The notes below the pieces were generated by a model that worked only from the letters and a program-made list of their open reading frames with translations, searched no databases and was not told the DNA's origin. This document shows positions 1 through 64,000 of a stretch of 64,000 bases of DNA, one piece after another. Source of the DNA: a virus; the IMG/VR virus record IMGVR_UViG_3300042564_002580, positions 1 to 64,000 of that record. The stretch is one strand, 5' to 3'. Numbering within the stretch: the stretch's first letter is position 1; every line of letters begins with the position of its first letter. The position numbers and the translations under genes are program-made.

Positions 1-966
1 ATTAGTAATGTTAACAGTGCAATTGATGACGCATGGCGTTACTATGATGAGCAGTCACAAAGAGAAATTCAATCTGCCATTGCTCAAGCAGCAGCAAACG
101 CTGCAGCCAATCAGCCTACCCCAGAGCCAAGTCCTGAACCAACTGCTGAAGAGCCACCTACTCCTGAGCCAAGTCCAGAGCCAACACCAGAAGAGCCTCC
201 TACACCAGAACCAAGCCCTGAACCTACACCAGAAGAGCCTCCTACACCAGAGCCTTCTCCAGAGCCAACAGTGGACCCTACAGACCAGCCTACACCTGAG
301 CCTACCCCAGAGGAGCCACCAACACCTGAACCTACCCCAGAACCAACTGAGGAGCCTGCCCCAGAACCATCTCCAGAACCTGGACCAGAACCAACGCCAG
401 AAGAAAACCCCTGGAATGAACCAGATGTAGAAATTACTGATGAAGTATTAGCAGCACTTGTTCCTGAAAAAGGAACGGGAACGGAAGAGGATCTATCTAA
501 TGTTATTGCTAACCTTACAAGCATAGATAATAAGTTAGTTACTCTTTCCCCTGAACAAGTAACAGCAGTTAGCCAAACACTTAGATCCTTGACTCAAGAA
601 GCAAAGGCTGAGGTTGCAGAAGACCTTGGCATTAAGCCTTCAGAGGTTGCACAAATTGCTGAGCAGATGAAGTCTAACCCAGCACTGGCAGAAGCATTCG
701 TTGAGTTTACAGATAGAGAGGCGGAGGCAGGAGAAACTCCAATGCCATTTACATTAGCAGATGCGGTAACAGAAGTACAAACAGAAGCATTCTTAGCAGA
801 CCCACTTGGAGCGGTATTTGAAGTGGATGTTACAGAACTCCTATCTAATTTCTCTGAATTAGGTATGGATATGACAGATGATCAGAGAGAAAAAGCACAG
901 GAAGTAATTGTCCCAGTGGTCATTGCATCACAAATTGCAGGGGCAATGATAAGGAGGAATAAATGA
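1..966 (+). CDS. Pro/Glu-rich repeat protein, 5' end outside window
   Basis: The frame is open from base 1, so the gene starts upstream of the window. A short helical stretch rich in Ala and Gln is followed by a low-complexity segment (about bases 115-405) of repeated PEP/TPEP/EEPP units, then a mostly helical C-terminal domain ending in IRRNK. It overlaps the next small membrane gene by ATGA and precedes the lysis cassette, so a virion (tail or fibre) protein with a Pro-rich linker is the best guess. No catalytic motif is visible. Confidence 0.75.
   Translation: MSNVNSAIDDAWRYYDEQSQREIQSAIAQAAANAAANQPTPEPSPEPTAEEPPTPEPSPEPTPEEPPTPEPSPEPTPEEPPTPEPSPEPTVDPTDQPTPEPTPEEPPTPEPTPEPTEEPAPEPSPEPGPEPTPEENPWNEPDVEITDEVLAALVPEKGTGTEEDLSNVIANLTSIDNKLVTLSPEQVTAVSQTLRSLTQEAKAEVAEDLGIKPSEVAQIAEQMKSNPALAEAFVEFTDREAEAGETPMPFTLADAVTEVQTEAFLADPLGAVFEVDVTELLSNFSELGMDMTDDQREKAQEVIVPVVIASQIAGAMIRRNK
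115..405 (+). repeat. degenerate Pro-Glu-Pro coding repeat
   Basis: Tandem imperfect repeats encode P-x-P-E-P-x-P-E-E-P type units, giving an extended, negatively charged linker. The repeat also keeps shadow frames open on both strands; those are not genes. Confidence 0.85.
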
Positions 967-1193
967 AAATAATCAAAAAGGCATTTAATCTAATAGGCAA
1001 GGCTATTAGGGGCTTGGCTAAGTGGTTTAAAGATGCAGGAATGGAGCTAATTGCCCAGGCATTCACCCTCCTTGGATTCTTTATTGCATGGTTAACTTTG
1101 ACTGGCTCAGCTAGAGATATCGTTGGTATAGCAGTATTAATAACTACTGTAATTTGGCTAGTAACTATACCACTTAGAAAAGACGATAAATAG
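963..1193 (+). CDS. small membrane protein, holin candidate
   Basis: 76 aa with an amphipathic basic N-terminus and two predicted membrane segments (about residues 33-48 and 53-69), ending in a basic tail. ATGA overlap with the previous gene indicates translational coupling. Position just before a lipoprotein, a second membrane protein and a CHAP endolysin supports a lysis role, but the sequence alone does not prove a holin. Confidence 0.7.
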   Translation: MKIIKKAFNLIGKAIRGLAKWFKDAGMELIAQAFTLLGFFIAWLTLTGSARDIVGIAVLITTVIWLVTIPLRKDDK

Positions 1194-1195
1194 TG

Positions 1196-1201
1196 TATAA
1201 T
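1196..1201 (+). promoter_or_regulatory. -10 box of leaderless promoter
   Basis: TATAAT followed by exactly 6 nt and then ATG at 1208, so the start codon is the expected transcription start. The -35 is weak. Confidence 0.6.
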
Positions 1202-1207
1202 TGTACT

Positions 1208-1429
1208 ATGAGGAAAATATTTTCTATTGCTTTAGCAGGCTTACTAATGATATCATTAAGTGCATGTTCACCAGAATCTTTAAATAGATACCGATATCCA
1301 TGCCAAGATCCTAAAAATTGGGAAATTGCAGAATGTAATCCTCCAGAATGCGAAGCTACGCAGACTTGCACAAAAGATGTAATAAAAATTACACCTAACA
1401 CACCAGAACAGGAAATAACAAATGGCTAA
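1208..1429 (+). CDS. lipoprotein, possible lysis accessory
   Basis: 73 aa. Basic N-terminus, hydrophobic stretch and the lipobox L-S-A-C near residue 19-20 predict a lipid-anchored exported protein; four more Cys follow. I chose ATG 1208 rather than GTG 1193 because TATAAT lies inside the longer form and ends 6 nt before this ATG. Placed between membrane proteins and the endolysin, it could be a spanin-like or superinfection-exclusion lipoprotein; function is inferred only from context. Confidence 0.7.
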   Translation: MRKIFSIALAGLLMISLSACSPESLNRYRYPCQDPKNWEIAECNPPECEATQTCTKDVIKITPNTPEQEITNG

Positions 1430-1832
1430 ACAAAAACTAACGCCCGCAGACTTAGATGCTCGATTAAAGTTTATTCTAGGAATAACTCTTGGAAGTATTC
1501 TTTTTATGACAGCTCTTGGAATTATCTATGGGCTGTTGTTTGTAACACAACCTATTGGAGCTCAGTCAGAAAATGACAAAATGTTTTTCAATGTTCTAGG
1601 TAGCATTGCAACATTTATTACAGGAACACTTGCAGGAATTCTAATTGGTAACTCAGGCGCTAAAGATATTATGGCAGCACAGATACAAAATAAAGAAGTA
1701 GATGCAAAAAATACACAGGCAGATAAAAAATTAGAAGCAGAAATTGATGCAACTGCAGCTCGTTTGGCAGCAAAGCCAGATGGAGCAATGCCAGAAGAGC
1801 AACCAGTTGATCTAGATTGGGATAAAGACTAA
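1422..1832 (+). CDS. two-TM membrane protein, holin candidate
   Basis: 136 aa. Two strong membrane segments (about residues 18-40 and 54-75) separated by a short loop, then a charged Ala/Glu-rich cytoplasmic tail. Overlaps the lipoprotein by 8 nt and abuts the endolysin start (TAATG at 1830-1834), so it is probably the principal holin of the cassette. Confidence 0.7.
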   Translation: MAKQKLTPADLDARLKFILGITLGSILFMTALGIIYGLLFVTQPIGAQSENDKMFFNVLGSIATFITGTLAGILIGNSGAKDIMAAQIQNKEVDAKNTQADKKLEAEIDATAARLAAKPDGAMPEEQPVDLDWDKD

Positions 1833-2461
1833 TGGCAGAACAAGGTACAGCAGCTCGTCTAATAGAAGTTGCTACAGCAGAGCTAGGAACTATTGAAGGT
1901 CCTAAAGACAACGAAACTAAATACGGTGCTTTTATGAAAGCAAACTTCCAACCATGGTGCGGAAGTTTCGTAAACTGGTGCGGGTCAGAATCTGGCGTAA
2001 AGATTCCTAATACTGTTTACACACCAGGAGGTGCAGCAGCATTTAAAAAAGCTGGTGCTTGGATTGATGTAGATGTTGCAGATCCAGAGCCAGGAGATAT
2101 AGCGTATTTTGATTTCCCTTCAGATGGCGTCGATAGAATTTCTCATGTAGGTATTGTTGTTAAAGACAATGAGGATGGAACTGTTTGGTGTATAGAAGGA
2201 AACACATCTTCAAAAAAGTCTGGAAGCCAAAGAAATGGCGGAGAAGTTTGCAAACAACTTCGTGCTTACAAGAAAAATAAAGCTGGTGTTCTTATTTCAA
2301 TCGTAGGATTTGGAAGACCAAAGTTTGGTGGATCAGCAAAGATTGAAACAAAGCCTTCATCAAAGCCATCTACATCACAAAAGATACCAGCAAAGGTAGA
2401 TCCTAAAGTTAAAGCGGCAATTGATTTATTAACTAAAAACGGATACACTGTATCAAAGTAA
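1832..2461 (+). CDS. CHAP-domain endolysin
   Basis: 209 aa peptidoglycan amidase/endopeptidase that degrades the host wall at lysis. The CHAP fold is visible: catalytic Cys43 in PWCGSF, His105 in SHVGIV and the acidic/Asn residues of IEGNTS near 121-126. A Ser/Lys/Pro linker leads to a short C-terminal segment ending NGYTVSK, possibly wall targeting. No signal peptide, consistent with release through a holin. Confidence 0.9.
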   Translation: MAEQGTAARLIEVATAELGTIEGPKDNETKYGAFMKANFQPWCGSFVNWCGSESGVKIPNTVYTPGGAAAFKKAGAWIDVDVADPEPGDIAYFDFPSDGVDRISHVGIVVKDNEDGTVWCIEGNTSSKKSGSQRNGGEVCKQLRAYKKNKAGVLISIVGFGRPKFGGSAKIETKPSSKPSTSQKIPAKVDPKVKAAIDLLTKNGYTVSK

Positions 2462-2608
2462 ATGAATAAATATTTGATTAAGCTAGAAATCTCAGTAGAG
2501 GTTGAAGCTTTTGATGAAGAGGACGCAAAGGAATATGTATCAGACATATTTGGTGTTGATGATGAAGTCAAATCTGTTAAGATATTGACTGTAAAACAAA
2601 AGAGTTAG
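2462..2608 (+). CDS. small acidic protein
   Basis: 48 aa (MNKYLIKLEISVEVEAFDEE...), starting directly after the endolysin stop (TAATG). Beta-alpha-beta pattern with acidic centre. Function unknown. Confidence 0.6.
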   Translation: MNKYLIKLEISVEVEAFDEEDAKEYVSDIFGVDDEVKSVKILTVKQKS

Positions 2609-2616
2609 GCTAAAAA

Positions 2617-3306
2617 ATTAAAGTTGTTGTTGTAACTGGAGCAAGTTTTGGTATTGGTAGGGCCGCAGCCCTAGGATTTGCAAAACTTGGGTACAAGGTT
2701 TTTGCTTGCGCTAGAAGGAAAACGCTTTTAGAACAATTAGTAAATGAAGGCGGGGATAATATTATCCCAGTTGTTATCGATATAACCTCATCAAACTGCT
2801 CAGAAATATTAAATAGCGTAATTGGAGAATTAGGCGTAGATGTATTAATAAATTCTGCTGGCGGTGATTTTACTGGACCCAAGAAAGAAGGATTTGTTGG
2901 CTTTGATGTAAAAGAGTTTAAAGAATCTTTTAATTTAAATGTATTTGGAACTTTTGAAGTCATTAAAACAATTATTCCCAAAATGAAGAAATCTGAAAGC
3001 CCAATAATATTTACATTAACTTCTGTGGCTGGTTATACTGGACTTGATAATGTTGGCCTACCTTATCATTTAGCTAAAAATTCAGAGGGCAAAATGCTTG
3101 ACTTTTTATCAAAGAAGATCTATTCTATACGTAGTACAGATTTAATAATTTCTACAGTAAATAGCTTTAAAAAAGAAAATATGGAAGATTCATCAATGAC
3201 ACCTGAAGATATCTTTAGTGTTATTAAATTTATTTGTGAGTCACCAAAATATTTAACAGTTGATAAAATTCATCTGAGACACATTAATTCTGGAGGAGCA
3301 ATTTAG
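2617..3306 (+). CDS. short-chain dehydrogenase/reductase with ATT start
   Basis: 229 aa NAD(P)-dependent SDR. TGASFGIG (Rossmann glycine motif) begins at residue 7, NSAGG corresponds to the NNAG motif, and the catalytic set is Ser in TSVAG and Y-H-L-A-K. An in-frame TAA at 2611 lies just upstream and there is no ATG, GTG or TTG before the glycine motif. ATT at 2617 puts the initiator exactly where SDRs have Met. The 5' context GG-N7-ATT resembles that at 12178. Substrate unknown; all SDR catalytic motifs are intact. Confidence 0.8.
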   Translation: MKVVVVTGASFGIGRAAALGFAKLGYKVFACARRKTLLEQLVNEGGDNIIPVVIDITSSNCSEILNSVIGELGVDVLINSAGGDFTGPKKEGFVGFDVKEFKESFNLNVFGTFEVIKTIIPKMKKSESPIIFTLTSVAGYTGLDNVGLPYHLAKNSEGKMLDFLSKKIYSIRSTDLIISTVNSFKKENMEDSSMTPEDIFSVIKFICESPKYLTVDKIHLRHINSGGAI

Positions 3307-3539
3307 TGATATGCCTTAATGAATCTGGAATAAATGTTTTAAAAAAGAGGGCTGAATCAAATAGCATAGAGATTAGATGGAATAATTATGATGTTATTCT
3401 CTGGCAAAAAAATTCTTCTGGGTTTTTTAATGTAAATGGAGAATATAGAAAAAACAATTGGGGCATTAGTAGCAAATTTGCTGTTAATAAAGATGGAGTT
3501 TGGGTATTGCCAACAAAGTATGTCAAATATTTTAAATGA
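3306..3539 (+). CDS. hypothetical protein
   Basis: 77 aa from GTG 3306, overlapping the SDR stop (TAGTG). Trp- and Asn-rich with beta-like pattern; overlaps the WhiB gene by 20 nt. No recognised family. Confidence 0.6.
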   Translation: MICLNESGINVLKKRAESNSIEIRWNNYDVILWQKNSSGFFNVNGEYRKNNWGISSKFAVNKDGVWVLPTKYVKYFK

Positions 3540-3831
3540 ATTAGATTCAGACGAACAGTCAATTAGATGGTGGCACCTGGCTGCATGTAGCGGCATGGAC
3601 ACTAATCTATTTTTTGATAAATACGAATCTGATATAAATATGGCAAAGGCTATAGATCAATGCTGCCTGTCTTGCCCAGTTATGAAAATATGCCACAAGT
3701 CTGGGATTGAAAATAATGAGTACGGTGTTTGGGGCGGAGTATATTTATCTTCAGGATTAATTGATAAAATGAAAAATGTTCATAAGACAAAAGATATATG
3801 GAAACAGATTAGAGCAAAACAAAATGTCTAA
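3520..3831 (+). CDS. WhiB-family iron-sulfur transcription regulator
   Basis: 103 aa. Carries the Wbl signature: Cys23, then Cys49-x2-Cys52-x5-Cys58 for a 4Fe-4S cluster, followed by the GVWGG turn at 69-73. Start at ATG 3520 gives a typical Wbl length with WWHLAAC near the N-terminus. Wbl proteins are confined to Actinobacteria and their phages and act with the primary sigma factor, so this may reprogramme host transcription. It lies in a tightly overlapped run of small genes. Confidence 0.92.
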   Translation: MSNILNELDSDEQSIRWWHLAACSGMDTNLFFDKYESDINMAKAIDQCCLSCPVMKICHKSGIENNEYGVWGGVYLSSGLIDKMKNVHKTKDIWKQIRAKQNV

Positions 3832-4129
3832 TGTGTATGACAATAAGCATTTTAAATATGGAATGAACCAATGGACTGGTGAGCCAAACAAACCAGTTTT
3901 TTACAATCTAGAAATGAAAAATAGATTAAGAGAGCTTAAGAAGCCAATGTTTTTATTAATGGATGTTGTTCAGTATCCAGAGTTTTTAGCATTAAGATTG
4001 TATGAAGATAACTTTATTCAATTTGATGGAATTGAAAAAGAAAAGGTTATTGATTATGTTTCAAGGGCAAAGAAGCTCCTTGAATCTTACGGCGTTAGAG
4101 TCGAGTTAGAAGGAAAACCACATGGGTAA
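3824..4129 (+). CDS. hypothetical protein
   Basis: 101 aa from ATG 3824, overlapping the WhiB stop. Predicted mixed alpha/beta with a C-terminal helix; also overlaps the next gene by 8 nt. Not recognised. Confidence 0.65.
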   Translation: MSNVYDNKHFKYGMNQWTGEPNKPVFYNLEMKNRLRELKKPMFLLMDVVQYPEFLALRLYEDNFIQFDGIEKEKVIDYVSRAKKLLESYGVRVELEGKPHG

Positions 4130-4634
4130 CCAAAAACAATATCTAGAGGATTATCGGACGGCCAGCGAGCAGCAGCTTAATAAGACACACTTTCAAGTTG
4201 TAGATGAATTTGTAGAGGCTAGTAAAAACCAGTTTGATAAGTACATGTTGACAATTGCAAGAGACGGGGAACAGCCAGTTAGATCGATCCGTGAGTTTAA
4301 CAATGCGGTTGACGCTGTAAACGTTTATAACTCATACACTGACTGGGGATTTGCAAAGGACTACCTTACTGTTCGCTTATATCAACCAGGTGGATTTATG
4401 TCAGAAAAGGTATTAAGAAGAGTTCATATTGGAGGATCCAGCGGCGACTGTACTTTTATTAAAGAAGACTATATTCAAGCTGCAAAGATTATGCTAAAAT
4501 ATAAGGATACGATGGAGTATGATAACTACCAGCAGATTGTTAAAGATTTTGCTGGACTATTTTCAAGAGACAACATCAGGTTTGATGTAAGTCGTTTTTT
4601 TAAAGCAACAGAATGCGAAGAGGTTTTTGAATGA
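4122..4634 (+). CDS. two-domain protein, fused paralogue of 29296-29687 genes
   Basis: 170 aa. The middle (TDWGFAKDYLTVRLY..., about residues 68-100) matches the minus-strand product at 29484-29687, and the C-terminal half (EDYIQAAKIML... KDFAGLFSRDNIRFDVSRF) matches the product at 29296-29487, in the same order. Function unknown, but fusion of the two domains implies the split copies interact. Overlaps neighbours by 8 and 4 nt. Confidence 0.8.
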   Translation: MGNQKQYLEDYRTASEQQLNKTHFQVVDEFVEASKNQFDKYMLTIARDGEQPVRSIREFNNAVDAVNVYNSYTDWGFAKDYLTVRLYQPGGFMSEKVLRRVHIGGSSGDCTFIKEDYIQAAKIMLKYKDTMEYDNYQQIVKDFAGLFSRDNIRFDVSRFFKATECEEVFE

Positions 4635-4870
4635 GTGAAAAGATATTTTGTTATTCATGTAACAAAACAAAGAACAGTCTGAACTTAAAAAAATCATCAT
4701 TATTGACAATCAATTTGTTCTTATGTCAGACATGTATAGACAACAAGTTTGAGCCTAGATGGGTAGTATTAATTGCTGGCAGACAAAATGGTCACGAGCA
4801 TGTTAAAGATTTTATACAGAAAAAAAGATATGTTGGTGCAGAAATTTCAGCTTCAGAGCTATTAGTTTAA
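4631..4870 (+). CDS. zinc-ribbon protein
   Basis: 79 aa. CYSC near the N-terminus and CQTC about 25 residues later form a likely four-Cys zinc site; the C-terminal half is basic. ATGA overlap with the previous gene. Probably nucleic-acid or protein binding; specific role unknown. Confidence 0.7.
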   Translation: MSEKIFCYSCNKTKNSLNLKKSSLLTINLFLCQTCIDNKFEPRWVVLIAGRQNGHEHVKDFIQKKRYVGAEISASELLV

Positions 4871-4883
4871 ACTAATTATAAGG

Positions 4884-4889
4884 TATAAT
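4884..4889 (+). promoter_or_regulatory. -10 box before 4900 gene
   Basis: TATAAT, 10 nt before ATG 4900; a short-leader or near-leaderless promoter without clear -35. Confidence 0.45.
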
Positions 4890-4899
4890 ATGATATATA

Positions 4900-5214
4900 A
4901 TGGAAATATCATATATAACAATATTAATATCAATATTAGCAGCCACCCTCAGCGGTTTTGGAACTGCAATAGTTGCTGGAGTTAGAGACGCCAAAAAGGA
5001 AAGAAATAGGCGGGAAGAAAAAGAAAAAGACCAGCTTAGATTAGATATGAAAGACCTTAAAATTGAGTTATATCAATTAGAAAAAGAATTAACTGAGTGG
5101 AAAGACAAATATTATAAAGCTATCCAGGATTTAATTGAAATGAAATCTGAATTAGATAGTGTAATCAGCCAATTAAATCACTTAGAATATCATGAGATCC
5201 TGGACACAGAATAA
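4900..5214 (+). CDS. membrane-anchored coiled-coil protein
   Basis: 104 aa. One N-terminal membrane segment (about residues 4-26, with a GFGTAIVAGV end) followed by a long Glu/Lys/Leu coiled coil. Single-pass anchor with cytoplasmic coil is the visible architecture; function unknown. Confidence 0.7.
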   Translation: MEISYITILISILAATLSGFGTAIVAGVRDAKKERNRREEKEKDQLRLDMKDLKIELYQLEKELTEWKDKYYKAIQDLIEMKSELDSVISQLNHLEYHEILDTE

Positions 5215-5229
5215 TTAAAATAGTACAAT
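5201..5229 (+). promoter_or_regulatory. leaderless promoter of Ntn hydrolase gene
   Basis: TGGACA (5201-5206), 17 nt, TACAAT (5224-5229), then exactly 6 nt to ATG 5236. Confidence 0.65.
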
Positions 5230-5235
5230 AGTATT

Positions 5236-5793
5236 ATGACTTGTATTGTTGCAATTGCCCAAGGTGGTGTCGTTTATATGGCATCAGATCATGCTGCATC
5301 AGATGATAAAACTGGATGGATACTATCAAGAAAAGAACCAAAGTGTTTTAAAGTTGGTCAGTATGCTATTGCATTTACAGATTCATTTCGCATGGGGCAA
5401 ATTCTTCAGTACATGTGGACGCCTCCAAAATATACACCAACAAAAACTAATTCTGGTTTAGATAAGTTTATGAGAACTAAGTTTGTTGATTCAGTTAAGC
5501 TTGCGTTTAAAGAGCATGGGTATGGAAGCATTGGGTCATCTTCAGAAGAAGATACTGGTGGTATTTTTATAGTTGGTCTTGAAGGTAGAATCTTTACTAT
5601 AGATGAAGACTTTCATGTTGGAGAAAATATTGTAAACTACATGGCAGAAGGAAGCGGCGGACAGATAGCACTTGGAGCACTGCATGCAACAAAAAATCAA
5701 AAGAACCCTAGACTTAGATTAAAAGCAGCATTAGAAGCAGCAACTGAGTTTAATATGAGCGTGGCAGCCCCCTATACATACATTCAAGTTTAG
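5236..5793 (+). CDS. HslV/proteasome-beta-like Ntn hydrolase
   Basis: 185 aa. Starts MTCIVAI, so removal of Met would expose Thr as N-terminal nucleophile, as in HslV (MTTIV). The equivalent of Asp17 is in ASDHAA and of Lys33 in the KEPKCFKV stretch; GSGGQIALGAL matches the conserved GSGG helix start of HslV. These are the key residues of proteasome-type proteases. No ATPase partner gene is nearby, so it may work alone, with a host ATPase, or on phage proteins. Transcribed from its own leaderless promoter. Confidence 0.8.
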   Translation: MTCIVAIAQGGVVYMASDHAASDDKTGWILSRKEPKCFKVGQYAIAFTDSFRMGQILQYMWTPPKYTPTKTNSGLDKFMRTKFVDSVKLAFKEHGYGSIGSSSEEDTGGIFIVGLEGRIFTIDEDFHVGENIVNYMAEGSGGQIALGALHATKNQKNPRLRLKAALEAATEFNMSVAAPYTYIQV

Positions 5794-5795
5794 TG

Positions 5796-5801
5796 TATAC
5801 T
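5796..5801 (+). promoter_or_regulatory. -10 box of leaderless promoter
   Basis: TATACT followed by 6 nt and ATG 5808. Confidence 0.6.
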
Positions 5802-5807
5802 TAGACA

Positions 5808-6020
5808 ATGGACATCAATGACCTAAGACCAGATTACTCTCAGTCAATGGACGTAAGAGGTGTACCAACACATGTATGCCCATGTGGTTGTGAAATATGG
5901 AACCTTAAAGTTATTTTTGATAATTGCGAAATTGCAACTTATTTTTTAGATATGGAGTGTGCTAATTGTGGCACACTGGCAACTGCACCAACGCCACTTG
6001 ATAGAGAAGAAGAAGAATGA
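5808..6020 (+). CDS. Cys-rich small protein
   Basis: 70 aa. HVCPCGCE near residue 22 and CANCG near residue 51 give a likely zinc-ribbon knuckle pair; acidic C-terminus. Function unknown; own leaderless -10. Confidence 0.65.
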   Translation: MDINDLRPDYSQSMDVRGVPTHVCPCGCEIWNLKVIFDNCEIATYFLDMECANCGTLATAPTPLDREEEE

Positions 6021-6193
6021 GATCACAAAGAAGAATAGATTTGTTAGAACTTGAACTATATAAGCTTAGAATTGAATTAGATATAATGCACGAAATCATG
6101 AGTAATATTATTAACACACAAACTCAGGCAGCTGAGCTTAAAAATATGGATTCTGGTAAATGGTATCCACGCAAGAACCCAACACAAAACTAA
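6017..6193 (+). CDS. small helical protein
   Basis: 58 aa (MRSQRRIDLLELELYKLRIE...), ATGA overlap with the previous gene. Leu/Glu helical start, possibly coiled coil. Not recognised. Confidence 0.6.
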   Translation: MRSQRRIDLLELELYKLRIELDIMHEIMSNIINTQTQAAELKNMDSGKWYPRKNPTQN

Positions 6194-6199
6194 AAACTA

Positions 6200-6228
6200 T
6201 TGACAAGCAGCACTTTATTTAGTAAAAT
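6200..6228 (+). promoter_or_regulatory. leaderless promoter of subtilisin gene
   Basis: TTGACA (6200-6205), 17 nt, TAAAAT (6223-6228), then 7 nt to ATG 6236. Confidence 0.75.
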
Positions 6229-6235
6229 TAGTCTT

Positions 6236-7210
6236 ATGAAAAAACTAATTGCAGTTGGTCTTATTTCCGTTTCAATTTCAATTATGGCAACGCCTGCACA
6301 GGCAAATTTAAAGACACGGACTTTAGTTCCAACTCTAGCCATTTTAGACACCGCCTTGGATACATCAATACCATTAATTAAATCAAGATTATCTGGAGAA
6401 GTTTGCATACTTGATTGGCCATCTTGTCCCAATGGTAGTTCTTTTATGGAAGGCGAAGGGTCCACCACTCTTCCAATGAACATTCTTTCTAATATAAACT
6501 TTAGTCACGGTACTCAAATGGCTTCAGTAGCATTGCAAAGTAACCCAGATTTAAATATAGTTTTTGTTAGAATCTTTGGGAACACTTCATCAGGAGAAAG
6601 AGAAAGAACTGGGATTAGTACTTTAGTAAATGCATTAAATTGGGTTAGTGTTAATAGGGAAAAATATAACATAGTTGCGGTATCTGCATCGCAGGGAGCA
6701 TCTGGGCCTGTTATTAATAAGCCATCAAACTCAAGCTATTGTGCAGTAACACCTTTAGATAAAGTAGTTACTGATTTGAGCAACTCTGGTATTCCAGTAT
6801 TCTTTCCATCTGGAAACAGTGGTGCAGATCCTAGAATGAAAAACAAAATTGAATGGCCATCGTGCATAAGTCAGTCCATTGCAGTTGGTGGAGTTTTTGT
6901 TAATGATGAAATAGGAAAATCAATTAAGCCAAAGCTTAACATACAAAGTAATTATGACAAAAATCTTGTTGATATCTGGGGGGAATGGAATAGTAAGTCT
7001 ATTTACCCTGGTAATATAAATGGAATTTCTATTGGAACTTCTGTTTCAACTCAAGTTATTGCCGCAAAATATGTGGCTTTAAAGGCTGCAAAGCCAAACT
7101 TTTCTTCTGCACAGATAATTACGTTGATGAAATCATCTTCTGATATAGTGGTTAATTCAGCAAAACAAAGGGTTTATTTATTTAATCTAAGAAAGGCTAT
7201 CAATGGATAA
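6236..7210 (+). CDS. secreted subtilisin-like serine protease (S8)
   Basis: 324 aa. Signal peptide ends ATPAQA near residue 23. Catalytic triad visible: Asp38 in ILDTALD, His91 in SHGTQMAS, Ser269 in GTSVSTQ; oxyanion Asn194 in PSGNSG. The domain lacks a long propeptide. Start ATG 6236 is set by the promoter 7 nt upstream. An exported protease is unusual in a phage; targets could be host surface proteins or exported phage proteins. Overlaps the next gene by 8 nt. Confidence 0.88.
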   Translation: MKKLIAVGLISVSISIMATPAQANLKTRTLVPTLAILDTALDTSIPLIKSRLSGEVCILDWPSCPNGSSFMEGEGSTTLPMNILSNINFSHGTQMASVALQSNPDLNIVFVRIFGNTSSGERERTGISTLVNALNWVSVNREKYNIVAVSASQGASGPVINKPSNSSYCAVTPLDKVVTDLSNSGIPVFFPSGNSGADPRMKNKIEWPSCISQSIAVGGVFVNDEIGKSIKPKLNIQSNYDKNLVDIWGEWNSKSIYPGNINGISIGTSVSTQVIAAKYVALKAAKPNFSSAQIITLMKSSSDIVVNSAKQRVYLFNLRKAING

Positions 7211-7430
7211 AAATGTAACCGTAATGCAAGCAATAGTTGAAGATGTTGCAACAGAGCTATATCAGTTGTGGTACAACTCAGTTCCAGCCGAACAGAGAAC
7301 AGAAGAATCTTCTAAGGCAATGGCAAAAAATGCTTCAGAGACAACATTCTTTGTAGTACAAAAGTTTATGGATAAATTTAATGCAGAAGCAGAAAATCTG
7401 AAATCTGTTGACAAAGGCTCTGAAATTTAG
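7203..7430 (+). CDS. hypothetical helical protein
   Basis: 75 aa, all-helical pattern, overlapping the subtilisin stop. Its 3' end contains the -35 of the thioredoxin promoter. Confidence 0.65.
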   Translation: MDKNVTVMQAIVEDVATELYQLWYNSVPAEQRTEESSKAMAKNASETTFFVVQKFMDKFNAEAENLKSVDKGSEI

Positions 7431-7436
7431 TATTAT
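7408..7436 (+). promoter_or_regulatory. leaderless promoter of thioredoxin gene
   Basis: TTGACA (7408-7413), 17 nt, TATTAT (7431-7436), 6 nt, ATG 7443. Confidence 0.75.
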
Positions 7437-7442
7437 ACTTAT

Positions 7443-7751
7443 ATGATAGTAACTGATGAGAATTTCGATAGCGTAGTATCTAGTCATAAAACTATACTTA
7501 TCGATTTTTGGGCACCCTGGTGTGGCCCATGCAAAAAGGTGTCTCCAATATTAGATGAGATATCTTCAGAGAGTGGATTATGGGTTGGAAAGTTAAATGT
7601 TGATGAGAATCCTATCAAATCAGCGGAATACTCAATAACCTCAATCCCATACATGGTACTATTTAGATCTGGAAAGCCAGTTAAAACTATTACTGGTGCA
7701 AAACCTAAGCATATTATGCTGGAAGAGCTTTCAGAATGGATCTCAGAATGA
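7443..7751 (+). CDS. trxA: thioredoxin
   Basis: 102 aa cytoplasmic disulfide reductase of normal length. WCGPC active site at residues 26-30 and the cis-Pro in TSIPYMVLF. It could reduce the phage class II ribonucleotide reductase at 38847 during dNTP synthesis (inferred). Overlaps the next gene by ATGA. Confidence 0.95.
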   Translation: MIVTDENFDSVVSSHKTILIDFWAPWCGPCKKVSPILDEISSESGLWVGKLNVDENPIKSAEYSITSIPYMVLFRSGKPVKTITGAKPKHIMLEELSEWISE

Positions 7752-7921
7752 AAATGAAACTATTTAATTTCTGGATTAAATTTGGATATCGTAAGGGTTG
7801 GGTTTCGGATGTATTTTGCGATACACACGATGGTCCGCCTTTAACGGATGAAGAAATGCAAGAATGGGAAGAAGGAGGAGATCCCTGCTCTTTCCATGTA
7901 AAAATAAATGCACTACATTAA
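7748..7921 (+). CDS. small hypothetical protein
   Basis: 57 aa; ATG 7748 chosen for ATGA coupling to thioredoxin. Acidic centre with single Cys residues at CDTHDG and GDPCSFH. Unknown function. Confidence 0.6.
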   Translation: MKMKLFNFWIKFGYRKGWVSDVFCDTHDGPPLTDEEMQEWEEGGDPCSFHVKINALH

Positions 7922-7969
7922 ATTTCTGTAATCGCAAAGGTTACAGAGGAAATAAGGAGAATAAATTAA

Positions 7970-9130
7970 ATGAACTCATTTAAGAAAATCGCACTAGCCA
8001 TGGTTGCAGCCATGACTTTGGGCACAATGGTAGCAACACCTGCAAGTGCTGCTGTAATGACAGTCGCTGTCGATCTCGCTGGAACGGCTAACACAACTGC
8101 CTCAGCAATCGCAACACCTGCATCATTGCCAGTCCCAGCAGACAACACAGTTGACGCTGCTGACGCACTTAAGTTCGTCGCAACAGTTGACACAGGAACA
8201 GTCGTTTCTGTAGTAACAACAAACGCAACAATCGTTTCTGCACTACACACAACCGCTGCACCAGTAACATCGGCATCAGGCTCTTCAAGCCTAAGCATTG
8301 CAACTGGTACAGGAACAACTGCAACATTCTATGTCTACACAAAGACAACAGCAATCGGTACAGTTGTAATTACCAATGGTGGAACACAACTTACATACTA
8401 CGTACAGGGAACTGCTGGTAAGATTAATAACCTAACAGTTTCTGCTCCAGCATCTGGTGCTGCAGGAACAAAGCAGGATATTCTAGTCACAGCAACAGAC
8501 GTATTTGGAAACAAGGTTTCTGCTAAGTCTCTTACTGCAACAGTATTTGCTGCTACAGCAACACTAGATTCAGCAACAGCAACAACTGGTGCTACACTTT
8601 CAGACTTTGGAGTTGCAAAGTTTACCGCAACACTTCCAACAACTGGAACACGAGCACTAATTATGTTTGCTCCAACTACATCAACTGACGCAAATTCAGC
8701 AGATGTCGTTGGCCTAACTGCTCGCACACTTGCACCATTTGCTGAGGTAACAGTTCGTGATCTAGTATCAGAACTTGCAGCACAAACTGCTGCTAAGGAT
8801 GCAGCACTTGCTGCTAAGGCAATCTCAGATGCTGCAGTCGTAAAGGCTGCTTCAGATGCTGTTGCTGCTAAGGCTGCTTCAGATGCTGCTCTCGCAGCAG
8901 AGAAGGCTGCTTCTGCAACTGCACTTGCTGCCGAGAAGGCTGCTTCTGCTAAGGCACTTGCTGATGCAAAGGCTGCTTCGGATGCAGTTGTACTTGCTAA
9001 GGATGCAACCATCGCTAAGCTAACAGCAGATAATGCTGCTGCACTTAAGTCAATCAAGACCGCTTTCAATGCACTTGCAAAGAAGTGGAATGCAAAGAAT
9101 CCAAATGCAAAGGTTACTTACCTAAAGTAA
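7970..9130 (+). CDS. secreted Ala-rich surface protein with Ig-like region
   Basis: 386 aa. Signal peptide (MNSFKKIAL... ATPASA, cleavage near 27), then Thr/Ala/Val-rich beta-sandwich-like region to about 265, then a long Ala-rich heptad coil, ending in a basic segment AKKWNAKNPNAKVTYLK. A good AAGGAG site lies about 9 nt before the ATG. GC-rich, uniform codons compared with neighbours suggest high expression or host origin. Likely displayed on, or shed from, the host surface; a host S-layer-like protein acquired by the phage is plausible. Confidence 0.75.
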   Translation: MNSFKKIALAMVAAMTLGTMVATPASAAVMTVAVDLAGTANTTASAIATPASLPVPADNTVDAADALKFVATVDTGTVVSVVTTNATIVSALHTTAAPVTSASGSSSLSIATGTGTTATFYVYTKTTAIGTVVITNGGTQLTYYVQGTAGKINNLTVSAPASGAAGTKQDILVTATDVFGNKVSAKSLTATVFAATATLDSATATTGATLSDFGVAKFTATLPTTGTRALIMFAPTTSTDANSADVVGLTARTLAPFAEVTVRDLVSELAAQTAAKDAALAAKAISDAAVVKAASDAVAAKAASDAALAAEKAASATALAAEKAASAKALADAKAASDAVVLAKDATIAKLTADNAAALKSIKTAFNALAKKWNAKNPNAKVTYLK

Positions 9131-9140
9131 TTAGTTAAAT

Positions 9141-9170
9141 AATGGGGCAGGTGCACGTGCCTGCCCCATT
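9141..9170 (+). terminator. strong hairpin terminator
   Basis: Perfect 11-bp stem (9141-9151 with 9160-9170), 8-nt loop, directly after the surface-protein stop; no long U-tract. Confidence 0.75.
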
Positions 9171-9183
9171 ACTACTATTATGA

Positions 9184-9189
9184 TAAAAT
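9184..9189 (+). promoter_or_regulatory. -10 box of leaderless promoter
   Basis: TAAAAT then 7 nt to ATG 9197, immediately after the terminator. Confidence 0.55.
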
Positions 9190-9196
9190 AGATATT

Positions 9197-9349
9197 ATGG
9201 AATGGGATCATTTTCACACAATTAAAAAAAAAGTTTTAAACGAATTAATTAATGAAATAGAAAATTTAGAATTTCCGCCAGACTGGAGACCTAAAGATGT
9301 TTTAGCTCTCGTACTTAGAAAATTAAAAGAAAAAGAGGAATCATGTTAA
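9197..9349 (+). CDS. small hypothetical protein
   Basis: 50 aa (MEWDHFHTIKKKVLNEL...), helical, overlapping the Lys/Ala/Pro protein start by 7 nt. Own leaderless -10. Unknown. Confidence 0.6.
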   Translation: MEWDHFHTIKKKVLNELINEIENLEFPPDWRPKDVLALVLRKLKEKEESC

Positions 9350-9591
9350 CTAAATTAAAAATAAATATTCTGGGTTGGCTCGGTGTCACACCAAAAGAAG
9401 TTGTGTTTGAAAAAATTGACACTGTTGTTATTAAGAAAGCTGCCAAGAAGGCACCAGCCAAGAAGGCACCAGCCAAGAAGGCACCAGCCAAGAAGGCACC
9501 AGCCAAGAAGGCACCAGCCAAGAAGGCACCAGCCAAGAAGGCACCAGCCAAGAAGTCTTCAGGCGGAGGAAAAGGATCTGCAGTACTATAA
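9343..9591 (+). CDS. KKAPA-repeat basic protein, histone H1-like tail
   Basis: 82 aa. A short hydrophobic N-terminal part (KINILGWLGVTPKEV) is followed by seven perfect KKAPA repeats and a Gly-rich end. Such Lys/Ala/Pro tails resemble histone H1 and actinobacterial HupB tails and should bind DNA or the negatively charged wall. Stop and next start share one base (TAATG). Confidence 0.75.
   Translation: MLTKLKINILGWLGVTPKEVVFEKIDTVVIKKAAKKAPAKKAPAKKAPAKKAPAKKAPAKKAPAKKAPAKKSSGGGKGSAVL
9445..9549 (+). repeat. seven perfect 15-bp tandem repeats
   Basis: Unit AAGAAGGCACCAGCC repeated seven times without a mismatch, encoding KKAPA. Perfect identity implies recent expansion or active homogenisation. 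Confidence 0.95.
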
Positions 9592-9821
9592 TGGAATCTA
9601 AAAAGAGAAGTTCTATTAAGGCAATAAGCTATACTGCATTTCACGTAGGTGTTGCTAGCTTACTATTCTCGTATTTAATATATGTTATTACTGGTGAATG
9701 GGAAAACGAATACTTAGAGCCCATAACTATAGGTTTTCTAGTATACGTTGCTTGGGAAATTGTTGGATACTTTATATTTGAAAGAATTTGGAATAATCGC
9801 TGGCTCAGGAAGATCAAATAA
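9591..9821 (+). CDS. DUF2061-like membrane protein
   Basis: 76 aa, two membrane segments; K-R-S-S-I-K-A near the N-terminus and FERIWN near the end match the DUF2061 pattern (S-x-x-KA ... HERxWN). Integral membrane protein of unknown function. Confidence 0.65.
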   Translation: MESKKRSSIKAISYTAFHVGVASLLFSYLIYVITGEWENEYLEPITIGFLVYVAWEIVGYFIFERIWNNRWLRKIK

Positions 9822-9828
9822 TTAAACA

Positions 9829-10623
9829 ATGAAATTTCATTGGATGATCAGGCATGAAGATACAAGCCCAGATGGTTTAAAAAAAGCTTTTAACTATATT
9901 AATAGCTTTGGGTATAACTCATGCATGTTAACTTACCATTCAAGAGAAAATGACATGTTTATTAAGCTTGCTAGGGCAATAGACCCAAGCATAGCGTTAA
10001 AATATATTATAGCAATGAGAACCTATGCCATAAGCCCAGAGTACCTTGGGCTTATGGTAAAAGGCTTTGAAGAGATTGCAAAAGATAAGATTATGTTTAA
10101 TATAGTTGCTGGGGACCTACATGCAAATGAAACTAGTGTAGAGGATATGGTTGATTCTACTATGTTGGCCACATCCCAGGATAGAGTTAAATACACTGGG
10201 TTATGGTTAGAAAAATTCGTTAACTTGGAAATTTTAAAAGGCCGCATTCCGAAGATGTTTATGAGCGGAACTTCAAAAGCCACATTTGAAAACTGCAAAA
10301 AATTTAATGGCGGTGCCATGGTAATGGTTGATTATTATATGGAAAATAAAGAGTTCCTATCTCAATTTGATACCAGGTGTGTAAGTCTACAGATATGTAT
10401 TAGAGATACAGATGAAGAAGCTAATGAAGTAAAGCATGCAAATTATGATGGGGACAAGCTAAAGTGGTGCTATTTTTATTCAGAAAAGACTTTATTGGAA
10501 AAGCTAATTGATCTGAAAAAAAATGGAGTAACTGATATAATGGTTACTGGACTACCATTTGACCCTGAAGTTTATAGGGTTCATGAATTTATAAAGAAAA
10601 ATATGGAGATTTTTAATGGATGA
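9829..10623 (+). CDS. luciferase-like flavin monooxygenase (LLM class)
   Basis: 264 aa. The segment AMRTYAISPEYLGLMVKGFEEIAKDKIMFNIVAGD matches the SsuD/LLM core pattern (R-P-x-x-x-S-P ... G-R-L-x-x-N-V-V-x-G-D) in an all (beta/alpha)8 layout. LLM enzymes use reduced flavin and O2; substrate unknown. Overlaps the following 2OG oxygenase by 8 nt, so the two oxygenases are probably co-expressed and may act in one pathway. Confidence 0.75.
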   Translation: MKFHWMIRHEDTSPDGLKKAFNYINSFGYNSCMLTYHSRENDMFIKLARAIDPSIALKYIIAMRTYAISPEYLGLMVKGFEEIAKDKIMFNIVAGDLHANETSVEDMVDSTMLATSQDRVKYTGLWLEKFVNLEILKGRIPKMFMSGTSKATFENCKKFNGGAMVMVDYYMENKEFLSQFDTRCVSLQICIRDTDEEANEVKHANYDGDKLKWCYFYSEKTLLEKLIDLKKNGVTDIMVTGLPFDPEVYRVHEFIKKNMEIFNG

Positions 10624-11296
10624 TGTAAAGATAATTAATAATTTTATATCTAAAGAAGATATTGATATATTTAGAAAATACATAGACAACAATTGGGAAG
10701 ATCAGACCTTGTTTAGACATAGGGTTGGGTTAGCATTCAATAAAGGATTAGCAGTGAGAGCTGTTTTCCCAGACGAGAAGCCAGCATCATTATTTAAAGA
10801 GCTAGAAGACATAGTGTATAAACATTCTGAAAAATTTTTAAACCTATCTAAAGATCTTTTTTCTGACGATAGAGAGGTTTATTTTTATGGCGTATCTATT
10901 ACTAGATTGAGCAAAGATATTCAAATAAGAATTCACGCAGACATCCATGAAGACTTTAGTGATTTAGTTTATTCTGGAGTAATGTATTTAAATGATGATT
11001 ATGAGGGTGGAGAGATAACATTTGTTGATAGCCACGAGTTTACCGAAAAAGATATAAAGATGGATTACTCTAAAGGATTGCTGGTTCCATTTCCTATTTA
11101 TGAAGACTCATTAGGAGGATTTTCCTATAAGCCTGTAGCTGGAGATATTGTTATATTCCCAGCTAATAAGTTGCACGGAGGTAAGGTGGTAATTGATGGA
11201 ACTAGGGACGCAATAGTCTTTTGGTCTACGTTATCAAAAGAGTACGCATTTGAAGGTTTTGACTCAGACAGAGTCTTAAAAAAGATAAGAAGCTGA
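10616..11296 (+). CDS. 2OG-Fe(II) oxygenase, prolyl 4-hydroxylase-like
   Basis: 226 aa double-stranded beta-helix enzyme. Iron ligands His107-x-Asp109 and His187, 2OG-binding Arg197; the family hallmark YLNDDYEGGE precedes the second half. Coupled to the luciferase-like monooxygenase. One of ten such genes in the window. Confidence 0.88.
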   Translation: MDDVKIINNFISKEDIDIFRKYIDNNWEDQTLFRHRVGLAFNKGLAVRAVFPDEKPASLFKELEDIVYKHSEKFLNLSKDLFSDDREVYFYGVSITRLSKDIQIRIHADIHEDFSDLVYSGVMYLNDDYEGGEITFVDSHEFTEKDIKMDYSKGLLVPFPIYEDSLGGFSYKPVAGDIVIFPANKLHGGKVVIDGTRDAIVFWSTLSKEYAFEGFDSDRVLKKIRS

Positions 11297-11310
11297 TAGG
11301 TTGAATATGC

Positions 11311-11433
11311 ATGTTTAGTGGATTTTGTGAAATAAAAGGCTGTGGGAAAAAAGCAACAAGACTTTCAGGGCACCAATCTGGCCCAATAATTGATATATGT
11401 GATGATTGCTGGCATGAGCAATATAAGTCCTAA
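11311..11433 (+). CDS. tiny zinc-binding protein
   Basis: 40 aa with C-x4-C and C-x2-C (CEIKGC, CDDC). Likely structural zinc. No clear ribosome site. Confidence 0.55.
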   Translation: MFSGFCEIKGCGKKATRLSGHQSGPIIDICDDCWHEQYKS

Positions 11434-11445
11434 TCAACTAAATGC

Positions 11446-11451
11446 TATAAT
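11446..11451 (+). promoter_or_regulatory. extended -10 promoter
   Basis: TGC-TATAAT (extended -10), about 57 nt before ATG 11509; the leader holds a hairpin AAGCGG/CCGCTT (11460-11481). Confidence 0.6.
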
Positions 11452-11508
11452 AGTTCTATAAGCGGAATACTAGTCCCGCTTAAATAAATAACCTATAGGA
11501 GTAATAAC

Positions 11509-11661
11509 ATGTCAGACGGAAAAGATTTAAACGGATTTACATCACCAAAGGTAAACGATTCAACCGTATGGGGCAATAACGAGCAGTATGCAGCTGATCC
11601 AAAGGCAGCATTCCCATCAACAGACGTTTCAAACCAAGCGCAGGCTCAGGGACCTAAGTAA
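11509..11661 (+). CDS. small hydrophilic protein
   Basis: 50 aa, Asn/Gln/Asp-rich, apparently disordered, preceded by AGGAG at 11497-11501. First of a run of overlapping tiny genes. Unknown. Confidence 0.6.
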   Translation: MSDGKDLNGFTSPKVNDSTVWGNNEQYAADPKAAFPSTDVSNQAQAQGPK

Positions 11662-11662
11662 C

Positions 11663-11755
11663 ATGTGCTTTGAGTGCGGTTGCGAAAGCGTAGGAAGTGA
11701 AACTGGAGTTAAAGAAGTTAGCATCCAGGATGTATCAGATCAAAGGAATCAATAA
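11663..11755 (+). CDS. CxxCxC micro-protein A
   Basis: 30 aa beginning MCFECGCES: C-x2-C-x-C directly at the N-terminus. Tandem paralogue of the next gene; stop/start overlap TAATG. Possibly metal binding or a precursor peptide. Confidence 0.55.
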   Translation: MCFECGCESVGSETGVKEVSIQDVSDQRNQ

Positions 11756-11862
11756 TGTGTAAAGATTGTTCATGTGGAAAAGATGAGCAGATTCAAAATG
11801 AATCAGGTCCATCACCAGCTAGTAACAATGTTGTGACTATATCACAAATTAAAGGTGCATAG
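11755..11862 (+). CDS. CxxCxC micro-protein B
   Basis: 35 aa beginning MCKDCSCGK: same N-terminal C-x2-C-x-C as the previous gene, different tail. TAGTG overlap with the next gene. Confidence 0.55.
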   Translation: MCKDCSCGKDEQIQNESGPSPASNNVVTISQIKGA

Positions 11863-12038
11863 TGTCAGAAAATGTTGTAAACTCTGGAGAGGCAACTAAA
11901 AAAAATCCTTCTCAGGGTAAATTTAAATCTGGTATTCATGAAAAAAGACCTCCAATGAAAGTGGATGTTAATAAACATGGCATAAGGAGAGAAACTCCTG
12001 CAGTTCCACCTAAAAAGGTGGGCAGGAAAAAAATATAA
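11862..12038 (+). CDS. small basic protein
   Basis: 58 aa from GTG, Lys/Pro-rich, ending VGRKKI. Stop and next ATG share one base. Confidence 0.55.
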   Translation: MSENVVNSGEATKKNPSQGKFKSGIHEKRPPMKVDVNKHGIRRETPAVPPKKVGRKKI

Positions 12039-12208
12039 TGTCTCCAAAAAAATTTGGTAAACACCCATCTTTTAATGATACTATCATAAAAGATGGAAAG
12101 ATTATAAAAATTAGAAAAGACGGTAGAATTAAATCTATTGTAGATGATTATCATCCAAATCATAAAGGGGATAAAAAATTAGAAAACTTCAAGACGGAAC
12201 AGAAGTAG
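12038..12208 (+). CDS. small basic protein
   Basis: 56 aa, Lys/Ile-rich, C-terminus overlaps the ATT-started gene by 31 nt. Unknown. Confidence 0.55.
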   Translation: MSPKKFGKHPSFNDTIIKDGKIIKIRKDGRIKSIVDDYHPNHKGDKKLENFKTEQK

Positions 12209-12408
12209 AAGAATTTTCACACCCCATAGATTTAATAATACATACTAAAGCGCCAGCTAAATGGAAAATTATTGATATGGAAACTGGTCAAGAATACATT
12301 GGAAACCAAGATCCTCATGAAACTTTTTCTGAAGTATTGAGATCTAAGGTTTTTAATGGTAAAATTGGACAATGGAAGAAAATAAAAGGGAGAATTAAAA
12401 ATGAATGA
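12178..12408 (+). CDS. hypothetical protein with ATT start
   Basis: 76 aa. In-frame TAA at 12172 closes the frame upstream and no ATG/GTG/TTG occurs before conserved-looking sequence; AAAGGGG at 12164-12170 sits 7 nt before ATT 12178. Sequence contains AKWKIIDMETGQEYIGNQ, a beta-rich segment. ATGA-type overlap with the next gene at its end supports translation of this frame. Confidence 0.6.
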   Translation: MRKLQDGTEVEEFSHPIDLIIHTKAPAKWKIIDMETGQEYIGNQDPHETFSEVLRSKVFNGKIGQWKKIKGRIKNE

Positions 12409-12883
12409 AGATTTAAAGCCAGCTGGGTGGATAGACGAAGATTTAATTGAAGAAGCTGTAAGTTTTCTTTTTAAAGATTTAAATTTAGAAGACTATAAAT
12501 ATTTAAATATTCATTTTATACCCAATATTCTTAGCGACATGTGCTCTGTTGAAGTAAAAGAATTAAGAGATGGCTATCAGATGATTGATGGAATAGCATT
12601 GGTAATAGTAACCTGTAATTCTAATGAGGAAAAAGATCAGTGGATAAAGGAAAATGATATTCCAGATTCCTGGAATGTATTTTTAGATCACGATAGAGAT
12701 ATATCTAAGAAGTTTTCTAATTTAAATATAGAGTATGATATCCCAGACAGGCTTTCCTGTCTAGTTGATATAGATGGCCATTTACTTTGGTCAATGAAAA
12801 GTGGATTAGCAGAAAAAAGAGATATGCTTCTTTCAAATAAATTTAATAAGAGTTTTGAAAATTTAATAGATATAGCAGAATAG
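12401..12883 (+). CDS. thioredoxin-fold protein, AhpC/TSA-like
   Basis: 160 aa. The pattern IALVIVTCNSNEEKDQWIKEN ... FLDHDRDISKKF ... LSCLVDIDGHLLW follows the peroxiredoxin order (redox segment, D-x-x-x-x-x-x-F, V-D-x-x-G). The canonical peroxidatic Cys motif is not obvious, so it may be inactive or altered. Confidence 0.45.
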   Translation: MNEDLKPAGWIDEDLIEEAVSFLFKDLNLEDYKYLNIHFIPNILSDMCSVEVKELRDGYQMIDGIALVIVTCNSNEEKDQWIKENDIPDSWNVFLDHDRDISKKFSNLNIEYDIPDRLSCLVDIDGHLLWSMKSGLAEKRDMLLSNKFNKSFENLIDIAE

Positions 12884-12887
12884 TTTT

Positions 12888-13691
12888 ATGAAGCAGTTGT
12901 ATTTTTTGCATATTCCAAAAACTGCTGGTAAGTTTATTTCTAGTGAAATATTAAACTCTATACCAAATCATTCAGAATCTTTATATATAAGCACTCATTT
13001 TCCTAATAACAAAGAGTTTATAAAAGATAAAATATACATATCTGCACATGCTGGAACATATATACCTGAAAATATAAAAGATATTGATGTGGCTACAGTT
13101 GTTAGAAATCCAATTGATGCAAGGGCAAGCTATTTTAATTTTATATATCATATGTATTTAGACACAAGAAAAGAATATATTGATCTTGGTACAATGCGTG
13201 AAAAGTTCCTGTATTATTTATTTGAAGATAAAAATTTTTTAATTCACAACAATTATCAAAGCAGATTTTTATGCAATCCTTCCGATGAAAGATCCTGGGA
13301 CAGAAAAGCATTTTTTGAAATTCATTCACCTGACATTTTTAAAAAATATCAAGAAGGGCTTGCTTTTGACTGGTTTGTTGGTAATGAAAATACATCATTG
13401 GATTTAGCTATTAAGAATATATCTAATTTTAAAATAAAAAATACTGTAGACAGATTAGATTTATTTTTAAATAGCATATCTAAATGGTTTTTATTAAACC
13501 ATGGGTTGCAAATAAAATTTAATCAAAATGAAAAAACAAATGAAAGCCTATCCACTCATAACGGCGTAGAGTATTCATCTAAAGATTTAATAGATTTGCT
13601 TACCGAAGAAGAGATTTCTAGCATTTTATATTTAAATAGCATAGACTATGCTGTTTATAATTTTGTAAGGGAGCAAGAAAAAGATGATTAG
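12888..13691 (+). CDS. sulfotransferase-family protein
   Basis: 267 aa. FLHIPKTAGKFI (residues 6-17) is the 5'-phosphosulfate loop of PAPS-dependent sulfotransferases and VRNPIDARASYF is the 3'-phosphate loop. Predicted to transfer sulfate to a sugar or protein hydroxyl. It overlaps the dual oxygenase by 8 nt, so hydroxylation followed by sulfation is a reasonable idea. Confidence 0.8.
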   Translation: MKQLYFLHIPKTAGKFISSEILNSIPNHSESLYISTHFPNNKEFIKDKIYISAHAGTYIPENIKDIDVATVVRNPIDARASYFNFIYHMYLDTRKEYIDLGTMREKFLYYLFEDKNFLIHNNYQSRFLCNPSDERSWDRKAFFEIHSPDIFKKYQEGLAFDWFVGNENTSLDLAIKNISNFKIKNTVDRLDLFLNSISKWFLLNHGLQIKFNQNEKTNESLSTHNGVEYSSKDLIDLLTEEEISSILYLNSIDYAVYNFVREQEKDD

Positions 13692-14985
13692 TGTAAGTCC
13701 CAATAGACCAATGAAAGAGCTAGAAGATTTCAATTTTAGGCTTGCAGGATTTTACGATGTAAGCAATATTTTAGATATAACTAATTCATTTATAGACGAG
13801 TGGAATATATACACTTCAAGACAAAATGAGGTATACGATAATAGAGTTAATCCGCACTTGCATACAAATACATATATTATACAGGACCACCCGCTAGATT
13901 GGGTATTTGGTCAGCCAATTAAATCTGAGGCAAAAGATAAAAAGTGCTTAGAATCAATATCTCACATAATAAAAAATCTTGAGGAAGAGATTGTTGGAAA
14001 AGCGGCAAGGGTTCTTTTGATAAAGCTTGGATCTAAAAAAGATGTTGCTGTGCACATGGACGGTGGTGACTATTTGTCAACAGTTAGAAGATTCCATATA
14101 CCCTTAATAACAAACGATTCAGTGTCATATACTGTTGATAATGAAACTATACACATGAAAGCATCTGAATGTTGGGAAATAAACAATCTAAAATACCATT
14201 CTGTTAAAAATGATGGCGAAGAAGATAGAATACATCTGCTTGTAGACATATTACCAGAGTATTCTTTTAAGGTGTATAGTCCTGAATTAGATAAAAAAAT
14301 AAGAATTGTTGAAAATTTTATATCAGAAGATGAAGCCAACTTTTTTATAGATTACATAAATAAAAATAAAGATGATAAATCTAAGTTTCCCTTAACAAAA
14401 GGTGAGGTAAGGGGAAAAATTAGAAGCGAGGCTAACATACCAGAGCTCGTACCTTTAAAAAAACATGAAGAGATACTAGATGCTATAAAAAATATTTCAA
14501 AAAGAACAATGGCCGAGTTTAAAGATATTAGTGGGCAGGAAGACCTATGCACCTCAGCTTTTTGGATGACAAGGCTGGGACCAAAAACTATACTTCCTAT
14601 GCACCCAGATGATCATAAGTATGCCACACACCTGTACATGAGCTCAGTTATATACCTAAATGAAGATTATGAAGGAGGCTACTTAAAGTTTGGAGATGTT
14701 GATTTAACATATAAGCCTAAAAAGTATAGTGCAGTTTTTTTCCCATCTTCCTATTTGCATGAAGTTACTAGAATAATTAGCGGGATAAGGATGACTTTGC
14801 CAAATTGGGTATCAATCGGTCAAGAAAGAGACATATTCAGAGATAACCCTATAGTGTACGATCCAAGAACTTTGTTTGGAAGTAATTCTGACGATCCAGC
14901 GTTGCCAGCTTTATTTCAAAGTTGGGCTAATGCCAATAACACTACCATTACTGGTTATGACGGAACAGTTTATTCTGCAAAATAA
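13684..14985 (+). CDS. fusion of AspH-like and prolyl-hydroxylase-like 2OG oxygenases
   Basis: 433 aa with two different 2OG-Fe(II) modules. Residues 100-190 match aspartyl/asparaginyl beta-hydroxylase: His124-x-Asp126, RRFHIPL, WEINNLKYHSVKN with His172, and Arg182 in DRIHLLVD. Residues 205-380 are prolyl-hydroxylase-like: His307-x-Asp309, YLNEDYEGG, His359 and Arg369. Both sets of ligands look intact, so both modules should be active. Coupled to the sulfotransferase. Confidence 0.85.
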   Translation: MISVSPNRPMKELEDFNFRLAGFYDVSNILDITNSFIDEWNIYTSRQNEVYDNRVNPHLHTNTYIIQDHPLDWVFGQPIKSEAKDKKCLESISHIIKNLEEEIVGKAARVLLIKLGSKKDVAVHMDGGDYLSTVRRFHIPLITNDSVSYTVDNETIHMKASECWEINNLKYHSVKNDGEEDRIHLLVDILPEYSFKVYSPELDKKIRIVENFISEDEANFFIDYINKNKDDKSKFPLTKGEVRGKIRSEANIPELVPLKKHEEILDAIKNISKRTMAEFKDISGQEDLCTSAFWMTRLGPKTILPMHPDDHKYATHLYMSSVIYLNEDYEGGYLKFGDVDLTYKPKKYSAVFFPSSYLHEVTRIISGIRMTLPNWVSIGQERDIFRDNPIVYDPRTLFGSNSDDPALPALFQSWANANNTTITGYDGTVYSAK

Positions 14986-15705
14986 ATGATTGTAGATAAA
15001 AATCAGATTGATTTAATTGGATACAGTGTAACACCTGTTCCAGTAAGCGAGCTTATTTGGTTAAATAAAGATGTACACTTAAGTTTTTACTTAAAGGTTC
15101 ACAATGATCCTTTAGAGTACGCAGCAGTCGTCGATATTGATTTCTTTACCAGTAATAAAAAAGAAATTATAGAAAAAGAAACTGCTAAATCCTTTGCCTC
15201 AATAGTTTTAAATGGTAAAGATGTTTTATTACATTTTAAAGACTTTCACATTAATAATACTAATGTTCGTAATTTATTTCAGTATGATAACGAATGGCAT
15301 AGATTTGACATAAAAATTTTTAGGGACAATTTGTGGTGCCCAAATAAAAGATGTAAGTTTGAAGACTGCTTACATGTGGAAGCAAAATCATTGGGAGATT
15401 CGTACTTGTCATGGAACCCGAAACATATTAAAAATCATATAAAAGTTTCAATAAGCATAGATGGTTCAAAAGAAATTTATTCAAATTACATGAGCGGGGC
15501 CACACACTCCATCATTAGTTTTAGTAATAACAATGTAAATAATACAAAAGATAGCATATTGCTTAATCAAATAACAGAATCATCTTTAGCTAATCGGCCC
15601 TCAATATCACTGAAAGAAATAAATGCATTATATGACGAAGATGAAATAGAATTTGTTTTAAAAAATTATGTTACTCCAACACCGACTATTGACATGAACC
15701 AGTAG
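14986..15705 (+). CDS. hypothetical protein
   Basis: 239 aa beginning directly after the oxygenase stop. Contains a Cys cluster CPNKRCKFEDC near residue 118 and a beta-rich pattern. No family recognised. Its last codons hold the promoter of the next gene. Confidence 0.65.
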   Translation: MIVDKNQIDLIGYSVTPVPVSELIWLNKDVHLSFYLKVHNDPLEYAAVVDIDFFTSNKKEIIEKETAKSFASIVLNGKDVLLHFKDFHINNTNVRNLFQYDNEWHRFDIKIFRDNLWCPNKRCKFEDCLHVEAKSLGDSYLSWNPKHIKNHIKVSISIDGSKEIYSNYMSGATHSIISFSNNNVNNTKDSILLNQITESSLANRPSISLKEINALYDEDEIEFVLKNYVTPTPTIDMNQ

Positions 15706-15717
15706 ATATTGTATAAT
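15689..15717 (+). promoter_or_regulatory. leaderless promoter
   Basis: TTGACA (15689-15694), 17 nt, TATAAT (15712-15717), 6 nt, ATG 15724: consensus at every position. Confidence 0.85.
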
Positions 15718-15723
15718 TAAATC

Positions 15724-15879
15724 ATGAAAACTTTATTTACATTAATTTTACTACCGCTCATTGGGTATTTTACCTTTACTGCTTATAGAGATATGAGAAA
15801 TGCTATAGATGCAACTAAAATTCACGATAAGTATAAGCGTGATAAATTTTGGGAGTCACAAAGAGATTTTGAGGAATAG
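15724..15879 (+). CDS. small single-pass membrane protein
   Basis: 51 aa; residues 4-20 hydrophobic, remainder charged. Starts at the leaderless promoter and precedes GroES by 2 nt. Confidence 0.65.
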   Translation: MKTLFTLILLPLIGYFTFTAYRDMRNAIDATKIHDKYKRDKFWESQRDFEE

Positions 15880-15881
15880 AA

Positions 15882-16178
15882 ATGATTAAGCCGTATGGAA
15901 ACTTATTATTAATTAAAGAGAATAGGGTTGAAGATAGGACTACATCATCTGGTATAGTTCTAATGGCTTCACTTAATGATTCCGCCTTAAGAGTTGGCAA
16001 CATTGTTGACCTTGGGGATGGTGAGCATAACTATAAAGGTGAGCTTATACCAATCAAGGGATTAGCAATTGGTAACAACGTTTACTACAACCAAAACAGC
16101 GGTATAGACATTGAAGACGAAAGCGGAGAAAAGTATTTACTTTTAAATACAAAAAGTGTCCTGGCAATAAAAGTATAA
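15882..16178 (+). CDS. groES: GroES-like co-chaperonin
   Basis: 98 aa, the normal Cpn10 length. IKPYGNLLLIKE at the start, a mobile-loop region (DRTTSSGIVL), GNIVDLGDG and EKYLLLNTKSVLAI at the end fit GroES. No GroEL in the window, so it probably pairs with host GroEL, like T4 gp31, for folding of capsid or other phage proteins. Confidence 0.88.
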   Translation: MIKPYGNLLLIKENRVEDRTTSSGIVLMASLNDSALRVGNIVDLGDGEHNYKGELIPIKGLAIGNNVYYNQNSGIDIEDESGEKYLLLNTKSVLAIKV

Positions 16179-16183
16179 AGGCA

Positions 16184-16315
16184 ATGATAAATAAGATTAT
16201 ATGCATCATAAAGAAGCACACACTCGTAGAAGCAGGGACGTGCCCATATACTGGATCAACATATCAGTATTGTGAAAGATGCGGGGCAATGATTCCAATA
16301 CAGGTGGCGGTATGA
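16184..16315 (+). CDS. small Cys-containing protein
   Basis: 43 aa with YCERCGAMIP knuckle and an upstream CPYTG. Zinc-binding likely. ATGA overlap with next gene. Confidence 0.55.
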   Translation: MINKIICIIKKHTLVEAGTCPYTGSTYQYCERCGAMIPIQVAV

Positions 16316-16416
16316 AAGAACCAAAGATAATGAAAATGGATTGGCGTCCATTAGGATATTGGCCAGTTTATAAAGATGGAAAACTAACATGGGAAAAGGA
16401 TCCAAAAGATGATTGA
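16312..16416 (+). CDS. micro-protein
   Basis: 34 aa, Trp/Lys/Asp-rich, overlapping both neighbours. Unknown. Confidence 0.5.
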   Translation: MKEPKIMKMDWRPLGYWPVYKDGKLTWEKDPKDD

Positions 16417-16678
16417 ATGGTTAGCAAGGCGTATATTTAGCTGGACGAGCCTAAGAGAATATATCGTTGATGAAGTTCATCTCTATGATCATCTGGATAC
16501 AATTATTAATGATCCAGAAGGAATGAAAATAGCATCTTCTAGCTGGATGGAAGGTGACACGTGGTATGGCTGGAACTATGATAGTAACGCCAAGCGTTAC
16601 TACTTTGATGATGTTGGAAATAAATCTCTAATAGGTTTATGGGAAGATCAATGGTTAAGTAAGGCAGATAGTAATTAG
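16409..16678 (+). CDS. hypothetical protein
   Basis: 89 aa, Trp/Tyr/Asp-rich. Ends four bases before the tRNA. Unknown. Confidence 0.65.
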   Translation: MIEWLARRIFSWTSLREYIVDEVHLYDHLDTIINDPEGMKIASSSWMEGDTWYGWNYDSNAKRYYFDDVGNKSLIGLWEDQWLSKADSN

Positions 16679-16681
16679 AAT

Positions 16682-16752
16682 TTCAGGTTCCTATAATGGT
16701 CGTAGAGCGGTTTCCGAAACCGATAATGAAGGTCCGATTCCTTCACCTGGAG
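16682..16752 (+). tRNA. tRNA-Arg(CCG), somewhat degenerate
   Basis: Seven-bp acceptor stem (16682-16688 with 16745-16751, one G-U), D stem CTAT/GTAG, anticodon loop TTCCGAA with CCG at 16714-16716, and T stem GAAGG/CCTTC. The T loop TCCGATT has C where U55 is almost universal, and base pair 27-43 is G-A. No CCA encoded. Function therefore less certain than for the other two tRNAs. Confidence 0.7.
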
Positions 16753-16756
16753 CTTA

Positions 16757-16948
16757 ATGCCTAAACAATGGTCAGATAAATCTCAATGGATTACACATTG
16801 CCCAATATGTTTTTGTGCAACTACACATCAATTATTAGATTTTCATTTACAATATCATGAAAATAAGATCCCAATTAGTGAGCCCGCCGAAAATAGAGAG
16901 CTTCCAGTCAACTACGTTGACACAACTAATGGTATAATAGATATCTAA
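16757..16948 (+). CDS. C2H2-like zinc protein
   Basis: 63 aa with C-x2-C (CPIC) and H-x4-H spaced about 12 residues later (FHLQYH): single zinc-finger layout. Unknown target. Confidence 0.6.
   Translation: MPKQWSDKSQWITHCPICFCATTHQLLDFHLQYHENKIPISEPAENRELPVNYVDTTNGIIDI
16933..16938 (+). promoter_or_regulatory. -10 box with leader
   Basis: TATAAT 25 nt before ATG 16964; an ATAAGGG ribosome site lies between, so this is a normal leadered message. A second TATAAT directly abuts the ATG. Confidence 0.45.
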
Positions 16949-16963
16949 CGATAAGGGTATAAT

Positions 16964-17194
16964 ATGTGGTGGTCTTGGCTATTAGCAGCTATTGGTGTAA
17001 CAGGAATATTTTTTGTAGGACGAAAGGTCATATGGGCCTGGCTCCTATTGTTATTTAATGAGTTCTTGTGGATTGTTTATGCAGTTACAACTAAGCAGTA
17101 TGGGTTTATTTTTGCAGCTGTAGCATACGCAGTTGTCTATATTAGATCCTATATACACTGGTCTAAAGAACCAGTAAACAAAATACATTTATGA
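16964..17194 (+). CDS. three-TM small membrane protein
   Basis: 76 aa, almost entirely hydrophobic with three segments and Trp/Tyr-rich interfaces. Unknown; overlaps the next gene by 4 nt. Confidence 0.65.
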   Translation: MWWSWLLAAIGVTGIFFVGRKVIWAWLLLLFNEFLWIVYAVTTKQYGFIFAAVAYAVVYIRSYIHWSKEPVNKIHL

Positions 17195-17970
17195 AAAACA
17201 AAATAAAGTTTCATTCTAAATCTAACAGTAATAACTCTGTTTCAATGCATAGCCCACAACCATCAAAAAACTTTATACCAGATTGGTACTTATCTAAAGA
17301 TAAATACATTACTGATGGTAAAAATAACAAGGCCATAGAGTTTTATAAGACTAAAGATGGTTCAACGAAATTAATTAGACAACGCACATATAAAACTTGT
17401 CCAGCATTATTAGATTCGCTATCTTCTGGATACATACTGTCAACCCCATGTGATATAGAGATAAAACAAACAGATGGTTTAATTTCAGTAGTCCTTGATG
17501 ATGCATTCACTACTGGCGTTAATGGAAAGAAGGGTGAGTTTTGTTTTGTAAGAGGGGCAAACGAGGGTTTCCCAACACCCAAAGGATACAGCCTAGTTCA
17601 CCTTGTCTGGAATGTTAACTGGTTTCCAGAGCTTCCAGATGGTTACATAGCACTGTTTGCACACCCAATAAATAGGTTTGATCTACCTTTTATAACAATA
17701 TCTGGCATAATTGACTGCAGCGGGTATATAAATGGAGGTCAGATACCCTTCTTTATTAAAGACGACTTTGAGGGTATAATAGAGGCTGGCACACCATTTA
17801 TCCAGATTATTCCATTTAAGAACGAAGCTTGGCAGCATGAGAACATATTTTATGATGAAGAAGAAACAGCAATTCATAGGCAAGAGATGGATACAAAATA
17901 CAGAGTTGTAGACCTTGATCACGATACTAATTACAAACAGAAATTTTGGAGTAAGAAAATATTCAAGTAA
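17191..17970 (+). CDS. DUF6065-like protein
   Basis: 259 aa beta-rich protein. Shares layout with the 50323 product: a Cys/Pro entry (YKTCPALL ... GYILSTPCDIEI), a mid-segment describing long beta strands, and an end segment FIQIIPFKNEAW. Family function unknown; the other copy sits inside the oxygenase cluster. Confidence 0.55.
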   Translation: MKNKIKFHSKSNSNNSVSMHSPQPSKNFIPDWYLSKDKYITDGKNNKAIEFYKTKDGSTKLIRQRTYKTCPALLDSLSSGYILSTPCDIEIKQTDGLISVVLDDAFTTGVNGKKGEFCFVRGANEGFPTPKGYSLVHLVWNVNWFPELPDGYIALFAHPINRFDLPFITISGIIDCSGYINGGQIPFFIKDDFEGIIEAGTPFIQIIPFKNEAWQHENIFYDEEETAIHRQEMDTKYRVVDLDHDTNYKQKFWSKKIFK

Positions 17971-17981
17971 GGGGCAATTTA

Positions 17982-18230
17982 ATGGCATACAGCAGATTCT
18001 CTAATTCAGATATATATATTTATTCCCATGTAGGTGGATGGATTGAATGTGCAGCATGCTGGCTAAATGAAGGATCAGATGAATATTCTTTATTCTCAAT
18101 GTCAGAAGAGATCCACGATGATGGTCACTTAATAGCACACGTTAGAGAACATATTAAAGCTGGCCACGATGTACCTCAAGGATTGCTTATGGAGATACTT
18201 GCAGATGATGAGAGATATGGTAAAATATAA
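17982..18230 (+). CDS. zinc-finger-like small protein
   Basis: 82 aa; CAAC near residue 23 and HLIAHVREHIKAGH near 50-63 give a C2H2-type site. Preceded by AAGGGG. Unknown. Confidence 0.65.
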   Translation: MAYSRFSNSDIYIYSHVGGWIECAACWLNEGSDEYSLFSMSEEIHDDGHLIAHVREHIKAGHDVPQGLLMEILADDERYGKI

Positions 18231-18232
18231 AT

Positions 18233-18454
18233 ATGGATAACATTGAATTAACAGATGAAGAGATCTCAAAGGGGTATGAGTCAGAGAACCCAGATGAAGA
18301 TAAGTGGGATAATATTGAGAAAGCTTGCTGGAGCGGATATAAGCAGGTTGGTATGAAAGATAAGGGCGGAAGAAAAGTCCCTAACTGCGTACCAGTAAAG
18401 AAGTCTTTATTCGGCACAGAAGGCCCACAGAAGCTAATACCAAGGAACAAGTAA
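18233..18454 (+). CDS. small protein with phage-type CVP motif
   Basis: 73 aa. ACWSGYKQVGMKDKGGRKVP then NCVPVKK is a motif found in several phage structural and internal proteins (general knowledge). Acidic N-terminus. Confidence 0.6.
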   Translation: MDNIELTDEEISKGYESENPDEDKWDNIEKACWSGYKQVGMKDKGGRKVPNCVPVKKSLFGTEGPQKLIPRNK

Positions 18455-18455
18455 T

Positions 18456-18623
18456 ATGGGTATACTAGATAACCTAGAATCATATCTAGAAAAGGCGGAA
18501 CAGGCCGAAAAATGCCATTACTGTAATAACATAGCTAAGTACAATGACCTTGCTGAAATAGATCAAACATATGATGTAGTAGGCGTATGTGAATGCCATT
18601 CATTTAAAGGACTATCTTCTTAA
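18456..18623 (+). CDS. Cys-rich small protein
   Basis: 55 aa; CHYC and CECH form a plausible zinc site after a helical N-terminus. Start two bases after the previous stop. Confidence 0.6.
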   Translation: MGILDNLESYLEKAEQAEKCHYCNNIAKYNDLAEIDQTYDVVGVCECHSFKGLSS

Positions 18624-18626
18624 CTA

Positions 18627-18656
18627 TTGACAATTCCTAGTCAACTAGGATATAAT
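18627..18656 (+). promoter_or_regulatory. leaderless promoter of trypsin-like gene
   Basis: TTGACA (18627-18632), 18 nt, TATAAT (18651-18656), 6 nt, ATG 18663. Confidence 0.75.
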
Positions 18657-18662
18657 GTAAAT

Positions 18663-19628
18663 ATGATTAAATATCGCTTAGTAGCATCAATTGCTACATC
18701 AATTGTTATGTTCATTTCTCCTGCATATGCAGTTGAGAATGGCACACTATTAACTCAAGATGAGAATGCCGTATATCTATTAGATGGCTCAGTAAACGCT
18801 TTCTTGTATCAACCACAAATTGTATTCACATCCTCACATGGAATGGATCAGTGGGCTAAAGGTGAGCTATTTGTTAACAACAGCTCAGGCCAAAAGTCTA
18901 AGGTCGATAAGATACTTATGGCTCCAGGATTTAAAGATAGAATAATTACTAAAGAGGCTATTGCCGCTGGCAAAGCAGTTTTAAGTCGCTCCAATGACTT
19001 TGCAATTCTAATTCTTCAAGAGCCACTTCCAATGACTCAAAAGGTAGATCTAATTAAGAGTAATGATCTTTTAGATATAATCCGTAATCAAGAGCCAGTG
19101 TATTCAATTGGATATAGCTCATACGACAACACTCGTAAAAAAGATCAGCGTCCAAGGCAACTCGAAGCAAAAATGATTGATAAAGAATTAGCAAGGCAAA
19201 TATACGAAGCTTATTACTCAGTTGGACATCCTAATTGGGGGCCAAAGGGATCTACCTTTGAGTTGATAGATATTCAATTAGTACACTCTGCAGCAACGGG
19301 TTCAGGATGTAACGGAGACTCAGGCAGCGGTTACTTCCTCAAAAGGGGTAACACTAAGGTTTACCTTGGTCCAGCAGGGGCACATGCTGTTGGTATACCA
19401 AACTGTGGGGAACCTGGATTCTGGGGAGACAAAGGTAATGCCTTTGCAGTTGAGCCTGTGTATAAGCACTTAGACCTAATAAAGCAGGCTGAGCTAATTG
19501 TTGATCAGATGAATGTAAAGCCAGTAGAGCCCACTGTAAAGCCCACACCACAGCCTACTGCAACACCAAAGGCGGGAAGAAAGAAAGCCTTCAGATATAT
19601 ACATAAAACATCTCATAGGTGTCTATAA
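18663..19628 (+). CDS. secreted trypsin-like serine protease
   Basis: 321 aa. Signal peptide ends SPAYA at about residue 23. Chymotrypsin-fold triad: His59 in TSSHG, Asp112 in SNDFAIL, Ser220 in CNGDSGSG. The Pro/Thr linker (about 283-300) and basic end KAGRKKAFRYIHK could anchor the enzyme to the wall or to DNA. With the subtilisin at 6236 this makes two exported serine proteases, both from leaderless promoters. Confidence 0.85.
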   Translation: MIKYRLVASIATSIVMFISPAYAVENGTLLTQDENAVYLLDGSVNAFLYQPQIVFTSSHGMDQWAKGELFVNNSSGQKSKVDKILMAPGFKDRIITKEAIAAGKAVLSRSNDFAILILQEPLPMTQKVDLIKSNDLLDIIRNQEPVYSIGYSSYDNTRKKDQRPRQLEAKMIDKELARQIYEAYYSVGHPNWGPKGSTFELIDIQLVHSAATGSGCNGDSGSGYFLKRGNTKVYLGPAGAHAVGIPNCGEPGFWGDKGNAFAVEPVYKHLDLIKQAELIVDQMNVKPVEPTVKPTPQPTATPKAGRKKAFRYIHKTSHRCL

Positions 19629-19675
19629 TACCCATATAGATGGCGAAAAAAGTGAAGTCGAAAAGTAGAGACCCC

Positions 19676-19704
19676 TTGTCAGTACCTGACATAAATGTTA
19701 TAAT
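19676..19704 (+). promoter_or_regulatory. leaderless promoter with inverted TGTCAG boxes
   Basis: TTGTCA (19676-19681), 17 nt, TATAAT (19699-19704), 6 nt, ATG 19711. The -35 is part of TGTCAG-TAC-CTGACA, an inverted pair of the box used in the minus-strand promoters. Confidence 0.7.
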
Positions 19705-19710
19705 AAATAC

Positions 19711-19920
19711 ATGCTGCAGAACTTAGAGATACCTGATCCATTTGCTACATTTGTGGCACACAAGTACGCTAATTTTAAGGGTATGAAATATGACTTCTTT
19801 AGCGGTGAATGGGATATGAAATGTGGATGCTGCTCAGAGCCATTAAACGCTCCAACTAAGAAAATATTAAATAAGATCAGGCTATATCACACTCGTAATG
19901 AATGTCTTGGGGGGTACTGA
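19711..19920 (+). CDS. Cys-rich small protein
   Basis: 69 aa with CGCC and a distal Cys; contains KGMKYDFFSGEWDMKCGCC. Stop and next start overlap (TGATG). Confidence 0.65.
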   Translation: MLQNLEIPDPFATFVAHKYANFKGMKYDFFSGEWDMKCGCCSEPLNAPTKKILNKIRLYHTRNECLGGY

Positions 19921-20063
19921 TGAGCGATATTGATACTGACAGATCAATGCGTCTTAAATTAGCTATAGAAGAGATGCTTAAAGATATTGATATGAGCGGT
20001 GAAGAGTGGAATGATCGTGATAAAAACGGGATCCCATATTGGGAAAAAGGCGGGGAGGCCTAA
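19920..20063 (+). CDS. small acidic protein
   Basis: 47 aa, helical, Asp/Glu-rich with NGIPYWEKGGEA at its end. Unknown. Confidence 0.6.
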   Translation: MSDIDTDRSMRLKLAIEEMLKDIDMSGEEWNDRDKNGIPYWEKGGEA

Positions 20064-20065
20064 TA

Positions 20066-20248
20066 ATGATAACAATACTAGCTATACTAATCACATGGTA
20101 TGCAACTAAACTATACTATACAAGATCATTTACCTTTGATATAGAACAATCTAATCTAATTAAGGCCACATGCCATAAATGTGCTCGAACAGGATATGTT
20201 CACCCAGAACATCTTCGTGCTCCATATTACTGCATCTCCTGTAAATAA
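20066..20248 (+). CDS. membrane-anchored zinc ribbon
   Basis: 60 aa: N-terminal membrane segment, then CHKC and CISC about 20 residues apart. Start ATG 20066 follows the previous stop by 2 nt. Confidence 0.65.
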   Translation: MITILAILITWYATKLYYTRSFTFDIEQSNLIKATCHKCARTGYVHPEHLRAPYYCISCK

Positions 20249-20391
20249 TGGATAAATTCGAATCATCTTGGAGCAAATTTGCCAAGGAATATGAGCCATA
20301 TAAGGTAGCATGTACTCAATGTAAGCAACTATATATCAAGCAAGATGATGACCCATTTATATGCCTTACATGCTCAGCAAGAAAGCTGTAG
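20248..20391 (+). CDS. zinc-ribbon micro-protein
   Basis: 47 aa with CTQC and CLTC. Overlaps the previous stop by one base (TAATG). Last gene of the plus block. Confidence 0.6.
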   Translation: MDKFESSWSKFAKEYEPYKVACTQCKQLYIKQDDDPFICLTCSARKL

Positions 20392-20451
20392 AAATTTAAG
20401 CAATTGGGTCCTTACCCATTATATCCCCCCTCCCTTTATCTCCCTTGTATC

Positions 20452-20466
20452 AGCCTCCTAGAGGCT
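20452..20466 (+). terminator. hairpin terminator
   Basis: AGCCTC-CTA-GAGGCT followed by TATTTA, 60 nt after the last plus-strand stop. Confidence 0.6.
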
Positions 20467-20647
20467 TATTTAGTGGAGTATTGTGGAGTAAAGTGGAGAA
20501 TCATACTATCAATTTAGATCCAAATACTATCATTATATCTATCTAAACATACCTATGTAATGGAACCCTATCAATTAATGTTCGTAATGTCAATAGGGCC
20601 CATATAAAGCATATTGGCCAATATTTGTCAATAGCTTTCATATAAAA

Positions 20648-20692
20648 TTCCAGGAAATTTTTTTATTTGGTCGTAAAGAGCAATTTTGGCCC
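20648..20692. repeat. intergenic module copy A
   Basis: TTCCAGG-N17-CGTAA-N13-CCC, followed by a GCCCATA/TATGGC stem. Confidence 0.7.
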
Positions 20693-20763
20693 ATATTTAT
20701 GGCAAAAAATTCTGTCAGATTCTGCATTATTTGTCTCATATAATGAGATATTCTATGCACATT

Positions 20764-20792
20764 TTGACAGATTATATTAGATTTATTATACA
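20764..20792 (+). promoter_or_regulatory. orphan promoter, possible small RNA
   Basis: TTGACA (20764-20769), 17 nt, TATACA (20787-20792). The predicted transcript would begin inside module copy B and run into the GCCCAT/ATGGGC hairpin. Confidence 0.4.
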
Positions 20793-20794
20793 TT

Positions 20795-20838
20795 TTCCAG
20801 GGTTTTTTATATGTGATCGTAAAGAAGAAATTTGGCCC
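20795..20838. repeat. intergenic module copy B
   Basis: TTCCAGG-N16-CGTAA-N13-CCC, nearly a direct repeat of copy A, with hairpin GCCCAT-AAG-ATGGGC at its end. Confidence 0.7.
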
Positions 20839-20906
20839 ATAAGATGGGCATATAAAAATGGGACATATAGCTAATTAAAGCCATATGCCCCATAGGGGAA
20901 GTTATA

Positions 20907-21251
20907 TTAGAATGAATCTAAGTCCATTATGTATTTGCTATCTCTTACTCTTGTTTCTTTCAAGGAGTCTATTGTTAGGTTTCTATCCACCGCTCCATAT
21001 TTTGCTTCCAGCATATCATTGAGCGCATCTGCTAAAAGCAATCCTTCGGATGTATATCCTTTATCCCATTCTGACTTTAATCTAAGGGAATTGTATTGGA
21101 TAATGTATCTAACTAGTTCCATTAGCCTGTCTTGGGTGTACAAGGTATGTTCAGTTGTTAATACATTTGCCATTACGGCAGGGGAGAAGTTAGCATTGTT
21201 TAGATAGTCTGTTAGTTTTTCTGCTGCTTTGAATTCGTTCGCTTTAGCCAT
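20907..21251 (-). CDS. hypothetical helical protein
   Basis: 114 aa, helical, acidic end. Preceded by a TGTCAG-class promoter and an AACGAAAG leader. Last gene of the minus block. Unknown. Confidence 0.7.
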   Translation of the reverse strand: MAKANEFKAAEKLTDYLNNANFSPAVMANVLTTEHTLYTQDRLMELVRYIIQYNSLRLKSEWDKGYTSEGLLLADALNDMLEAKYGAVDRNLTIDSLKETRVRDSKYIMDLDSF

Positions 21252-21274
21252 TGAGTTCCACCTCTTTCGTTTTG

Positions 21275-21296
21275 ATTATACCATTGGGCACTGACA
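21275..21296 (-). promoter_or_regulatory. TGTCAG-N10 promoter for 20907 gene
   Basis: TGTCAG, 10 nt, TATAAT. No palindromic operator seen upstream. Confidence 0.75.
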
Positions 21297-21309
21297 TTTG
21301 TAAATGAAG

Positions 21310-21339
21310 GGGGACCTGCCTCCGAAGAGGAAGGTCCCC
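21310..21339 (-). terminator. terminator of Lsr2-like gene
   Basis: GGGGACCT/AGGTCCCC stem with an inner CCTC-TTCG-GAGG hairpin (UUCG tetraloop on the minus strand), 11 nt after the stop. Confidence 0.75.
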
Positions 21340-21350
21340 ACAGTTAGCTA

Positions 21351-21503
21351 TTACTTGACGTTCTTCTTGTCTGTGAAGACTACGCCTTCTTGTGCTGCCT
21401 TGCTGATAGCTCCTAGAGCTGCAGCTGAGAAGCGGCCACGCTTGCCCACAGAAATTCCCTGGGCCTTGAGGTACTCACGAGTTGTTGTTGGTGTTGATGT
21501 CAT
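21351..21503 (-). CDS. miniature Lsr2-like DNA-binding protein
   Basis: 50 aa. REYLKAQGISVGKRGRFSAAALGAI matches the C-terminal DNA-binding domain of actinobacterial Lsr2 (R-E-W-A-x-x-x-G-x-x-V-x-x-R-G-R-I-P), including the RGR loop that inserts in the AT-rich minor groove. The N-terminal oligomerisation domain is absent. It could bind AT-rich DNA without bridging, antagonising host Lsr2 silencing of the phage. GAAAGGATC ribosome site. Confidence 0.8.
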   Translation of the reverse strand: MTSTPTTTREYLKAQGISVGKRGRFSAAALGAISKAAQEGVVFTDKKNVK

Positions 21504-21551
21504 TTGGTTTGATCCTTTCTAGATCGAGTTGTTATATATATTATATCCGAA

Positions 21552-21596
21552 TTTCGGGGATTTGTAAATAGGGGCCGTAAAGCAATATTTTTGCCC
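21552..21596. repeat. intergenic module copy C
   Basis: Variant TTTCGGG-N17-CGTAA-N13-CCC just upstream of the Lsr2-like gene's promoter region. Confidence 0.55.
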
Positions 21597-21613
21597 GTGC
21601 CCTTAGATTATGA

Positions 21614-21640
21614 CCGTTATGTCTGAATTGTCCATAACGG
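21614..21640 (-). terminator. hairpin terminator
   Basis: 8-bp stem CCGTTATG/CATAACGG, 11-nt loop, 20 nt after the stop of the 21661 gene. Confidence 0.6.
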
Positions 21641-21660
21641 CCCAACCTATCTTTATTTAG

Positions 21661-21837
21661 TTATACTTCTATTTCTTCGATGTTATATGGTTCAATCGTG
21701 TCATCAGTTGAAACTTCTGTCCAGCCCTCTACAGGAATACGAAGGGCTGATTCCCAAGCAAGGTCGTGAGACTCTGCATTAATGACTACAGAAAACTTCT
21801 GCGTTCGGTCCCCGTAGATTTTATAGTCTTGTCTCAT
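21661..21837 (-). CDS. small hypothetical protein
   Basis: 58 aa (MRQDYKIYGDRTQKFSVVINAESHD...) with a beta-beta-alpha pattern and an acidic end. ATGA overlap with upstream gene. Confidence 0.65.
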   Translation of the reverse strand: MRQDYKIYGDRTQKFSVVINAESHDLAWESALRIPVEGWTEVSTDDTIEPYNIEEIEV

Positions 21838-21971
21838 AGTTCCACCTGTTCTATCTTATCTTTAATTAACTTAGCAATGATGTTGTGTGCCTCGATGTTT
21901 TCTGTTTCGGACCCACCCCACAAAAGTTTTTGGGCTGTAATAAGTTGATCGTTTAAGTACTTATCACTCAT
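21834..21971 (-). CDS. small hypothetical protein
   Basis: 45 aa, helical. Overlaps both neighbours, consistent with translational coupling in the operon 22973-21661. Confidence 0.6.
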   Translation of the reverse strand: MSDKYLNDQLITAQKLLWGGSETENIEAHNIIAKLIKDKIEQVEL

Positions 21972-22296
21972 CTTCATCTTCGTCCTCCTCTTCTTCTTCA
22001 TCAGGGTCTACGATGTAATCCCTGCTCATCATCCAATCTAAAACTTCTTCTTGATGTTGCTCGGCGCCCCACTCTAGAGAGAAGCCCATACCAGCCTCTA
22101 CAGCCTCACACAGGTGGTCCCACATCTCGTCTTGGGTTGCCTTGGCAACATAGGTGTCATCGTCTAGGATGTTATTAATAGTTGACCATGTCCATAGCCA
22201 AACAAGCGATAGGCCAAGGTCGGTGGTGTCTAGAATTTCTAAACATTCATTTAGTTTATCTTTATCTTCAGGCTTCACCACGTGCTCCAATCGCAA
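21964..22296 (-). CDS. acidic hypothetical protein
   Basis: 110 aa ending in a poly-Glu/Asp run of about 14 residues; Trp-rich centre. The acidic tail could mimic DNA, but this is only a pattern. Confidence 0.65.
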   Translation of the reverse strand: MRLEHVVKPEDKDKLNECLEILDTTDLGLSLVWLWTWSTINNILDDDTYVAKATQDEMWDHLCEAVEAGMGFSLEWGAEQHQEEVLDWMMSRDYIVDPDEEEEEDEDEDE

Positions 22297-22546
22297 ATGA
22301 TAGTTGGTATGTTAGTTCATATAGTGCTACTAGGGCGTCAAGGTACCCTTCGCATTCAGTACGGACCATAGAGTCCATTGCTTCTTCTGATTCTTCTTCC
22401 CGTTCGATTGCGTCTGCTAGTTCCTGCTCGGCAATTAGCATTAGATTTTTTAGTTCACCGTGCATTATATCTAATCCACTAACACCTGCATTAACCAAAC
22501 GTTGCAAATGGGGCGGGAGCCCAAGGTCTTCCATAGTCATATCCAT
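22268..22546 (-). CDS. hypothetical helical protein
   Basis: 92 aa, Glu-rich helices. Overlaps its downstream neighbour by 29 nt. Unknown. Confidence 0.65.
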   Translation of the reverse strand: MDMTMEDLGLPPHLQRLVNAGVSGLDIMHGELKNLMLIAEQELADAIEREEESEEAMDSMVRTECEGYLDALVALYELTYQLSFAIGARGEA

Positions 22547-22752
22547 TAATATACCCTTTCGTTATTATTCATTATATCAGTTGCCACTGACAATAAATGT
22601 TCGGTTGCTTCAATTGCTCCTTGGAAGTAATCATCTGAAGGGTCATATTCATCATCCTTCAAAGGCTCCCCATTTTTAGTAGCCTCCCAATCTTGATTAA
22701 GACTAATTAGATGTAACTTCATATACTCTAGGAAATAAGATGATTTAGTCAT
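22546..22752 (-). CDS. hypothetical protein
   Basis: 68 aa, helical, acidic. One-base overlaps with both neighbours. Confidence 0.65.
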   Translation of the reverse strand: MTKSSYFLEYMKLHLISLNQDWEATKNGEPLKDDEYDPSDDYFQGAIEATEHLLSVATDIMNNNERVY

Positions 22753-22949
22753 TACTTAATTCCCTTCGTTTCAGCATAATGCTTAAGAGCCTTATTAATT
22801 AGTTCTCTGTTCTCTGCTTCTTCTTGTTCAACTTTTTGCTCATGTTCTCTAATTTTTTCTTCCATCTCAAGTTCGCTTTTAGCATTTTCCCATGCGCTAA
22901 CTAGCATAAGCATACCAAATATAACAGCAAAAACCATCCATATTTCCAT
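22752..22949 (-). CDS. membrane-anchored coiled-coil protein
   Basis: 65 aa from ATG 22949, chosen because it overlaps the upstream stop as TAATG and has AAGGG before it. One membrane segment then a Glu-rich coil; architecture like the 4900 product. Confidence 0.65.
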   Translation of the reverse strand: MEIWMVFAVIFGMLMLVSAWENAKSELEMEEKIREHEQKVEQEEAENRELINKALKHYAETKGIK

Positions 22950-23107
22950 TAGTCGAAATACCCTTCTGCCCATAGTCCTTGTAAGAAATCATGGGCGGTT
23001 ACTAGATAGTTATGAATAGCAGGATTCTCATCAGGATTAATCAACAAGTCAGCTTGATATACTCCATATGTCATATCTGCTAAATCTTTTTGTGTATAAC
23101 CTAGCAT
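22949..23107 (-). CDS. small hypothetical protein
   Basis: 52 aa (MLGYTQKDLADMTYGVYQADL...), helical. One-base overlap with both neighbours. Confidence 0.6.
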   Translation of the reverse strand: MLGYTQKDLADMTYGVYQADLLINPDENPAIHNYLVTAHDFLQGLWAEGYFD

Positions 23108-23337
23108 TATTTCTCCTCATCATATTCTAAATAGTATTGGTCGCCTGGATTTAAATCATAGAATAGATTAAATCTACCCTTTAAGTAATTGTTATCTGAC
23201 ATTTCTGCAAATCTAAAATCTGCAAACATTTGCCCTTCATCTAAATTAGAGTTGACCCAATCTTCGACAAGCATTTCTCCTATCTCAGAATATGTTGCGT
23301 CTATTACCATTTGATTTTCATTCTCTAGAAAACTCAT
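23107..23337 (-). CDS. hypothetical acidic protein
   Basis: 76 aa, acidic, with GDQYYLEYDEEK at its end. ATGA overlap with the Api92-like gene upstream. Confidence 0.65.
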   Translation of the reverse strand: MSFLENENQMVIDATYSEIGEMLVEDWVNSNLDEGQMFADFRFAEMSDNNYLKGRFNLFYDLNPGDQYYLEYDEEK

Positions 23338-24077
23338 TCGGTTCCCACCTTTCTATATTCGGGTACTTTAGTTTCTAAGTATATAGCATGGGTCTGACAA
23401 ATTGCGACAGCATCTAGGTCAGCCTCTCCTAGCCAATTGCAATTGCCACAAATCTGACCGCAGTCATTGTCGCAATACTCCATTTGATTAGTTGCATCAC
23501 AATCACGACACATGTTGTCGTATTCTGATTCTGAGATAACTTCTCCACGGAGGAATTCCATTTCTCCACCCCAGCCTGTTTCTTCTTCATATGATAAAGT
23601 AAATAGTAATGTTGGGTATTGTGCAGATAGTTTAGATATAGCCCCAAGAGGTCGTGACCATGCAGTATTAAAGTTGTAATGGACTACATGATTTTCAGCG
23701 TTCTCATAATCTTCCATAGTTGTATCAGGATACTTATCATCCTCGGCTACAGCCACATCCCACTTAGTACCCCATTCACGGTTATTAAAGTTGTACCAGT
23801 CATTGGTCTCAAACTTCATCCAGTCGGCAAATGAAGAGTCGGCGGAACTAGGAGGTTGTCCATGATACTCAGTATCAGATACACCATGGTCTACATATGA
23901 ATAGATATTATGAAAAGCAAAGATAGGATTAACATACTTACGTTGCTTGATATTAAATGATAAATCACCATTAGATTGAACTGAATAAACAAATGGCTTA
24001 TTCATTTGCTTAATTAAAGATTTAACTTGGTCAGGATTTCCCTCAATAGTTAAACCGTTATATACCCAATTTGGCAT
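23334..24077 (-). CDS. Api92/DUF1281-like protein with zinc ribbon
   Basis: 247 aa from ATG 24077. MPNWVYNGLTIEGNPDQV is the signature start of the ferredoxin-like Api92 (DUF1281) family common on phages and plasmids. The C-terminal part adds a Cys cluster (CRDC, CDNDCGQICGNC, ICQTH) likely binding zinc. Function of the family unknown. First gene of a minus operon with TGTCAG promoter. Confidence 0.75.
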   Translation of the reverse strand: MPNWVYNGLTIEGNPDQVKSLIKQMNKPFVYSVQSNGDLSFNIKQRKYVNPIFAFHNIYSYVDHGVSDTEYHGQPPSSADSSFADWMKFETNDWYNFNNREWGTKWDVAVAEDDKYPDTTMEDYENAENHVVHYNFNTAWSRPLGAISKLSAQYPTLLFTLSYEEETGWGGEMEFLRGEVISESEYDNMCRDCDATNQMEYCDNDCGQICGNCNWLGEADLDAVAICQTHAIYLETKVPEYRKVGTE

Positions 24078-24104
24078 TTTATATCCTTTCGTTGATATGT
24101 GATA

Positions 24105-24126
24105 ATTATACATTGGACCACTGACA
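24105..24126 (-). promoter_or_regulatory. TGTCAG-N10 promoter for 23334 gene
   Basis: TGTCAG, 10 nt, TATAAT; leader carries AACGAAAGGAT. Confidence 0.8.
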
Positions 24127-24144
24127 AATGGAATAGGATTGGCA

Positions 24145-24160
24145 TGTGATACATGCCACA
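24145..24160. promoter_or_regulatory. CRP/GlxR-like half-matching site
   Basis: TGTGATACATGCCACA: TGTGA-N6-CCACA, starting 35 nt from the -10. Confidence 0.4.
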
Positions 24161-24171
24161 TGATTCAACTT

Positions 24172-24187
24172 TGTGGTCAAGATCACA
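24172..24187. promoter_or_regulatory. CRP/GlxR-like operator
   Basis: TGTGGTCAAGATCACA, one mismatch to TGTGA-N6-TCACA, upstream of the 24105 promoter and next to module copy D. Confidence 0.5.
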
Positions 24188-24191
24188 CAAA

Positions 24192-24235
24192 TTCCAGAGA
24201 ATATAGTTGACAGTCGTAAAGACAATATGCTACCC
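24192..24235. repeat. intergenic module copy D
   Basis: TTCCAGA-N16-CGTAA-N13-CCC. Confidence 0.65.
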
Positions 24236-24258
24236 TCAAGTCTTTGCGGGCAATAGAA

Positions 24259-24281
24259 AACCCCCAGCTATGCTGGGGGTT
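24259..24281. terminator. strong symmetrical terminator
   Basis: 10-bp perfect stem AACCCCCAGC/GCTGGGGGTT with 3-nt loop; could act on both strands. Confidence 0.8.
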
Positions 24282-24383
24282 ATGAATATGGCTGCTGATT
24301 TCCAACGAAAGAAATAAACCGCTTTACTTAGCGCCTGGCCCTAAAGACTAATAGACGCACCATTTCATTTCTATATTAAAACC

Positions 24384-24397
24384 AGGACCAAGGTCCT
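24384..24397 (-). terminator. hairpin terminator of 24406 gene
   Basis: AGGACC/GGTCCT stem, 2-nt loop, followed on the minus strand by GGTTTTAAT. Confidence 0.5.
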
Positions 24398-24405
24398 AGG
24401 TCTAA

Positions 24406-24771
24406 TTATACCATAACTAGTCGACTGTATTTATCTACAAATGACGCCAAGGATGATGTGAACACTACCGTGCTCAGGTCCTCTTCGTACAATGTAAACG
24501 TTTCGTTGGTCCAGTCAATTACGGGCACCTTATGTTCGTTGTCCCCTAGTTGGTTAACATAAATTCCCCAGCCTGTTGTCTGAGTCCAGTCTTCTCCAAT
24601 TAGATTAGATATAGCAATACGTGTTGCATATGACTCGTCTTGCCAACGAGTTTCTGCAGCCTGCACAGCATTTGCTAATTTGGCTAGCATATTATGTCCA
24701 GCCCAGTGTCCATATAGAAATACTACATTTTCCTTGGAATCTCTGAATCCAAAGTTTGCTCTGTCTCCCAT
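24406..24771 (-). CDS. hypothetical phage protein (MGDRANFGF type)
   Basis: 121 aa. MGDRANFGFRDSKENVVFLYGHWAGH resembles a widespread actinophage/bacterial hypothetical family. Function unknown. Confidence 0.7.
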   Translation of the reverse strand: MGDRANFGFRDSKENVVFLYGHWAGHNMLAKLANAVQAAETRWQDESYATRIAISNLIGEDWTQTTGWGIYVNQLGDNEHKVPVIDWTNETFTLYEEDLSTVVFTSSLASFVDKYSRLVMV

Positions 24772-24772
24772 T

Positions 24773-24961
24773 TTATTCTGCTTTCGTTAGTAGTTGATTT
24801 TCCTCGTAGTTGAGTAATTGTACCATTTCATGGGCCCAGTCCACAAGAGACTCGCCCTGTTTATTTTTATGGTGGCCGCAGAAGTAAAGAGAAAATGAAT
24901 CTTTCTTTGCTTCCCACATAGCCTGAGCTGCACACTGGTCACACTTAAGCCATTCAGCCAT
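24773..24961 (-). CDS. DUF7455-like zinc protein
   Basis: 62 aa. KCDQCAAQAMW ... SLYFCGHH fits the actinobacterial C-x2-C / C-x-H-H zinc-binding family. ATG 24961 overlaps the upstream stop (TGATG). Confidence 0.7.
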   Translation of the reverse strand: MAEWLKCDQCAAQAMWEAKKDSFSLYFCGHHKNKQGESLVDWAHEMVQLLNYEENQLLTKAE

Positions 24962-25107
24962 CACAGTTTGCCACCTTCGATCATCTCAGATAGACGGTCA
25001 AGAATCCAAGAATCGATATCATTAATATCAATCTCTGATAACTTTTCCATGATTTCATCACGAGCAAACTTGTAACCATCTGCCCAACCATCTTTATACT
25101 CTGACAT
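24961..25107 (-). CDS. small helical protein
   Basis: 48 aa (MSEYKDGWADGYKFARDEIME...), good AAGGAG site. Unknown. Confidence 0.65.
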   Translation of the reverse strand: MSEYKDGWADGYKFARDEIMEKLSEIDINDIDSWILDRLSEMIEGGKL

Positions 25108-25116
25108 AATCTCTCC

Positions 25117-25320
25117 TTAATAACCTGTGGTTTCGTGGTCTGATACATAAGATTCAGTTAAGTTGTACTTATCTCTAAGCCTACTTACTTTCTCAATACT
25201 ACCAGTTCCGATGTTGAATGTCAACGCAGACATTGCTTGTGGGTCAAGTCCCGTTATCTCTGCATCCCAATACGCTCTCTGCATAGAGAGCATATCAGGA
25301 GCGGTAAGTTCAAAGTACAT
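25117..25320 (-). CDS. hypothetical protein
   Basis: 67 aa. One-base overlap with the upstream gene. Unknown. Confidence 0.65.
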   Translation of the reverse strand: MYFELTAPDMLSMQRAYWDAEITGLDPQAMSALTFNIGTGSIEKVSRLRDKYNLTESYVSDHETTGY

Positions 25321-25967
25321 TAGTTCTCCCTTACATTACATACCTCAGTGTCAACAATTTCAATGTTGCCATTTTGTGAATCAACATAAAGATTGTCGTA
25401 GATTTCTTGTTCTACATCTGTATCTGAATCAGCAAGTAAATCTAACTGAATAGTTCCGCTAACTTCAATTGTTGCAGACCACTCAACTTCTCTAGTTAAC
25501 TCAATCTCAAGGGCTTCGGCAATTAAACGAAGTGTTTCTTGGTCATCTGAATCGCTATAGGCTTCAACAATAATATCTTTAACTGAAGCAATCTTATTTG
25601 TTAAGACTGAAGCAATTTTAGAGTTAGTCCGTGAGTTATGTAGTTCCCATTCAATGTTGCGAACCTTGTCGGTTGCATATTCAGGGTCAGAGTAATTGCT
25701 TACAATCTTATAGGTAACCAATAGGTCAGGGTTATATTCTACTGCAGGTGATACTGTTGTTTCCATTTGCTCCTCTTTCGTTGTTGTTGGTGTAATTGTA
25801 GCATGCTCCACTGACAATAAGGTAGTCTTACGTCCGCAAGGGCATGTGAGTTCTGTCACACCTGATGGGAATCCAAACCCGTCAGATGATGTTAGTTCTA
25901 TTAATGAATCGCATTCATCTGGGTCACAGACAAAGGTGTACTTACTTGATACTAGTTCGTTGGTCAT
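25320..25967 (-). CDS. nested gene: zinc-ribbon long form and internal short form
   Basis: The long frame from ATG 25967 (215 aa) has an N-terminal Cys cluster (FVCDPDEC ... TCPCGR) and then runs without a stop through a second promoter and ribosome site into METTVSPAVEYN. ATG 25766 has its own AACGAAAGAGGAG site and TGTCAG promoter, giving a 148-aa short form of beta/acidic character. Residues about 64-79 of the long form are translated regulatory DNA. Both start sites look real. Confidence 0.7.
   Translation of the reverse strand: MTNELVSSKYTFVCDPDECDSLIELTSSDGFGFPSGVTELTCPCGRKTTLLSVEHATITPTTTKEEQMETTVSPAVEYNPDLLVTYKIVSNYSDPEYATDKVRNIEWELHNSRTNSKIASVLTNKIASVKDIIVEAYSDSDDQETLRLIAEALEIELTREVEWSATIEVSGTIQLDLLADSDTDVEQEIYDNLYVDSQNGNIEIVDTEVCNVREN
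25795..25816 (-). promoter_or_regulatory. internal TGTCAG-N10 promoter
   Basis: TGTCAG, 10 nt, TACAAT, inside the long frame; drives the 25766 start. Confidence 0.75.
25845..25860. promoter_or_regulatory. CRP/GlxR-like operator
   Basis: TGTGAGTTCTGTCACA, exact TGTGA-N6-TCACA, starting 45 nt from the 25795 promoter's -10, although inside coding sequence. Confidence 0.6.
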
Positions 25968-25974
25968 AAAGAGA

Positions 25975-25996
25975 ATTGTACCAGGTCCCACTGACA
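25975..25996 (-). promoter_or_regulatory. TGTCAG-N10 promoter, leaderless
   Basis: TGTCAG, 10 nt, TACAAT, then only 7 nt to ATG 25967. Confidence 0.7.
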
Positions 25997-26007
25997 TTAT
26001 CAAGGAT

Positions 26008-26050
26008 TTCCAGGGAATTTAAATGTGAGTCGTAACACACTTTTTGCCCC
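26008..26050. repeat. intergenic module copy E
   Basis: TTCCAGG-N16-CGTAA-N11-CCCC, next to tRNA-Asp; includes a weak TGTGA-N6-ACACA site starting at 26024. Confidence 0.65.
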
Positions 26051-26071
26051 CTTAGCATTGAGGGCGCTTGG

Positions 26072-26145
26072 CGATCCATAACGGACTTGAACCGTCGACC
26101 TCTACCGTGACAGGGTAGCGCTCTAACCAACTGAGCTAATGGACC
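26072..26145 (-). tRNA. tRNA-Asp(GUC)
   Basis: Complete cloverleaf on the minus strand: acceptor GGTCCAT/ATGGATC, D arm GCTC/GAGC, anticodon stem CTACC/GGTAG with loop CTGTCAC, T arm GACGG/CCGTT with loop TTCAAGT. CCA not encoded. Confidence 0.95.
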
Positions 26146-26193
26146 TGGAAAAAATTGTGAGCAGTTTTTATTCATGCTCAGGAATTTATTTAT

Positions 26194-27201
26194 TTAGAAC
26201 GCAGAAACTAATTTTTTAATTTTATTTTTTTCTGCGGTTAGAATTGGGTCAAAGCCTGATGCACCCGCCATAAGTGTTTCAGAATTGCCACGACCTGAAC
26301 GATAGTAATCAAGGCGTTCAGTAAGTGCGTTGAATGCGCCCCACTTTGTTCCCTTGATATTAGCATTGGTTGGTGAGTTATGGTACAACTCATCAAGGAG
26401 CACGACTTTGTTTTCCCACTTAGTCAATGCAACTTTAGCAGCATCCTTATCTGGCTTAGGATAAATTGTCTGAATCAACTTTGAGAATTCAGCATCAGTG
26501 ATTGATTGAGAATAAAGAGCCTGAGCCTCTTTCTCAAATTCATCAAAGTAACCAAGAGCAAGCCCAAGAGTTTCACGAGCAACTTGGATGCGACCTTCAA
26601 CAGATTGCGTGTGGCGAATCTTGAAAGATTGCTTAGCATTCTTCATTGCAAGGTTAAGAGTGTTTTGGCATACAACACGAACAGGAGTAACAGCAGCCTG
26701 AACAGCAACTGACCCGTCATGAGATGTCCAAACAATTAGATACAACTTAGTTGCATCATTTGCGCCTTGTGGGTCAAGCACCATTGTGCGAGGAATATCC
26801 ACTGTACCGAATACAACCTTACCGCTACGAAGTGAGCCAGCAGATTCCCAACGGCAATCAGCATTAGCATCATGAATTGCATCAGCGAATGCGAATAGTT
26901 CCTCATTCTGCACAGGCTTGTAACGCTTTCCAACAGTTGCAAGCACATCAGTGCCATTGTTGAATGGGTTATCACGAATAACCAATTGAGCATTAGATAC
27001 ATCATTCCATGTATCTGAGATATGGTCAGTTAGTGGAGACAAGCGAACATTCCAATTGGAAAGTTTTGCCTCATCTAACATCATTTGAGTTGTAACATCT
27101 TCATCTTGTGTAAAGATGCGATTTGCAAGGTTGTGCCATGCAGGTGCGCCACGAAGTGCGAATGCAACTTCGCCATTTTCCATTTCTAGATTATGAGCCA
27201 T
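26194..27201 (-). CDS. DUF932 phage/plasmid-like protein
   Basis: 335 aa. MAHNLE ... APAWHNL, VGKRYKPVQNEELFAFADAI, AVTPVRVVCQNTLNLA match the DUF932/TIGR03299 family widespread on phages and plasmids; thought to act in DNA metabolism but uncharacterised. One of the longest minus-block genes, with TGTCAG promoter, operator and DnaA-box module upstream. Confidence 0.9.
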   Translation of the reverse strand: MAHNLEMENGEVAFALRGAPAWHNLANRIFTQDEDVTTQMMLDEAKLSNWNVRLSPLTDHISDTWNDVSNAQLVIRDNPFNNGTDVLATVGKRYKPVQNEELFAFADAIHDANADCRWESAGSLRSGKVVFGTVDIPRTMVLDPQGANDATKLYLIVWTSHDGSVAVQAAVTPVRVVCQNTLNLAMKNAKQSFKIRHTQSVEGRIQVARETLGLALGYFDEFEKEAQALYSQSITDAEFSKLIQTIYPKPDKDAAKVALTKWENKVVLLDELYHNSPTNANIKGTKWGAFNALTERLDYYRSGRGNSETLMAGASGFDPILTAEKNKIKKLVSAF

Positions 27202-27232
27202 TTTTTACCTTTCGTTTGTTTGATTAGTTGTA

Positions 27233-27254
27233 AGTATAACAGATGCCACTGACA
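27233..27254 (-). promoter_or_regulatory. TGTCAG-N10 promoter for DUF932 gene
   Basis: TGTCAG, 10 nt ending TGT, TATACT. Confidence 0.8.
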
Positions 27255-27292
27255 TTGTCTATGATTAGTTACAATATGTCCGAATTGATCCA

Positions 27293-27308
27293 TGTGATTA
27301 ATCTCACA
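27293..27308. promoter_or_regulatory. CRP/GlxR-like operator
   Basis: TGTGATTAATCTCACA, exact TGTGA-N6-TCACA, starting 55 nt from the -10. Confidence 0.75.
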
Positions 27309-27311
27309 AAA

Positions 27312-27355
27312 TTCCAGGGTTATCCACAAGTGGTCGTAACCCTGTGGATAACCCC
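27312..27355. repeat. intergenic module copy F with two DnaA boxes
   Basis: TTCCAGG-N16-CGTAA-N12-CCCC; contains TTATCCACA (27320-27328) and inverted TGTGGATAA (27343-27351), both perfect DnaA-box matches. Confidence 0.8.
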
Positions 27356-27400
27356 TTAGCTTTGCGGGCCAGCTGCACATATGCAGCCAGTGTTAGATCT

Positions 27401-27655
27401 TTACAGACCTAACTCATCCCTAGTCAATTGATTCTTGCGGTTAAAGTTTACAACTTCGGACGGGAGGTAAAGAGCAGTCGTTTTAGTCTTCTTTAAAGTA
27501 TCATAGACATAAGCACGAACATTACCAAAGAAGTTACGTCGATTAGAAAATACTAATTCAGTTAAGTACTCTTTATCAACACCTTGCTCAGAATAGATTG
27601 TTAAATCATTTAACTTGTTTTCATCATAAATTTCTACACGAAATCTATTTTTCAT
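27401..27655 (-). CDS. hypothetical basic protein
   Basis: 84 aa, mixed beta pattern with many Arg/Lys/Asn. Single-gene unit. Unknown. Confidence 0.65.
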   Translation of the reverse strand: MKNRFRVEIYDENKLNDLTIYSEQGVDKEYLTELVFSNRRNFFGNVRAYVYDTLKKTKTTALYLPSEVVNFNRKNQLTRDELGL

Positions 27656-27714
27656 TTTATTACCTTTGTTAGTAGTTGTCCCCGAAGGGAGAGCAGTTTG
27701 GCGACTTACTCAGG

Positions 27715-27745
27715 TCGTTCGCAATTTATCGTTATGCGAGAACGA
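27715..27745 (-). terminator. hairpin after 27752 gene
   Basis: TCGTT-CGCA paired with TGCG-AG-AACGA, a bulged 9-bp stem 7 nt after the stop. Confidence 0.5.
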
Positions 27746-27751
27746 TTTTAT

Positions 27752-28174
27752 TTACAGATAACGAGCAATAGCATTGTAAGTGCTTGTGCTTACTGTTTCC
27801 TCATCTGTCATCTTTAGAATACGAATTGCGTTTTCCAATTCCTCTTTTATCTCATTGTATGAGTGGCGGTGGAGAACTTCGTAGTCCTTCTCAGGCTCTT
27901 TAGGAAAGTCTGACTCATTAACTGTTAAATCAAAATCAACATTAAGTGTCTTGTTCCATTGACGATAGTTTGTGCGTAGGTTTTCTGCCTTAGCAAAATT
28001 AGCCATAGCAAACTTTGCTACTTCTTTGCGCCACTTTTCTAAAGCCTTTTCGTGCTTTGCTTCGTTGGCTTCTTGTGATGCGTAATCGGCATTTAACTTT
28101 GTCAAGCGAGTTTCTAGTGCCTTGATTACCTTTGGTGTTGCTATCTTTACGCTAATTGCTTTCTGTCGTGCCAT
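27752..28174 (-). CDS. hypothetical helical/coiled-coil protein
   Basis: 140 aa, Lys/Ala/Glu-rich helices (about 12-65) suggesting a coiled coil. TGTCAG promoter without operator. Unknown. Confidence 0.7.
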   Translation of the reverse strand: MARQKAISVKIATPKVIKALETRLTKLNADYASQEANEAKHEKALEKWRKEVAKFAMANFAKAENLRTNYRQWNKTLNVDFDLTVNESDFPKEPEKDYEVLHRHSYNEIKEELENAIRILKMTDEETVSTSTYNAIARYL

Positions 28175-28213
28175 TTGTTTCCTTCTTTCGTTGTTGGTTG
28201 GTTTGGTTGAGTA

Positions 28214-28235
28214 ATTATAGCAGGGAGGTCTGACA
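28214..28235 (-). promoter_or_regulatory. TGTCAG-N10 promoter for 27752 gene
   Basis: TGTCAG, 10 nt ending TGC, TATAAT. Confidence 0.8.
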
Positions 28236-28260
28236 TTTCTGCGACCCCCCTGCCTTTAGA

Positions 28261-28443
28261 TTATACGCCTAGTAGTGTTTGAGCAGATACTGAAGTCCAG
28301 CGAGTTTCTTTCGTTGGGAGTTCTAGTAGCACACGCACCGAGCCAGATGTTTGTGGGTGGATTTCCTTAATCACACCTGTCTTTTTTGACTTTAGGGTGG
28401 TGAATAAATCGCCAACCTTGTAAGTGTATCCATTTACTGTCAT
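28261..28443 (-). CDS. small beta-barrel protein, KOW-like
   Basis: 60 aa: YKVGDLFTTLKSKKTGVIKEIHPQ ... VRVLLELPTKETRWTS resembles an SH3/KOW-type beta barrel. Function unknown. Confidence 0.6.
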   Translation of the reverse strand: MTVNGYTYKVGDLFTTLKSKKTGVIKEIHPQTSGSVRVLLELPTKETRWTSVSAQTLLGV

Positions 28444-28472
28444 TTATTGCCTCTTTTCTTTGTTAGGGTTGT

Positions 28473-28494
28473 AGTATAGCATTGGGGTCTGACA
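28473..28494 (-). promoter_or_regulatory. TGTCAG-N10 promoter for 28261 gene
   Basis: TGTCAG, 10 nt ending TGC, TATACT. Confidence 0.8.
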
Positions 28495-28532
28495 TTAGTC
28501 TAGCCCTATCTCATTATTTGAGAAAGTTATTG

Positions 28533-28548
28533 TGTGACCTTAGTCACT
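28533..28548. promoter_or_regulatory. CRP/GlxR-like site, near match
   Basis: TGTGACCTTAGTCACT, one mismatch, starting 55 nt from the -10; overlaps the end of the next gene. Confidence 0.5.
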
Positions 28549-28803
28549 TTCAGGTAGCCAAGCGTCTAAGTGGTGCTGTTCGATAATAGCCCACGCGGGC
28601 GCATGAGAGTCACCCTTATAAGATACGCCTTCAGGCATTTCGATCAACTTATTATAATCCTCATCATAGTAGGCATCAATAGCATCAATGCAAGGTTGCA
28701 CCATAGAAAGCGGAACGGGTGGGTAATGATTACCCTGTAAGTGATAACCTAGTGCTACCTCTAAATCTAATTCAGTTAAATCTAATGCTGTATTGTATCC
28801 CAT
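28540..28803 (-). CDS. hypothetical acidic protein
   Basis: 87 aa, one-base overlap with upstream gene. HLQGNHYPPVPLSMVQPCIDAIDAYYDEDYN is a notable segment. Unknown. Confidence 0.65.
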   Translation of the reverse strand: MGYNTALDLTELDLEVALGYHLQGNHYPPVPLSMVQPCIDAIDAYYDEDYNKLIEMPEGVSYKGDSHAPAWAIIEQHHLDAWLPESD

Positions 28804-29009
28804 TATTCTGCCACCTTAAGAATTGCGTAGGAACCACGCTCATTTATTTTATCAAGTGTTGTCTTAAGAGCAGGCGCAATTAAATCCTTTAGCATAGACT
28901 CAAGAATTAAAATCTGTGAGCCTTCGTCTAATTGTAAAAATTGCTTTGCTATTGGATGTTCCTCATCAAACTCAGTTACAAATCGGAGAGAGTGTTCTAC
29001 TTTAGTCAT
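28803..29009 (-). CDS. hypothetical helical protein
   Basis: 68 aa, helical. First gene of a two-gene unit behind promoter 29039-29060. Confidence 0.65.
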   Translation of the reverse strand: MTKVEHSLRFVTEFDEEHPIAKQFLQLDEGSQILILESMLKDLIAPALKTTLDKINERGSYAILKVAE

Positions 29010-29038
29010 TTATTGCCTTTCGTTGTTGGTATAAGAGT

Positions 29039-29060
29039 ATTATAGCCTATCCCACTGACA
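29039..29060 (-). promoter_or_regulatory. TGTCAG-N10 promoter for 28803 gene
   Basis: TGTCAG, 10 nt, TATAAT. Confidence 0.8.
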
Positions 29061-29097
29061 AATTGTGCAACACGCCCAAGCTTTATCTAATTTATTT

Positions 29098-29113
29098 TGT
29101 GATTAATCTCACA
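29098..29113. promoter_or_regulatory. CRP/GlxR-like operator
   Basis: TGTGATTAATCTCACA, identical to the 27293 site, starting 54 nt from the -10. Confidence 0.75.
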
Positions 29114-29115
29114 AA

Positions 29116-29160
29116 TTCCAGGGGGTTGTGGATAACTGCCGTAAGCCTGTGGATAACCCC
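29116..29160. repeat. intergenic module copy G with two DnaA boxes
   Basis: TTCCAGG-N17-CGTAA-N12-CCCC with TGTGGATAA at 29127-29135 and 29148-29156 (direct orientation). Confidence 0.8.
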
Positions 29161-29189
29161 GCAGTATTGCGGGCCTGCATAGCTATGCA

Positions 29190-29321
29190 TTACTCTGCAT
29201 ATTTATTTTTATGTTTGATCTTTCTAAAATATTTTTTCTTATTGCGAACAGGTTGCGCCGCATTACTGCGACGCAATTCCTGAATTCGCTTTACTTTATC
29301 TCGAAGTGAATTTTGGGACAT
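29190..29321 (-). CDS. small basic protein
   Basis: 43 aa, Arg/Lys-rich (MSQNSLRDKVKRIQELRRSN...), likely nucleic-acid binding. Overlaps the upstream gene by 26 nt. Confidence 0.6.
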   Translation of the reverse strand: MSQNSLRDKVKRIQELRRSNAAQPVRNKKKYFRKIKHKNKYAE

Positions 29322-29487
29322 GATACCCACTCGCTTCATGAAATCTATTTACATCAAATCGTTCATTATCTTTTGCGAACATTTCCGCAAAATCATTTAC
29401 CATTTTAGAAAATAGTGCTGGGTGTGCTTTATCGCTTGCGAACTTTAAAATTTCTGCTACTGCGACATAATCTTTTCGTGTCATCAT
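29296..29487 (-). CDS. split paralogue, C-terminal half of 4122 protein
   Basis: 63 aa. KDYVAVAEILKF ... NDFAEMFAKDNERFDVNRF aligns with the last third of the 4122 protein. ATGATGA overlap with the gene carrying the other half. Confidence 0.7.
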   Translation of the reverse strand: MMTRKDYVAVAEILKFASDKAHPALFSKMVNDFAEMFAKDNERFDVNRFHEASGYHVPKFTSR

Positions 29488-29687
29488 TTAACTGATACCA
29501 TTCCTGTTCTGTAGAAAACTTTTGTATAGCATTTGCCTGTTGGCGTGTAAATATTTACAGTTGAGTATTCGTTAGCAAATCCCCAATCGGTGAATAAGAA
29601 AAAGTTTTCCCAAGCACCAAATTCGCTTTCGTATTCTGCTGACCAATGAGGAGCGTGTCCGTCATAAGCACAAGTTAATTTATACAT
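29484..29687 (-). CDS. split paralogue, middle part of 4122 protein
   Basis: 67 aa. LFTDWGFANEYSTVNIYTPTGK aligns with TDWGFAKDYLTVRLYQPGGF of the 4122 protein. Translationally coupled to its partner at 29296. Confidence 0.7.
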   Translation of the reverse strand: MYKLTCAYDGHAPHWSAEYESEFGAWENFFLFTDWGFANEYSTVNIYTPTGKCYTKVFYRTGMVSVK

Positions 29688-29830
29688 TAGTCATTTTCTC
29701 CGTTCCAAAATAGTGAGCCGTCATCTACGCAAGCGCAAGGCTCGCAATCAAAATCATTATCATTACCAAAAAAGATTACTCCGTGTCCGTGGCAATCTTG
29801 GCAATCTATTGTTAATACTGAGTTAATCAT
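29687..29830 (-). CDS. DnaJ-like zinc-knuckle protein
   Basis: 47 aa with C-x2-C-x-G-x-G (CQDCHGHG), the DnaJ zinc-knuckle repeat, and CEPCAC. One-base overlaps on both sides. Confidence 0.6.
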   Translation of the reverse strand: MINSVLTIDCQDCHGHGVIFFGNDNDFDCEPCACVDDGSLFWNGEND

Positions 29831-29994
29831 TAGTGTTGTTCCTCGCAATCTTTGTCATAGTCAAATCCGCAAAAGTAGCAACCCATAAATTCTAGGTGTT
29901 CGATACAGTAATACTTAAATTGACTTTCATCACAACAAAAATGTTGCTCGTCTGCGATTTCATAGAAATCGGTTTTGTCGATTATGTTTAACAT
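29830..29994 (-). CDS. Cys-rich small protein
   Basis: 54 aa with FCC, CIEH, GCYFCG and DC: metal-binding likely. First gene of a coupled run down to 29190. Confidence 0.6.
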   Translation of the reverse strand: MLNIIDKTDFYEIADEQHFCCDESQFKYYCIEHLEFMGCYFCGFDYDKDCEEQH

Positions 29995-30022
29995 AGTTTT
30001 CCTTTCGTTTGTTTATTTAGTT

Positions 30023-30044
30023 ATTGTATCAGTTAGCACTGACA
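30023..30044 (-). promoter_or_regulatory. TGTCAG-N10 promoter for 29830 gene
   Basis: TGTCAG, 10 nt ending TGA, TACAAT. Confidence 0.75.
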
Positions 30045-30115
30045 AATTTTGCGAGGGTTCTTACTTACGACATTGGGCGAGGACTCCCTCTAAACTGCCC
30101 CTGTTTCGATTTTAT

Positions 30116-30328
30116 TTAATCGGAAGTTTTTACGGCTAAATAGCGGTAAGTATCTTTTAGATTTAGCGGTGCAGAATAAATTGGGCGTACCTGCACTTTG
30201 TAAGTATCTGCATTTGCATACCAGACACTATCATTTTTTTCTGCTGAGATAATTTCTCCAGTAAGAGAATTTGAGCGATACATTTTTCCTACAAGTAGGC
30301 TTTCGATAGTATAGACATTTGCTGACAT
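30116..30328 (-). CDS. hypothetical protein
   Basis: 70 aa from ATG 30328, placed after the AACGAAAGG leader. Beta-rich. Unknown. Confidence 0.65.
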   Translation of the reverse strand: MSANVYTIESLLVGKMYRSNSLTGEIISAEKNDSVWYANADTYKVQVRPIYSAPLNLKDTYRYLAVKTSD

Positions 30329-30361
30329 TTGAGTCCGCCTTTCGTTGTTGTTATGTATGGA

Positions 30362-30383
30362 ATTATACACGAACCCACTGACA
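30362..30383 (-). promoter_or_regulatory. TGTCAG-N10 promoter for 30116 gene
   Basis: TGTCAG, 10 nt, TATAAT. Confidence 0.8.
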
Positions 30384-30431
30384 TAATCTAATTACTAGCG
30401 AGTAATTCCACATTTTGAGACGCTCAACTCA

Positions 30432-30447
30432 TGTGATAAAAATCACA
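30432..30447. promoter_or_regulatory. CRP/GlxR-like operator
   Basis: TGTGATAAAAATCACA, exact TGTGA-N6-TCACA, starting 65 nt from the -10. Confidence 0.75.
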
Positions 30448-30468
30448 AAATCTCGGGCGTGTCGTAAA

Positions 30469-30513
30469 TTCCAGGGGGTTGTGGATAAGTCCCGTAAGCC
30501 TGTGGATAACCCC
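30469..30513. repeat. intergenic module copy H with two DnaA boxes
   Basis: TTCCAGG-N17-CGTAA-N12-CCCC; TGTGGATAA at 30480-30488 and 30501-30509. A CCCGC/GCGGG hairpin follows. Confidence 0.8.
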
Positions 30514-30560
30514 GCTCTTTTGCGGGCGCATCAACTTTTGTCAAGTAGACACGCCGTTGC

Positions 30561-30656
30561 TTATTCGAAATCCTTAAAAATTTCTTCAAGCTTTAAGATT
30601 TGCTCATCGGTAAGATGATCAATTTCAATTGCTTTTTCAAATCCAAAAAAATCCAT
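30561..30656 (-). CDS. acidic micro-protein
   Basis: 31 aa (MDFFGFEKAIEIDHLTDEQI...), one-base overlap with upstream stop. Plausible but very short. Confidence 0.45.
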   Translation of the reverse strand: MDFFGFEKAIEIDHLTDEQILKLEEIFKDFE

Positions 30657-30850
30657 TATTCGTTTTCCATTTCTGCTAGATAATCCTCATGTTCAACTAA
30701 TCCAATCGCAAAAGCAACAGGGTCGCAACATTCCAAAATTTCGGCGGGTGTAAAAGTTGAATAACCAATTTTTACAGTAGGATAAACATCATTTAGTAAA
30801 TCAATAAAACTTTCTTTAATTTCTAAATCTTTTTCGAATTGTGATTTCAT
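30656..30850 (-). CDS. hypothetical acidic protein
   Basis: 64 aa, helical with a CC pair. ATGA overlap upstream. Confidence 0.6.
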   Translation of the reverse strand: MKSQFEKDLEIKESFIDLLNDVYPTVKIGYSTFTPAEILECCDPVAFAIGLVEHEDYLAEMENE

Positions 30851-30996
30851 TCGCTTAACTCCAAATCTCTTATGTCGGCAACATAAACATTATTTTTATT
30901 TATTCCGTATTTTAATTGAAATTGAAATGTATCAATAGCCTCATCATAGGATTCAGCCTCGACATTTATAAAAGCATTAAACTCATAAACTGGCAT
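30847..30996 (-). CDS. small protein resembling 2462 product
   Basis: 49 aa (MPVYEFNAFINVEAESYDEAID...). The pattern beta strand, V-E-A-x-S/F-D-E, helix resembles the 2462 product (ISVEVEAFDEEDAKEYV). Unknown. Confidence 0.6.
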   Translation of the reverse strand: MPVYEFNAFINVEAESYDEAIDTFQFQLKYGINKNNVYVADIRDLELSE

Positions 30997-30998
30997 GA

Positions 30999-31178
30999 TT
31001 ACCAACACTCCTCACATGTGAATTTAGTAAAGTCTGCATCTTTTGCAAAAATCTCTAAATAGTTATTCGAACAAATTGTGCATGATAGCAAATAAGTATT
31101 TGCCTTTTGGTACATGTATGGATTAGAGTTAGATAACTCTCTATTCTCTAAAACCTCTGATGAAATTAAAATACTCAT
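30999..31178 (-). CDS. zinc-ribbon small protein
   Basis: 59 aa with CTIC and CEEC separated by about 22 residues. Confidence 0.6.
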   Translation of the reverse strand: MSILISSEVLENRELSNSNPYMYQKANTYLLSCTICSNNYLEIFAKDADFTKFTCEECW

Positions 31179-31360
31179 TTAGTTAAACTCCAATCGGTGT
31201 AAAATGGTAAGCGGTCATAGTCATCATAGAAATAAACTCTATCTATGTTCTGCTCGCATGTTTCGCAGAAAGTGTATTCGACATCTACGCCCATGCCATA
31301 GGTAGTAGATACGCTCTCCATGTGTGGAGTGTGTGTATGTGTATTTGTTAGTGTAGTCAT
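31175..31360 (-). CDS. small His/Cys protein
   Basis: 61 aa from ATG 31360. Starts with THTHTPH run and contains FCETC: metal-binding likely. First gene of a coupled run. Confidence 0.6.
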   Translation of the reverse strand: MTTLTNTHTHTPHMESVSTTYGMGVDVEYTFCETCEQNIDRVYFYDDYDRLPFYTDWSLTK

Positions 31361-31392
31361 TTGAGACCACCTTTCTTTTTCGTTATGGTAGT

Positions 31393-31414
31393 ATTTTACC
31401 ACGGGGGTCTGACA
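31393..31414 (-). promoter_or_regulatory. TGTCAG-N10 promoter for 31175 gene
   Basis: TGTCAG, 10 nt ending TGG, TAAAAT. Confidence 0.75.
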
Positions 31415-31463
31415 TTTATCTACCTACTAGCCAGTAATTCCAAGATGTGAGACGCTCAGCCTA

Positions 31464-31479
31464 TGTGATAATTATCACA
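31464..31479. promoter_or_regulatory. CRP/GlxR-like operator, perfect palindrome
   Basis: TGTGATAATTATCACA, fully symmetrical, starting 66 nt from the -10. Confidence 0.8.
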
Positions 31480-31482
31480 TAA

Positions 31483-31527
31483 ATTCTGGGGTTTTCCACA
31501 GATGCCCGTAACCCTGTGGATAACCCC
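31483..31527. repeat. intergenic module copy I with DnaA boxes
   Basis: ATTCTGG-N17-CGTAA-N12-CCCC; TTTTCCACA (31492-31500, one mismatch) and TGTGGATAA (31515-31523). Confidence 0.75.
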
Positions 31528-31575
31528 GCTCTTTTGCGGGCCAGCTTGACATTGTCAAGCCGACACGCCGTTAGG

Positions 31576-31701
31576 CTAGTGTGATCTTTCCGACTTTATG
31601 TGTTGCCATTCATCTATCCACTCACGCACTACTATGCGCCCCATAATAAGGGCGGGGATAGCAATAGATAACTGCACTAGTGTAGTTAGTAGTCTATTCA
31701 T
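31576..31701 (-). CDS. small membrane protein
   Basis: 41 aa with one hydrophobic N-terminal segment. One-base overlap with upstream gene. Confidence 0.55.
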   Translation of the reverse strand: MNRLLTTLVQLSIAIPALIMGRIVVREWIDEWQHIKSERSH

Positions 31702-31901
31702 TAGACACCCCACTCATCATTAGGTAATTTATCCATTTCATTGTTAATTAGAGATGCCCATCTATGCGCCTGTATTCTCTTATAAACCTTATAACCGATA
31801 AAAACAAGGGCAGACAAGATAAGGAAAGCCCATGATAGGGATAGATAGAGGAAGTCCCCTAAGTCAAGCATTAAGCCGTATTCATTTAGTTCGATAGTCA
31901 T
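31701..31901 (-). CDS. single-pass membrane protein
   Basis: 66 aa from ATG 31901 (GGGAG site 8 nt upstream). One membrane segment (about 22-42) and charged tail. Confidence 0.6.
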   Translation of the reverse strand: MTIELNEYGLMLDLGDFLYLSLSWAFLILSALVFIGYKVYKRIQAHRWASLINNEMDKLPNDEWGV

Positions 31902-31903
31902 TA

Positions 31904-32086
31904 TTAATTCTCCCATGATAGTGCGTATAGTTTTGCTAGTTCGTCTGTATCTTCATCATTAAACTCATCTAGTGGAGGTTGTTCCTCATCTACCTCATCA
32001 AGGTATGTGTATGCGTCTGCGACATCTTCTTGGATAGTATCCCATTTAGATACGCTGTTATTCTCGTATGAGTATGCGTATGACAT
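31904..32086 (-). CDS. acidic hypothetical protein
   Basis: 60 aa, very acidic (DEVDEEQPPLDEFNDEDTDE). Unknown. Confidence 0.6.
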   Translation of the reverse strand: MSYAYSYENNSVSKWDTIQEDVADAYTYLDEVDEEQPPLDEFNDEDTDELAKLYALSWEN

Positions 32087-32199
32087 TACTTATTCATCTC
32101 CTTAGCAATAGCCTCTGATTTAGTAAGTGCCTCTAGTGCTATGGCTAGAGAGGCGAGGCGTTGCGCCTCCACCATTTGCTTGTATTCATCTAGTGTCAT
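32086..32199 (-). CDS. helical micro-protein
   Basis: 37 aa, Ala/Leu/Glu helix. One-base overlaps with both neighbours. Confidence 0.5.
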   Translation of the reverse strand: MTLDEYKQMVEAQRLASLAIALEALTKSEAIAKEMNK

Positions 32200-32348
32200 T
32201 AGTTAGTTTCTACCTTTCGCAAGTGTGCTACTACATTTTTAGAAATCTTTTGTAAATCTTTAACTGTCTTAGTCATCTCATCTACGCTATTAGCGGTTTG
32301 AAATCCGAGGAATTGTGAGCCGTCCCAAATTGTGTATGTTATTGTCAT
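32199..32348 (-). CDS. small hypothetical protein
   Basis: 49 aa (MTITYTIWDGSQFLGFQTANSVDEM...). The W-D-G-S-x-F start resembles a beta hairpin. First gene of the run 32348-31576. Confidence 0.6.
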   Translation of the reverse strand: MTITYTIWDGSQFLGFQTANSVDEMTKTVKDLQKISKNVVAHLRKVETN

Positions 32349-32383
32349 TTACTGTTCTTCTTTCGTTTGTTGGTTATAATGGA

Positions 32384-32405
32384 ATTGTAGCCTATTGGGC
32401 TGACA
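32384..32405 (-). promoter_or_regulatory. TGTCAG-N10 promoter for 32199 gene
   Basis: TGTCAG, 10 nt, TACAAT. Confidence 0.75.
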
Positions 32406-32433
32406 TTATCAAGCCGACACGCACCCTGTGGGG

Positions 32434-32449
32434 TGTGAGTTGTGTCACA
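32434..32449. promoter_or_regulatory. CRP/GlxR-like operator
   Basis: TGTGAGTTGTGTCACA, exact TGTGA-N6-TCACA, starting 45 nt from the -10. Confidence 0.65.
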
Positions 32450-32615
32450 TACCTCGCTTGAGGCGAATAGCCTCGACCTGTGCTAATTGCTCAGGTGTAG
32501 CGTTGCGGAAAGCCTGTACGCTCTCCCTTATCCAAGGTGACTTAGCCATAGCCTTTTCATGCGCTATGTGGCGAGCAAGGTCTTGCTCTGCCTTTATTCT
32601 ATTTAGTGTATTCAT
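32445..32615 (-). CDS. small helical protein
   Basis: 56 aa from ATG 32615 (MNTLNRIKAEQDLARHIAHEK...), after an AACGAAAGG leader. First minus-block gene in transcription order. Confidence 0.65.
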   Translation of the reverse strand: MNTLNRIKAEQDLARHIAHEKAMAKSPWIRESVQAFRNATPEQLAQVEAIRLKRGM

Positions 32616-32650
32616 TAGATGAGTACCTTTCGTTTGTTTGTTATACCTTA

Positions 32651-32672
32651 AGCATAGCATGGGGGACTGACA
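32651..32672 (-). promoter_or_regulatory. TGTCAG-N10 promoter for 32445 gene
   Basis: TGTCAG, 10 nt ending TGC, TATGCT. Confidence 0.7.
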
Positions 32673-32710
32673 AATTGAGGCACATCTCGGGCGTGTCGCA
32701 AAAAAATCTT

Positions 32711-32726
32711 TGTGATGCTCATCACA
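32711..32726. promoter_or_regulatory. CRP/GlxR-like operator
   Basis: TGTGATGCTCATCACA, exact TGTGA-N6-TCACA, starting 55 nt from the -10. Confidence 0.75.
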
Positions 32727-32839
32727 CTCACGCTCAAGCCCAAAAGAATAATGGGCGCACTATCCAAAATGTCCGTTTTGTCCAGGGTGTGTATCATACA
32801 TGTAAAAAATATATTAACATTTTCTTAAATCCTAAAAAA

Positions 32840-32855
32840 CAGTCGACTAGAATAT
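32840..32855. repeat. 16-bp direct repeat, left copy
   Basis: CAGTCGACTAGAATAT; the identical right copy is at 33884-33899, bracketing the small zinc gene and the glycosyltransferase. Confidence 0.75.
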
Positions 32856-32871
32856 AAGGCGGTGGTACAAT
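32843..32871 (+). promoter_or_regulatory. leaderless promoter
   Basis: TCGACT (32843-32848), 17 nt, TACAAT (32866-32871), 6 nt, ATG 32878. The -35 lies inside the 16-bp repeat. Confidence 0.6.
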
Positions 32872-32877
32872 AGAGAT

Positions 32878-32991
32878 ATGACATGTTCATTTTGCGATAA
32901 ATACGCATATACAAGTATGATCAACAGCAAAGGTGTTAAATATAACCTTTGCGAGATACATGTAAAAAAAATTAGCACAATTGACAAGTAA
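32878..32991 (+). CDS. zinc-binding micro-protein
   Basis: 37 aa; CSFC and CEIH spaced 19 residues: C-x2-C / C-x2-H site. Leaderless. Confidence 0.6.
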   Translation: MTCSFCDKYAYTSMINSKGVKYNLCEIHVKKISTIDK

Positions 32992-33000
32992 GGCAAAGCA

Positions 33001-33894
33001 TTGATTGATTCAGAATTACCATTCTTTGGATTTGGCGTAGATATTCCAAAAATTATATGGCAAACTGGAAAAGAAGATTTTGAAAATTTACAATATCCCT
33101 TTAATATAAACGTAGAAACCTGGAAACAGGTTAACCCAGAATGGGAATACAGATACTCCAATCAAAAAGAAAAGATTAGCCAGATAAATGATTTTGGAGA
33201 TAAAGATCTATCTGAGCTTTCATCTAAACTTTGGGGAGCATTTTTAGCAGATCTTTGGAGGTATATTGTTATATACAATCATGGTGGGGTATATGTAGAT
33301 CTAGATACCGTAGCTCGATTGCCCTTAGACATAATTAAATACAATATTACCAATAAGCTAAACGAAACATTTATAATGCCAGATCTAGGAAAATGGGGAT
33401 ACGGTACGCCAAATAGCCCTACAACTTCTATGTTGGTATATAAAGGATCGGAAGATGGCAAAAGGGTTTATTGTCAAGGCTGCTATGATTTTGTAGAGTA
33501 TATTTTGGAAAGAAATGGCAATAAAAAAATTTATCTACCAAATTCTTCTTTTGCTGCAATAAAAAGGGCAAAGCCAATTAAATATGTTTTAGATGAAGTC
33601 AAAGCAAGATTTGCTATGTTTAAAAAACTACATGATTATGATATTGATGGTATTCATGGATCTATACTTTTATCAGTAGACTGCTCTGCATGGGATTATG
33701 CAATAAACAAAAACCCTAAACTAGTAGCACAAAATTTTATATATCAATATGATGCAACACCACTTAAAGGATCACTTTGGGAAAATGAATCTAATAAAAA
33801 TAAAATTTTATTTAAAGATGAATTTATAGATTATGAAATTTTGCAAATAAACAAAACATCTTACAATAAGTTTATTAATAAAGCAGTCGACTAG
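33001..33894 (+). CDS. GT32-like glycosyltransferase
   Basis: 297 aa from TTG 33001. IPKIIWQTGK at 15-24, ADLWRYIVIYNHGGVYVDLDT at 83-103 with the DxD motif (Asp100, Asp102) that binds the nucleotide-sugar metal: signature of the OCH1/capsular GT32 family. Catalyses sugar transfer to a surface or protein acceptor. Flanked by 16-bp direct repeats, so it may be a cassette insertion. Could glycosylate hydroxylated virion proteins (inference). Confidence 0.85.
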   Translation: MIDSELPFFGFGVDIPKIIWQTGKEDFENLQYPFNINVETWKQVNPEWEYRYSNQKEKISQINDFGDKDLSELSSKLWGAFLADLWRYIVIYNHGGVYVDLDTVARLPLDIIKYNITNKLNETFIMPDLGKWGYGTPNSPTTSMLVYKGSEDGKRVYCQGCYDFVEYILERNGNKKIYLPNSSFAAIKRAKPIKYVLDEVKARFAMFKKLHDYDIDGIHGSILLSVDCSAWDYAINKNPKLVAQNFIYQYDATPLKGSLWENESNKNKILFKDEFIDYEILQINKTSYNKFINKAVD

Positions 33895-33899
33895 AATAT
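33884..33899. repeat. 16-bp direct repeat, right copy
   Basis: CAGTCGACTAGAATAT, identical to 32840-32855; overlaps the glycosyltransferase stop. Confidence 0.75.
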
Positions 33900-33912
33900 C
33901 TTTTAAAATCCA

Positions 33913-33942
33913 TTGACTTTGTAAAATAACAAATGCTACACT
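33913..33942 (+). promoter_or_regulatory. promoter before tRNA-Ile region
   Basis: TTGACT (33913-33918), 18 nt, TACACT (33937-33942). It would transcribe an untranslated G-run-containing stretch, a small membrane peptide and tRNA-Ile. Confidence 0.5.
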
Positions 33943-34142
33943 TAGTTTGCTTTGTGGGGGGCTTACCCTGAAACTCAATATGTACCAGATGACATCTGTG
34001 GATATATGTTCAGGAACTGCTTTCTCTATCTTTCCAAAAAGAAAAAATTTGGGGGGTAGGGGGGCTTTCCTAAAATCTAATATCCCCAGATAAATCATTA
34101 AAAACAAAGAAAAAAATACATAAGAAAAGGCGGGATAGAAAG

Positions 34143-34220
34143 ATGAAGTTAATTATTGCAGTAGCCATAGTAACTGTAATGACTTTCATCCTTGGTATTA
34201 TATATCAGATAATAGGCTAA
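34143..34220 (+). CDS. 25-aa membrane peptide
   Basis: MKLIIAVAIVTVMTFILGII...: a single membrane helix. Weak ribosome site; ends 5 nt before the tRNA. Confidence 0.45.
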   Translation: MKLIIAVAIVTVMTFILGIIYQIIG

Positions 34221-34225
34221 TATAA

Positions 34226-34300
34226 GGGCCTATAGCTTAATCTGGTTAAAGCAATTGTCTTATATGCAATCGACTTTGGGTTCAAATCCCAATAGGCCTA
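34226..34300 (+). tRNA. tRNA-Ile(UAU)
   Basis: Acceptor GGGCCTA/TAGGCCT, D arm GCTT/AAGC, anticodon stem ATTGT/GCAAT with loop CTTATAT (anticodon TAT at 34261-34263), T arm TTGGG/CCCAA with loop TTCAAAT. No CCA. Reads AUA directly; most bacteria use lysidine-modified tRNA-Ile(CAU) instead. Confidence 0.9.
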
Positions 34301-34301
34301 C

Positions 34302-34330
34302 TTGGTTTCTCACTTAATAGAGAGTATAAT
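34302..34330 (+). promoter_or_regulatory. leaderless promoter
   Basis: TTGGTT (34302-34307), 17 nt, TATAAT (34325-34330), 6 nt, ATG 34337. Confidence 0.7.
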
Positions 34331-34336
34331 ACTTAC

Positions 34337-34954
34337 ATGACTAGCAGAATAGTAACCCATATACTTGAATCAAAACTTAAGGATCTCCCGTTTTCTGTTT
34401 TAAAAAATTGCCTTGATTCAGAAATAACGCCAGAAATGTTTATAGAGTATTGCAATAGTGTATATGACGAACAGATTTCAGATTGGGATAAAAACTGTTT
34501 TAGAAGCCCAAGACAGACAATAGAGGCAGATCACCTTAATTACTTTCCTGAATGGAAGATTATAGTAAAAGATTTATCTAAACTTTACGGGAATATAGAC
34601 ACTTATTATCTTAGTCTCATGCAAACTGGAGAAAAGTCGATAAATACAATACATGCTGGTCTTCACAATGATAGTGCAGATGTTGTTCACATAAATTGTT
34701 TTGGTCAAGTAGAATGGACTTTAGTTGACCCAAATGATGTGGATCAAAAAGAAAATAAAGTTGTCTTAGAACCAGGTGATATGCTATATATGAGAGGAAT
34801 GACTCTTCATCAAACCATTCCTTTGACCAAAAGAGGATCGCTTATATTTATGACCCTTCCCTTAAATACAGATTATAATTTTAGCACTGATAATCAAAAG
34901 GAAATGCTTTTAGAAGGTATTAAAAGTGATTTATCTAACAAAAGATACATCTAG
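34337..34954 (+). CDS. cupin-type 2OG oxygenase (JmjC/ROXA-like)
   Basis: 205 aa. His110-Asn-Asp112 in GLHNDSADVVHINCFG and His158 in TLHQTIP are the likely iron facial triad; VVLEPGDMLYMRG is the cupin strand pair before the second His. Different lineage from the prolyl-hydroxylase-like genes. Confidence 0.65.
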   Translation: MTSRIVTHILESKLKDLPFSVLKNCLDSEITPEMFIEYCNSVYDEQISDWDKNCFRSPRQTIEADHLNYFPEWKIIVKDLSKLYGNIDTYYLSLMQTGEKSINTIHAGLHNDSADVVHINCFGQVEWTLVDPNDVDQKENKVVLEPGDMLYMRGMTLHQTIPLTKRGSLIFMTLPLNTDYNFSTDNQKEMLLEGIKSDLSNKRYI

Positions 34955-34967
34955 TTTGTATGTGGAG

Positions 34968-34973
34968 TATAAT
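34968..34973 (+). promoter_or_regulatory. -10 box of leaderless promoter
   Basis: TATAAT, 6 nt, ATG 34980; no clear -35. Confidence 0.55.
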
Positions 34974-34979
34974 AGTAAA

Positions 34980-35123
34980 ATGATAGCTTATGATGTTCCT
35001 CTTTCCGCCCTCCTTTTTATAATGTGGGCTGGCATACCAGTGGAAGAATATATAAAAGGGCCTACTGAGGAAGAAACCTTAGCTTACATTGAGATGATAA
35101 GGAAGATTATTGCGGATGAGTAA
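34980..35123 (+). CDS. small hypothetical protein
   Basis: 47 aa; start set by the -10 box 6 nt upstream, which lies inside any longer frame. Hydrophobic N-terminal half, acidic end. Confidence 0.6.
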   Translation: MIAYDVPLSALLFIMWAGIPVEEYIKGPTEEETLAYIEMIRKIIADE

Positions 35124-35373
35124 ATACAGCATACTAACTGGGTTAAACTATGAAGAAGGCAAATGCGAATACTGCGATGAAGATGCATACGTGAAGCTAA
35201 CTATTAAACTAGAAAGCGCTAAGGATTTAAATGATCCTCATATATGCGAATCTAGATTTTGTTCTATAAGAGGTGGAGCACAATTAGAAAGCATTAAGTT
35301 GCTATGCTCTGAATGTTTAAATGAAAAGCTTCCACACGATTTTACTCACATGGGTAAATATGTTAATACTTAA
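35116..35373 (+). CDS. zinc-binding protein
   Basis: 85 aa; CEYCDE near 18 and LLCSECLNE near 65 form a split four-Cys site, with two more Cys between. Overlaps upstream gene by 8 nt. Confidence 0.65.
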   Translation: MSKYSILTGLNYEEGKCEYCDEDAYVKLTIKLESAKDLNDPHICESRFCSIRGGAQLESIKLLCSECLNEKLPHDFTHMGKYVNT

Positions 35374-35435
35374 TATTAGAGTCTCTATTTTTCGGCTCAC
35401 TTTTCGCCGCACTTTTTTAGTAGATAGTTTATATA

Positions 35436-36224
35436 ATGGTTAATGCTAATCCTGAAATACTAGAATTAAATTTAAAGCTTCTTTCAAGCAAAAAATTTGA
35501 AAAGCTTTCAGATGAGGTCTATATATATAGAAACTTTTTATCTAAGCAAGAATGTATAGATTTAATAAATGAAGCTTGCCAAGATTCAGAATCACACGAT
35601 TCTGAATTTACATCTAAATCTTTAGATAGATATAGACAAAGATTGCATGAAGAATTTAACTACGAATCTCAAAGTAATATTTCTGAAAACAATTTAGGCG
35701 GCCCCTGGGATAAGCTTTTGTGTCGACAGTTAGATAAAAATAATAATTCTAATTATACATTTTCTCCTCACGTAGATATATATAATTTTTTTGTAGATTA
35801 CCACAATGCAGCTGTTCTAAAACCACTAAAAAACTATACAAAAGTAACCCTTGGCCACATGTCGTTTATAATTTATTTTTCAGAAGACTTTGAGGGTGGG
35901 GAAATTCATTATCCAGAGTATGGCATTACATACAAGCCTAAAACTGGAGACATGATTCTTCATAATGTAGAAGTTGTTCATTCTGTAAAAAAAATATTGT
36001 CTGGGAAAAGATGGTCTTATCAGTCAAGTCTTAGTTCTATTAAATACATACCAGATTTAATGTACGCAAAATTTATAGAAGATAATGATTATTACATTCA
36101 ATGTACAAATGAAAAAAATATAGAAAACAATCCTATATTTTTTTATAGGTCTGATCAAGAACCAATTTTTAATGAAAGGCTAAAGCCGTTTGCTAGTGTT
36201 AAAGGAAATTGGGGCGGAAATTAA
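35436..36224 (+). CDS. 2OG-Fe(II) oxygenase, prolyl-hydroxylase-like
   Basis: 262 aa. His112-x-Asp114, His182 and Arg192, with FSEDFEGGEIHYPEYG before the second His. Converges with the oxygenase at 36221 and overlaps its stop by 4 nt. Confidence 0.88.
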   Translation: MVNANPEILELNLKLLSSKKFEKLSDEVYIYRNFLSKQECIDLINEACQDSESHDSEFTSKSLDRYRQRLHEEFNYESQSNISENNLGGPWDKLLCRQLDKNNNSNYTFSPHVDIYNFFVDYHNAAVLKPLKNYTKVTLGHMSFIIYFSEDFEGGEIHYPEYGITYKPKTGDMILHNVEVVHSVKKILSGKRWSYQSSLSSIKYIPDLMYAKFIEDNDYYIQCTNEKNIENNPIFFYRSDQEPIFNERLKPFASVKGNWGGN

Positions 36225-37084
36225 TTTTTTAAAGAAGCTTTAAGTGCTTCTTCTTCTGCCATATCTGCAAAAAATGCTTCTGCCAAATCTAATCCTTTTA
36301 ATCCAGAGTCTTGCATCTCTTTAATTTTTTCTTTTGTAAACTGAGGATTTTCTATTAATGGCTTCATCCATTCAACCTCAAACTTAGAAGATTTATCTCC
36401 AATTTGCTCAAAGTACTCATCACTTTTGTAATTATAAAATGTTCCAGGATTATCTTCAGCTTTTAAAACAAAATTAGAGTAGGCGTATCTTGTCCCAGAA
36501 GTAACTTCTCTAACACCGTGTGCGTAATCAGAAAATGCTCCGTGTATTACTACATCTCCTTCTTCTGGCTGATACTCTAAGCATGGTCCATCAAAGTTCG
36601 TTGTTTTCTTTGTTCCATCGGGATTTATGTTTGGATAAAATATTGCTCCGCCTTCAAACTTTCCAAAGTACGCAACTAGACCGTAGTCAATTATGCAACA
36701 TGTTTGAAAAACATCTGGCTGAGATAAGAGATGACAAGAATGCTTACCTGGTGAATCAGAATGAATAAACATTCCGTTATCTCCAGGTTTTACTTTTAAG
36801 AAATTTCTAGATGGGTGAATAACATATTCTGGAAAAATTAATTCAGATATAAATTCCCAAATATCTATTATTCCATCAATTGCTCCAGTTGTTTTATCAG
36901 CATACCAATCAATTAATGTTTCTTCGTACTTGGTTGTAATTTCAGACTCTTTTTCAAGCTGGTCTTTAACTGAATTTAAAATTTCTTTAGGTATAATATT
37001 TTTAAAAACAAAAACCCCAGTCTTTGTTCCATAATCATCAATTGTTGTAACAATTGTTTTGCATTCTGGTTTATCGTAAAACAT
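36221..37084 (-). CDS. 2OG-Fe(II) oxygenase, prolyl-hydroxylase-like
   Basis: 287 aa. His108-x-Asp110, His189 and Arg199; GKFEGGAIFYPNINPDG is the family strand. C-terminal helical extension of about 75 residues. Strong AGGAGG ribosome site; coupled to the 37084 gene. Confidence 0.88.
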   Translation of the reverse strand: MFYDKPECKTIVTTIDDYGTKTGVFVFKNIIPKEILNSVKDQLEKESEITTKYEETLIDWYADKTTGAIDGIIDIWEFISELIFPEYVIHPSRNFLKVKPGDNGMFIHSDSPGKHSCHLLSQPDVFQTCCIIDYGLVAYFGKFEGGAIFYPNINPDGTKKTTNFDGPCLEYQPEEGDVVIHGAFSDYAHGVREVTSGTRYAYSNFVLKAEDNPGTFYNYKSDEYFEQIGDKSSKFEVEWMKPLIENPQFTKEKIKEMQDSGLKGLDLAEAFFADMAEEEALKASLKN

Positions 37085-37218
37085 TATTTCCTCCTAAAAA
37101 ATTTATCTAAAAAATTTTCAAATTTGCACAGCCAAGATTTGCACTCGTGTTTATTGTTGTTATTAAAATCAGCAAAATAAGGACGAGCCATAACCTGTTT
37201 AAAATGATCTCTTGCCAT
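37084..37218 (-). CDS. small basic protein
   Basis: 44 aa, Lys/Phe/Arg-rich. Leaderless start; stop overlaps next ATG (TAATG) and contains that gene's ribosome site. Confidence 0.6.
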   Translation of the reverse strand: MARDHFKQVMARPYFADFNNNNKHECKSWLCKFENFLDKFFRRK

Positions 37219-37224
37219 TTATTA

Positions 37225-37230
37225 ATTATA
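37225..37230 (-). promoter_or_regulatory. -10 box of leaderless promoter
   Basis: TATAAT on the minus strand, 6 nt, ATG 37218: the same rule on the opposite strand. Confidence 0.65.
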
Positions 37231-37248
37231 CCACTTATAATAAAAAAA

Positions 37249-37262
37249 CCCCATTTCTGGGG
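37249..37262. terminator. intrinsic terminator
   Basis: CCCCA/TGGGG stem flanked by A-run and T-run; works on both strands. Confidence 0.8.
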
Positions 37263-37269
37263 CTTTTTA

Positions 37270-37455
37270 TTACTTAAGCAAATTATTTGCTAACATCTCA
37301 TCATATACTTCTGATAGAAGATATTCCATTGCAACTAAGCCTTCAGAAATTTTAGCTTCAACCTCTTCTTCTGGCATTCCAGAACCTTTACCAAGGTATC
37401 TGTTTCCTTCAAGAAACTTTTCAAGCATTAGTTTTATTGCTGATTCTTTATTCAT
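37270..37455 (-). CDS. hypothetical acidic protein
   Basis: 61 aa, helical, acidic. Last gene of the operon 38628-37270. Confidence 0.65.
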   Translation of the reverse strand: MNKESAIKLMLEKFLEGNRYLGKGSGMPEEEVEAKISEGLVAMEYLLSEVYDEMLANNLLK

Positions 37456-37678
37456 TTTCTTCCTTCAAGTTATTATACGCTGGATTAGGCCCAAGGAGGA
37501 ACCCATCTTTATGATATTCTATCATTTTTTCTATTTTTTGTACATCTTCTTCGGATTTTGCCAGCATATTAGCAATTAAAACCATAATGTCGTATATCCT
37601 GTGAGACATTATGTAGTTTACTAGTGGCAAATTGTCTTCAAGAGCATCGCTTTTTTCAGAACCCGCCTCATTCGACAT
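37448..37678 (-). CDS. hypothetical helical protein
   Basis: 76 aa from ATG 37678 (a longer start at 37696 is possible). Overlaps both neighbours. Confidence 0.6.
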   Translation of the reverse strand: MSNEAGSEKSDALEDNLPLVNYIMSHRIYDIMVLIANMLAKSEEDVQKIEKMIEYHKDGFLLGPNPAYNNLKEENE

Positions 37679-37859
37679 CTTTTGTTTTAATTCCATCTAT
37701 AGCTTCTTGCAAAGTGCTACCACTTTCAAGATGGTGATTTAAATACTTAAGAAATACTGATATTGCATTAGCTGCCAAGAAATCTGTATTCATATGTATA
37801 CACGGTATATTCCTTGAAACTGCTCTAACTAAATCCTGGTCTAAATCAACTTTTTTCAT
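37668..37859 (-). CDS. hypothetical protein
   Basis: 63 aa from ATG 37859, chosen for a 14-nt overlap with the upstream stop. Unknown. Confidence 0.6.
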   Translation of the reverse strand: MKKVDLDQDLVRAVSRNIPCIHMNTDFLAANAISVFLKYLNHHLESGSTLQEAIDGIKTKDVE

Positions 37860-38055
37860 TAACTTCTTTTTCCATTCTGTCATAAAGGGCCAAGCCAATT
37901 TGCTTTTTATAATTACAGGCCAAACAATACAAGTATATACTATCTTCGGTATCTGTATTGGCAAAGAGAAAGCCTTGGCATAATGGACAATCCATTGACG
38001 CAACAAGGCCTTCTCTTGCAAGAGTTAAATACTTAGATACTAGTTGTACCTTAAT
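37846..38055 (-). CDS. zinc-ribbon protein with ATT start
   Basis: 69 aa: CPLC and CLAC about 27 residues apart. AAAGGAG lies 5 nt before ATT (38055 downward) and the frame is closed by TAG just upstream. The only in-frame ATG (37995) has no ribosome site and would remove 20 residues. Follows the transglycosylase gene. Confidence 0.6.
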   Translation of the reverse strand: MKVQLVSKYLTLAREGLVASMDCPLCQGFLFANTDTEDSIYLYCLACNYKKQIGLALYDRMEKEVNEKS

Positions 38056-38067
38056 ATTAACTCCTTT

Positions 38068-38628
38068 CTAATTTTTAGATGGAAATTTGTTTAGCCACTC
38101 TTTTGTCTTAGTGGTTAAACCTTTCCATGACGACCAATCTTGACCGCCATTGGTCATATAATACGTTATCTCTGCGTTGATTGCTGGATCAAATAACGAA
38201 TAGTTACTGTCCAGTTTGAATTTTTCTTTACGATCATCACCTAGGTTTCCTAGCATGTTGATTTGAAAAATTCCGTAAGAACTGTCTCCAGTTTTCCTGT
38301 TGCCGTTATAAGCCATTGGGCGTCCGTTAGACTCCTTTTTAGCTACAGCCCACGCCATTTTAAGGGCGCTACCCTCAAAGCCTACAGCCTTGAGAAGTTC
38401 AACCAATTCTTTATCTGTTAAAGATTCGGATGGTTTCCACACAGTATTACTGAATTGCTTCAGCGTTTCCTTGTTAAGTTGTGCTTCGGTTTTTACATCT
38501 GGTTTTGCAACCAGAGCAGATGCTGATTGAATCATTTCTGGTTGACCAGTAAATAAAAACAATATAGCTACTGTTATTGCAACATAGTGATGTAAAACAT
38601 CGCTAAGTTTTTCTTTTATATTCTCCAT
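38068..38628 (-). CDS. membrane-anchored lytic transglycosylase
   Basis: 186 aa from ATG 38628 (GGAGG 8 nt upstream). N-terminal membrane/signal segment, then a lysozyme-like SLT domain: catalytic Glu in AKKESNGRP, then GDSSYGIFQINMLG and FDPAINAEITYYM. Cleaves glycan strands; possible entry or lysis role beside the CHAP endolysin. Confidence 0.82.
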   Translation of the reverse strand: MENIKEKLSDVLHHYVAITVAILFLFTGQPEMIQSASALVAKPDVKTEAQLNKETLKQFSNTVWKPSESLTDKELVELLKAVGFEGSALKMAWAVAKKESNGRPMAYNGNRKTGDSSYGIFQINMLGNLGDDRKEKFKLDSNYSLFDPAINAEITYYMTNGGQDWSSWKGLTTKTKEWLNKFPSKN

Positions 38629-38787
38629 AGGCATTTCCTCCAATAGAGATAACGAACTATAAGAATACCATTGTGAGTATTAATATGTCAACCTAGATTA
38701 GTGCAATATTTTATTTTAGTTAACTAATAATAAGCTTGTTTTTAATTGTTTTATTAATAAACTCTTCACTTTCTTAAAAAAGTTTGG

Positions 38788-38793
38788 TAGAAT
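38788..38793 (+). promoter_or_regulatory. possible -10 of ribonucleotide reductase gene
   Basis: TAGAAT about 53 nt before ATG 38847; no good -35 seen. Confidence 0.35.
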
Positions 38794-38846
38794 AAGACTC
38801 TACTTAAATTAAATTAAACCGCTAGGCGGAGAAAAAGGTACTATTA

Positions 38847-40781
38847 ATGTCCAAGACTATTGAAAACCCATACGAAAATTTTATTGCGTTATCTCGTTAC
38901 GCCAGATGGATTCCAGAAGAGAGCCGTCGTGAAACGTGGGGTGAGACAGTAGATCGATATTTTAACTTTATGCTGAAGCACTTAGAAACAAATTACAATT
39001 ACATTCCATCTGAAAAGCTTGTTGCGGAATTAAAAGACGGTGTATTCCAAAGAAATGTCATGCCCTCTATGCGTTCCGTAATGACTTCAGGAGCAGCTCT
39101 AGAAAGAGATAATGTAGCGGGGTACAATTGTGCTTTTCTTCCAGTTGATTCACCACGTTCGTTTGATGAAACAATGTATATTCTTATGTGTGGCACTGGC
39201 GTAGGTTTTTCTGTTGAGTATAAGTACATCAATAAGCTTCCTTCCGTCCCAGAATCTTTAGAAAAGTCAACTACTGTAATTACGGTTGAAGATTCAAAGC
39301 AAGGCTGGGCAAAAGCATACCGTGAGTTGTTAGCGCTACTATGGTCGGGTCAAATTCCAGCAATAGATGTTTCTAAAGTTCGTCCCGCAGGCGCAAGGCT
39401 TAAGACGATGGGTGGACGTTCGTCTGGACCGCAGCCCCTTATTAATTTGTTTGATTTTACAATTGCAAAATTTAAGAATGCTACAGGAAGAAACCTTAAG
39501 CCCATTGAATGTCACGACATTATGTGCAAGATTGGTGAAGTTGTTGTAGTAGGAGGAGTACGTAGATCAGCAATGATTTCTCTTTCAAATATTAATGATA
39601 TTGAAATGGCACAGGCTAAATCAGGTAACTGGTGGGAGCAAAACCCACAACGTGCATTATCAAATAACTCCGTTGCTTATTCTAGAAAACCAGATATGGA
39701 GCAATTCATTGCAGAATGGAAATCATTGTACGATTCAAAATCAGGAGAGCGTGGAATCTATAATGTTGCAGCAGCTCAAGCACAAGCAGCAAAGTATGGA
39801 CGCAGAGATCCAGAAATTCATTACGGAACTAACCCATGCTCAGAAATTATTCTTAGGCCGTATCAGTTCTGCAATCTTTCAGAAGTAGTTTTGCGTGAAC
39901 ACGACACAAAAAAAGAAATTGAGCGCAAAGTTGAGCTGGCTACAATTCTTGGAACATGGCAATCTACTCTTACTGACTTTAAGTATATTCGTAAAATTTG
40001 GAAAGATAATACAGAAGAAGAACGCTTACTTGGTGTTTCTCTTACTGGGCAGTTTGGTCATAAGCTAATGTCTGGAAAAGAAGATTTGGTTTCGCTTGAA
40101 GCATTTTTAATGAGCCTTAAAGAGTCTGCAAGAGAAACAAATAAAAGCGAAGCTGGAAAGATTGGCATTCCTGAGTCGGCAGCTATTACCTGTGTAAAAC
40201 CATCTGGAACGGTATCTCAATTAGTTGGAGTATCTTCAGGTATGCATGCTTGGCATTCTCCTTACTATATAAGAACCGTTCGTGGCTCAAAAGGAGATCC
40301 AATTTCTGTTTTTCTTAAAGAAGTTGGCATACCAGTAGAAGATGATGTGATGAAGCCAAACGAAACATATGTTTTTTCTTTTCCAGTAAAAGCTCCAGAG
40401 GGTGCAATTGTTAGAAATGATTTGACAGCTATTGAGCATTTAAACATTTGGCTAGTTTATCAACGTGCATGGTGTGAGCATAAGCCTTCTATTACTGTTT
40501 CAGTAAAAGAAGATGAATGGATGGAAGTTGGGGCTTGGGTATACAAAAATTTTGATGAAGTTTCTGGAATTTCATTCTTGCCACACTCAGATCATTCATA
40601 TAAGCAGGCACCGTATCAAGAAGTAACAAAAGAAGAGTACCAGAGCCTTGTTGCAAAAATGCCAAAAAGCATTCGTTGGGAAGATTTATCTTTTTATGAA
40701 ACAGAAGACGGAACATCTACAAATGCAACACTTGCCTGTAGCTCTGATGGCAATTGTGAATTGGTAGATATTAGCGCATAG
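38847..40781 (+). CDS. nrdJ: class II (B12-dependent) ribonucleoside-triphosphate reductase
   Basis: 644 aa. Makes dNTPs for phage replication using adenosylcobalamin. Cys95 (GYNCAF) and Cys342 (FCNLSE) are the substrate-reducing pair and Cys331 (NPCSEI) the radical Cys; Cys631 and Cys637 near the C-terminus are the shuttle pair for thioredoxin. Shorter than the 739-residue Lactobacillus enzyme. Needs cobalamin from the host; electrons could come from the phage thioredoxin at 7443. Confidence 0.92.
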   Translation: MSKTIENPYENFIALSRYARWIPEESRRETWGETVDRYFNFMLKHLETNYNYIPSEKLVAELKDGVFQRNVMPSMRSVMTSGAALERDNVAGYNCAFLPVDSPRSFDETMYILMCGTGVGFSVEYKYINKLPSVPESLEKSTTVITVEDSKQGWAKAYRELLALLWSGQIPAIDVSKVRPAGARLKTMGGRSSGPQPLINLFDFTIAKFKNATGRNLKPIECHDIMCKIGEVVVVGGVRRSAMISLSNINDIEMAQAKSGNWWEQNPQRALSNNSVAYSRKPDMEQFIAEWKSLYDSKSGERGIYNVAAAQAQAAKYGRRDPEIHYGTNPCSEIILRPYQFCNLSEVVLREHDTKKEIERKVELATILGTWQSTLTDFKYIRKIWKDNTEEERLLGVSLTGQFGHKLMSGKEDLVSLEAFLMSLKESARETNKSEAGKIGIPESAAITCVKPSGTVSQLVGVSSGMHAWHSPYYIRTVRGSKGDPISVFLKEVGIPVEDDVMKPNETYVFSFPVKAPEGAIVRNDLTAIEHLNIWLVYQRAWCEHKPSITVSVKEDEWMEVGAWVYKNFDEVSGISFLPHSDHSYKQAPYQEVTKEEYQSLVAKMPKSIRWEDLSFYETEDGTSTNATLACSSDGNCELVDISA

Positions 40782-40784
40782 TGG

Positions 40785-40790
40785 TACAAT
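40785..40790 (+). promoter_or_regulatory. promoter of tail/membrane gene group
   Basis: TACAAT; the leader to ATG 40854 carries two hairpins, GAGC/GCTC (40800-40811) and CTAGGC/GCCTAG (40819-40835), then AAGGAGG. Confidence 0.5.
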
Positions 40791-40853
40791 TATAGAATTG
40801 AGCTAAGGCTCAAAATTCCTAGGCTTCCCGCCTAGAAATAAGGAGGATCAAAA

Positions 40854-41087
40854 ATGGCAAAAGCTAAAGAAGATCTTAATGGAGATGGAAAGGTTACAAT
40901 GCAAGAGAAGATTCTAGCAGCACTAGCAAGTTATGGACGTCATTTTCTAGGAGCGGCAATTGCTCTATATATGACAGGCAACACCAGCCCAAGAGACCTA
41001 CTACTTGGCGGATTTGCTGCCACAGCACCCGTAATTTTGAAAGCACTCAACCCTAATGAACCATCATTTGGGTTTACCAACAAGTAA
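40854..41087 (+). CDS. small membrane protein with EF-hand-like loop
   Basis: 77 aa. DLNGDGKVTMQEK is a D-x-N-x-D-G calcium-loop pattern; two hydrophobic segments follow. Holin or tail-associated membrane protein. Confidence 0.6.
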   Translation: MAKAKEDLNGDGKVTMQEKILAALASYGRHFLGAAIALYMTGNTSPRDLLLGGFAATAPVILKALNPNEPSFGFTNK

Positions 41088-41107
41088 ACAAAAAATAGTC
41101 AATTAGA

Positions 41108-41141
41108 AATACTCCTGTGCTAAAATTAGTACAGGAGTATT
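41108..41141. promoter_or_regulatory. inverted repeat around a -10 box
   Basis: Perfect 11-bp arms AATACTCCTGT/ACAGGAGTATT with a 12-nt centre holding TAAAAT; operator or terminator upstream of the fibre genes. Confidence 0.5.
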
Positions 41142-41163
41142 CCTATTTAGGAGACTATGGCAA

Positions 41164-41511
41164 ATGGCAGGACAAAAGAATTTCGAAGTAGATCAAAATG
41201 CAACATTTAGTTTTATAGTAGAATATAAAGACGAAAATGACAATGCGATTGATCTTACTGGTGCATCTGCAAAGATGCAGGTGCGTGATACAAAAGGCGG
41301 CAGCAAATTAGCCGTTACACTAACATCACCATCTGGCGGAATTACAATTGATGGACCTAATGGTAAATTAACTGTAAGAATGACACCAACACAAACAAGT
41401 AAAATCTTTTATCCGAAATCATCTTATGATGTTATGGTTGTAGATTCTAATGGGAATAAAATAAAGCTCCTTGAAGGGTTTATGACCCTAAATAGATCGG
41501 TAACTATTTAA
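41164..41511 (+). CDS. tail/baseplate beta protein
   Basis: 115 aa. FIVEYKDENDNAIDLTGASAKMQVRD ... SYDVMVVDSNGNKIKLLEGFMTL follows the BppU-N-like immunoglobulin pattern of phage baseplate proteins. Overlaps the next gene by one base. Confidence 0.65.
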   Translation: MAGQKNFEVDQNATFSFIVEYKDENDNAIDLTGASAKMQVRDTKGGSKLAVTLTSPSGGITIDGPNGKLTVRMTPTQTSKIFYPKSSYDVMVVDSNGNKIKLLEGFMTLNRSVTI

Positions 41512-41951
41512 TGACTGAATCCGTAGTTGTTCGAGAGCAAATAAATAAAGTAGTAATTTCTTCTCCAGGTCCACAAGGACCAAGAGGAAGAACCATTCTA
41601 AATGGAAATGGAGACCCAGCAGCAAATTTGGGTCTTACTGGAGATTTTTACTTTGATATGCTTTCAGCTGCATTTCACGGACCAAAGCTTTCTGATTTAA
41701 ATTGGTCAGGAGCAAGCAAAATATTTTTAACAAATAATACACTAGCGTATCCTTGGGAATTAACCCAAGTTACTGGTCCTTTATCTGGAGTGTATTCTGT
41801 TGTTATTAATCATGGACTAGGATATCAACCAAACGTAACAGTTAAGTCTAGTGCAGGCGATATTTTGGAAACTGGAATAGACTACAATAGTACTAATCAA
41901 ATAACACTGACTATGGCTCAACCATTTTCAGGGACAGCATACCTGTCATAA
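41511..41951 (+). CDS. tail fibre protein with collagen-like start
   Basis: 146 aa with GPQGPRG collagen triplets at about 20-26 and a C-terminal beta domain (VINHGLGYQPNVTVKSSAG). Collagen-like stretches trimerise fibres and are classic prolyl-hydroxylase substrates. Confidence 0.7.
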   Translation: MTESVVVREQINKVVISSPGPQGPRGRTILNGNGDPAANLGLTGDFYFDMLSAAFHGPKLSDLNWSGASKIFLTNNTLAYPWELTQVTGPLSGVYSVVINHGLGYQPNVTVKSSAGDILETGIDYNSTNQITLTMAQPFSGTAYLS

Positions 41952-41962
41952 GGAGATAGCAA

Positions 41963-43030
41963 ATGGCAAGAAAATTTTTAGTTAGCGTTGATCTCAACAA
42001 GAATGAGTTGCTCAATGCTAGAATTCAAAACTTAGGCGCAGCGCCTTCAAATCCAGTATCTGGTCAAATATACTACAATACTGGCACAAATATTCTTTAC
42101 TTCTATAATGGAACAGAGTGGACACCCGCATCTGGCTCTACAGAAGTTATTCAAGACATCATTGGCTCATCCGTATTAGGCGGTACCGCTCTTACAGCTA
42201 CCTATAACGATGCAGCAGGAACAACAACATTAAAGTTAAACGATACATCAGTAACCGCTGGATCTTACGGTTCATCTTCATCTATACCTTCATTTACAGT
42301 TGACGCACAAGGTAGACTAACATCTGCAGCCGAAACAAGTATTCCAGATCCAGTAATTACACTTTCAGGAGATGTAACTGGTTCTGCAACAATGACCAAT
42401 TTGGGTGATGTTACAATATCAACTACAATTGAGCCAAACTCAGTTGCCCTCGGAACTGATACAACTGGAAGCTATGTTTCAACAATTGCAGGAACATCTG
42501 GAGAAATTACAGTATCAGGCTCTGGATCAGAATCCGCAGCAGTAACTATTGGATTGCCAGATGATGTATCAATTACTGGTAACTTAAGCATTGGTGGAAA
42601 CCTTGATGTTCAAGGATCTATTAACTCAATAAGCACAACAGAAGTTAATATTGTTGATAATAAAGTAGTTCTTAACACAAACGTAACAGGAGCCCCATTA
42701 GCAGATGCTGGCCTTAAGGTAAACCGTGGAACCTCTGCAGATGTAGAGCTTTTGTGGAACGAAACGGCAGACCAATGGACATTAACAAATGATGGCACAA
42801 ATTATCATGAGATAACAAGAAAATATAAGACTACGCTAAATACTTCAGCAACATCTTATACAGTAACCCACAATTTAGGAACAAAAGACATAGTTATTTC
42901 TATCTACGAAGTTGCAGCACCATATGCAGAGATACTTGCAGATGTTGAGCATACATCAGATTCAGATATAACTATTAAGTTTGCAGTTGCACCAGCATCT
43001 GGAGAATATAGAGTAGTTGTAATAGGATAA
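41963..43030 (+). CDS. tail fibre protein
   Basis: 355 aa. N-terminal attachment segment, then GQIYYNTGTNILYFYNGTEW (short phage-fibre module), beta-helix-like Thr/Ser/Gly region, and C-terminal VTHNLGTKDIVISIYE domain shared with other fibres. Confidence 0.8.
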   Translation: MARKFLVSVDLNKNELLNARIQNLGAAPSNPVSGQIYYNTGTNILYFYNGTEWTPASGSTEVIQDIIGSSVLGGTALTATYNDAAGTTTLKLNDTSVTAGSYGSSSSIPSFTVDAQGRLTSAAETSIPDPVITLSGDVTGSATMTNLGDVTISTTIEPNSVALGTDTTGSYVSTIAGTSGEITVSGSGSESAAVTIGLPDDVSITGNLSIGGNLDVQGSINSISTTEVNIVDNKVVLNTNVTGAPLADAGLKVNRGTSADVELLWNETADQWTLTNDGTNYHEITRKYKTTLNTSATSYTVTHNLGTKDIVISIYEVAAPYAEILADVEHTSDSDITIKFAVAPASGEYRVVVIG

Positions 43031-43039
43031 GGATTTCAA

Positions 43040-43417
43040 ATGGCCAAAAAGTTTAAGTCATTATTAAATCTTCTTACACTTGCAGAAGATCCGTTGAGCG
43101 GATCCACTGGAGATGTTTATTTTAATGTAACAAGCAAAAACATTAAAATTTACAACGGTGCAGTGTGGGTTGACTTAACTCCTGGCACTACTGACCCCGC
43201 TCCATTCTATATGCATACACATTCCTATGATGGAAATGTACATACAGTTAACCTTCAAGAAACAATAAACTTTTCTGAAGATATTAACAATAATGCTGGC
43301 GTATTAGAAACTAATCCTGCTATAATTGGTCTAGACGGTGGTACTCCAACATCATCGTATGCAAACGCAAGTTACACAGAATTAACACTGTTGGACGGAG
43401 GACAAATTGGCAACTAG
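43040..43417 (+). CDS. tail fibre-like protein
   Basis: 125 aa. GSTGDVYFNVTSKNIKIYNGAVW repeats the fibre module of 41963, followed by a His/Asn-rich segment. Overlaps the next gene. Confidence 0.7.
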   Translation: MAKKFKSLLNLLTLAEDPLSGSTGDVYFNVTSKNIKIYNGAVWVDLTPGTTDPAPFYMHTHSYDGNVHTVNLQETINFSEDINNNAGVLETNPAIIGLDGGTPTSSYANASYTELTLLDGGQIGN

Positions 43418-43958
43418 CTACCCAACATCAAAAGATAATCTTACAAATCCTGCCGCAACTGAATCAATGGAAGGCCATGCAGACCTGCACGGTAATGTCA
43501 ATGATGCAATTGAGGCAATTGAGAACAAGCTGGGTGTAGACGGATCAACGGATGTAAACTCAATAGATTATAAAGTAAGTCAGCTTCAAGCAAACCTATC
43601 TACTTTAGATGCAGAAAATGCTTCAGAGCTACTAGGTTTGGACGGAAACAATGATCTTACTATAGACGGTATAGAAAATAAAACAACTATAGATTCATTC
43701 TCAAAGACAGTATACAAGACAGTTAGATATACATTACAGATTGATAAATCTGTTGGAAACTTAACTCACACATCAACAATTGTCTTGCTTAACGATGGAA
43801 CTGATGTTCATATCTCAGAGTCAGATATAGTATCAAACACAGATTTATCTTTAGCTACAGTTACTTTTGAAGAAAATAGCGGTATAATAAGTCTATGCGT
43901 AACACCTGTTTCAGGATCAATAAAAGTAAGATATTTTAGAACAGCATTAAAAGCATAA
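43407..43958 (+). CDS. tail fibre-like protein
   Basis: 183 aa from TTG 43407, overlapping the previous stop. HADLHGNVNDAIEAIENKLGV is a common phage-fibre shaft segment; beta-rich C-terminus. Confidence 0.7.
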   Translation: MATSYPTSKDNLTNPAATESMEGHADLHGNVNDAIEAIENKLGVDGSTDVNSIDYKVSQLQANLSTLDAENASELLGLDGNNDLTIDGIENKTTIDSFSKTVYKTVRYTLQIDKSVGNLTHTSTIVLLNDGTDVHISESDIVSNTDLSLATVTFEENSGIISLCVTPVSGSIKVRYFRTALKA

Positions 43959-43985
43959 AAAAAGCAGTAAAAGGGAGTCATATCA

Positions 43986-45584
43986 ATGGCAACAGTAAAC
44001 AAGAATTTTAGAATTAAAAATGGTCTTATCGTTGAGGGTGGAACAGCTACCGTTAACGGTTTTGGTGTATTAACCAAGGCACAGGCAGACCAAGACTACA
44101 TTGTTGGTCTTATTGGTGGTACAGCAACTTCAGCTAACACAGTAAATACTGTAGTTAAGCGTGATGCATCAGGCAATTTTGCCGCAGGAACAATTACTGC
44201 TACATTTGTTGGTAACCTTACTGGTGATGTAACAGGTACAGTTTCAAGTCTTTCAAATCATGACACAGCGGATCTTGCAGAAAATGCAGCAAACAAATAT
44301 TTTACAGATGCTCGTGCACTTGCAGCAACAGCCGCAGCATACGATGCAGCAGGCTCAGCAGCAGCAGCACAGTCAGCAGCAACTACAGCAGCAGCAACAG
44401 ATGCAACAACTAAGGTAGCAGCAGAAGCAGCACTTAGAGTATCAGGCGACGCAGCTTCAGTATCAACTGCAGCAGCAGATGCTACTACAAAAGCTAACGC
44501 AGCTCAAGCAGCAGCAGAAGCCACAGCAGCATCAGATGCAACATCTAAGGCTAACGCAGCTCAAGCAGCAGCTATCTCAGCAGCAGCAGCAGATGCTACT
44601 ACAAAAGCCAACGCAGCACAGTCTGCAGCAGCATCAGATGCTACTACAAAAGCCAACGCCGCTCAAGCAGCAGCCGAAGCTACAGCAGCAGCAGCGCTTT
44701 CATCTGCAATCTCAACAGAGGTTTCAAACCGTAACACAGCAATTTCAACTGCAGTAGATTCATTAGTGGATGGCGCACCATCACTTCTTAACACATTAAA
44801 TGAATTAGCAGCAGCAATCAATGATGATGCTAATTACACAACAACTATAACAACAGCCCTTGGAACAAAGGCTAACTCAGCTCAAGTAACAACAGATATT
44901 GCGGCAGCAGTTTCAACAGCTGCATCAGATGCTACTACAAAAGCCAACGCAGCTCAAGCAGCAGCTATCTCAACAGCCGCATCAGATGCTACTACAAAAG
45001 CTAACGCAGCTCAAGCAGCAGCAGAAGCAACAGCAGCAGCAGCGCTTTCAGCACACAGCGCAGATACAACAAACATTCACGGAATTGCAGATACTTCACT
45101 TCTAGCAACTACAGCAAACGTAGCAACAGCAGTTTCAACAGCCGCATCAGATGCTACATCTAAGGCTAACGCAGCTCAAGCAGCAGCAGAAGCAACAGCA
45201 GCAGCAGCTAATACTGCTCAGCAAAATGGAACTACATCATTTACAGCAATTAATTACAATGATGTTGCTAAGCAGGTCGCAGCAACAACTGGAAACATTG
45301 CGGTGGCAGCAGAAACAACAGCTATTTCATGGGTAGCAGCAGACTACAGAAGCGCTAAGCTTGTAGTTAAAGCAAAGAATGGTGTTCACACCCAGGTTTC
45401 AGACTTGGTTGTAACACTTGATACTGCAAATAACGTAGGAGTTTCTGAATATGGAATTACATATTCAAACGGAACAGAACTAGCAGCAGTAACAGCAGAT
45501 TATTCTGGATCAGATGTAAGAGTCAGAGTAACACCAGCAAACGCTAACACAGAAGTTATTGTTGTTGGAATACTAATTAAATAA
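43986..45584 (+). CDS. long Ala-rich tail fibre
   Basis: 532 aa. MATVNKNFRIKNGLIVEGGTA start is shared with 45654 and is the likely attachment domain. Residues about 100-400 are repeats of ATTKANAAQAAAEATAA, predicted trimeric coiled coil; a beta C-terminal domain (SDLVVTLDTANNVGVSEYG) resembles those of 41963 and 43407. Confidence 0.8.
   Translation: MATVNKNFRIKNGLIVEGGTATVNGFGVLTKAQADQDYIVGLIGGTATSANTVNTVVKRDASGNFAAGTITATFVGNLTGDVTGTVSSLSNHDTADLAENAANKYFTDARALAATAAAYDAAGSAAAAQSAATTAAATDATTKVAAEAALRVSGDAASVSTAAADATTKANAAQAAAEATAASDATSKANAAQAAAISAAAADATTKANAAQSAAASDATTKANAAQAAAEATAAAALSSAISTEVSNRNTAISTAVDSLVDGAPSLLNTLNELAAAINDDANYTTTITTALGTKANSAQVTTDIAAAVSTAASDATTKANAAQAAAISTAASDATTKANAAQAAAEATAAAALSAHSADTTNIHGIADTSLLATTANVATAVSTAASDATSKANAAQAAAEATAAAANTAQQNGTTSFTAINYNDVAKQVAATTGNIAVAAETTAISWVAADYRSAKLVVKAKNGVHTQVSDLVVTLDTANNVGVSEYGITYSNGTELAAVTADYSGSDVRVRVTPANANTEVIVVGILIK
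44430..45210 (+). repeat. Ala-rich coding repeats in fibre
   Basis: Many near-identical units encoding DATTKANAAQAAA with third-position variation, a target for recombination that can change fibre length. Confidence 0.8.
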
Positions 45585-45600
45585 TTAAATAAAGGTTTCG

Positions 45601-45623
45601 GGGGGATTCCTTAAAAATCCCCC
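45601..45623 (+). terminator. hairpin after fibre gene
   Basis: GGGGGATT/AATCCCCC stem, 7-nt loop. Confidence 0.7.
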
Positions 45624-45653
45624 AACAAAAACTTAGGGGATATGTGAACTTAA

Positions 45654-46019
45654 ATGGCAACAGTAGATAAGAATTTTAAAGTAAAGAATGGGCTCAATGT
45701 CGCAGGAACTGCCACATTTGGGTCTAATGTTGTTTTAGGAGAAACACCCCTTAGATTTGATACAGTAACAAATAAATTACAGCTTCAAATAAATGGTGCT
45801 TGGGTCCCAATTGCACTTAATTCTGAGATCCCAGACACTTCACAAGATATTAGCTTTATGGATATTGGTTTAGCTATTGATTATAATGGGCAGCCAATAT
45901 ATACAGTACAGGCAAATGGAGTCACTCCAACAGGAATAAATAAGTTTATCGATGGAGGATCACCATCCTCTACAGATAATGATGTTTCAATGGTTTTTGA
46001 TTCAGGTGCTCTAGCTTAA
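45654..46019 (+). CDS. tail fibre attachment-domain protein
   Basis: 121 aa. Starts MATVDKNFKVKNGLNVAGTATFG, like 43986, then RFDTVTNKLQLQINGAW module and a short end. Looks like a truncated or stand-alone attachment module. Confidence 0.7.
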   Translation: MATVDKNFKVKNGLNVAGTATFGSNVVLGETPLRFDTVTNKLQLQINGAWVPIALNSEIPDTSQDISFMDIGLAIDYNGQPIYTVQANGVTPTGINKFIDGGSPSSTDNDVSMVFDSGALA

Positions 46020-46071
46020 AGTAATAAATGATATAATAAGCAGTATAAATAAAATATAAAGGGGTAATAAA

Positions 46072-48276
46072 ATGGCAACAGTAAGAATTCAAGTACGAAG
46101 AGGAACCGCTTCACAATGGACCTCAGCAAATCCAACTTTGGCAGCAGGAGAGCTCGGCGTTGAGTCAGATACTAACCTCTTTAAGTTTGGTAACGGTTCA
46201 ACAGCATGGACAGCCCTTGCTTACGCAAATAACTCAGATGTAGCGATTGGTGAAATTTCCCAAGACGCAATTAATACAGCACTTACAATGGGTGCGGGTC
46301 TTACAAAGACATATAATGATGGTTCAAATACTATCACAATTACAGTAGATTCAAATGTAGTTGCGCTTAAGTCATATGTTGACAGCGCATTAACAGCTCA
46401 CGAAACTGATACAACTTCTGTTCATGGAATTCAAAATACAGCAGATCTAGTTTATTTGACAGGTGCTCAAACACTTACTGGAAAAACTTTAACAAGTGTT
46501 GTTTTAGATGGTACTCCTGTAGCACCAACACAAGCAGCTAATGATAATTCTACTAAAATTGCAACAACAGCATACGTTCAAACAGAGCTTGCAGATCTTA
46601 TAGGAGCAGCACCAGCATTGCTAGACACATTAAGCGAGCTATCAGATGCACTTGGCGATAATGAAAACTATGCAGCAGCAATGACAGCAACAATAACTGG
46701 TATTAATAATACAGTTGCAACAAAACTTGCTACAGCAGATTTTACAGCACATGTTATTGATACAACAGATGTTCATGGAATTTCAAATACAGCAAACTTA
46801 GTTTATACATCAGATTCAAGACTTTCTGATACTAGAACCCCTACAGCTGGATCTGTTGTTGCAGCGTCCATGGCCGTAGATTCTGTTGCAACAACAAGCT
46901 TGCTTGATTCTTCTGTAACTACTGCAAAAATTGCAGCAGTTTCAGTCACAGAAGCTAAACTTGCTGACGACTCAGTAACAGCAGCAAAGATAGCAGCAGG
47001 AGCGGTTGGAACTTCAGAGATTGCAGACCTAGCAGTTACTGCTTCTAAAATAGCAGCAGATGCAATTGGATCAACTCATATTGCCACATCTGCAGTAGGA
47101 ACTTCAGAGATTGCAGACGATGCAGTAACAGCAGCAAAGATAGCAGCAGGAGCGGTTGGAACTTCAGAGATTGCAGACGATGCAGTAACATCAGCAAAGA
47201 TTTTTGCAGGATCCGTTGTAACTGCCTCAATTAATAATTCAGCCGTTACAGAAGATAAAATTGCAGCACTTGCAGTTACTGAAGGTAAGATAGCAGCAGG
47301 AGCAGTAACATCTGGCAAAATTGCAGATGGAGCAATTGTAAATGCAGATATTAACGCAGCAGCAGAAATTGCAACATCAAAGATAGCAGGCCTTGACACA
47401 GCACTTGGCCTACTGGCACCTCTTGCTTCGCCAACATTTACTGGTACAGTAACTCTTCCAGCAGGAACAGTAACAACAGGAATGATACTTGATGGAACAA
47501 TTACAGATGCAGATATAAATGCAACTGCTGGAATTGCACAGTCTAAGATCTCAGGATTAACTACAGATCTTTCAAATAAGCTAGATTCAACAACAGCTGC
47601 TTCAACTTACGCACCACTTGCTTCACCAAATCTTACAGGAACTCCTACAGCTCCTACAGCAGCAGCAGGAACTTCTACAACACAAGTTGCAACTACAGCA
47701 TTTGTTGGAACAGCAGTAGCAGATCTTGTTGCATCAGCACCAGCAGCACTTAATACTCTTAATGAGTTAGCAACTGCACTTGGAAATGATGCTTCGTTCT
47801 CAACAACAGTTACAAATGCAATTGCACTAAAGTCACCACTAGCTTCTCCAACATTTACTGGTACATTAACTGCACCAGCAATAACAGCAACTGGTTTAGT
47901 AACTGCTTCAGCTTCAGGTATAGCATTTACAGATGGAACACAAACAAAGGCAGGAGTTCCATCATTGACTGTAATTGGAACTACAATTTCTGCAGCATAC
48001 AACCTGTCAACAGGCGGACTTGCCCTGAGAGATCAGTTAATACCAATTTCAGGTACACAGGTAATTACAGTACCAACAAATGCAACAACAGCATATCCAA
48101 TTGGAACTTCAATAAGCTTCTACCAGGCATCTGGAACTGGAGCAAGTTTTGCCTTCGCAAGCGGAGTCACACCTCTTGCAACACCAGGACAGACACTAAG
48201 AGCTCTATCATCTTCTGCAACACTAACAAAGGTTGCAACAGATACTTGGTTACTTGCTGGAGATCTAAAAGCTTAA
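46072..48276 (+). CDS. large repeat-rich tail fibre
   Basis: 734 aa. Start MATVRIQVRRGTASQWTSANPTLAAGELGVESDTN is the widespread phage fibre attachment domain; then multiple AVTAAKIAAGAVGTSEIADD repeats (about 280-440) and PLASPTFTGTVTLP units, typical of adsorption fibres. Confidence 0.88.
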   Translation: MATVRIQVRRGTASQWTSANPTLAAGELGVESDTNLFKFGNGSTAWTALAYANNSDVAIGEISQDAINTALTMGAGLTKTYNDGSNTITITVDSNVVALKSYVDSALTAHETDTTSVHGIQNTADLVYLTGAQTLTGKTLTSVVLDGTPVAPTQAANDNSTKIATTAYVQTELADLIGAAPALLDTLSELSDALGDNENYAAAMTATITGINNTVATKLATADFTAHVIDTTDVHGISNTANLVYTSDSRLSDTRTPTAGSVVAASMAVDSVATTSLLDSSVTTAKIAAVSVTEAKLADDSVTAAKIAAGAVGTSEIADLAVTASKIAADAIGSTHIATSAVGTSEIADDAVTAAKIAAGAVGTSEIADDAVTSAKIFAGSVVTASINNSAVTEDKIAALAVTEGKIAAGAVTSGKIADGAIVNADINAAAEIATSKIAGLDTALGLLAPLASPTFTGTVTLPAGTVTTGMILDGTITDADINATAGIAQSKISGLTTDLSNKLDSTTAASTYAPLASPNLTGTPTAPTAAAGTSTTQVATTAFVGTAVADLVASAPAALNTLNELATALGNDASFSTTVTNAIALKSPLASPTFTGTLTAPAITATGLVTASASGIAFTDGTQTKAGVPSLTVIGTTISAAYNLSTGGLALRDQLIPISGTQVITVPTNATTAYPIGTSISFYQASGTGASFAFASGVTPLATPGQTLRALSSSATLTKVATDTWLLAGDLKA
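46900..47390 (+). repeat. AKIAAGAVGTSEIAD coding repeats
   Basis: Near-identical DNA units of about 60 bp repeated several times within the fibre gene. Confidence 0.8.
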
Positions 48277-48304
48277 TTAATATAAAGAAATAGGAGATAT
48301 ATAA

Positions 48305-49231
48305 ATGTCAAAACATATAGGTAGAAAGTCATCTGCTCAAGATAACTTTGTGGGACCAAATCCAGTAACTGGAGTAACCGCAACAGATTATTTAAACGGA
48401 GTAAACAACGCTAGAGCGTTTAATGACGGAGCAATTACAGTTTCATGGTCCGCTCCAGTAGCAGGAAATACACCTACTGGATATAAAGTTTATGAAGCTG
48501 GAGTTCTACGGGCAACTGTTGCTTATGGTACAAATACAGCATTAATAACTGGCTTAGGCTCAAATACTTCACATACATATGCAGTTTCGTCTTATGACTC
48601 CTATTTAGACAATTCTTCAAATGCAGTTGCTGCACCAGCAGCAACAGCAACTACTGTTCCACAAGCACCAAATACCCCAACAGCAACAGCTGGTGTAGAT
48701 TTGGATACAATTGCATGGACACTTAATGCAAATGGTGGAAAAACAGTAATTGATATATATATTGAATCAAACGAAGCGACTCCAAAAAATAAAACAGTTA
48801 CAACCGCATCAAATGGAAGCACAACTATTGCAAATGAAGCAAATACTGCACAAGCTTACAGAGTACGAGCAAGAAATGCAAATGGCTCTAGTTCATTTTC
48901 AGCATTTTCTAACTCAGTTACGACGCTACCGCCTTCATTCTTTAGCCCACCGTTCTTCCCACCTGGCTTCTTCAGCCCACCGTTCTTCCCACCTGGCTTC
49001 TTCAGCCCACCGTTCTTCCCACCTGGCTTCTTTAGCCCACCGTTCTTCCCACCTGGCTTCTTCAGTCCACCGTTCTTCCCGCCAGTGTTCTTCAGCCCAC
49101 CGTTCTTTCCACCTGGCTTCTTTAGCCCACCGTTCTTCCCACCTGGCTTCTTCAGCCCACCGTTCTTCCCACCTGGCTTCTTTTCTCCACCAGCATTTGG
49201 TGGCGGCCAATTTTCTTTGAGGGCGTACTAA
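48305..49231 (+). CDS. fibronectin-type protein with FSPPFFPPG repeats
   Basis: 308 aa. Two Fn3-like domains (about 20-105 and 115-205) followed by about nine tandem decapeptides F-F-S-P-P-F-F-P-P-G and the end FGGGQFSLRAY. The repeat is aromatic, rigid and hydrophobic; its P-P-G units are the sequence collagen prolyl hydroxylases modify. Five prolyl-hydroxylase-like genes begin 400 bases downstream. Confidence 0.75.
   Translation: MSKHIGRKSSAQDNFVGPNPVTGVTATDYLNGVNNARAFNDGAITVSWSAPVAGNTPTGYKVYEAGVLRATVAYGTNTALITGLGSNTSHTYAVSSYDSYLDNSSNAVAAPAATATTVPQAPNTPTATAGVDLDTIAWTLNANGGKTVIDIYIESNEATPKNKTVTTASNGSTTIANEANTAQAYRVRARNANGSSSFSAFSNSVTTLPPSFFSPPFFPPGFFSPPFFPPGFFSPPFFPPGFFSPPFFPPGFFSPPFFPPVFFSPPFFPPGFFSPPFFPPGFFSPPFFPPGFFSPPAFGGGQFSLRAY
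48930..49190 (+). repeat. 30-bp tandem repeats
   Basis: About nine copies of a 30-bp unit encoding FFSPPFFPPG, nearly identical at DNA level. Confidence 0.92.
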
Positions 49232-49232
49232 T

Positions 49233-49637
49233 ATGACTAAACATTATGCGATCTTATCATTAAATAAAGTTATAGATAAAATTGATGTTGAAAATGTAGA
49301 TGAAGATCTAAATAGAATAGATAGATTTTCAGAACTGTTTGCATCTGAGTTTTTCTGTAAAGATGTAACCGAAAGCAAAAAAGTTAAATTAGATTCAGTA
49401 TGGGATGGAAATTCTTTCTCAGAGTTTGATGTCGAAAGAAATGAAGTTTCTCCATACTCCGTAGCTCTTATTTCAAACAACACTGTAAAAGCAGTTATTA
49501 GAGTATATACTTTAAAAAGACATAATCTATACAAAGAAGCAGAAGTTAATGGAATTTCTGCAGTTGAAGTACCAGAGTCAGACATTGAGCAGGTAAAAAC
49601 TGGAATGTCATGGGACGGTACATCTTTTACAGAATAG
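49233..49637 (+). CDS. tail fibre-associated protein
   Basis: 134 aa. MTKHYAILSLNKVIDKI and two WDG-x-SF motifs fit small phage tail-accessory proteins. Starts one base after the repeat protein. Confidence 0.6.
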   Translation: MTKHYAILSLNKVIDKIDVENVDEDLNRIDRFSELFASEFFCKDVTESKKVKLDSVWDGNSFSEFDVERNEVSPYSVALISNNTVKAVIRVYTLKRHNLYKEAEVNGISAVEVPESDIEQVKTGMSWDGTSFTE

Positions 49638-49649
49638 GAAGTTAGTTCT

Positions 49650-50345
49650 TTGAGTAAAGATATTTTAAAAAATGAGATATCTCCTGGTCTATGGGTTTAT
49701 AAAAATCAAATAGATAAAAATATCATCAATGACGTAGAAGATCTACTGTCTAAATATGATGATGATTTTGAGTGGCGAGAAGCAACAGTAGGATATGATG
49801 TAAAAGTACCTTCATATAGAGACTGTGTAGATTTTAAAATTCAAAAGCAGGAAATGCCCAACATGCCAGAAAGCAGAAAAGATTTAAATAAAATATGGCA
49901 AAAAGCATACGATATGCAGATAGATGCAGTTAAAGATTACTGCAAACTTTATAACATTGATATGCAATTCTGGGAAGCAATGAACTTTATTAAATATGGA
50001 GAAGGCCAGCATTTCCAAGAGCATTCAGATCATGGATTTTCTTACATAGCAACAGTTTCATTGGTTTCATATCCAAACGATGACTATGAAGGAGGGGAAT
50101 TATATTTCCCTAAACTTAATTTAACCATAACTCCAGAGGCAGGAGATATAGTTATTTTTCCTTCAACTTATTTGTTTTCACACAGAGCAATGCCAGTCAA
50201 ATCAGGAGTTAAGTATTCAATAGTTACAATGCTTGATTACAACGATAACACTCACAATCAGGAGTTTGATCTTCTTAGAATGAAAAGGACTAATTCTGCC
50301 GCTGCAAGAGAAAGTGCAATGAGTGGAAATAATAAAAGCTTATAA
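49650..50345 (+). CDS. 2OG-Fe(II) oxygenase, prolyl-hydroxylase-like
   Basis: 231 aa from TTG 49650. His125-x-Asp127, YPNDDYEGGELYFP, His178, and Lys188 where Arg usually binds 2OG. First of the oxygenase run behind the fibre genes. Confidence 0.88.
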   Translation: MSKDILKNEISPGLWVYKNQIDKNIINDVEDLLSKYDDDFEWREATVGYDVKVPSYRDCVDFKIQKQEMPNMPESRKDLNKIWQKAYDMQIDAVKDYCKLYNIDMQFWEAMNFIKYGEGQHFQEHSDHGFSYIATVSLVSYPNDDYEGGELYFPKLNLTITPEAGDIVIFPSTYLFSHRAMPVKSGVKYSIVTMLDYNDNTHNQEFDLLRMKRTNSAAARESAMSGNNKSL

Positions 50346-51039
50346 AACCAAAGAAGGCTTTGCAGAAATAAAGACTCTTCCAGTTAAAAGAGACTGGATG
50401 GATAGCACTTGGCAAAAGCATGCCTATCATTGCTTTCCAGTAACTTTAACAAATACATTAGGGTGGTATTTAAGTTTTCCAGAAGATATAACTTTTATTT
50501 GGGACGGTATTTCAAATTTTGATCCATCCCATGTCAAGATTTTAAAAGGTGACAAATACGCTTATGCTGGAAGAGCAAACGGAACAATAAGTTTTAATAC
50601 AGGTATTAAATTTAAAACCGAAAAAAATGTAACATTGCTGACCATGCCCGCTCCTAATTTTTTTATTGATGGTGCATCTCCTTTTACAACATTAATAAGC
50701 ACATCATTCTTTAGAGCAGATCTTCCAGTAGCTTGGATGATCACATCTCCAAATAAAGAAATTACAATTCCAGCTGGTCACCCAATATGCTCAATAATAC
50801 CAATCAGTCTTGGAGATTTAAATAATTCAGAAATACAAATAGGACCAGAACCAAAAGAACAAGAAGTTTCACAAAAAGAACTATATGAATATTCTATGGC
50901 AGTTCATGAAATAAACAAAAAGTTTAGCTGGTCCGATTTTTACAGAAATGGTGTTGACCATAAGGGAAAAGCCTTGGGTGATCATGAAATAAAAGCTTTA
51001 AAGCTAAAGGTTATAGAGTATAGCCCTAGTGATATTTGA
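50323..51039 (+). CDS. DUF6065 family protein
   Basis: 238 aa. RDWMDSTWQKHAYHCFPVTLTNTLGWYLSFPEDITFIWDG is the family signature; FFRADLPVAWMITSPNKEITIPAGHPICSIIPI follows. Unknown function, but embedded in the oxygenase run and with a relative at 17191, so a partner of hydroxylases is likely. Confidence 0.75.
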   Translation: MEIIKAYKTKEGFAEIKTLPVKRDWMDSTWQKHAYHCFPVTLTNTLGWYLSFPEDITFIWDGISNFDPSHVKILKGDKYAYAGRANGTISFNTGIKFKTEKNVTLLTMPAPNFFIDGASPFTTLISTSFFRADLPVAWMITSPNKEITIPAGHPICSIIPISLGDLNNSEIQIGPEPKEQEVSQKELYEYSMAVHEINKKFSWSDFYRNGVDHKGKALGDHEIKALKLKVIEYSPSDI

Positions 51040-51051
51040 TATAGAATATGG

Positions 51052-51057
51052 TATATT
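51052..51057 (+). promoter_or_regulatory. -10 box of leaderless promoter
   Basis: TATATT, 6 nt, ATG 51064; no clear -35. Confidence 0.55.
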
Positions 51058-51063
51058 GTACTT

Positions 51064-51810
51064 ATGGAAATAGTTAATCAAGGAATTATGGGGGGCGGAA
51101 GAGCTCCTATATCAATTACACCATCAGGTTTTTTTGGGGACTCAATAGATAATATTGTTGAGCTAGAAAACTTTATAACAGAAGAAGAACAGAAGAGGCT
51201 TATTAACTTTGCTCTAACTAATAAAGTTTGGGATAAAACAGAGACCCATATTGATGAAGACGGTTTAGTGCTTTACGATGCAAATATTTGGGAAGATAGA
51301 GTTTGTACTGCAGCCTCACTAAAAAAATCTGATCCAGCAATAATTGATTTGCTATGGGACATGATTGATAGGCTAAAAATAGAAGTAGATAAATTTTTTA
51401 ATGTTAACGTTCAAGCAACTGGCCCAGCAATTGTTAGATGGCCAGTCGGAGCAAGACAAGAGCCTCATGCAGATAAAGAGTTTCACACAGGAGAAGAAGA
51501 AGGAAGACCAAATGATTTTCCTTACTATGACATAGCTGGACTATTCTACTTTGACGATGATTACGAAGGTGGAGAGCTGTATTTTCCAAGACACGGTATT
51601 GAATTTAAGCCAAAGCCTAGGGCAGCTTATTTTTTCCCAGGAGATAAGTATTATGCTCATGGAGTTAGACCAGTAAAGTCTGGAAACAGATTTACCGCTC
51701 CATTTTTTTGGACCATTGTAGAGCACACTGGAGAAAAACAACCTCCGAAAGATTATTCAGACCAGTTTAAATCGCCGTCATGGCAAAAGCTTTATGGAGA
51801 CAGGGGTTAA
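51064..51810 (+). CDS. 2OG-Fe(II) oxygenase, prolyl-hydroxylase-like
   Basis: 248 aa. His135-x-Asp137, FDDDYEGGELYFPRHG, His199 and Arg209 in SGNRF. Confidence 0.88.
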   Translation: MEIVNQGIMGGGRAPISITPSGFFGDSIDNIVELENFITEEEQKRLINFALTNKVWDKTETHIDEDGLVLYDANIWEDRVCTAASLKKSDPAIIDLLWDMIDRLKIEVDKFFNVNVQATGPAIVRWPVGARQEPHADKEFHTGEEEGRPNDFPYYDIAGLFYFDDDYEGGELYFPRHGIEFKPKPRAAYFFPGDKYYAHGVRPVKSGNRFTAPFFWTIVEHTGEKQPPKDYSDQFKSPSWQKLYGDRG

Positions 51811-51813
51811 CAG

Positions 51814-52659
51814 ATGCATAGTTTAAATATAGTTGATGATATAAATTCTTTAGATTGGACAGAGCTGCTTCCAGGTGTAATCCTTTACAGAGGAATGCTA
51901 AAAGATCCAGACCTTGCATATAAGATAATGATGCGCTCAGAGTCTTCTGAACAAAGTAATTTTTTCCAGAACTGGACTCCATGGGCTCAATATGGAACAT
52001 ACACCCAGGCAAAAGATCAGCAAATGATTGAGTCAGCAGAAAAAAATGAAATTTTTGAAGAAGAAAAAGCTTTATACGAAGAGATTGCGACATCTTACGA
52101 TAAAGCAATATCACACTATTTTAAGCACACTGGAATTGAAATTCCAGAAGGTGCAAGATATAGTGGTCAGTCATGGTGTAAGTACTTCAATCTAATTGAT
52201 ACATTAAAAAATAAAATGACCATGCAATATCACACTGATTTTATTATTTCTCAGAAGGATATGCCTGGAGAAAAGTTTCACACAACATGTACTTTTTATA
52301 TTAATGACAATTACAATGGCGGAGATATAGAGTTCTTTGTTGAAGGTAAATTTGTAAATCATAAACCGTCTGCTGGAGACCTTCTAGTATTTCCATCAGG
52401 AGAGCCTTTCTATCATGGAGTAAAAACAATACCAGATGGAAATAAGTTCTTCATTAGAAACTTTGTAATGTTTGATTATGATGGCTCAAAAGAGTGGTTA
52501 GCAAATCAAAAAAGATACGGCGCATATAGGTGGGGTAAACAAGAAATTGAAAGAATCGCAAATGAAGACCCAAGAAATATGATCTATATAAGAGATAATG
52601 AAGTTATATCTTATGAAGAAATAATGGGCGTTGACACTGGCGGAGGAATATACAATTGA
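51814..52659 (+). CDS. 2OG-Fe(II) oxygenase, prolyl-hydroxylase-like
   Basis: 281 aa. His140-x-Asp142, INDNYNGGDIEFF (variant of the usual YEGGE), His201 and Lys211. C-terminal extension of about 60 residues. Overlaps next gene by 4 nt. Confidence 0.85.
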   Translation: MHSLNIVDDINSLDWTELLPGVILYRGMLKDPDLAYKIMMRSESSEQSNFFQNWTPWAQYGTYTQAKDQQMIESAEKNEIFEEEKALYEEIATSYDKAISHYFKHTGIEIPEGARYSGQSWCKYFNLIDTLKNKMTMQYHTDFIISQKDMPGEKFHTTCTFYINDNYNGGDIEFFVEGKFVNHKPSAGDLLVFPSGEPFYHGVKTIPDGNKFFIRNFVMFDYDGSKEWLANQKRYGAYRWGKQEIERIANEDPRNMIYIRDNEVISYEEIMGVDTGGGIYN

Positions 52660-53435
52660 AACTAATTAAAGTTAGAGATAATGAGCACCCAGTATATTTG
52701 TATGAAGATTTTTTAACTAAAGAAGAATGCGCTGGTATTATTAAAATGTTTAACAATCTTATAAAAAGCGGAGACTTTGAATGGCATCCAATTTCTTTTT
52801 ATGAGTCTTATGCGTATAACATGCCAAACCAACTAACAGATGATAAGAATAAGCTATCTCGATGGTATGCAGATGCTGGATTGCCAGACAACTTCCTAGA
52901 TGACCTAGAAAAAAAGTTTAAAGATGCAGCTCGTGAAATAATCGGAGGAGAAGCTTATAAAATAAGTTTTCATAGTCAAAAATGGATTCCTGGAGCATAT
53001 GCAGCTTTTCACTCAGACAACAGTTATGATGGTGAGCCAAGTGCATTTGAAAGAAGTAGATACGCAGGTTTTCTTTATTTAAACGATGAGTTTGATGGCG
53101 GGGAACTTAATTTTAAAAACTTTGATTTAAGCGTAAAGCCTAAAACAGGAATGTTTGCTATTTTTGACGGCGGTCATGAAAACACTCATGAGGTAACACC
53201 TGTATTTAAAAGCGACAGATATACTGTAGGATCATTTTGGGATGATCGGCCAGAAGAAGATTATCCTCAAGAAACAAGAGACAGGTGGGCTTCAGAAATT
53301 GATGATACAAGAAAGAAACAAAAAGTAGAGCAAGAAGAGTGGAAAGAGATAAGAGATAGCGGAAAAAGAAGAACGCCAGATGGCAGAGAGTATGATGCAG
53401 TTTTAGCAGAAAGCGGAGAAATCCATGGAAATTAG
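52656..53435 (+). CDS. 2OG-Fe(II) oxygenase, prolyl-hydroxylase-like
   Basis: 259 aa from TTG 52656. His119-x-Asp121, LNDEFDGGELNFKNF, His178 and Arg188 in KSDRY; basic C-terminal tail. Confidence 0.87.
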   Translation: MKLIKVRDNEHPVYLYEDFLTKEECAGIIKMFNNLIKSGDFEWHPISFYESYAYNMPNQLTDDKNKLSRWYADAGLPDNFLDDLEKKFKDAAREIIGGEAYKISFHSQKWIPGAYAAFHSDNSYDGEPSAFERSRYAGFLYLNDEFDGGELNFKNFDLSVKPKTGMFAIFDGGHENTHEVTPVFKSDRYTVGSFWDDRPEEDYPQETRDRWASEIDDTRKKQKVEQEEWKEIRDSGKRRTPDGREYDAVLAESGEIHGN

Positions 53436-54117
53436 AGAAGTTCAGCCAAGGCAAATGTACACTATGTTTGACATTGTGTTTCACGATAGAGGAATAGTTT
53501 ATTTTGAAAATGTAATTAGTTATCCAGAGACCCTGTTAAAAGTTATGGAAGACCTAGATTCTAACCCAAAATCACATAGCGGAATACCTGAATGGAGCAA
53601 GTGGGGGGCAAGCAACGATGATAATCATGGGTATGGAATTCAAAAGTTTATTGATACCTCTAAAAAGCTTATGAACACCGATGATGAGTTTTTAAACAAA
53701 CAAGTTTTGTATGTTGTTAATAGCTTAATCATGGCCCCAGAAATGTGTGCAAAAAGATATGCTGAAATAATGCGTAGAGATGCATCTAGAATCCAAAAAG
53801 TAGATAGCACACCAGAGCAGGTTAAGATGGGCCTAGATTATATTAAGGTTGCTAAATATGACACTGGTAAAGGTATGGGTCCGCATTGTGATGCTGAAGA
53901 TCCGTCTGGTACTGGACAAAATCTAAAGTACTCCCTAGTTTGCTATTTGAATGATGATTACGAAGGTGGAGAAATTTACTTTAAAAATCAAGATATAAAG
54001 ATTAAGCCAAAGGCAGGTAGCCTTGTTCTATTCCCTTCAGTTCATCCATATTTACATGAATCTCTTCCAGTTACAAAAGGAAATAAGATCATGTTTACTA
54101 CTCATTGGATGGTTTAG
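53425..54117 (+). CDS. 2OG-Fe(II) oxygenase, prolyl-hydroxylase-like
   Basis: 230 aa. His154-x-Asp156, LNDDYEGGEIYFKN, His211 and Lys221. Overlaps the previous gene by 11 nt. Confidence 0.87.
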   Translation: MEIREVQPRQMYTMFDIVFHDRGIVYFENVISYPETLLKVMEDLDSNPKSHSGIPEWSKWGASNDDNHGYGIQKFIDTSKKLMNTDDEFLNKQVLYVVNSLIMAPEMCAKRYAEIMRRDASRIQKVDSTPEQVKMGLDYIKVAKYDTGKGMGPHCDAEDPSGTGQNLKYSLVCYLNDDYEGGEIYFKNQDIKIKPKAGSLVLFPSVHPYLHESLPVTKGNKIMFTTHWMV

Positions 54118-54144
54118 TCGATATCCAATAGGATTGGTATCTGA

Positions 54145-54150
54145 TATAAT
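54145..54150 (+). promoter_or_regulatory. -10 box of leaderless promoter
   Basis: TATAAT, 6 nt, ATG 54157. Confidence 0.6.
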
Positions 54151-54156
54151 TTAAAT

Positions 54157-55920
54157 ATGTCATATTACCTTTTAGCAATTAAAGACTCTCCTCTAGGCTT
54201 ATGGAAGCTAGATGAGACATCTGGATCTGTAGCTTATGACACTTCTGGTTGCGGAAATAATGGTTCTTATGTTGGTCAGATATCTAGGTCTAGTTTGCCA
54301 ATTGTATCTGGAGGATCACATTCTAATAAAATAGACAGCGTTAACTACTTACAGTTTACATTATCAAAAGATTTTTCTGGAACAAATGGCACTGGTGGGT
54401 TTGCAACAACAGACACTTACGATAATGACTTCACATTAGAAGTTTGGTTTCATCCAAAAACCTTAACATCCTTAACACCCATACTTGCTGACTCAAATGG
54501 CATAGGTCTGTATTGGGATAAAGGAAATGTCGTATTTAAATTAGAAGATCAAAGAATTGATTATTCAGTTCCAAACCCAGATAGAGTAATTCATGCTGTT
54601 GGAGTTTACTCAGTTAATTCAATCATGTTGTATGTAGACGGCATTTTGGTTGCATCTAAATCAGTAGATTTTAAGTTTACAAATAGTAGTGTCACTCTTT
54701 TTTCTGGACCATCTTCTGGCTCAGAATATTTTATAATTGATTGCCCAGCCGTATATAGGTACTCGTTATCACAAAGAGCAATATCTTCACACTATAATAA
54801 CTTGTTTTTAAATAATGATGAGCAGGTATCTGTTCCAGATCTGGGAGAGCTTTTTAGAGCTGCAGAAAAATATCAAGACATAGAAACAAAATATGTTTAT
54901 CCAATTCAAGAATCTTGGGAGACTTTGATTTATGATAATGAGGCTTTGTCATACAACCCAAGCAACAATAGTATACGTTTAAATTCAGGGTTTTCTAATG
55001 GAGAGTTTGTAGAGGATGTAGTTTTAAATATTACAAAACAATACGTATCTTCAAAAATAGAATGGGTCTCATCTAAAGGAGTCTCCGTGTATGTTTCAGA
55101 AACATCAGCGCTTGGGCCATGGAGAATATGTTCAAATGGGTCTTCTATACCAGAATTTACACAGGGTTCTAGTTTTTCTTCACAAAAAATACTTTACTTT
55201 AGAATAGTTTTTGACTCATCAAATCCAGATATTTATCTTCCAGAACTATACTCTTTAAAGATTTACTTTCATTCTGAAAAGAAAATGTTTGCACATAATG
55301 GAGGAAGTACGCTTTCAATATCTCAACCCACTACTGGATCAACTTGGGATTTTGATGTTTCTAACAACAGCTACCCAGCTAGAAGTCGAAACTACCATAA
55401 CGGAATAAGACCAAAATCTTCAGCATTTTTTATAGACTCAGTAAATGATGTTCGTAATATTGAAATGATATTTACCCCAAAAACGCTTTCTAGCGGAAAC
55501 CTAATATTTAATAAGACTGGCGCAATAGAGACATCTCTTTCCTGGGCGGCAGGCGGAGAAATATCAAAATCTAACATTAGCAACATATATATAAATGGTC
55601 AGGATGTATCCTCAGCAACCAATATCTCATCATACTTATATATAGATGAGCCAAATTATATATTGATAAAAACTTCTAGCATAATATCTGGGCCTATTTG
55701 GTTTAATGGCAAGCAGATATTGGGAGTAAGGTCTAATGTCCTAGATGACAATATGTATCAAAATATTGCCCTATATTCAAATCCAGATATTAGCCACCAA
55801 AATCATTATAACCTGTATACAGGTAAATCTGCATCTATTGGGCAAGGTTCGTCAATGGAAGTGACAGAAGAGTCGGTATCTACCTACTCTAGAGACAGAG
55901 TTGTGTTTCAGATTATATAA
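54157..55920 (+). CDS. LamG/concanavalin-like virion protein
   Basis: 587 aa. LLAIKDSPLGLWKLDETSGSVAYDTSGCGNNGSY ... FTLEVWFHP ... LYVDGILVAS is a LamG jelly roll, a sugar-binding fold used in tail tips; two further beta-sandwich regions follow. Probable receptor-binding or tail protein. Confidence 0.75.
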   Translation: MSYYLLAIKDSPLGLWKLDETSGSVAYDTSGCGNNGSYVGQISRSSLPIVSGGSHSNKIDSVNYLQFTLSKDFSGTNGTGGFATTDTYDNDFTLEVWFHPKTLTSLTPILADSNGIGLYWDKGNVVFKLEDQRIDYSVPNPDRVIHAVGVYSVNSIMLYVDGILVASKSVDFKFTNSSVTLFSGPSSGSEYFIIDCPAVYRYSLSQRAISSHYNNLFLNNDEQVSVPDLGELFRAAEKYQDIETKYVYPIQESWETLIYDNEALSYNPSNNSIRLNSGFSNGEFVEDVVLNITKQYVSSKIEWVSSKGVSVYVSETSALGPWRICSNGSSIPEFTQGSSFSSQKILYFRIVFDSSNPDIYLPELYSLKIYFHSEKKMFAHNGGSTLSISQPTTGSTWDFDVSNNSYPARSRNYHNGIRPKSSAFFIDSVNDVRNIEMIFTPKTLSSGNLIFNKTGAIETSLSWAAGGEISKSNISNIYINGQDVSSATNISSYLYIDEPNYILIKTSSIISGPIWFNGKQILGVRSNVLDDNMYQNIALYSNPDISHQNHYNLYTGKSASIGQGSSMEVTEESVSTYSRDRVVFQII

Positions 55921-55983
55921 TTTTGTCATATTGAGTGACAAAAAGCTGGACTTAAGCATGCAAAGATGGTAAAATAATTAACT

Positions 55984-56328
55984 ATGGATATAAAAAGAAT
56001 TAATGCCCAAATGAAGTCTGGTGAAACTAGGCTTGGAGTCTATGTCTGGGAAATGCCTGACGGAAGATGGGTTGGTGACGAAGACAATAACTTTTTATCT
56101 ATATCATCCATGATTGGAAACAAAGAAAGAATTGCTTTGCTTGCAGCAGCCGTAGCACACTATGGAATTGATGTTGGTCAGCCTAAGTTTATTGAGGGAA
56201 GCCGACAAATTGATGAGGAAGAGTTTGAGTATCAAAAACAAAGATTAAGATGGGGTCTAACTCCAGATCCACTAGACATCGGTGTTCACAAAGAAGAAAT
56301 GGCTAGACTAAATGGTGGTAAAAAATGA
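55984..56328 (+). CDS. hypothetical protein before portal
   Basis: 114 aa, acidic/basic mix with GVYVWEMPDGRWVGDEDNNFL. ATGA overlap with the portal gene, so probably head-related. A TAAAAT box lies 8 nt before the ATG. Confidence 0.65.
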   Translation: MDIKRINAQMKSGETRLGVYVWEMPDGRWVGDEDNNFLSISSMIGNKERIALLAAAVAHYGIDVGQPKFIEGSRQIDEEEFEYQKQRLRWGLTPDPLDIGVHKEEMARLNGGKK

Positions 56329-57905
56329 TTGAGTATGACGAAGACACAGTTCAGGATAATGTAGAGATATCCAATGTTGCAGATTGGATGAGATTTAACA
56401 ATCCCACAACACAAAAATCTGATGACTTGTTTGAAATAGACGCTGAAGAGATATTAAAGCTTTCAGGACTCGGTGCTTCATTTAGAAGAAAAGTATCTAG
56501 AGATCTACAAAAAGCGTTTACTGGTAAAGATGGATCTGTAAGCCAGCAACTTCAACACCAACAGGCAGTTAGTGGCTATGCCACATTTGATCTAATTCAA
56601 CCAGAATATAATTTAGATTATCTTTCAACAATTTATGAGATTTCGCCTTACAACTATGCAGCAATAAATGCAAAGGTTGCTAACATTGTAGGTCTAGGAT
56701 TTGACTTTATTGAATCTAAAAAAACTACAGACACACTTGAAGATATAGAAGATGAAAAACAGCTAGAAAGAGCACGTAAGAAGCTAAATAGAATTAAGCA
56801 AGACTTACATCGCTGGCTAGAAGATTGCAATGAAGATGAAACATTTAAAGAAACGCTTATAAAGTTTTACACCGACATAGAGGCTACTGGTAATGGCTAT
56901 CTGGAGGTCGGCAGAACAACGACTGGCAAGATAGGGTACATCGGACACATCCCTTCAAAGACAATGCGTGTAAGACGCCTTAGAGACGGTTTTATACAGC
57001 TTCTTTATGGCAAGGCTGTTTTCTTCAGAAATTTTGGAGACACAGAAACAGTAAATCCAATCGCTGGTCAAGAAGACAGACCAAACGAAATTATTCATTT
57101 AAAGAAGTACACCCCAAAGAATAATTATTACGGAATCCCAGACATTATTGCTGCACAAAATGCCATGGCTGGTAATGAATTTGCTGGTAAGTATAACCTA
57201 GATTACTTTGAAAATAAAGCGGTTCCAAGATATATTATTACCGTAAAAGGCGCAAAGCTTTCTGCAGAATCAGAAAGAAAGCTACTTGAATTCTTCCAGG
57301 TAGGCTTAAGAGGAAAGAACCACAGATCTCTGTATATTCCACTTCCTCCAGATTCACCAGATTCAAAAACTGAATTTAAGATGGAGCCAATTGAGGCAGG
57401 ATCTCAGGAATCTTCATTTAATATATATCGTCAATCAAATAGAGACGAAATCCTAATGGCTCACAGAGTCCCAATTAATAAAATTGGTACTCCAGCAGGT
57501 ATTAATTTAGCTGCTGCTAGAGATGCGGATAAGACATTTAAAGAGCAGGTTTGTCGTCCAGCCCAAGAAAACCTAGAGAAGAAATTAAATAAGATAATCC
57601 AAGAAATGACGGATGCCCTAGAACTTAAATTTAATGAATTAAGTTTGACGGATGCTGACACCCAATCAAAGATAGATGAAAGATATCTTAGATTCCAGGT
57701 AATAACTCCAAATGAAATTAGAGTAAGAATGGGAATGGTTCCAAGAGAAGGCGGAGATGTCCCAGTAGATCTTGCAGCCCAAGCAGCTGAAATTAAAGCC
57801 CAAGCAACCCAAAGCAGAACTCGTGACCAAGAAAGATCGTCTAATTCTCCAGATAAATCTGGGGAGGGCAGAAATGCAAAAGGAGATGGAAGACAAGTCA
57901 ACTAG
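56325..57905 (+). CDS. portal protein
   Basis: 526 aa. Long helical/beta portal architecture; NIYRQSNRDEILMAHRVPINKIG and the RDADKTFKEQV segment match phage portals of the PBSX/HK97 type. Forms the dodecameric DNA channel at the capsid vertex. Disordered Gln/Arg/Gly-rich C-terminus. Confidence 0.9.
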   Translation: MIEYDEDTVQDNVEISNVADWMRFNNPTTQKSDDLFEIDAEEILKLSGLGASFRRKVSRDLQKAFTGKDGSVSQQLQHQQAVSGYATFDLIQPEYNLDYLSTIYEISPYNYAAINAKVANIVGLGFDFIESKKTTDTLEDIEDEKQLERARKKLNRIKQDLHRWLEDCNEDETFKETLIKFYTDIEATGNGYLEVGRTTTGKIGYIGHIPSKTMRVRRLRDGFIQLLYGKAVFFRNFGDTETVNPIAGQEDRPNEIIHLKKYTPKNNYYGIPDIIAAQNAMAGNEFAGKYNLDYFENKAVPRYIITVKGAKLSAESERKLLEFFQVGLRGKNHRSLYIPLPPDSPDSKTEFKMEPIEAGSQESSFNIYRQSNRDEILMAHRVPINKIGTPAGINLAAARDADKTFKEQVCRPAQENLEKKLNKIIQEMTDALELKFNELSLTDADTQSKIDERYLRFQVITPNEIRVRMGMVPREGGDVPVDLAAQAAEIKAQATQSRTRDQERSSNSPDKSGEGRNAKGDGRQVN

Positions 57906-57921
57906 TCCTGCTCAACTAGTT
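57900..57921 (+). terminator. hairpin after portal gene
   Basis: AACTAGT/ACTAGTT 7-bp stem, followed by TATTTGCCTTTTT. Confidence 0.65.
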
Positions 57922-57946
57922 ATTTGCCTTTTTATGTAACAATCTC

Positions 57947-57952
57947 TATAAT
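57947..57952 (+). promoter_or_regulatory. -10 box before prohead protease
   Basis: TATAAT, 9 nt before ATG 57962. Confidence 0.45.
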
Positions 57953-57961
57953 ATATAACAT

Positions 57962-59275
57962 ATGATCATAGAAAAGTCACATTGGTCTTCTAATGGAAAT
58001 GCTATTAATTTATCAGTTCCATTTACGAAGGTCAATAGAGAAAAAAGAACAGTCTCAGGATTCGCAACACTAGATAACCTGGATCAGACTGGTGATGTCG
58101 TTACTCAAGAAGCTAGCATGAAAGCGTTTGAAAGCTTTAGAGGTAATCTAAGAGAAATGCATCAGCCACTTGCAGTAGGCAAGGTAGCATCATTTAGACC
58201 AGAAACTTTTTATGACCCTGCAACAAAAGAATTTTACAATGGTGTTTACGTTGATGCGTACATTTCTAAGGGCGCTCAAGATACTTGGGAAAAGGTTCTA
58301 GACGGAACACTAACAGGATTTTCTATTGGCGGAAAGATTATTGAATCAGATAACGAAGTAAACAAATCAACAGGAGCATCAGTAAGGTTTATTAAAGACT
58401 ATGCGCTAGTTGAACTATCAATCGTTGATTCACCAGCAAATGAACTATGTAACATTTTATCTATTGAAAAAGTAAATGGACAAATGATTTTTAAAGGCAT
58501 CGCAGCAGATGTTAAAATGGAAAATATTTTTTATTGTGCAGAAAGTGATTCTGTATTTATGTCAACAGAATCAGAATACATATCTCCAGTTACTGGTAAA
58601 AAAACAGAACTCATTGGATGGGTGGAATCAAACGACGTAAACAAAGGAAAAGAAATAGAGAAGATTCTTGATTCACGTAGATCAAGATTGCAAACATTGC
58701 CTGAAACACAAAATATAAATACGGCAATTGCAGAAGGAGGAAATGAAGTGGAAAAGCTTAATGTAACAGAAGCAACTCCAGTAGTAGAAGAAGCAGTAGT
58801 AGAAACACCTGCAGAAATTATTGAAGAAGTTGCCCCAGTAGAACAAGATTCTGCTGAAGTTGTAGCTGAAGTAACTTCTGCCGAAGTTCTGGAAAAATCA
58901 GCAGAACTAACAGTTCAGGAATCACCTGACTTTGTTAAAATGCTAGGCGACCTTAAGGGTTTCTTCTCAGAGACTTTGGAAAAGGCCTCTGAGGCAAACG
59001 CTGCTCAGGTTTCAACAATCAAGGAGACAGTCGAAGCTTTTAGCAAGAATGTCGATTTGAGAATTTCAGAATTAGCAGAAAAGCACACAGAACTCTCAAC
59101 AGCAGTTGATTCAATCAAGTCTATCATGGACACAGTTGAAAAAAGAGTAGACGCAGTAGAATCAGACACTGCAATAAAGAAGTCCTCTGACCTTGGCGGG
59201 TCAGCTGGAGTAACAATCAAAAAATCAAAATGGAACGGCACTTTCCTCGGTTCCGTTAGCGAATTAACAAAATAA
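57962..59275 (+). CDS. prohead serine protease fused to scaffold-like C-terminus
   Basis: 437 aa. Residues 1-165 are an XkdF/S78-like protease (TVSGFATLDNLDQTGDVV, MHQP with catalytic His, GFSIGG with catalytic Ser). The rest is Glu/Val-rich coil typical of capsid scaffolds. Matures the head shell. The scaffold fusion is common in this family. Confidence 0.82.
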   Translation: MIIEKSHWSSNGNAINLSVPFTKVNREKRTVSGFATLDNLDQTGDVVTQEASMKAFESFRGNLREMHQPLAVGKVASFRPETFYDPATKEFYNGVYVDAYISKGAQDTWEKVLDGTLTGFSIGGKIIESDNEVNKSTGASVRFIKDYALVELSIVDSPANELCNILSIEKVNGQMIFKGIAADVKMENIFYCAESDSVFMSTESEYISPVTGKKTELIGWVESNDVNKGKEIEKILDSRRSRLQTLPETQNINTAIAEGGNEVEKLNVTEATPVVEEAVVETPAEIIEEVAPVEQDSAEVVAEVTSAEVLEKSAELTVQESPDFVKMLGDLKGFFSETLEKASEANAAQVSTIKETVEAFSKNVDLRISELAEKHTELSTAVDSIKSIMDTVEKRVDAVESDTAIKKSSDLGGSAGVTIKKSKWNGTFLGSVSELTK

Positions 59276-59294
59276 AGGGTAAGGTGAAAAACTA

Positions 59295-60350
59295 ATGAGT
59301 AATGAACTATTAGCAAAAGCAGCTGAAGCAGGCACAACACTAACAGGTGGAATGACTGGCGCAGCAAACCCTACCGACGGAATTCACGTAGGTTCCGAGG
59401 GTAAGGGAGGTTTGCTCAATCCTGAGCAATCCGCAAGATTCCTCGATTACATGTTCGATGCAACAGTAATCGGTAAAGTAGCACGTACAGTTCGAATGAG
59501 AGCTGACACTACAGAGATTGATCGTATTGGCGTTGGCACAAAGCTTATGAAGCTTGCAGCTGAAGCAGAGAACACTGGCGAAAATGCAGCCGTACAGTTC
59601 TCAAAGATTTCTCTCACAACAAAGAAGCTTCGCCTAGATTGGGAGCTTTCAACTGAGTCTCTAGAAGACAACATTGAAGGTGCAGATCTAGAAGATCACA
59701 TTGCAAGACTTATGGCAACACAGGCTGGTAACGACCTTGAGGACGTAGTCCTTAACGGTAACACAGCTCTAACATCAGATGCACTATACAAGTCATTTGA
59801 CGGTGTTGTTAAGATTGCAAAGGCAAACGGCCATGTAGTAGCTGGAGCAGGCGCAAACGTGTCTCGTGAAATCTTCAACAAGGCTCTTAAGGCTATGCCA
59901 CGTAAGTACAAGCAACGTCGTCCAGACCTACGCTTCCTTGCAGGCTCAAACCTAATTCAAGACTACTTGTACTCAACTTCACAGTTGGGTCAATACGGTT
60001 CTGCTAACCCACAAGATATTGCTTCAAGCATTATCCGTGGAAATGAAGGCGGACTTGGTGGACCTGCAGGATATGTGGCACCATTCGCATTCGGTATTCC
60101 GATTGTTGAAGTTCCACTTCTTTCAGAGACACAAACTGGTACATATGCAACACCAACAGGCTCACATGGAGATGTCCACTTGACATTCCCAAATAACGTA
60201 GTTATTGGTATCAAGCGTGATGTAACTGTTTACCGATTCTTCTGGCCAAAGAAGGACTCAATCGAATATACAATGTATACTCGCGTTGGTACCCAAATTG
60301 AGCAGGCAGACGCATGGGTAGTCGTAAAAGACGTTAAGGTTGCTTCTTAA
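59295..60350 (+). CDS. major capsid protein, HK97 fold
   Basis: 351 aa. LLNPEQSARFLDYMFDATVIGKVARTVRM, KISLTTKKLRLDWELSTESLEDN and the C-terminal GIKRDVTVYRFFWPKKDSIEYTMYTRVG match HK97-like capsid proteins (gp5 family). GC-richer codons indicate high expression. Confidence 0.93.
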   Translation: MSNELLAKAAEAGTTLTGGMTGAANPTDGIHVGSEGKGGLLNPEQSARFLDYMFDATVIGKVARTVRMRADTTEIDRIGVGTKLMKLAAEAENTGENAAVQFSKISLTTKKLRLDWELSTESLEDNIEGADLEDHIARLMATQAGNDLEDVVLNGNTALTSDALYKSFDGVVKIAKANGHVVAGAGANVSREIFNKALKAMPRKYKQRRPDLRFLAGSNLIQDYLYSTSQLGQYGSANPQDIASSIIRGNEGGLGGPAGYVAPFAFGIPIVEVPLLSETQTGTYATPTGSHGDVHLTFPNNVVIGIKRDVTVYRFFWPKKDSIEYTMYTRVGTQIEQADAWVVVKDVKVAS

Positions 60351-60374
60351 TTTAAGAAATAACTTGCTGGAAAG

Positions 60375-60400
60375 GCCCCCAATTAATTTTGGGGGCTTTT
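60375..60400 (+). terminator. intrinsic terminator after capsid gene
   Basis: GCCCCCAA/TTGGGGGC stem, 6-nt loop, followed by TTTT. Confidence 0.9.
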
Positions 60401-60419
60401 CATTTTAATTTTCTAGTGC

Positions 60420-60425
60420 TATAAT
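60420..60425 (+). promoter_or_regulatory. -10 box of connector genes
   Basis: TGC-TATAAT extended -10, leader of about 25 nt with AAAGGAG before ATG 60451. Confidence 0.6.
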
Positions 60426-60450
60426 TTATATACATACCAAAGGAGTATAT

Positions 60451-60849
60451 ATGTCATTTGACACACTTAAGGTCAAGGATCTAAAGACATTAGCAGCAAA
60501 CTTTGCAGTTGATGTCGATGGACTAAAAAATAAAGCAGATGTAATTGCGGCACTTGCAGAAGAGGGAGTTACTTGGTCAGTTTACCAAGGAACACTCAAG
60601 AATATTGAAAGCGCAAAAGAAGATGCAGACGAGATTCTTCCTAGACTGGATCCAAATCAAAAAATTGATGAAGATATGATTCTAGTAAAGATGGACAGAC
60701 CAAATGCTAGATATGATGCCCTAGGCTTTACATTTACAAGAGATCATCCATTTGTAGCAATGAAGCCCGATGTGGCTCAAGAAATTTTTGATAAGGAGGA
60801 AGGGTTTAGATTAGCTACCCCTAGAGAAGTACAGGAGTACTACAACTAA
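60451..60849 (+). CDS. SAP/HeH-domain head protein
   Basis: 132 aa. Residues 5-40 (LKVKDLKTLAANFAVDVDGLKNKADVIAAL) form a SAP/HeH helix-extension-helix as in phage head-associated proteins. Unknown precise role. Confidence 0.6.
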   Translation: MSFDTLKVKDLKTLAANFAVDVDGLKNKADVIAALAEEGVTWSVYQGTLKNIESAKEDADEILPRLDPNQKIDEDMILVKMDRPNARYDALGFTFTRDHPFVAMKPDVAQEIFDKEEGFRLATPREVQEYYN

Positions 60850-60858
60850 GCCTAACAA

Positions 60859-61842
60859 ATGGCAGAGATATATGTAAACACAAGCACACCTGCAACAACA
60901 AAGATTTATGTAAAGGGTGAGGCTGTAACACCTAGCTCTCCAGTAACTGTCAAAGTTTATGACATAACTGGAGACCCAGTCATATCTCCACCAATTAATC
61001 CAACATCAATACTTGCAACCATTACAGCTGAGCAAAGCGAGGTTGATATAGGATCCTATAGCGTTTATCTACCACTATCGTACACAGCAAGAACAAGAAA
61101 GTTTAAGCTGGTATGGGAATGGCAGTATGAAGGCTCTTCCTATTCTAATACAACGATGCTTGATATTGTAACCCCGTATGTAGATATACAGGAGGCTGCA
61201 CAAGAAATGGGATTGGGTTCAGATTCTAATGATCCAAATCACAAGACATATCAAGAACTTAAGCTTGCTGAAAGATATGCAAGAAATATAATTGATGGAT
61301 ATACTGGTCAAAAGTTTTTCCTACACGATGATTATTTTTCTTCAGTAGGAAATGATTCTGACACTATGCCTCTTACCAAAAAAGTAAATAGACTGCACAC
61401 CCTTCACGCAAATGATCAGCTTCTTATTGATAATTTAAATGAAGTTAATAACCTTGGCTTGACCGTAGATATTACTACAAGCGGTTTTGGGCTAAAGGTA
61501 AATATAGCATCTATTTTAGATAATGATGTTTATATAGCTAACGGAATGATCCCTCCATCAATTCACGACTCTTCTCCAGATATATTTAGAAGGTCTAAGA
61601 ATTATAAAGTCTACGCTAGATTTGGTTGGGAATATGTTCCAAACGAGGTTCGTGACGCAGCTGTAGAAATAATGAAGATGTACTTTGCAAAAGATCGTGT
61701 CTGGAAAGACAGATATGTTAAAAAGGTCTCCACGACAGACTGGGACTTTGAATATTCTTCAGAAGCATTTAGTGGAACTGGCTCTTCATACGCAGACAAA
61801 CTACTTGCAGACTATGTAATAACACAAATGGTTCTGGTGTAA
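60859..61842 (+). CDS. head-tail connector protein
   Basis: 327 aa. N-terminal beta domain followed by an adaptor helix pair around VDIQEAAQEMGLGSD ... ELKLAERYARNIIDGYTG, typical of gp6-like connectors beneath the portal. Confidence 0.7.
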   Translation: MAEIYVNTSTPATTKIYVKGEAVTPSSPVTVKVYDITGDPVISPPINPTSILATITAEQSEVDIGSYSVYLPLSYTARTRKFKLVWEWQYEGSSYSNTTMLDIVTPYVDIQEAAQEMGLGSDSNDPNHKTYQELKLAERYARNIIDGYTGQKFFLHDDYFSSVGNDSDTMPLTKKVNRLHTLHANDQLLIDNLNEVNNLGLTVDITTSGFGLKVNIASILDNDVYIANGMIPPSIHDSSPDIFRRSKNYKVYARFGWEYVPNEVRDAAVEIMKMYFAKDRVWKDRYVKKVSTTDWDFEYSSEAFSGTGSSYADKLLADYVITQMVLV

Positions 61843-62267
61843 TGTTTGACTTAGTAGACGGCCTCATGACCATGAAGATGGACGTATATCGACAAACTGA
61901 GCAGCAGGATAAAGATACTGGCGCAATGATAAGGGAGTTTTCTTTTATAAAAACAATTGATTGCTATGCTAGAGGAGTAATTACTGAAAGCAGAAACAGG
62001 TCTAATGATAGCCAGAAGTTTTCAAATAAATATTCAAATAACCAATACATCGAGGCTAGAACATCCGACAGGCTAACTGCAAGAGATAAGGTTAAGAATA
62101 TCCGAGATGTAAATGGAAAGCCTATCTGGTACGAGCTAAACTATCCAAGCGATACAGATACAGTTTTTGATGTTGTAGGAACTACACCAATATCAGACCC
62201 ATTTGGAAATGTTGTAGGATATAACTCTTCATTACAAAGAGCGGAGAATCAGCAAATTGGCATCTGA
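61842..62267 (+). CDS. head-tail joining protein
   Basis: 141 aa, beta-rich, in the usual stopper position after the connector. One-base overlap upstream. Confidence 0.6.
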   Translation: MFDLVDGLMTMKMDVYRQTEQQDKDTGAMIREFSFIKTIDCYARGVITESRNRSNDSQKFSNKYSNNQYIEARTSDRLTARDKVKNIRDVNGKPIWYELNYPSDTDTVFDVVGTTPISDPFGNVVGYNSSLQRAENQQIGI

Positions 62268-63048
62268 AGTTTTAGCAATTAAAGCAGCAAGCGGATTAGT
62301 TAACCTTATGGCTAATAAGCCAGTAAGTGGTGCAATAAAAGATAGCACAGTTGCACAGATATCTGCTGCATTGTTTTATAAAACAAATGTCATGGCCAAG
62401 CTTGCAGAGAATCCTCAATTTCAATCTGCATTTAGAAATGTAATCTTTGATCAACTTCAGGTTGATTTTGGAGACTATGTGGACGCTAAGGCAAGAACAG
62501 CCCCTAAATCTTTTCACCATGTTTATGAATGGGGTAGAATAGGCGATGATCAGGCCAGACTATTCAAGTTGAAGCAGCTACCAGCCGATGGCCTTTCGCT
62601 AAAAGTTAATTATGAATTAACAGACTCTAAATCATTTGTGCCTTCTGAAAACTCTAACAATAAGCATGTGTTTGTTAAGAAAGCTTCAGTTATGGAAGAG
62701 GGAAAAACCGTAGTTATTTCTCCAAGATTTTCTGAAAGGCTTGTATTTGATGTTGATGGATACACAATATTTATGCCAAAGGGAGAATCTGTTACTGTGA
62801 AAAAACCAGGAGGAGCGGCAACTAAAAATGCATTCTTTGCACAATATAGATACTTCTTTACTGGACAGCTTGTTAACATGTCTATAAAAAAATCGGGATT
62901 CCAAAGACTATTTAATTCATCATTGTCTAGAGCATTAGGTGTACCAGCACAAGTTAAATCAGTTAAGTATAGCTTCTCTCCAAATCAATTGGCAAATGAA
63001 GCAGAAATTGCAACATCAGCAGCATTTGCGAGGTTAGTAAATGGCTAA
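62257..63048 (+). CDS. tail completion/minor tail protein
   Basis: 263 aa from TTG 62257. Position between stopper and tail terminator fits a gp10-like tail completion protein; no specific motif. Confidence 0.55.
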   Translation: MASEVLAIKAASGLVNLMANKPVSGAIKDSTVAQISAALFYKTNVMAKLAENPQFQSAFRNVIFDQLQVDFGDYVDAKARTAPKSFHHVYEWGRIGDDQARLFKLKQLPADGLSLKVNYELTDSKSFVPSENSNNKHVFVKKASVMEEGKTVVISPRFSERLVFDVDGYTIFMPKGESVTVKKPGGAATKNAFFAQYRYFFTGQLVNMSIKKSGFQRLFNSSLSRALGVPAQVKSVKYSFSPNQLANEAEIATSAAFARLVNG

Positions 63049-63550
63049 TTATAAACTAGATGCGATGTTTGAAATAAGAAAGTTTTTGTGGAATAGACTC
63101 ACATGGCTTGGCATATTTGATGAAGAAAACTATTATTCAGATAATCTAAATGAGACTCTTGTGCCAATTGTCCCAGTCCAGCAACAGCCAGAGATGAATC
63201 AGTTCCTTAGCGGAAAGAAGCATATAGTCTATGACAAGGTTGGAATGTCATATGAGAACAACTGGATGATATGCTGCGAACAAATACTTCTTACCCTATA
63301 TTCACCAGACCTTCTTGATATTGTTGAGATAAGAAACTTCCTTACTGATGAATTTAGAAGAATGGATGAGTCTGCCAAGGATGTAAATAAATGGGCGGGG
63401 CTATCAGATAAATTCAAGTTCCATAGCATCCATATAGCAGACATATCATCTACAGCCCCATCAGAAGAGATACAAGGCTTCTATGCAGCAGATGTAATAT
63501 TAGAGGTAAAATACTCAAGAATAACTAATGGCCAAGGAAGATTTGCTTAA
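63041..63550 (+). CDS. tail terminator-like protein
   Basis: 169 aa, alpha/beta with the strand-helix order of tail terminators (TLYSPDLLDIVEIRNFLTDEFRRMD, FYAADVILEVKY). Followed by the major tail gene. Confidence 0.6.
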   Translation: MANYKLDAMFEIRKFLWNRLTWLGIFDEENYYSDNLNETLVPIVPVQQQPEMNQFLSGKKHIVYDKVGMSYENNWMICCEQILLTLYSPDLLDIVEIRNFLTDEFRRMDESAKDVNKWAGLSDKFKFHSIHIADISSTAPSEEIQGFYAADVILEVKYSRITNGQGRFA

Positions 63551-63574
63551 TTTGCCTTTTATACCTTAGTAGAG

Positions 63575-63580
63575 TAAAAT
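63575..63580 (+). promoter_or_regulatory. -10 box of major tail gene
   Basis: TAAAAT in a 100-nt leader with AAGGAG before ATG 63652. Confidence 0.5.
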
Positions 63581-63651
63581 TAGAACAGAGGAAAGGGCCT
63601 AGCCAGCCACATATATATATATTAATTTCATGAAATGAAGGAGAAATAACA

Positions 63652-64000
63652 ATGGCACAAAACATTGGAAATGCAAAAAACATTCTTGTTGGTGCATCAC
63701 CGCTATTCTTGTCTGTAGACGATTCTACAGTTTCAGGATACGATGACAGCATGGAGGCAGGACAAGCAAACGCAGGAACAGCAGCAGTTGGTGCAGTAAA
63801 GCCATCCACTCTAGTACCAGCATTTGCATCAGGAGTTTCTTACACAGATACTCTAAACGGAGCAACACCAAATAAAGCAGGTGGCGTTACAGCAGCAGCC
63901 TACCGCAACGTAGGTTTTACAAACAACGGTCTTCAGATCAGCTACCAGCCAACATTCGATTCAGTAACTGTTGATCAGTTGCTCGATACAGCTAAGCTAT
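63652..64000 (+). CDS. major tail protein, truncated by window
   Basis: First 116 codons only. MAQNIGNAKNILVGASPLFLSVDD and YRNVGFTNNGLQISYQPTFDSVTVDQLLDT resemble siphovirus/myovirus tail tube proteins. Good AAGGAG site. Confidence 0.7.
   Translation, partial: MAQNIGNAKNILVGASPLFLSVDDSTVSGYDDSMEAGQANAGTAAVGAVKPSTLVPAFASGVSYTDTLNGATPNKAGGVTAAAYRNVGFTNNGLQISYQPTFDSVTVDQLLDTAKL

What the first reader, a model, noticed from the sequence alone, without database searches (positions are those of the whole stretch)
4122..4634. Fused versus split paralogues on opposite strands
The 4122 protein corresponds to two adjacent, overlapping minus-strand genes (29484-29687 and 29296-29487) joined in the same order. 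This is a natural Rosetta-stone pair: the split products should bind each other, and duplication plus fission/fusion happened inside one phage.
Basis: seen in the sequence. Interest (0 to 1): 0.65.

Follow-up and report, generated by a model that had tools for sequence, protein, structure and literature searches.

The report
Ancient fused twin of phage gene pair
This phage carries one gene that is two small proteins joined end to end, plus, elsewhere, related versions of the same two proteins as separate overlapping genes; the joining happened once, long ago, in freshwater phages, and the separate versions swap partners freely, so the "they must bind each other" reading is weak and the case is a fairly ordinary, well-resolved gene fusion.

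Summary
The 170-aa protein at 4122-4634 (+) contains, in order, homologues of the two overlapping minus-strand genes 29484-29687 (41% identity) and 29296-29487 (38%); none of 10,000 shuffles reaches either score. The history claimed is not supported. The fused form is one clade (113 public loci plus the window; 100/100 support in trees of either domain), separated from all separate forms by about one change per site. It sits in its own conserved neighbourhood and occurs with or without the split pair. The C part exists without detectable N in Streptomyces phages Tomas and Naboo and as a single gene in other cultured phages; elsewhere the separate genes lie in the opposite order. So this looks like an old, single fusion of separate genes, not recent duplication plus fission inside one phage. 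"Split products should bind" is not supported either: N and C histories correlate in the fused protein (r=0.59) but hardly in the split pair (r=0.15-0.19, no more than for neighbouring genes), and N has been exchanged as a cassette ending at the ATGATGA junction while C and flanks stayed nearly identical. Both domains lack named families or PDB relatives; function is open. Interest is modest.

The parts
4122..4634 (+). Fused two-domain gene, 170 aa (N-terminal helical extension, N domain, linker, C domain)
   Evidence: one ORF in 113 public loci; dN/dS well below 1
4122..4241 (+). Extension of about 40 residues present only in the fused form (two predicted helices)
   Evidence: Alignment A1/A7, model
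4242..4424 (+). N domain (res 41-101), predicted strand-strand-helix-strand-strand
4425..4457 (+). Linker (about res 102-112), lowest model confidence (residues 103-106 under 50)
4458..4610 (+). C domain (res 113-163), predicted three helices
29484..29687 (-). Separate N gene, 67 aa
29296..29487 (-). Separate C gene, 63 aa; weak but significant match to phrog_19432
29484..29487 (-). ATGA overlap of N stop and C start; edge of the N cassette exchange seen in relatives

Best explanation
N and C are two small, independent phage gene families of the same gene-dense region of freshwater phages related to Streptomyces phages of the Stanwilliamsviridae. Once, long ago, an N gene and a C gene became one reading frame with a short linker (and an N-terminal helical extension); that fused gene then settled next to a WhiB-like gene and descended as its own orthologous group. 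This phage inherited the fused gene and, independently, the separate N-C pair at a different conserved locus. The separate pair is an operon neighbour pair with a 4-base ATGA overlap, probably translationally coupled; its N member is exchanged between phages as a cassette whose edge is the start of C. Shown: homology, single deep fused clade, independent distribution, partner reassortment. Inferred: that the change was fusion rather than fission; translational coupling; that the fused protein holds two loosely tethered domains acting in one pathway. Functional guess (inferred, about 0.3): both are small host-takeover or regulatory accessory proteins, with the fused protein a fixed tethered version for another step or target.
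For: Fused domains form one side of a branch with 100/100 support in the N tree (24 fused vs 36 separate rows) and in the C tree (32 vs 26), branch lengths about 1.06 and 1.01. The four cultured-phage single-domain C genes all fall on the separate side. Streptomyces phages Tomas and Naboo have a C match (E=3e-12, 2e-16) and no N match at E<=1. Separate genes occur as N then C adjacent (157 loci), as C 0.5-1.8 kb upstream of N, and as C overlapping N in the reverse order (L315, L334). Neighbours of the fused gene (27 of 33 loci for most) and of the split pair (up to 158 of 160) are disjoint. Both, fused only and separate only all occur among records over 100 kb. ATGA overlap in 46 of 53 distinct junctions. 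Swap: L165 vs L160 is 94-100% identical to 250 bases upstream of C, 62-86% through N, then 90-100% from the C start on; 22 locus pairs have C>=95% with N<78%, 7 of them with the upstream 400 bases also >=85%; none shows the reverse.
Against: The domains are 50-67 residues, so many forks are unresolved; the root of the N tree is unknown, and the tree that holds all separate C domains together is not rejected (p=0.118), which leaves fission formally possible for the N half. The outgroup C genes are long branches. No cultured N outgroup was found. The N and C search seeds were close to the window, so more distant arrangements may be missed. The function proposed has no direct support.
Confidence: 0.72

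Rival explanations
1. True Rosetta-stone pair: N and C form a specific complex in both forms, and the fused gene simply tethers it.
For: Fused in one clade and adjacent, ATGA-overlapping in another; the two families keep turning up in the same gene region in several orders.
Against: Split N and C distances correlate at r=0.15-0.19, within the range of ordinary neighbours (0.03-0.47), against 0.59 in the fused protein as positive control; N is swapped while C is kept; interdomain pairs are depleted among the top covarying pairs of the fused family (1 of 20, 8 of 50, half expected; 56 sequences, underpowered); pTM 0.56 with a poor linker. Neighbouring genes overlap just as often in part.
Confidence: 0.2
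2. Fission: the fused form is ancestral and the split pair arose by a stop codon and a new start in one lineage.
For: Gene order N-C is the same; N tree root not known.
Against: Single-domain C in mycobacteriophages, a Rhizobium phage, a Pelagibacter phage and Streptomyces phages and separate genes in the opposite order would need several fissions plus rearrangements.
Confidence: 0.12
3. Recent duplication of the pair and fusion of one copy inside this phage lineage.
For: Both forms are in this genome.
Against: 41% and 38% identity, one deep fused clade shared with phages that have no split pair, disjoint neighbourhoods.
Confidence: 0.03

Closest known systems
Composite (fused) viral genes as surveyed by Jachiet et al. 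2014 (PMC4202312; abstract read)
   Same: A gene made of segments that exist as separate gene families in other phages or elsewhere in the genome.
   Different: Here both the fused and the separate form persist in the same genomes at two fixed loci, and the separate partners are seen to reassort.
phrog_19432 (unknown function, 131 positions; Konstantine gp49 type)
   Same: Its first about 54 positions match the separate C protein (E=5e-5; 12 of 20 rows of A3 match).
   Different: The mycobacteriophage proteins carry another C-terminal part and no N domain; the fused window protein itself does not reach E=0.1.
Stanwilliamsviridae Streptomyces phages (Tomas, Naboo, BillNye, Faust)
   Same: Major capsid protein about 62% identical, similar genome size; Tomas and Naboo carry a C gene.
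   Different: No N domain and no fused gene found in 8 such records.

Membership tests
Rosetta-stone gene pair | One genome has a single protein whose parts are homologous to two separate proteins elsewhere | tested here: met
Rosetta-stone gene pair | The separate partners share a common history (co-evolve) beyond background | tested here: not met
Rosetta-stone gene pair | The separate partners physically interact | not testable with these tools
   No complex prediction or experiment available
Recent in-genome paralogues | Copies nearest to each other in the tree, or nested | tested here: not met
phrog_19432 | Significant profile match of the separate C protein | tested here: met
   E=5e-5, 24.7 bits over positions 3-54 only
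phrog_19432 | Full-length architecture (131 positions) | tested here: not met
   Only the first 54 positions match
Any Pfam, NCBIfam or PADLOC family | Match above cut-off | tested here: not met
Stanwilliamsviridae-like actinophage (the window's phage) | Capsid protein relationship and actinobacterial marker gene | tested here: met
   MCP about 62% identical; WhiB at 3436-3831, E=4e-12; formal family placement not tested

The most novel reading that the evidence does not exclude
The split pair is a combinatorial two-part module: a constant C protein is kept while the N protein, a variable recognition part, is exchanged between phages at the ATGATGA junction, and the fused gene is a frozen, tethered version of the same module.
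Probability: 0.12. Interest if true: 0.45.

Novelty: new member of a known kind. Interest (0 to 1): 0.27.

Why it matters
It gives a clean natural case in which the fused and the separate form of the same two domains live side by side in one phage and in which the usual inference from fusion (the parts bind) can be checked against recombination data, and fails to gain support. It also marks a gene-boundary (stop/start overlap) at which single small genes are exchanged between freshwater actinophages. Otherwise it is an ordinary, old gene fusion of uncharacterised small phage proteins.

Tried and rejected
Whole-protein fold search against PDB and BFVD: no PDB match at E<=0.001; weak eIF4E and SMC-head sheet resemblances are below any useful level. 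PDB sequence search: only designed helical repeats for C, a composition effect, and nothing for N. Pfam, NCBIfam, PADLOC: nothing usable. Cultured-phage search with more generic N and C queries: no match. Genome-collection scan with N: one contig only, from a Methylophilaceae MAG, probably a stray phage contig. Frameshift production of a fused product from the split pair: no slippery heptamer seen by eye at the junction, not pursued. An internal start making a separate C from the fused gene: 39 of 42 distinct linkers have no Met.

Full report
What was claimed. The finding says that the protein at 4122-4634 (+) equals two adjacent overlapping minus-strand genes, 29484-29687 and 29296-29487, joined in the same order, that this makes a Rosetta-stone pair whose products should bind, and that duplication plus fission or fusion happened inside one phage.

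The ORFs are at the stated places. Residues 41-101 of the 170-aa protein match the 67-aa gene (25/61 identical, E=2e-12) and residues 114-163 match the 63-aa gene (19/50, E=4e-11); no shuffle out of 10,000 comes near (z=17.8 and 15.9). The two small proteins are unrelated to each other. The record is an IMG/VR virus contig of 117,027 bases, and a whole-record search finds just these three places. Codon-position counts against relatives show purifying selection on all three genes.

Anatomy. AlphaFold2 with 47 fused relatives (mean pLDDT 85.7, pTM 0.56) gives two N-terminal helices, a strand-strand-helix-strand-strand domain (41-99), a poorly predicted linker (103-106 under 50) and a three-helix domain (114-162). 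The separate N protein with its own 47-row alignment gives the same order of elements (pLDDT 92.1). No solved structure resembles either domain. In the BFVD library the best matches to the helical half are free-standing 58-73 residue phage proteins, among them Predator gp44.

Distribution. Scans of IMG/VR gave 113 loci with the fused form, always one ORF (33; 80), and 157 loci with N and C adjacent in that order. A search with divergent N proteins found a third set in which C lies 0.5-1.8 kb upstream of N, or overlaps it in the reverse order (L315, L334). The genes around the fused form (endolysin, WhiB, HslV-like peptidase and others) and around the split pair never mix: no fused neighbour was seen in 160 split loci and no split neighbour in 33 fused loci. 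Records with both forms, with the fused form only (for example 152, 128, 125 and 109 kb) and with separate genes only (for example 122, 118 and 117 kb) all occur; records may be incomplete.

History. In trees of the N domain and of the C domain all fused rows form one side of a branch with 100/100 support and length about 1. Cultured phages outside this group have C alone: Konstantine gp49, Predator gp44, Rhizobium phage RHph_X3_9, Pelagibacter phage HTVC033P gp07, Streptomyces phage Naboo, and in the C tree the four that were included fall on the separate side. Of eight Stanwilliamsviridae-type Streptomyces phages, the cultured relatives of this phage by capsid protein (about 62% identity), Tomas and Naboo have C and none has a detectable N or fused gene. 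The simplest reading is separate genes first and one old fusion. The N tree cannot be rooted, so this is inferred, not proven.

Do the split products belong together? In the fused family the distance matrices of the two halves correlate at r=0.59 (0 of 2000 permutations), which shows that the test can see a shared history. For the split pair r is 0.19 or 0.15, within the range for other gene pairs of the same region (0.03-0.47); the low diversity of C (mean 0.12-0.14) lowers the power. Direct comparison is clearer: L165 and L160 are 94-100% identical upstream, drop to 62-86% within N, and return to 90-100% from the first codon of C. Over 67 distinct loci, 22 pairs have C at least 95% identical with N below 78%, seven of them with the upstream 400 bases also alike, and none shows C exchanged with N kept. 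N is thus a cassette that moves without C, and its edge is the ATGATGA junction. The ATGA overlap itself is conserved in 46 of 53 distinct junctions, but other neighbours in this operon overlap too, so it is weak evidence for a special link. Covariation inside the fused family shows no inter-domain signal (1 of the top 20 pairs, 10 expected), with only 56 sequences.

Mechanism. Most likely these are two accessory small-protein families of the host-takeover or regulatory kind, co-transcribed and probably translationally coupled where adjacent; the fused gene is a separate, long-established protein in which the two domains are tethered by a flexible linker. The function is a guess: no family, structure or experiment points to a target. 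An odd contrast is left unexplained: in the split pair C is the conserved member (mean distance 0.14 against 0.33 for N), in the fused protein N is (0.35 against 0.54 for C).

Comparison with the known. Composite genes are an established class in viruses (Jachiet et al. 2014, PMC4202312). The phage is an actinophage by its WhiB gene, a marker used for freshwater actinophages (PMC6802176; PMC10202952). Verdict: real, ordinary, well resolved; the interaction and in-phage-duplication claims are not supported.

Noticed in passing
L160/L165, L058/L088, L054/L101 around the N gene: Clean exchange of the N gene alone between near-identical phages, with an edge at the first codon of C.
   Followed up: yes
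fused family vs split pair: Constraint is reversed: C is the conserved partner in the split pair, N in the fused protein.
   Followed up: partly
window 10616-11296, 13684-14985, 35436-36224, 36221-37084, 49650-50345, 51064-54117: Many ORFs with patterns like 2OG-Fe(II) oxygenases (HxD...YLN(D/E)DYEGGE...H), at least eight in one phage; read by eye only.
   Followed up: no
window 5236-5793: HslV/proteasome-like peptidase gene (phrog_1040, E=4.7e-22) two genes downstream of the fused gene, conserved with it in 27 of 33 loci.
   Followed up: partly
window 48305-49231: Protein with about nine perfect-looking repeats of FFSPPFFPPG at its C-terminal end.
   Followed up: no
L315 and L334: C and N adjacent and overlapping in the reverse order (C first).
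   Followed up: partly
L362 (CAIPBJ010000120.1): An N gene on a short contig binned into a Methylophilaceae MAG, probably a misbinned phage contig.
   Followed up: no
window 59295-60350: Major capsid protein about 62% identical to Streptomyces Stanwilliamsviridae phages, although this phage is about 38% G+C; a freshwater branch of that group.
   Followed up: partly
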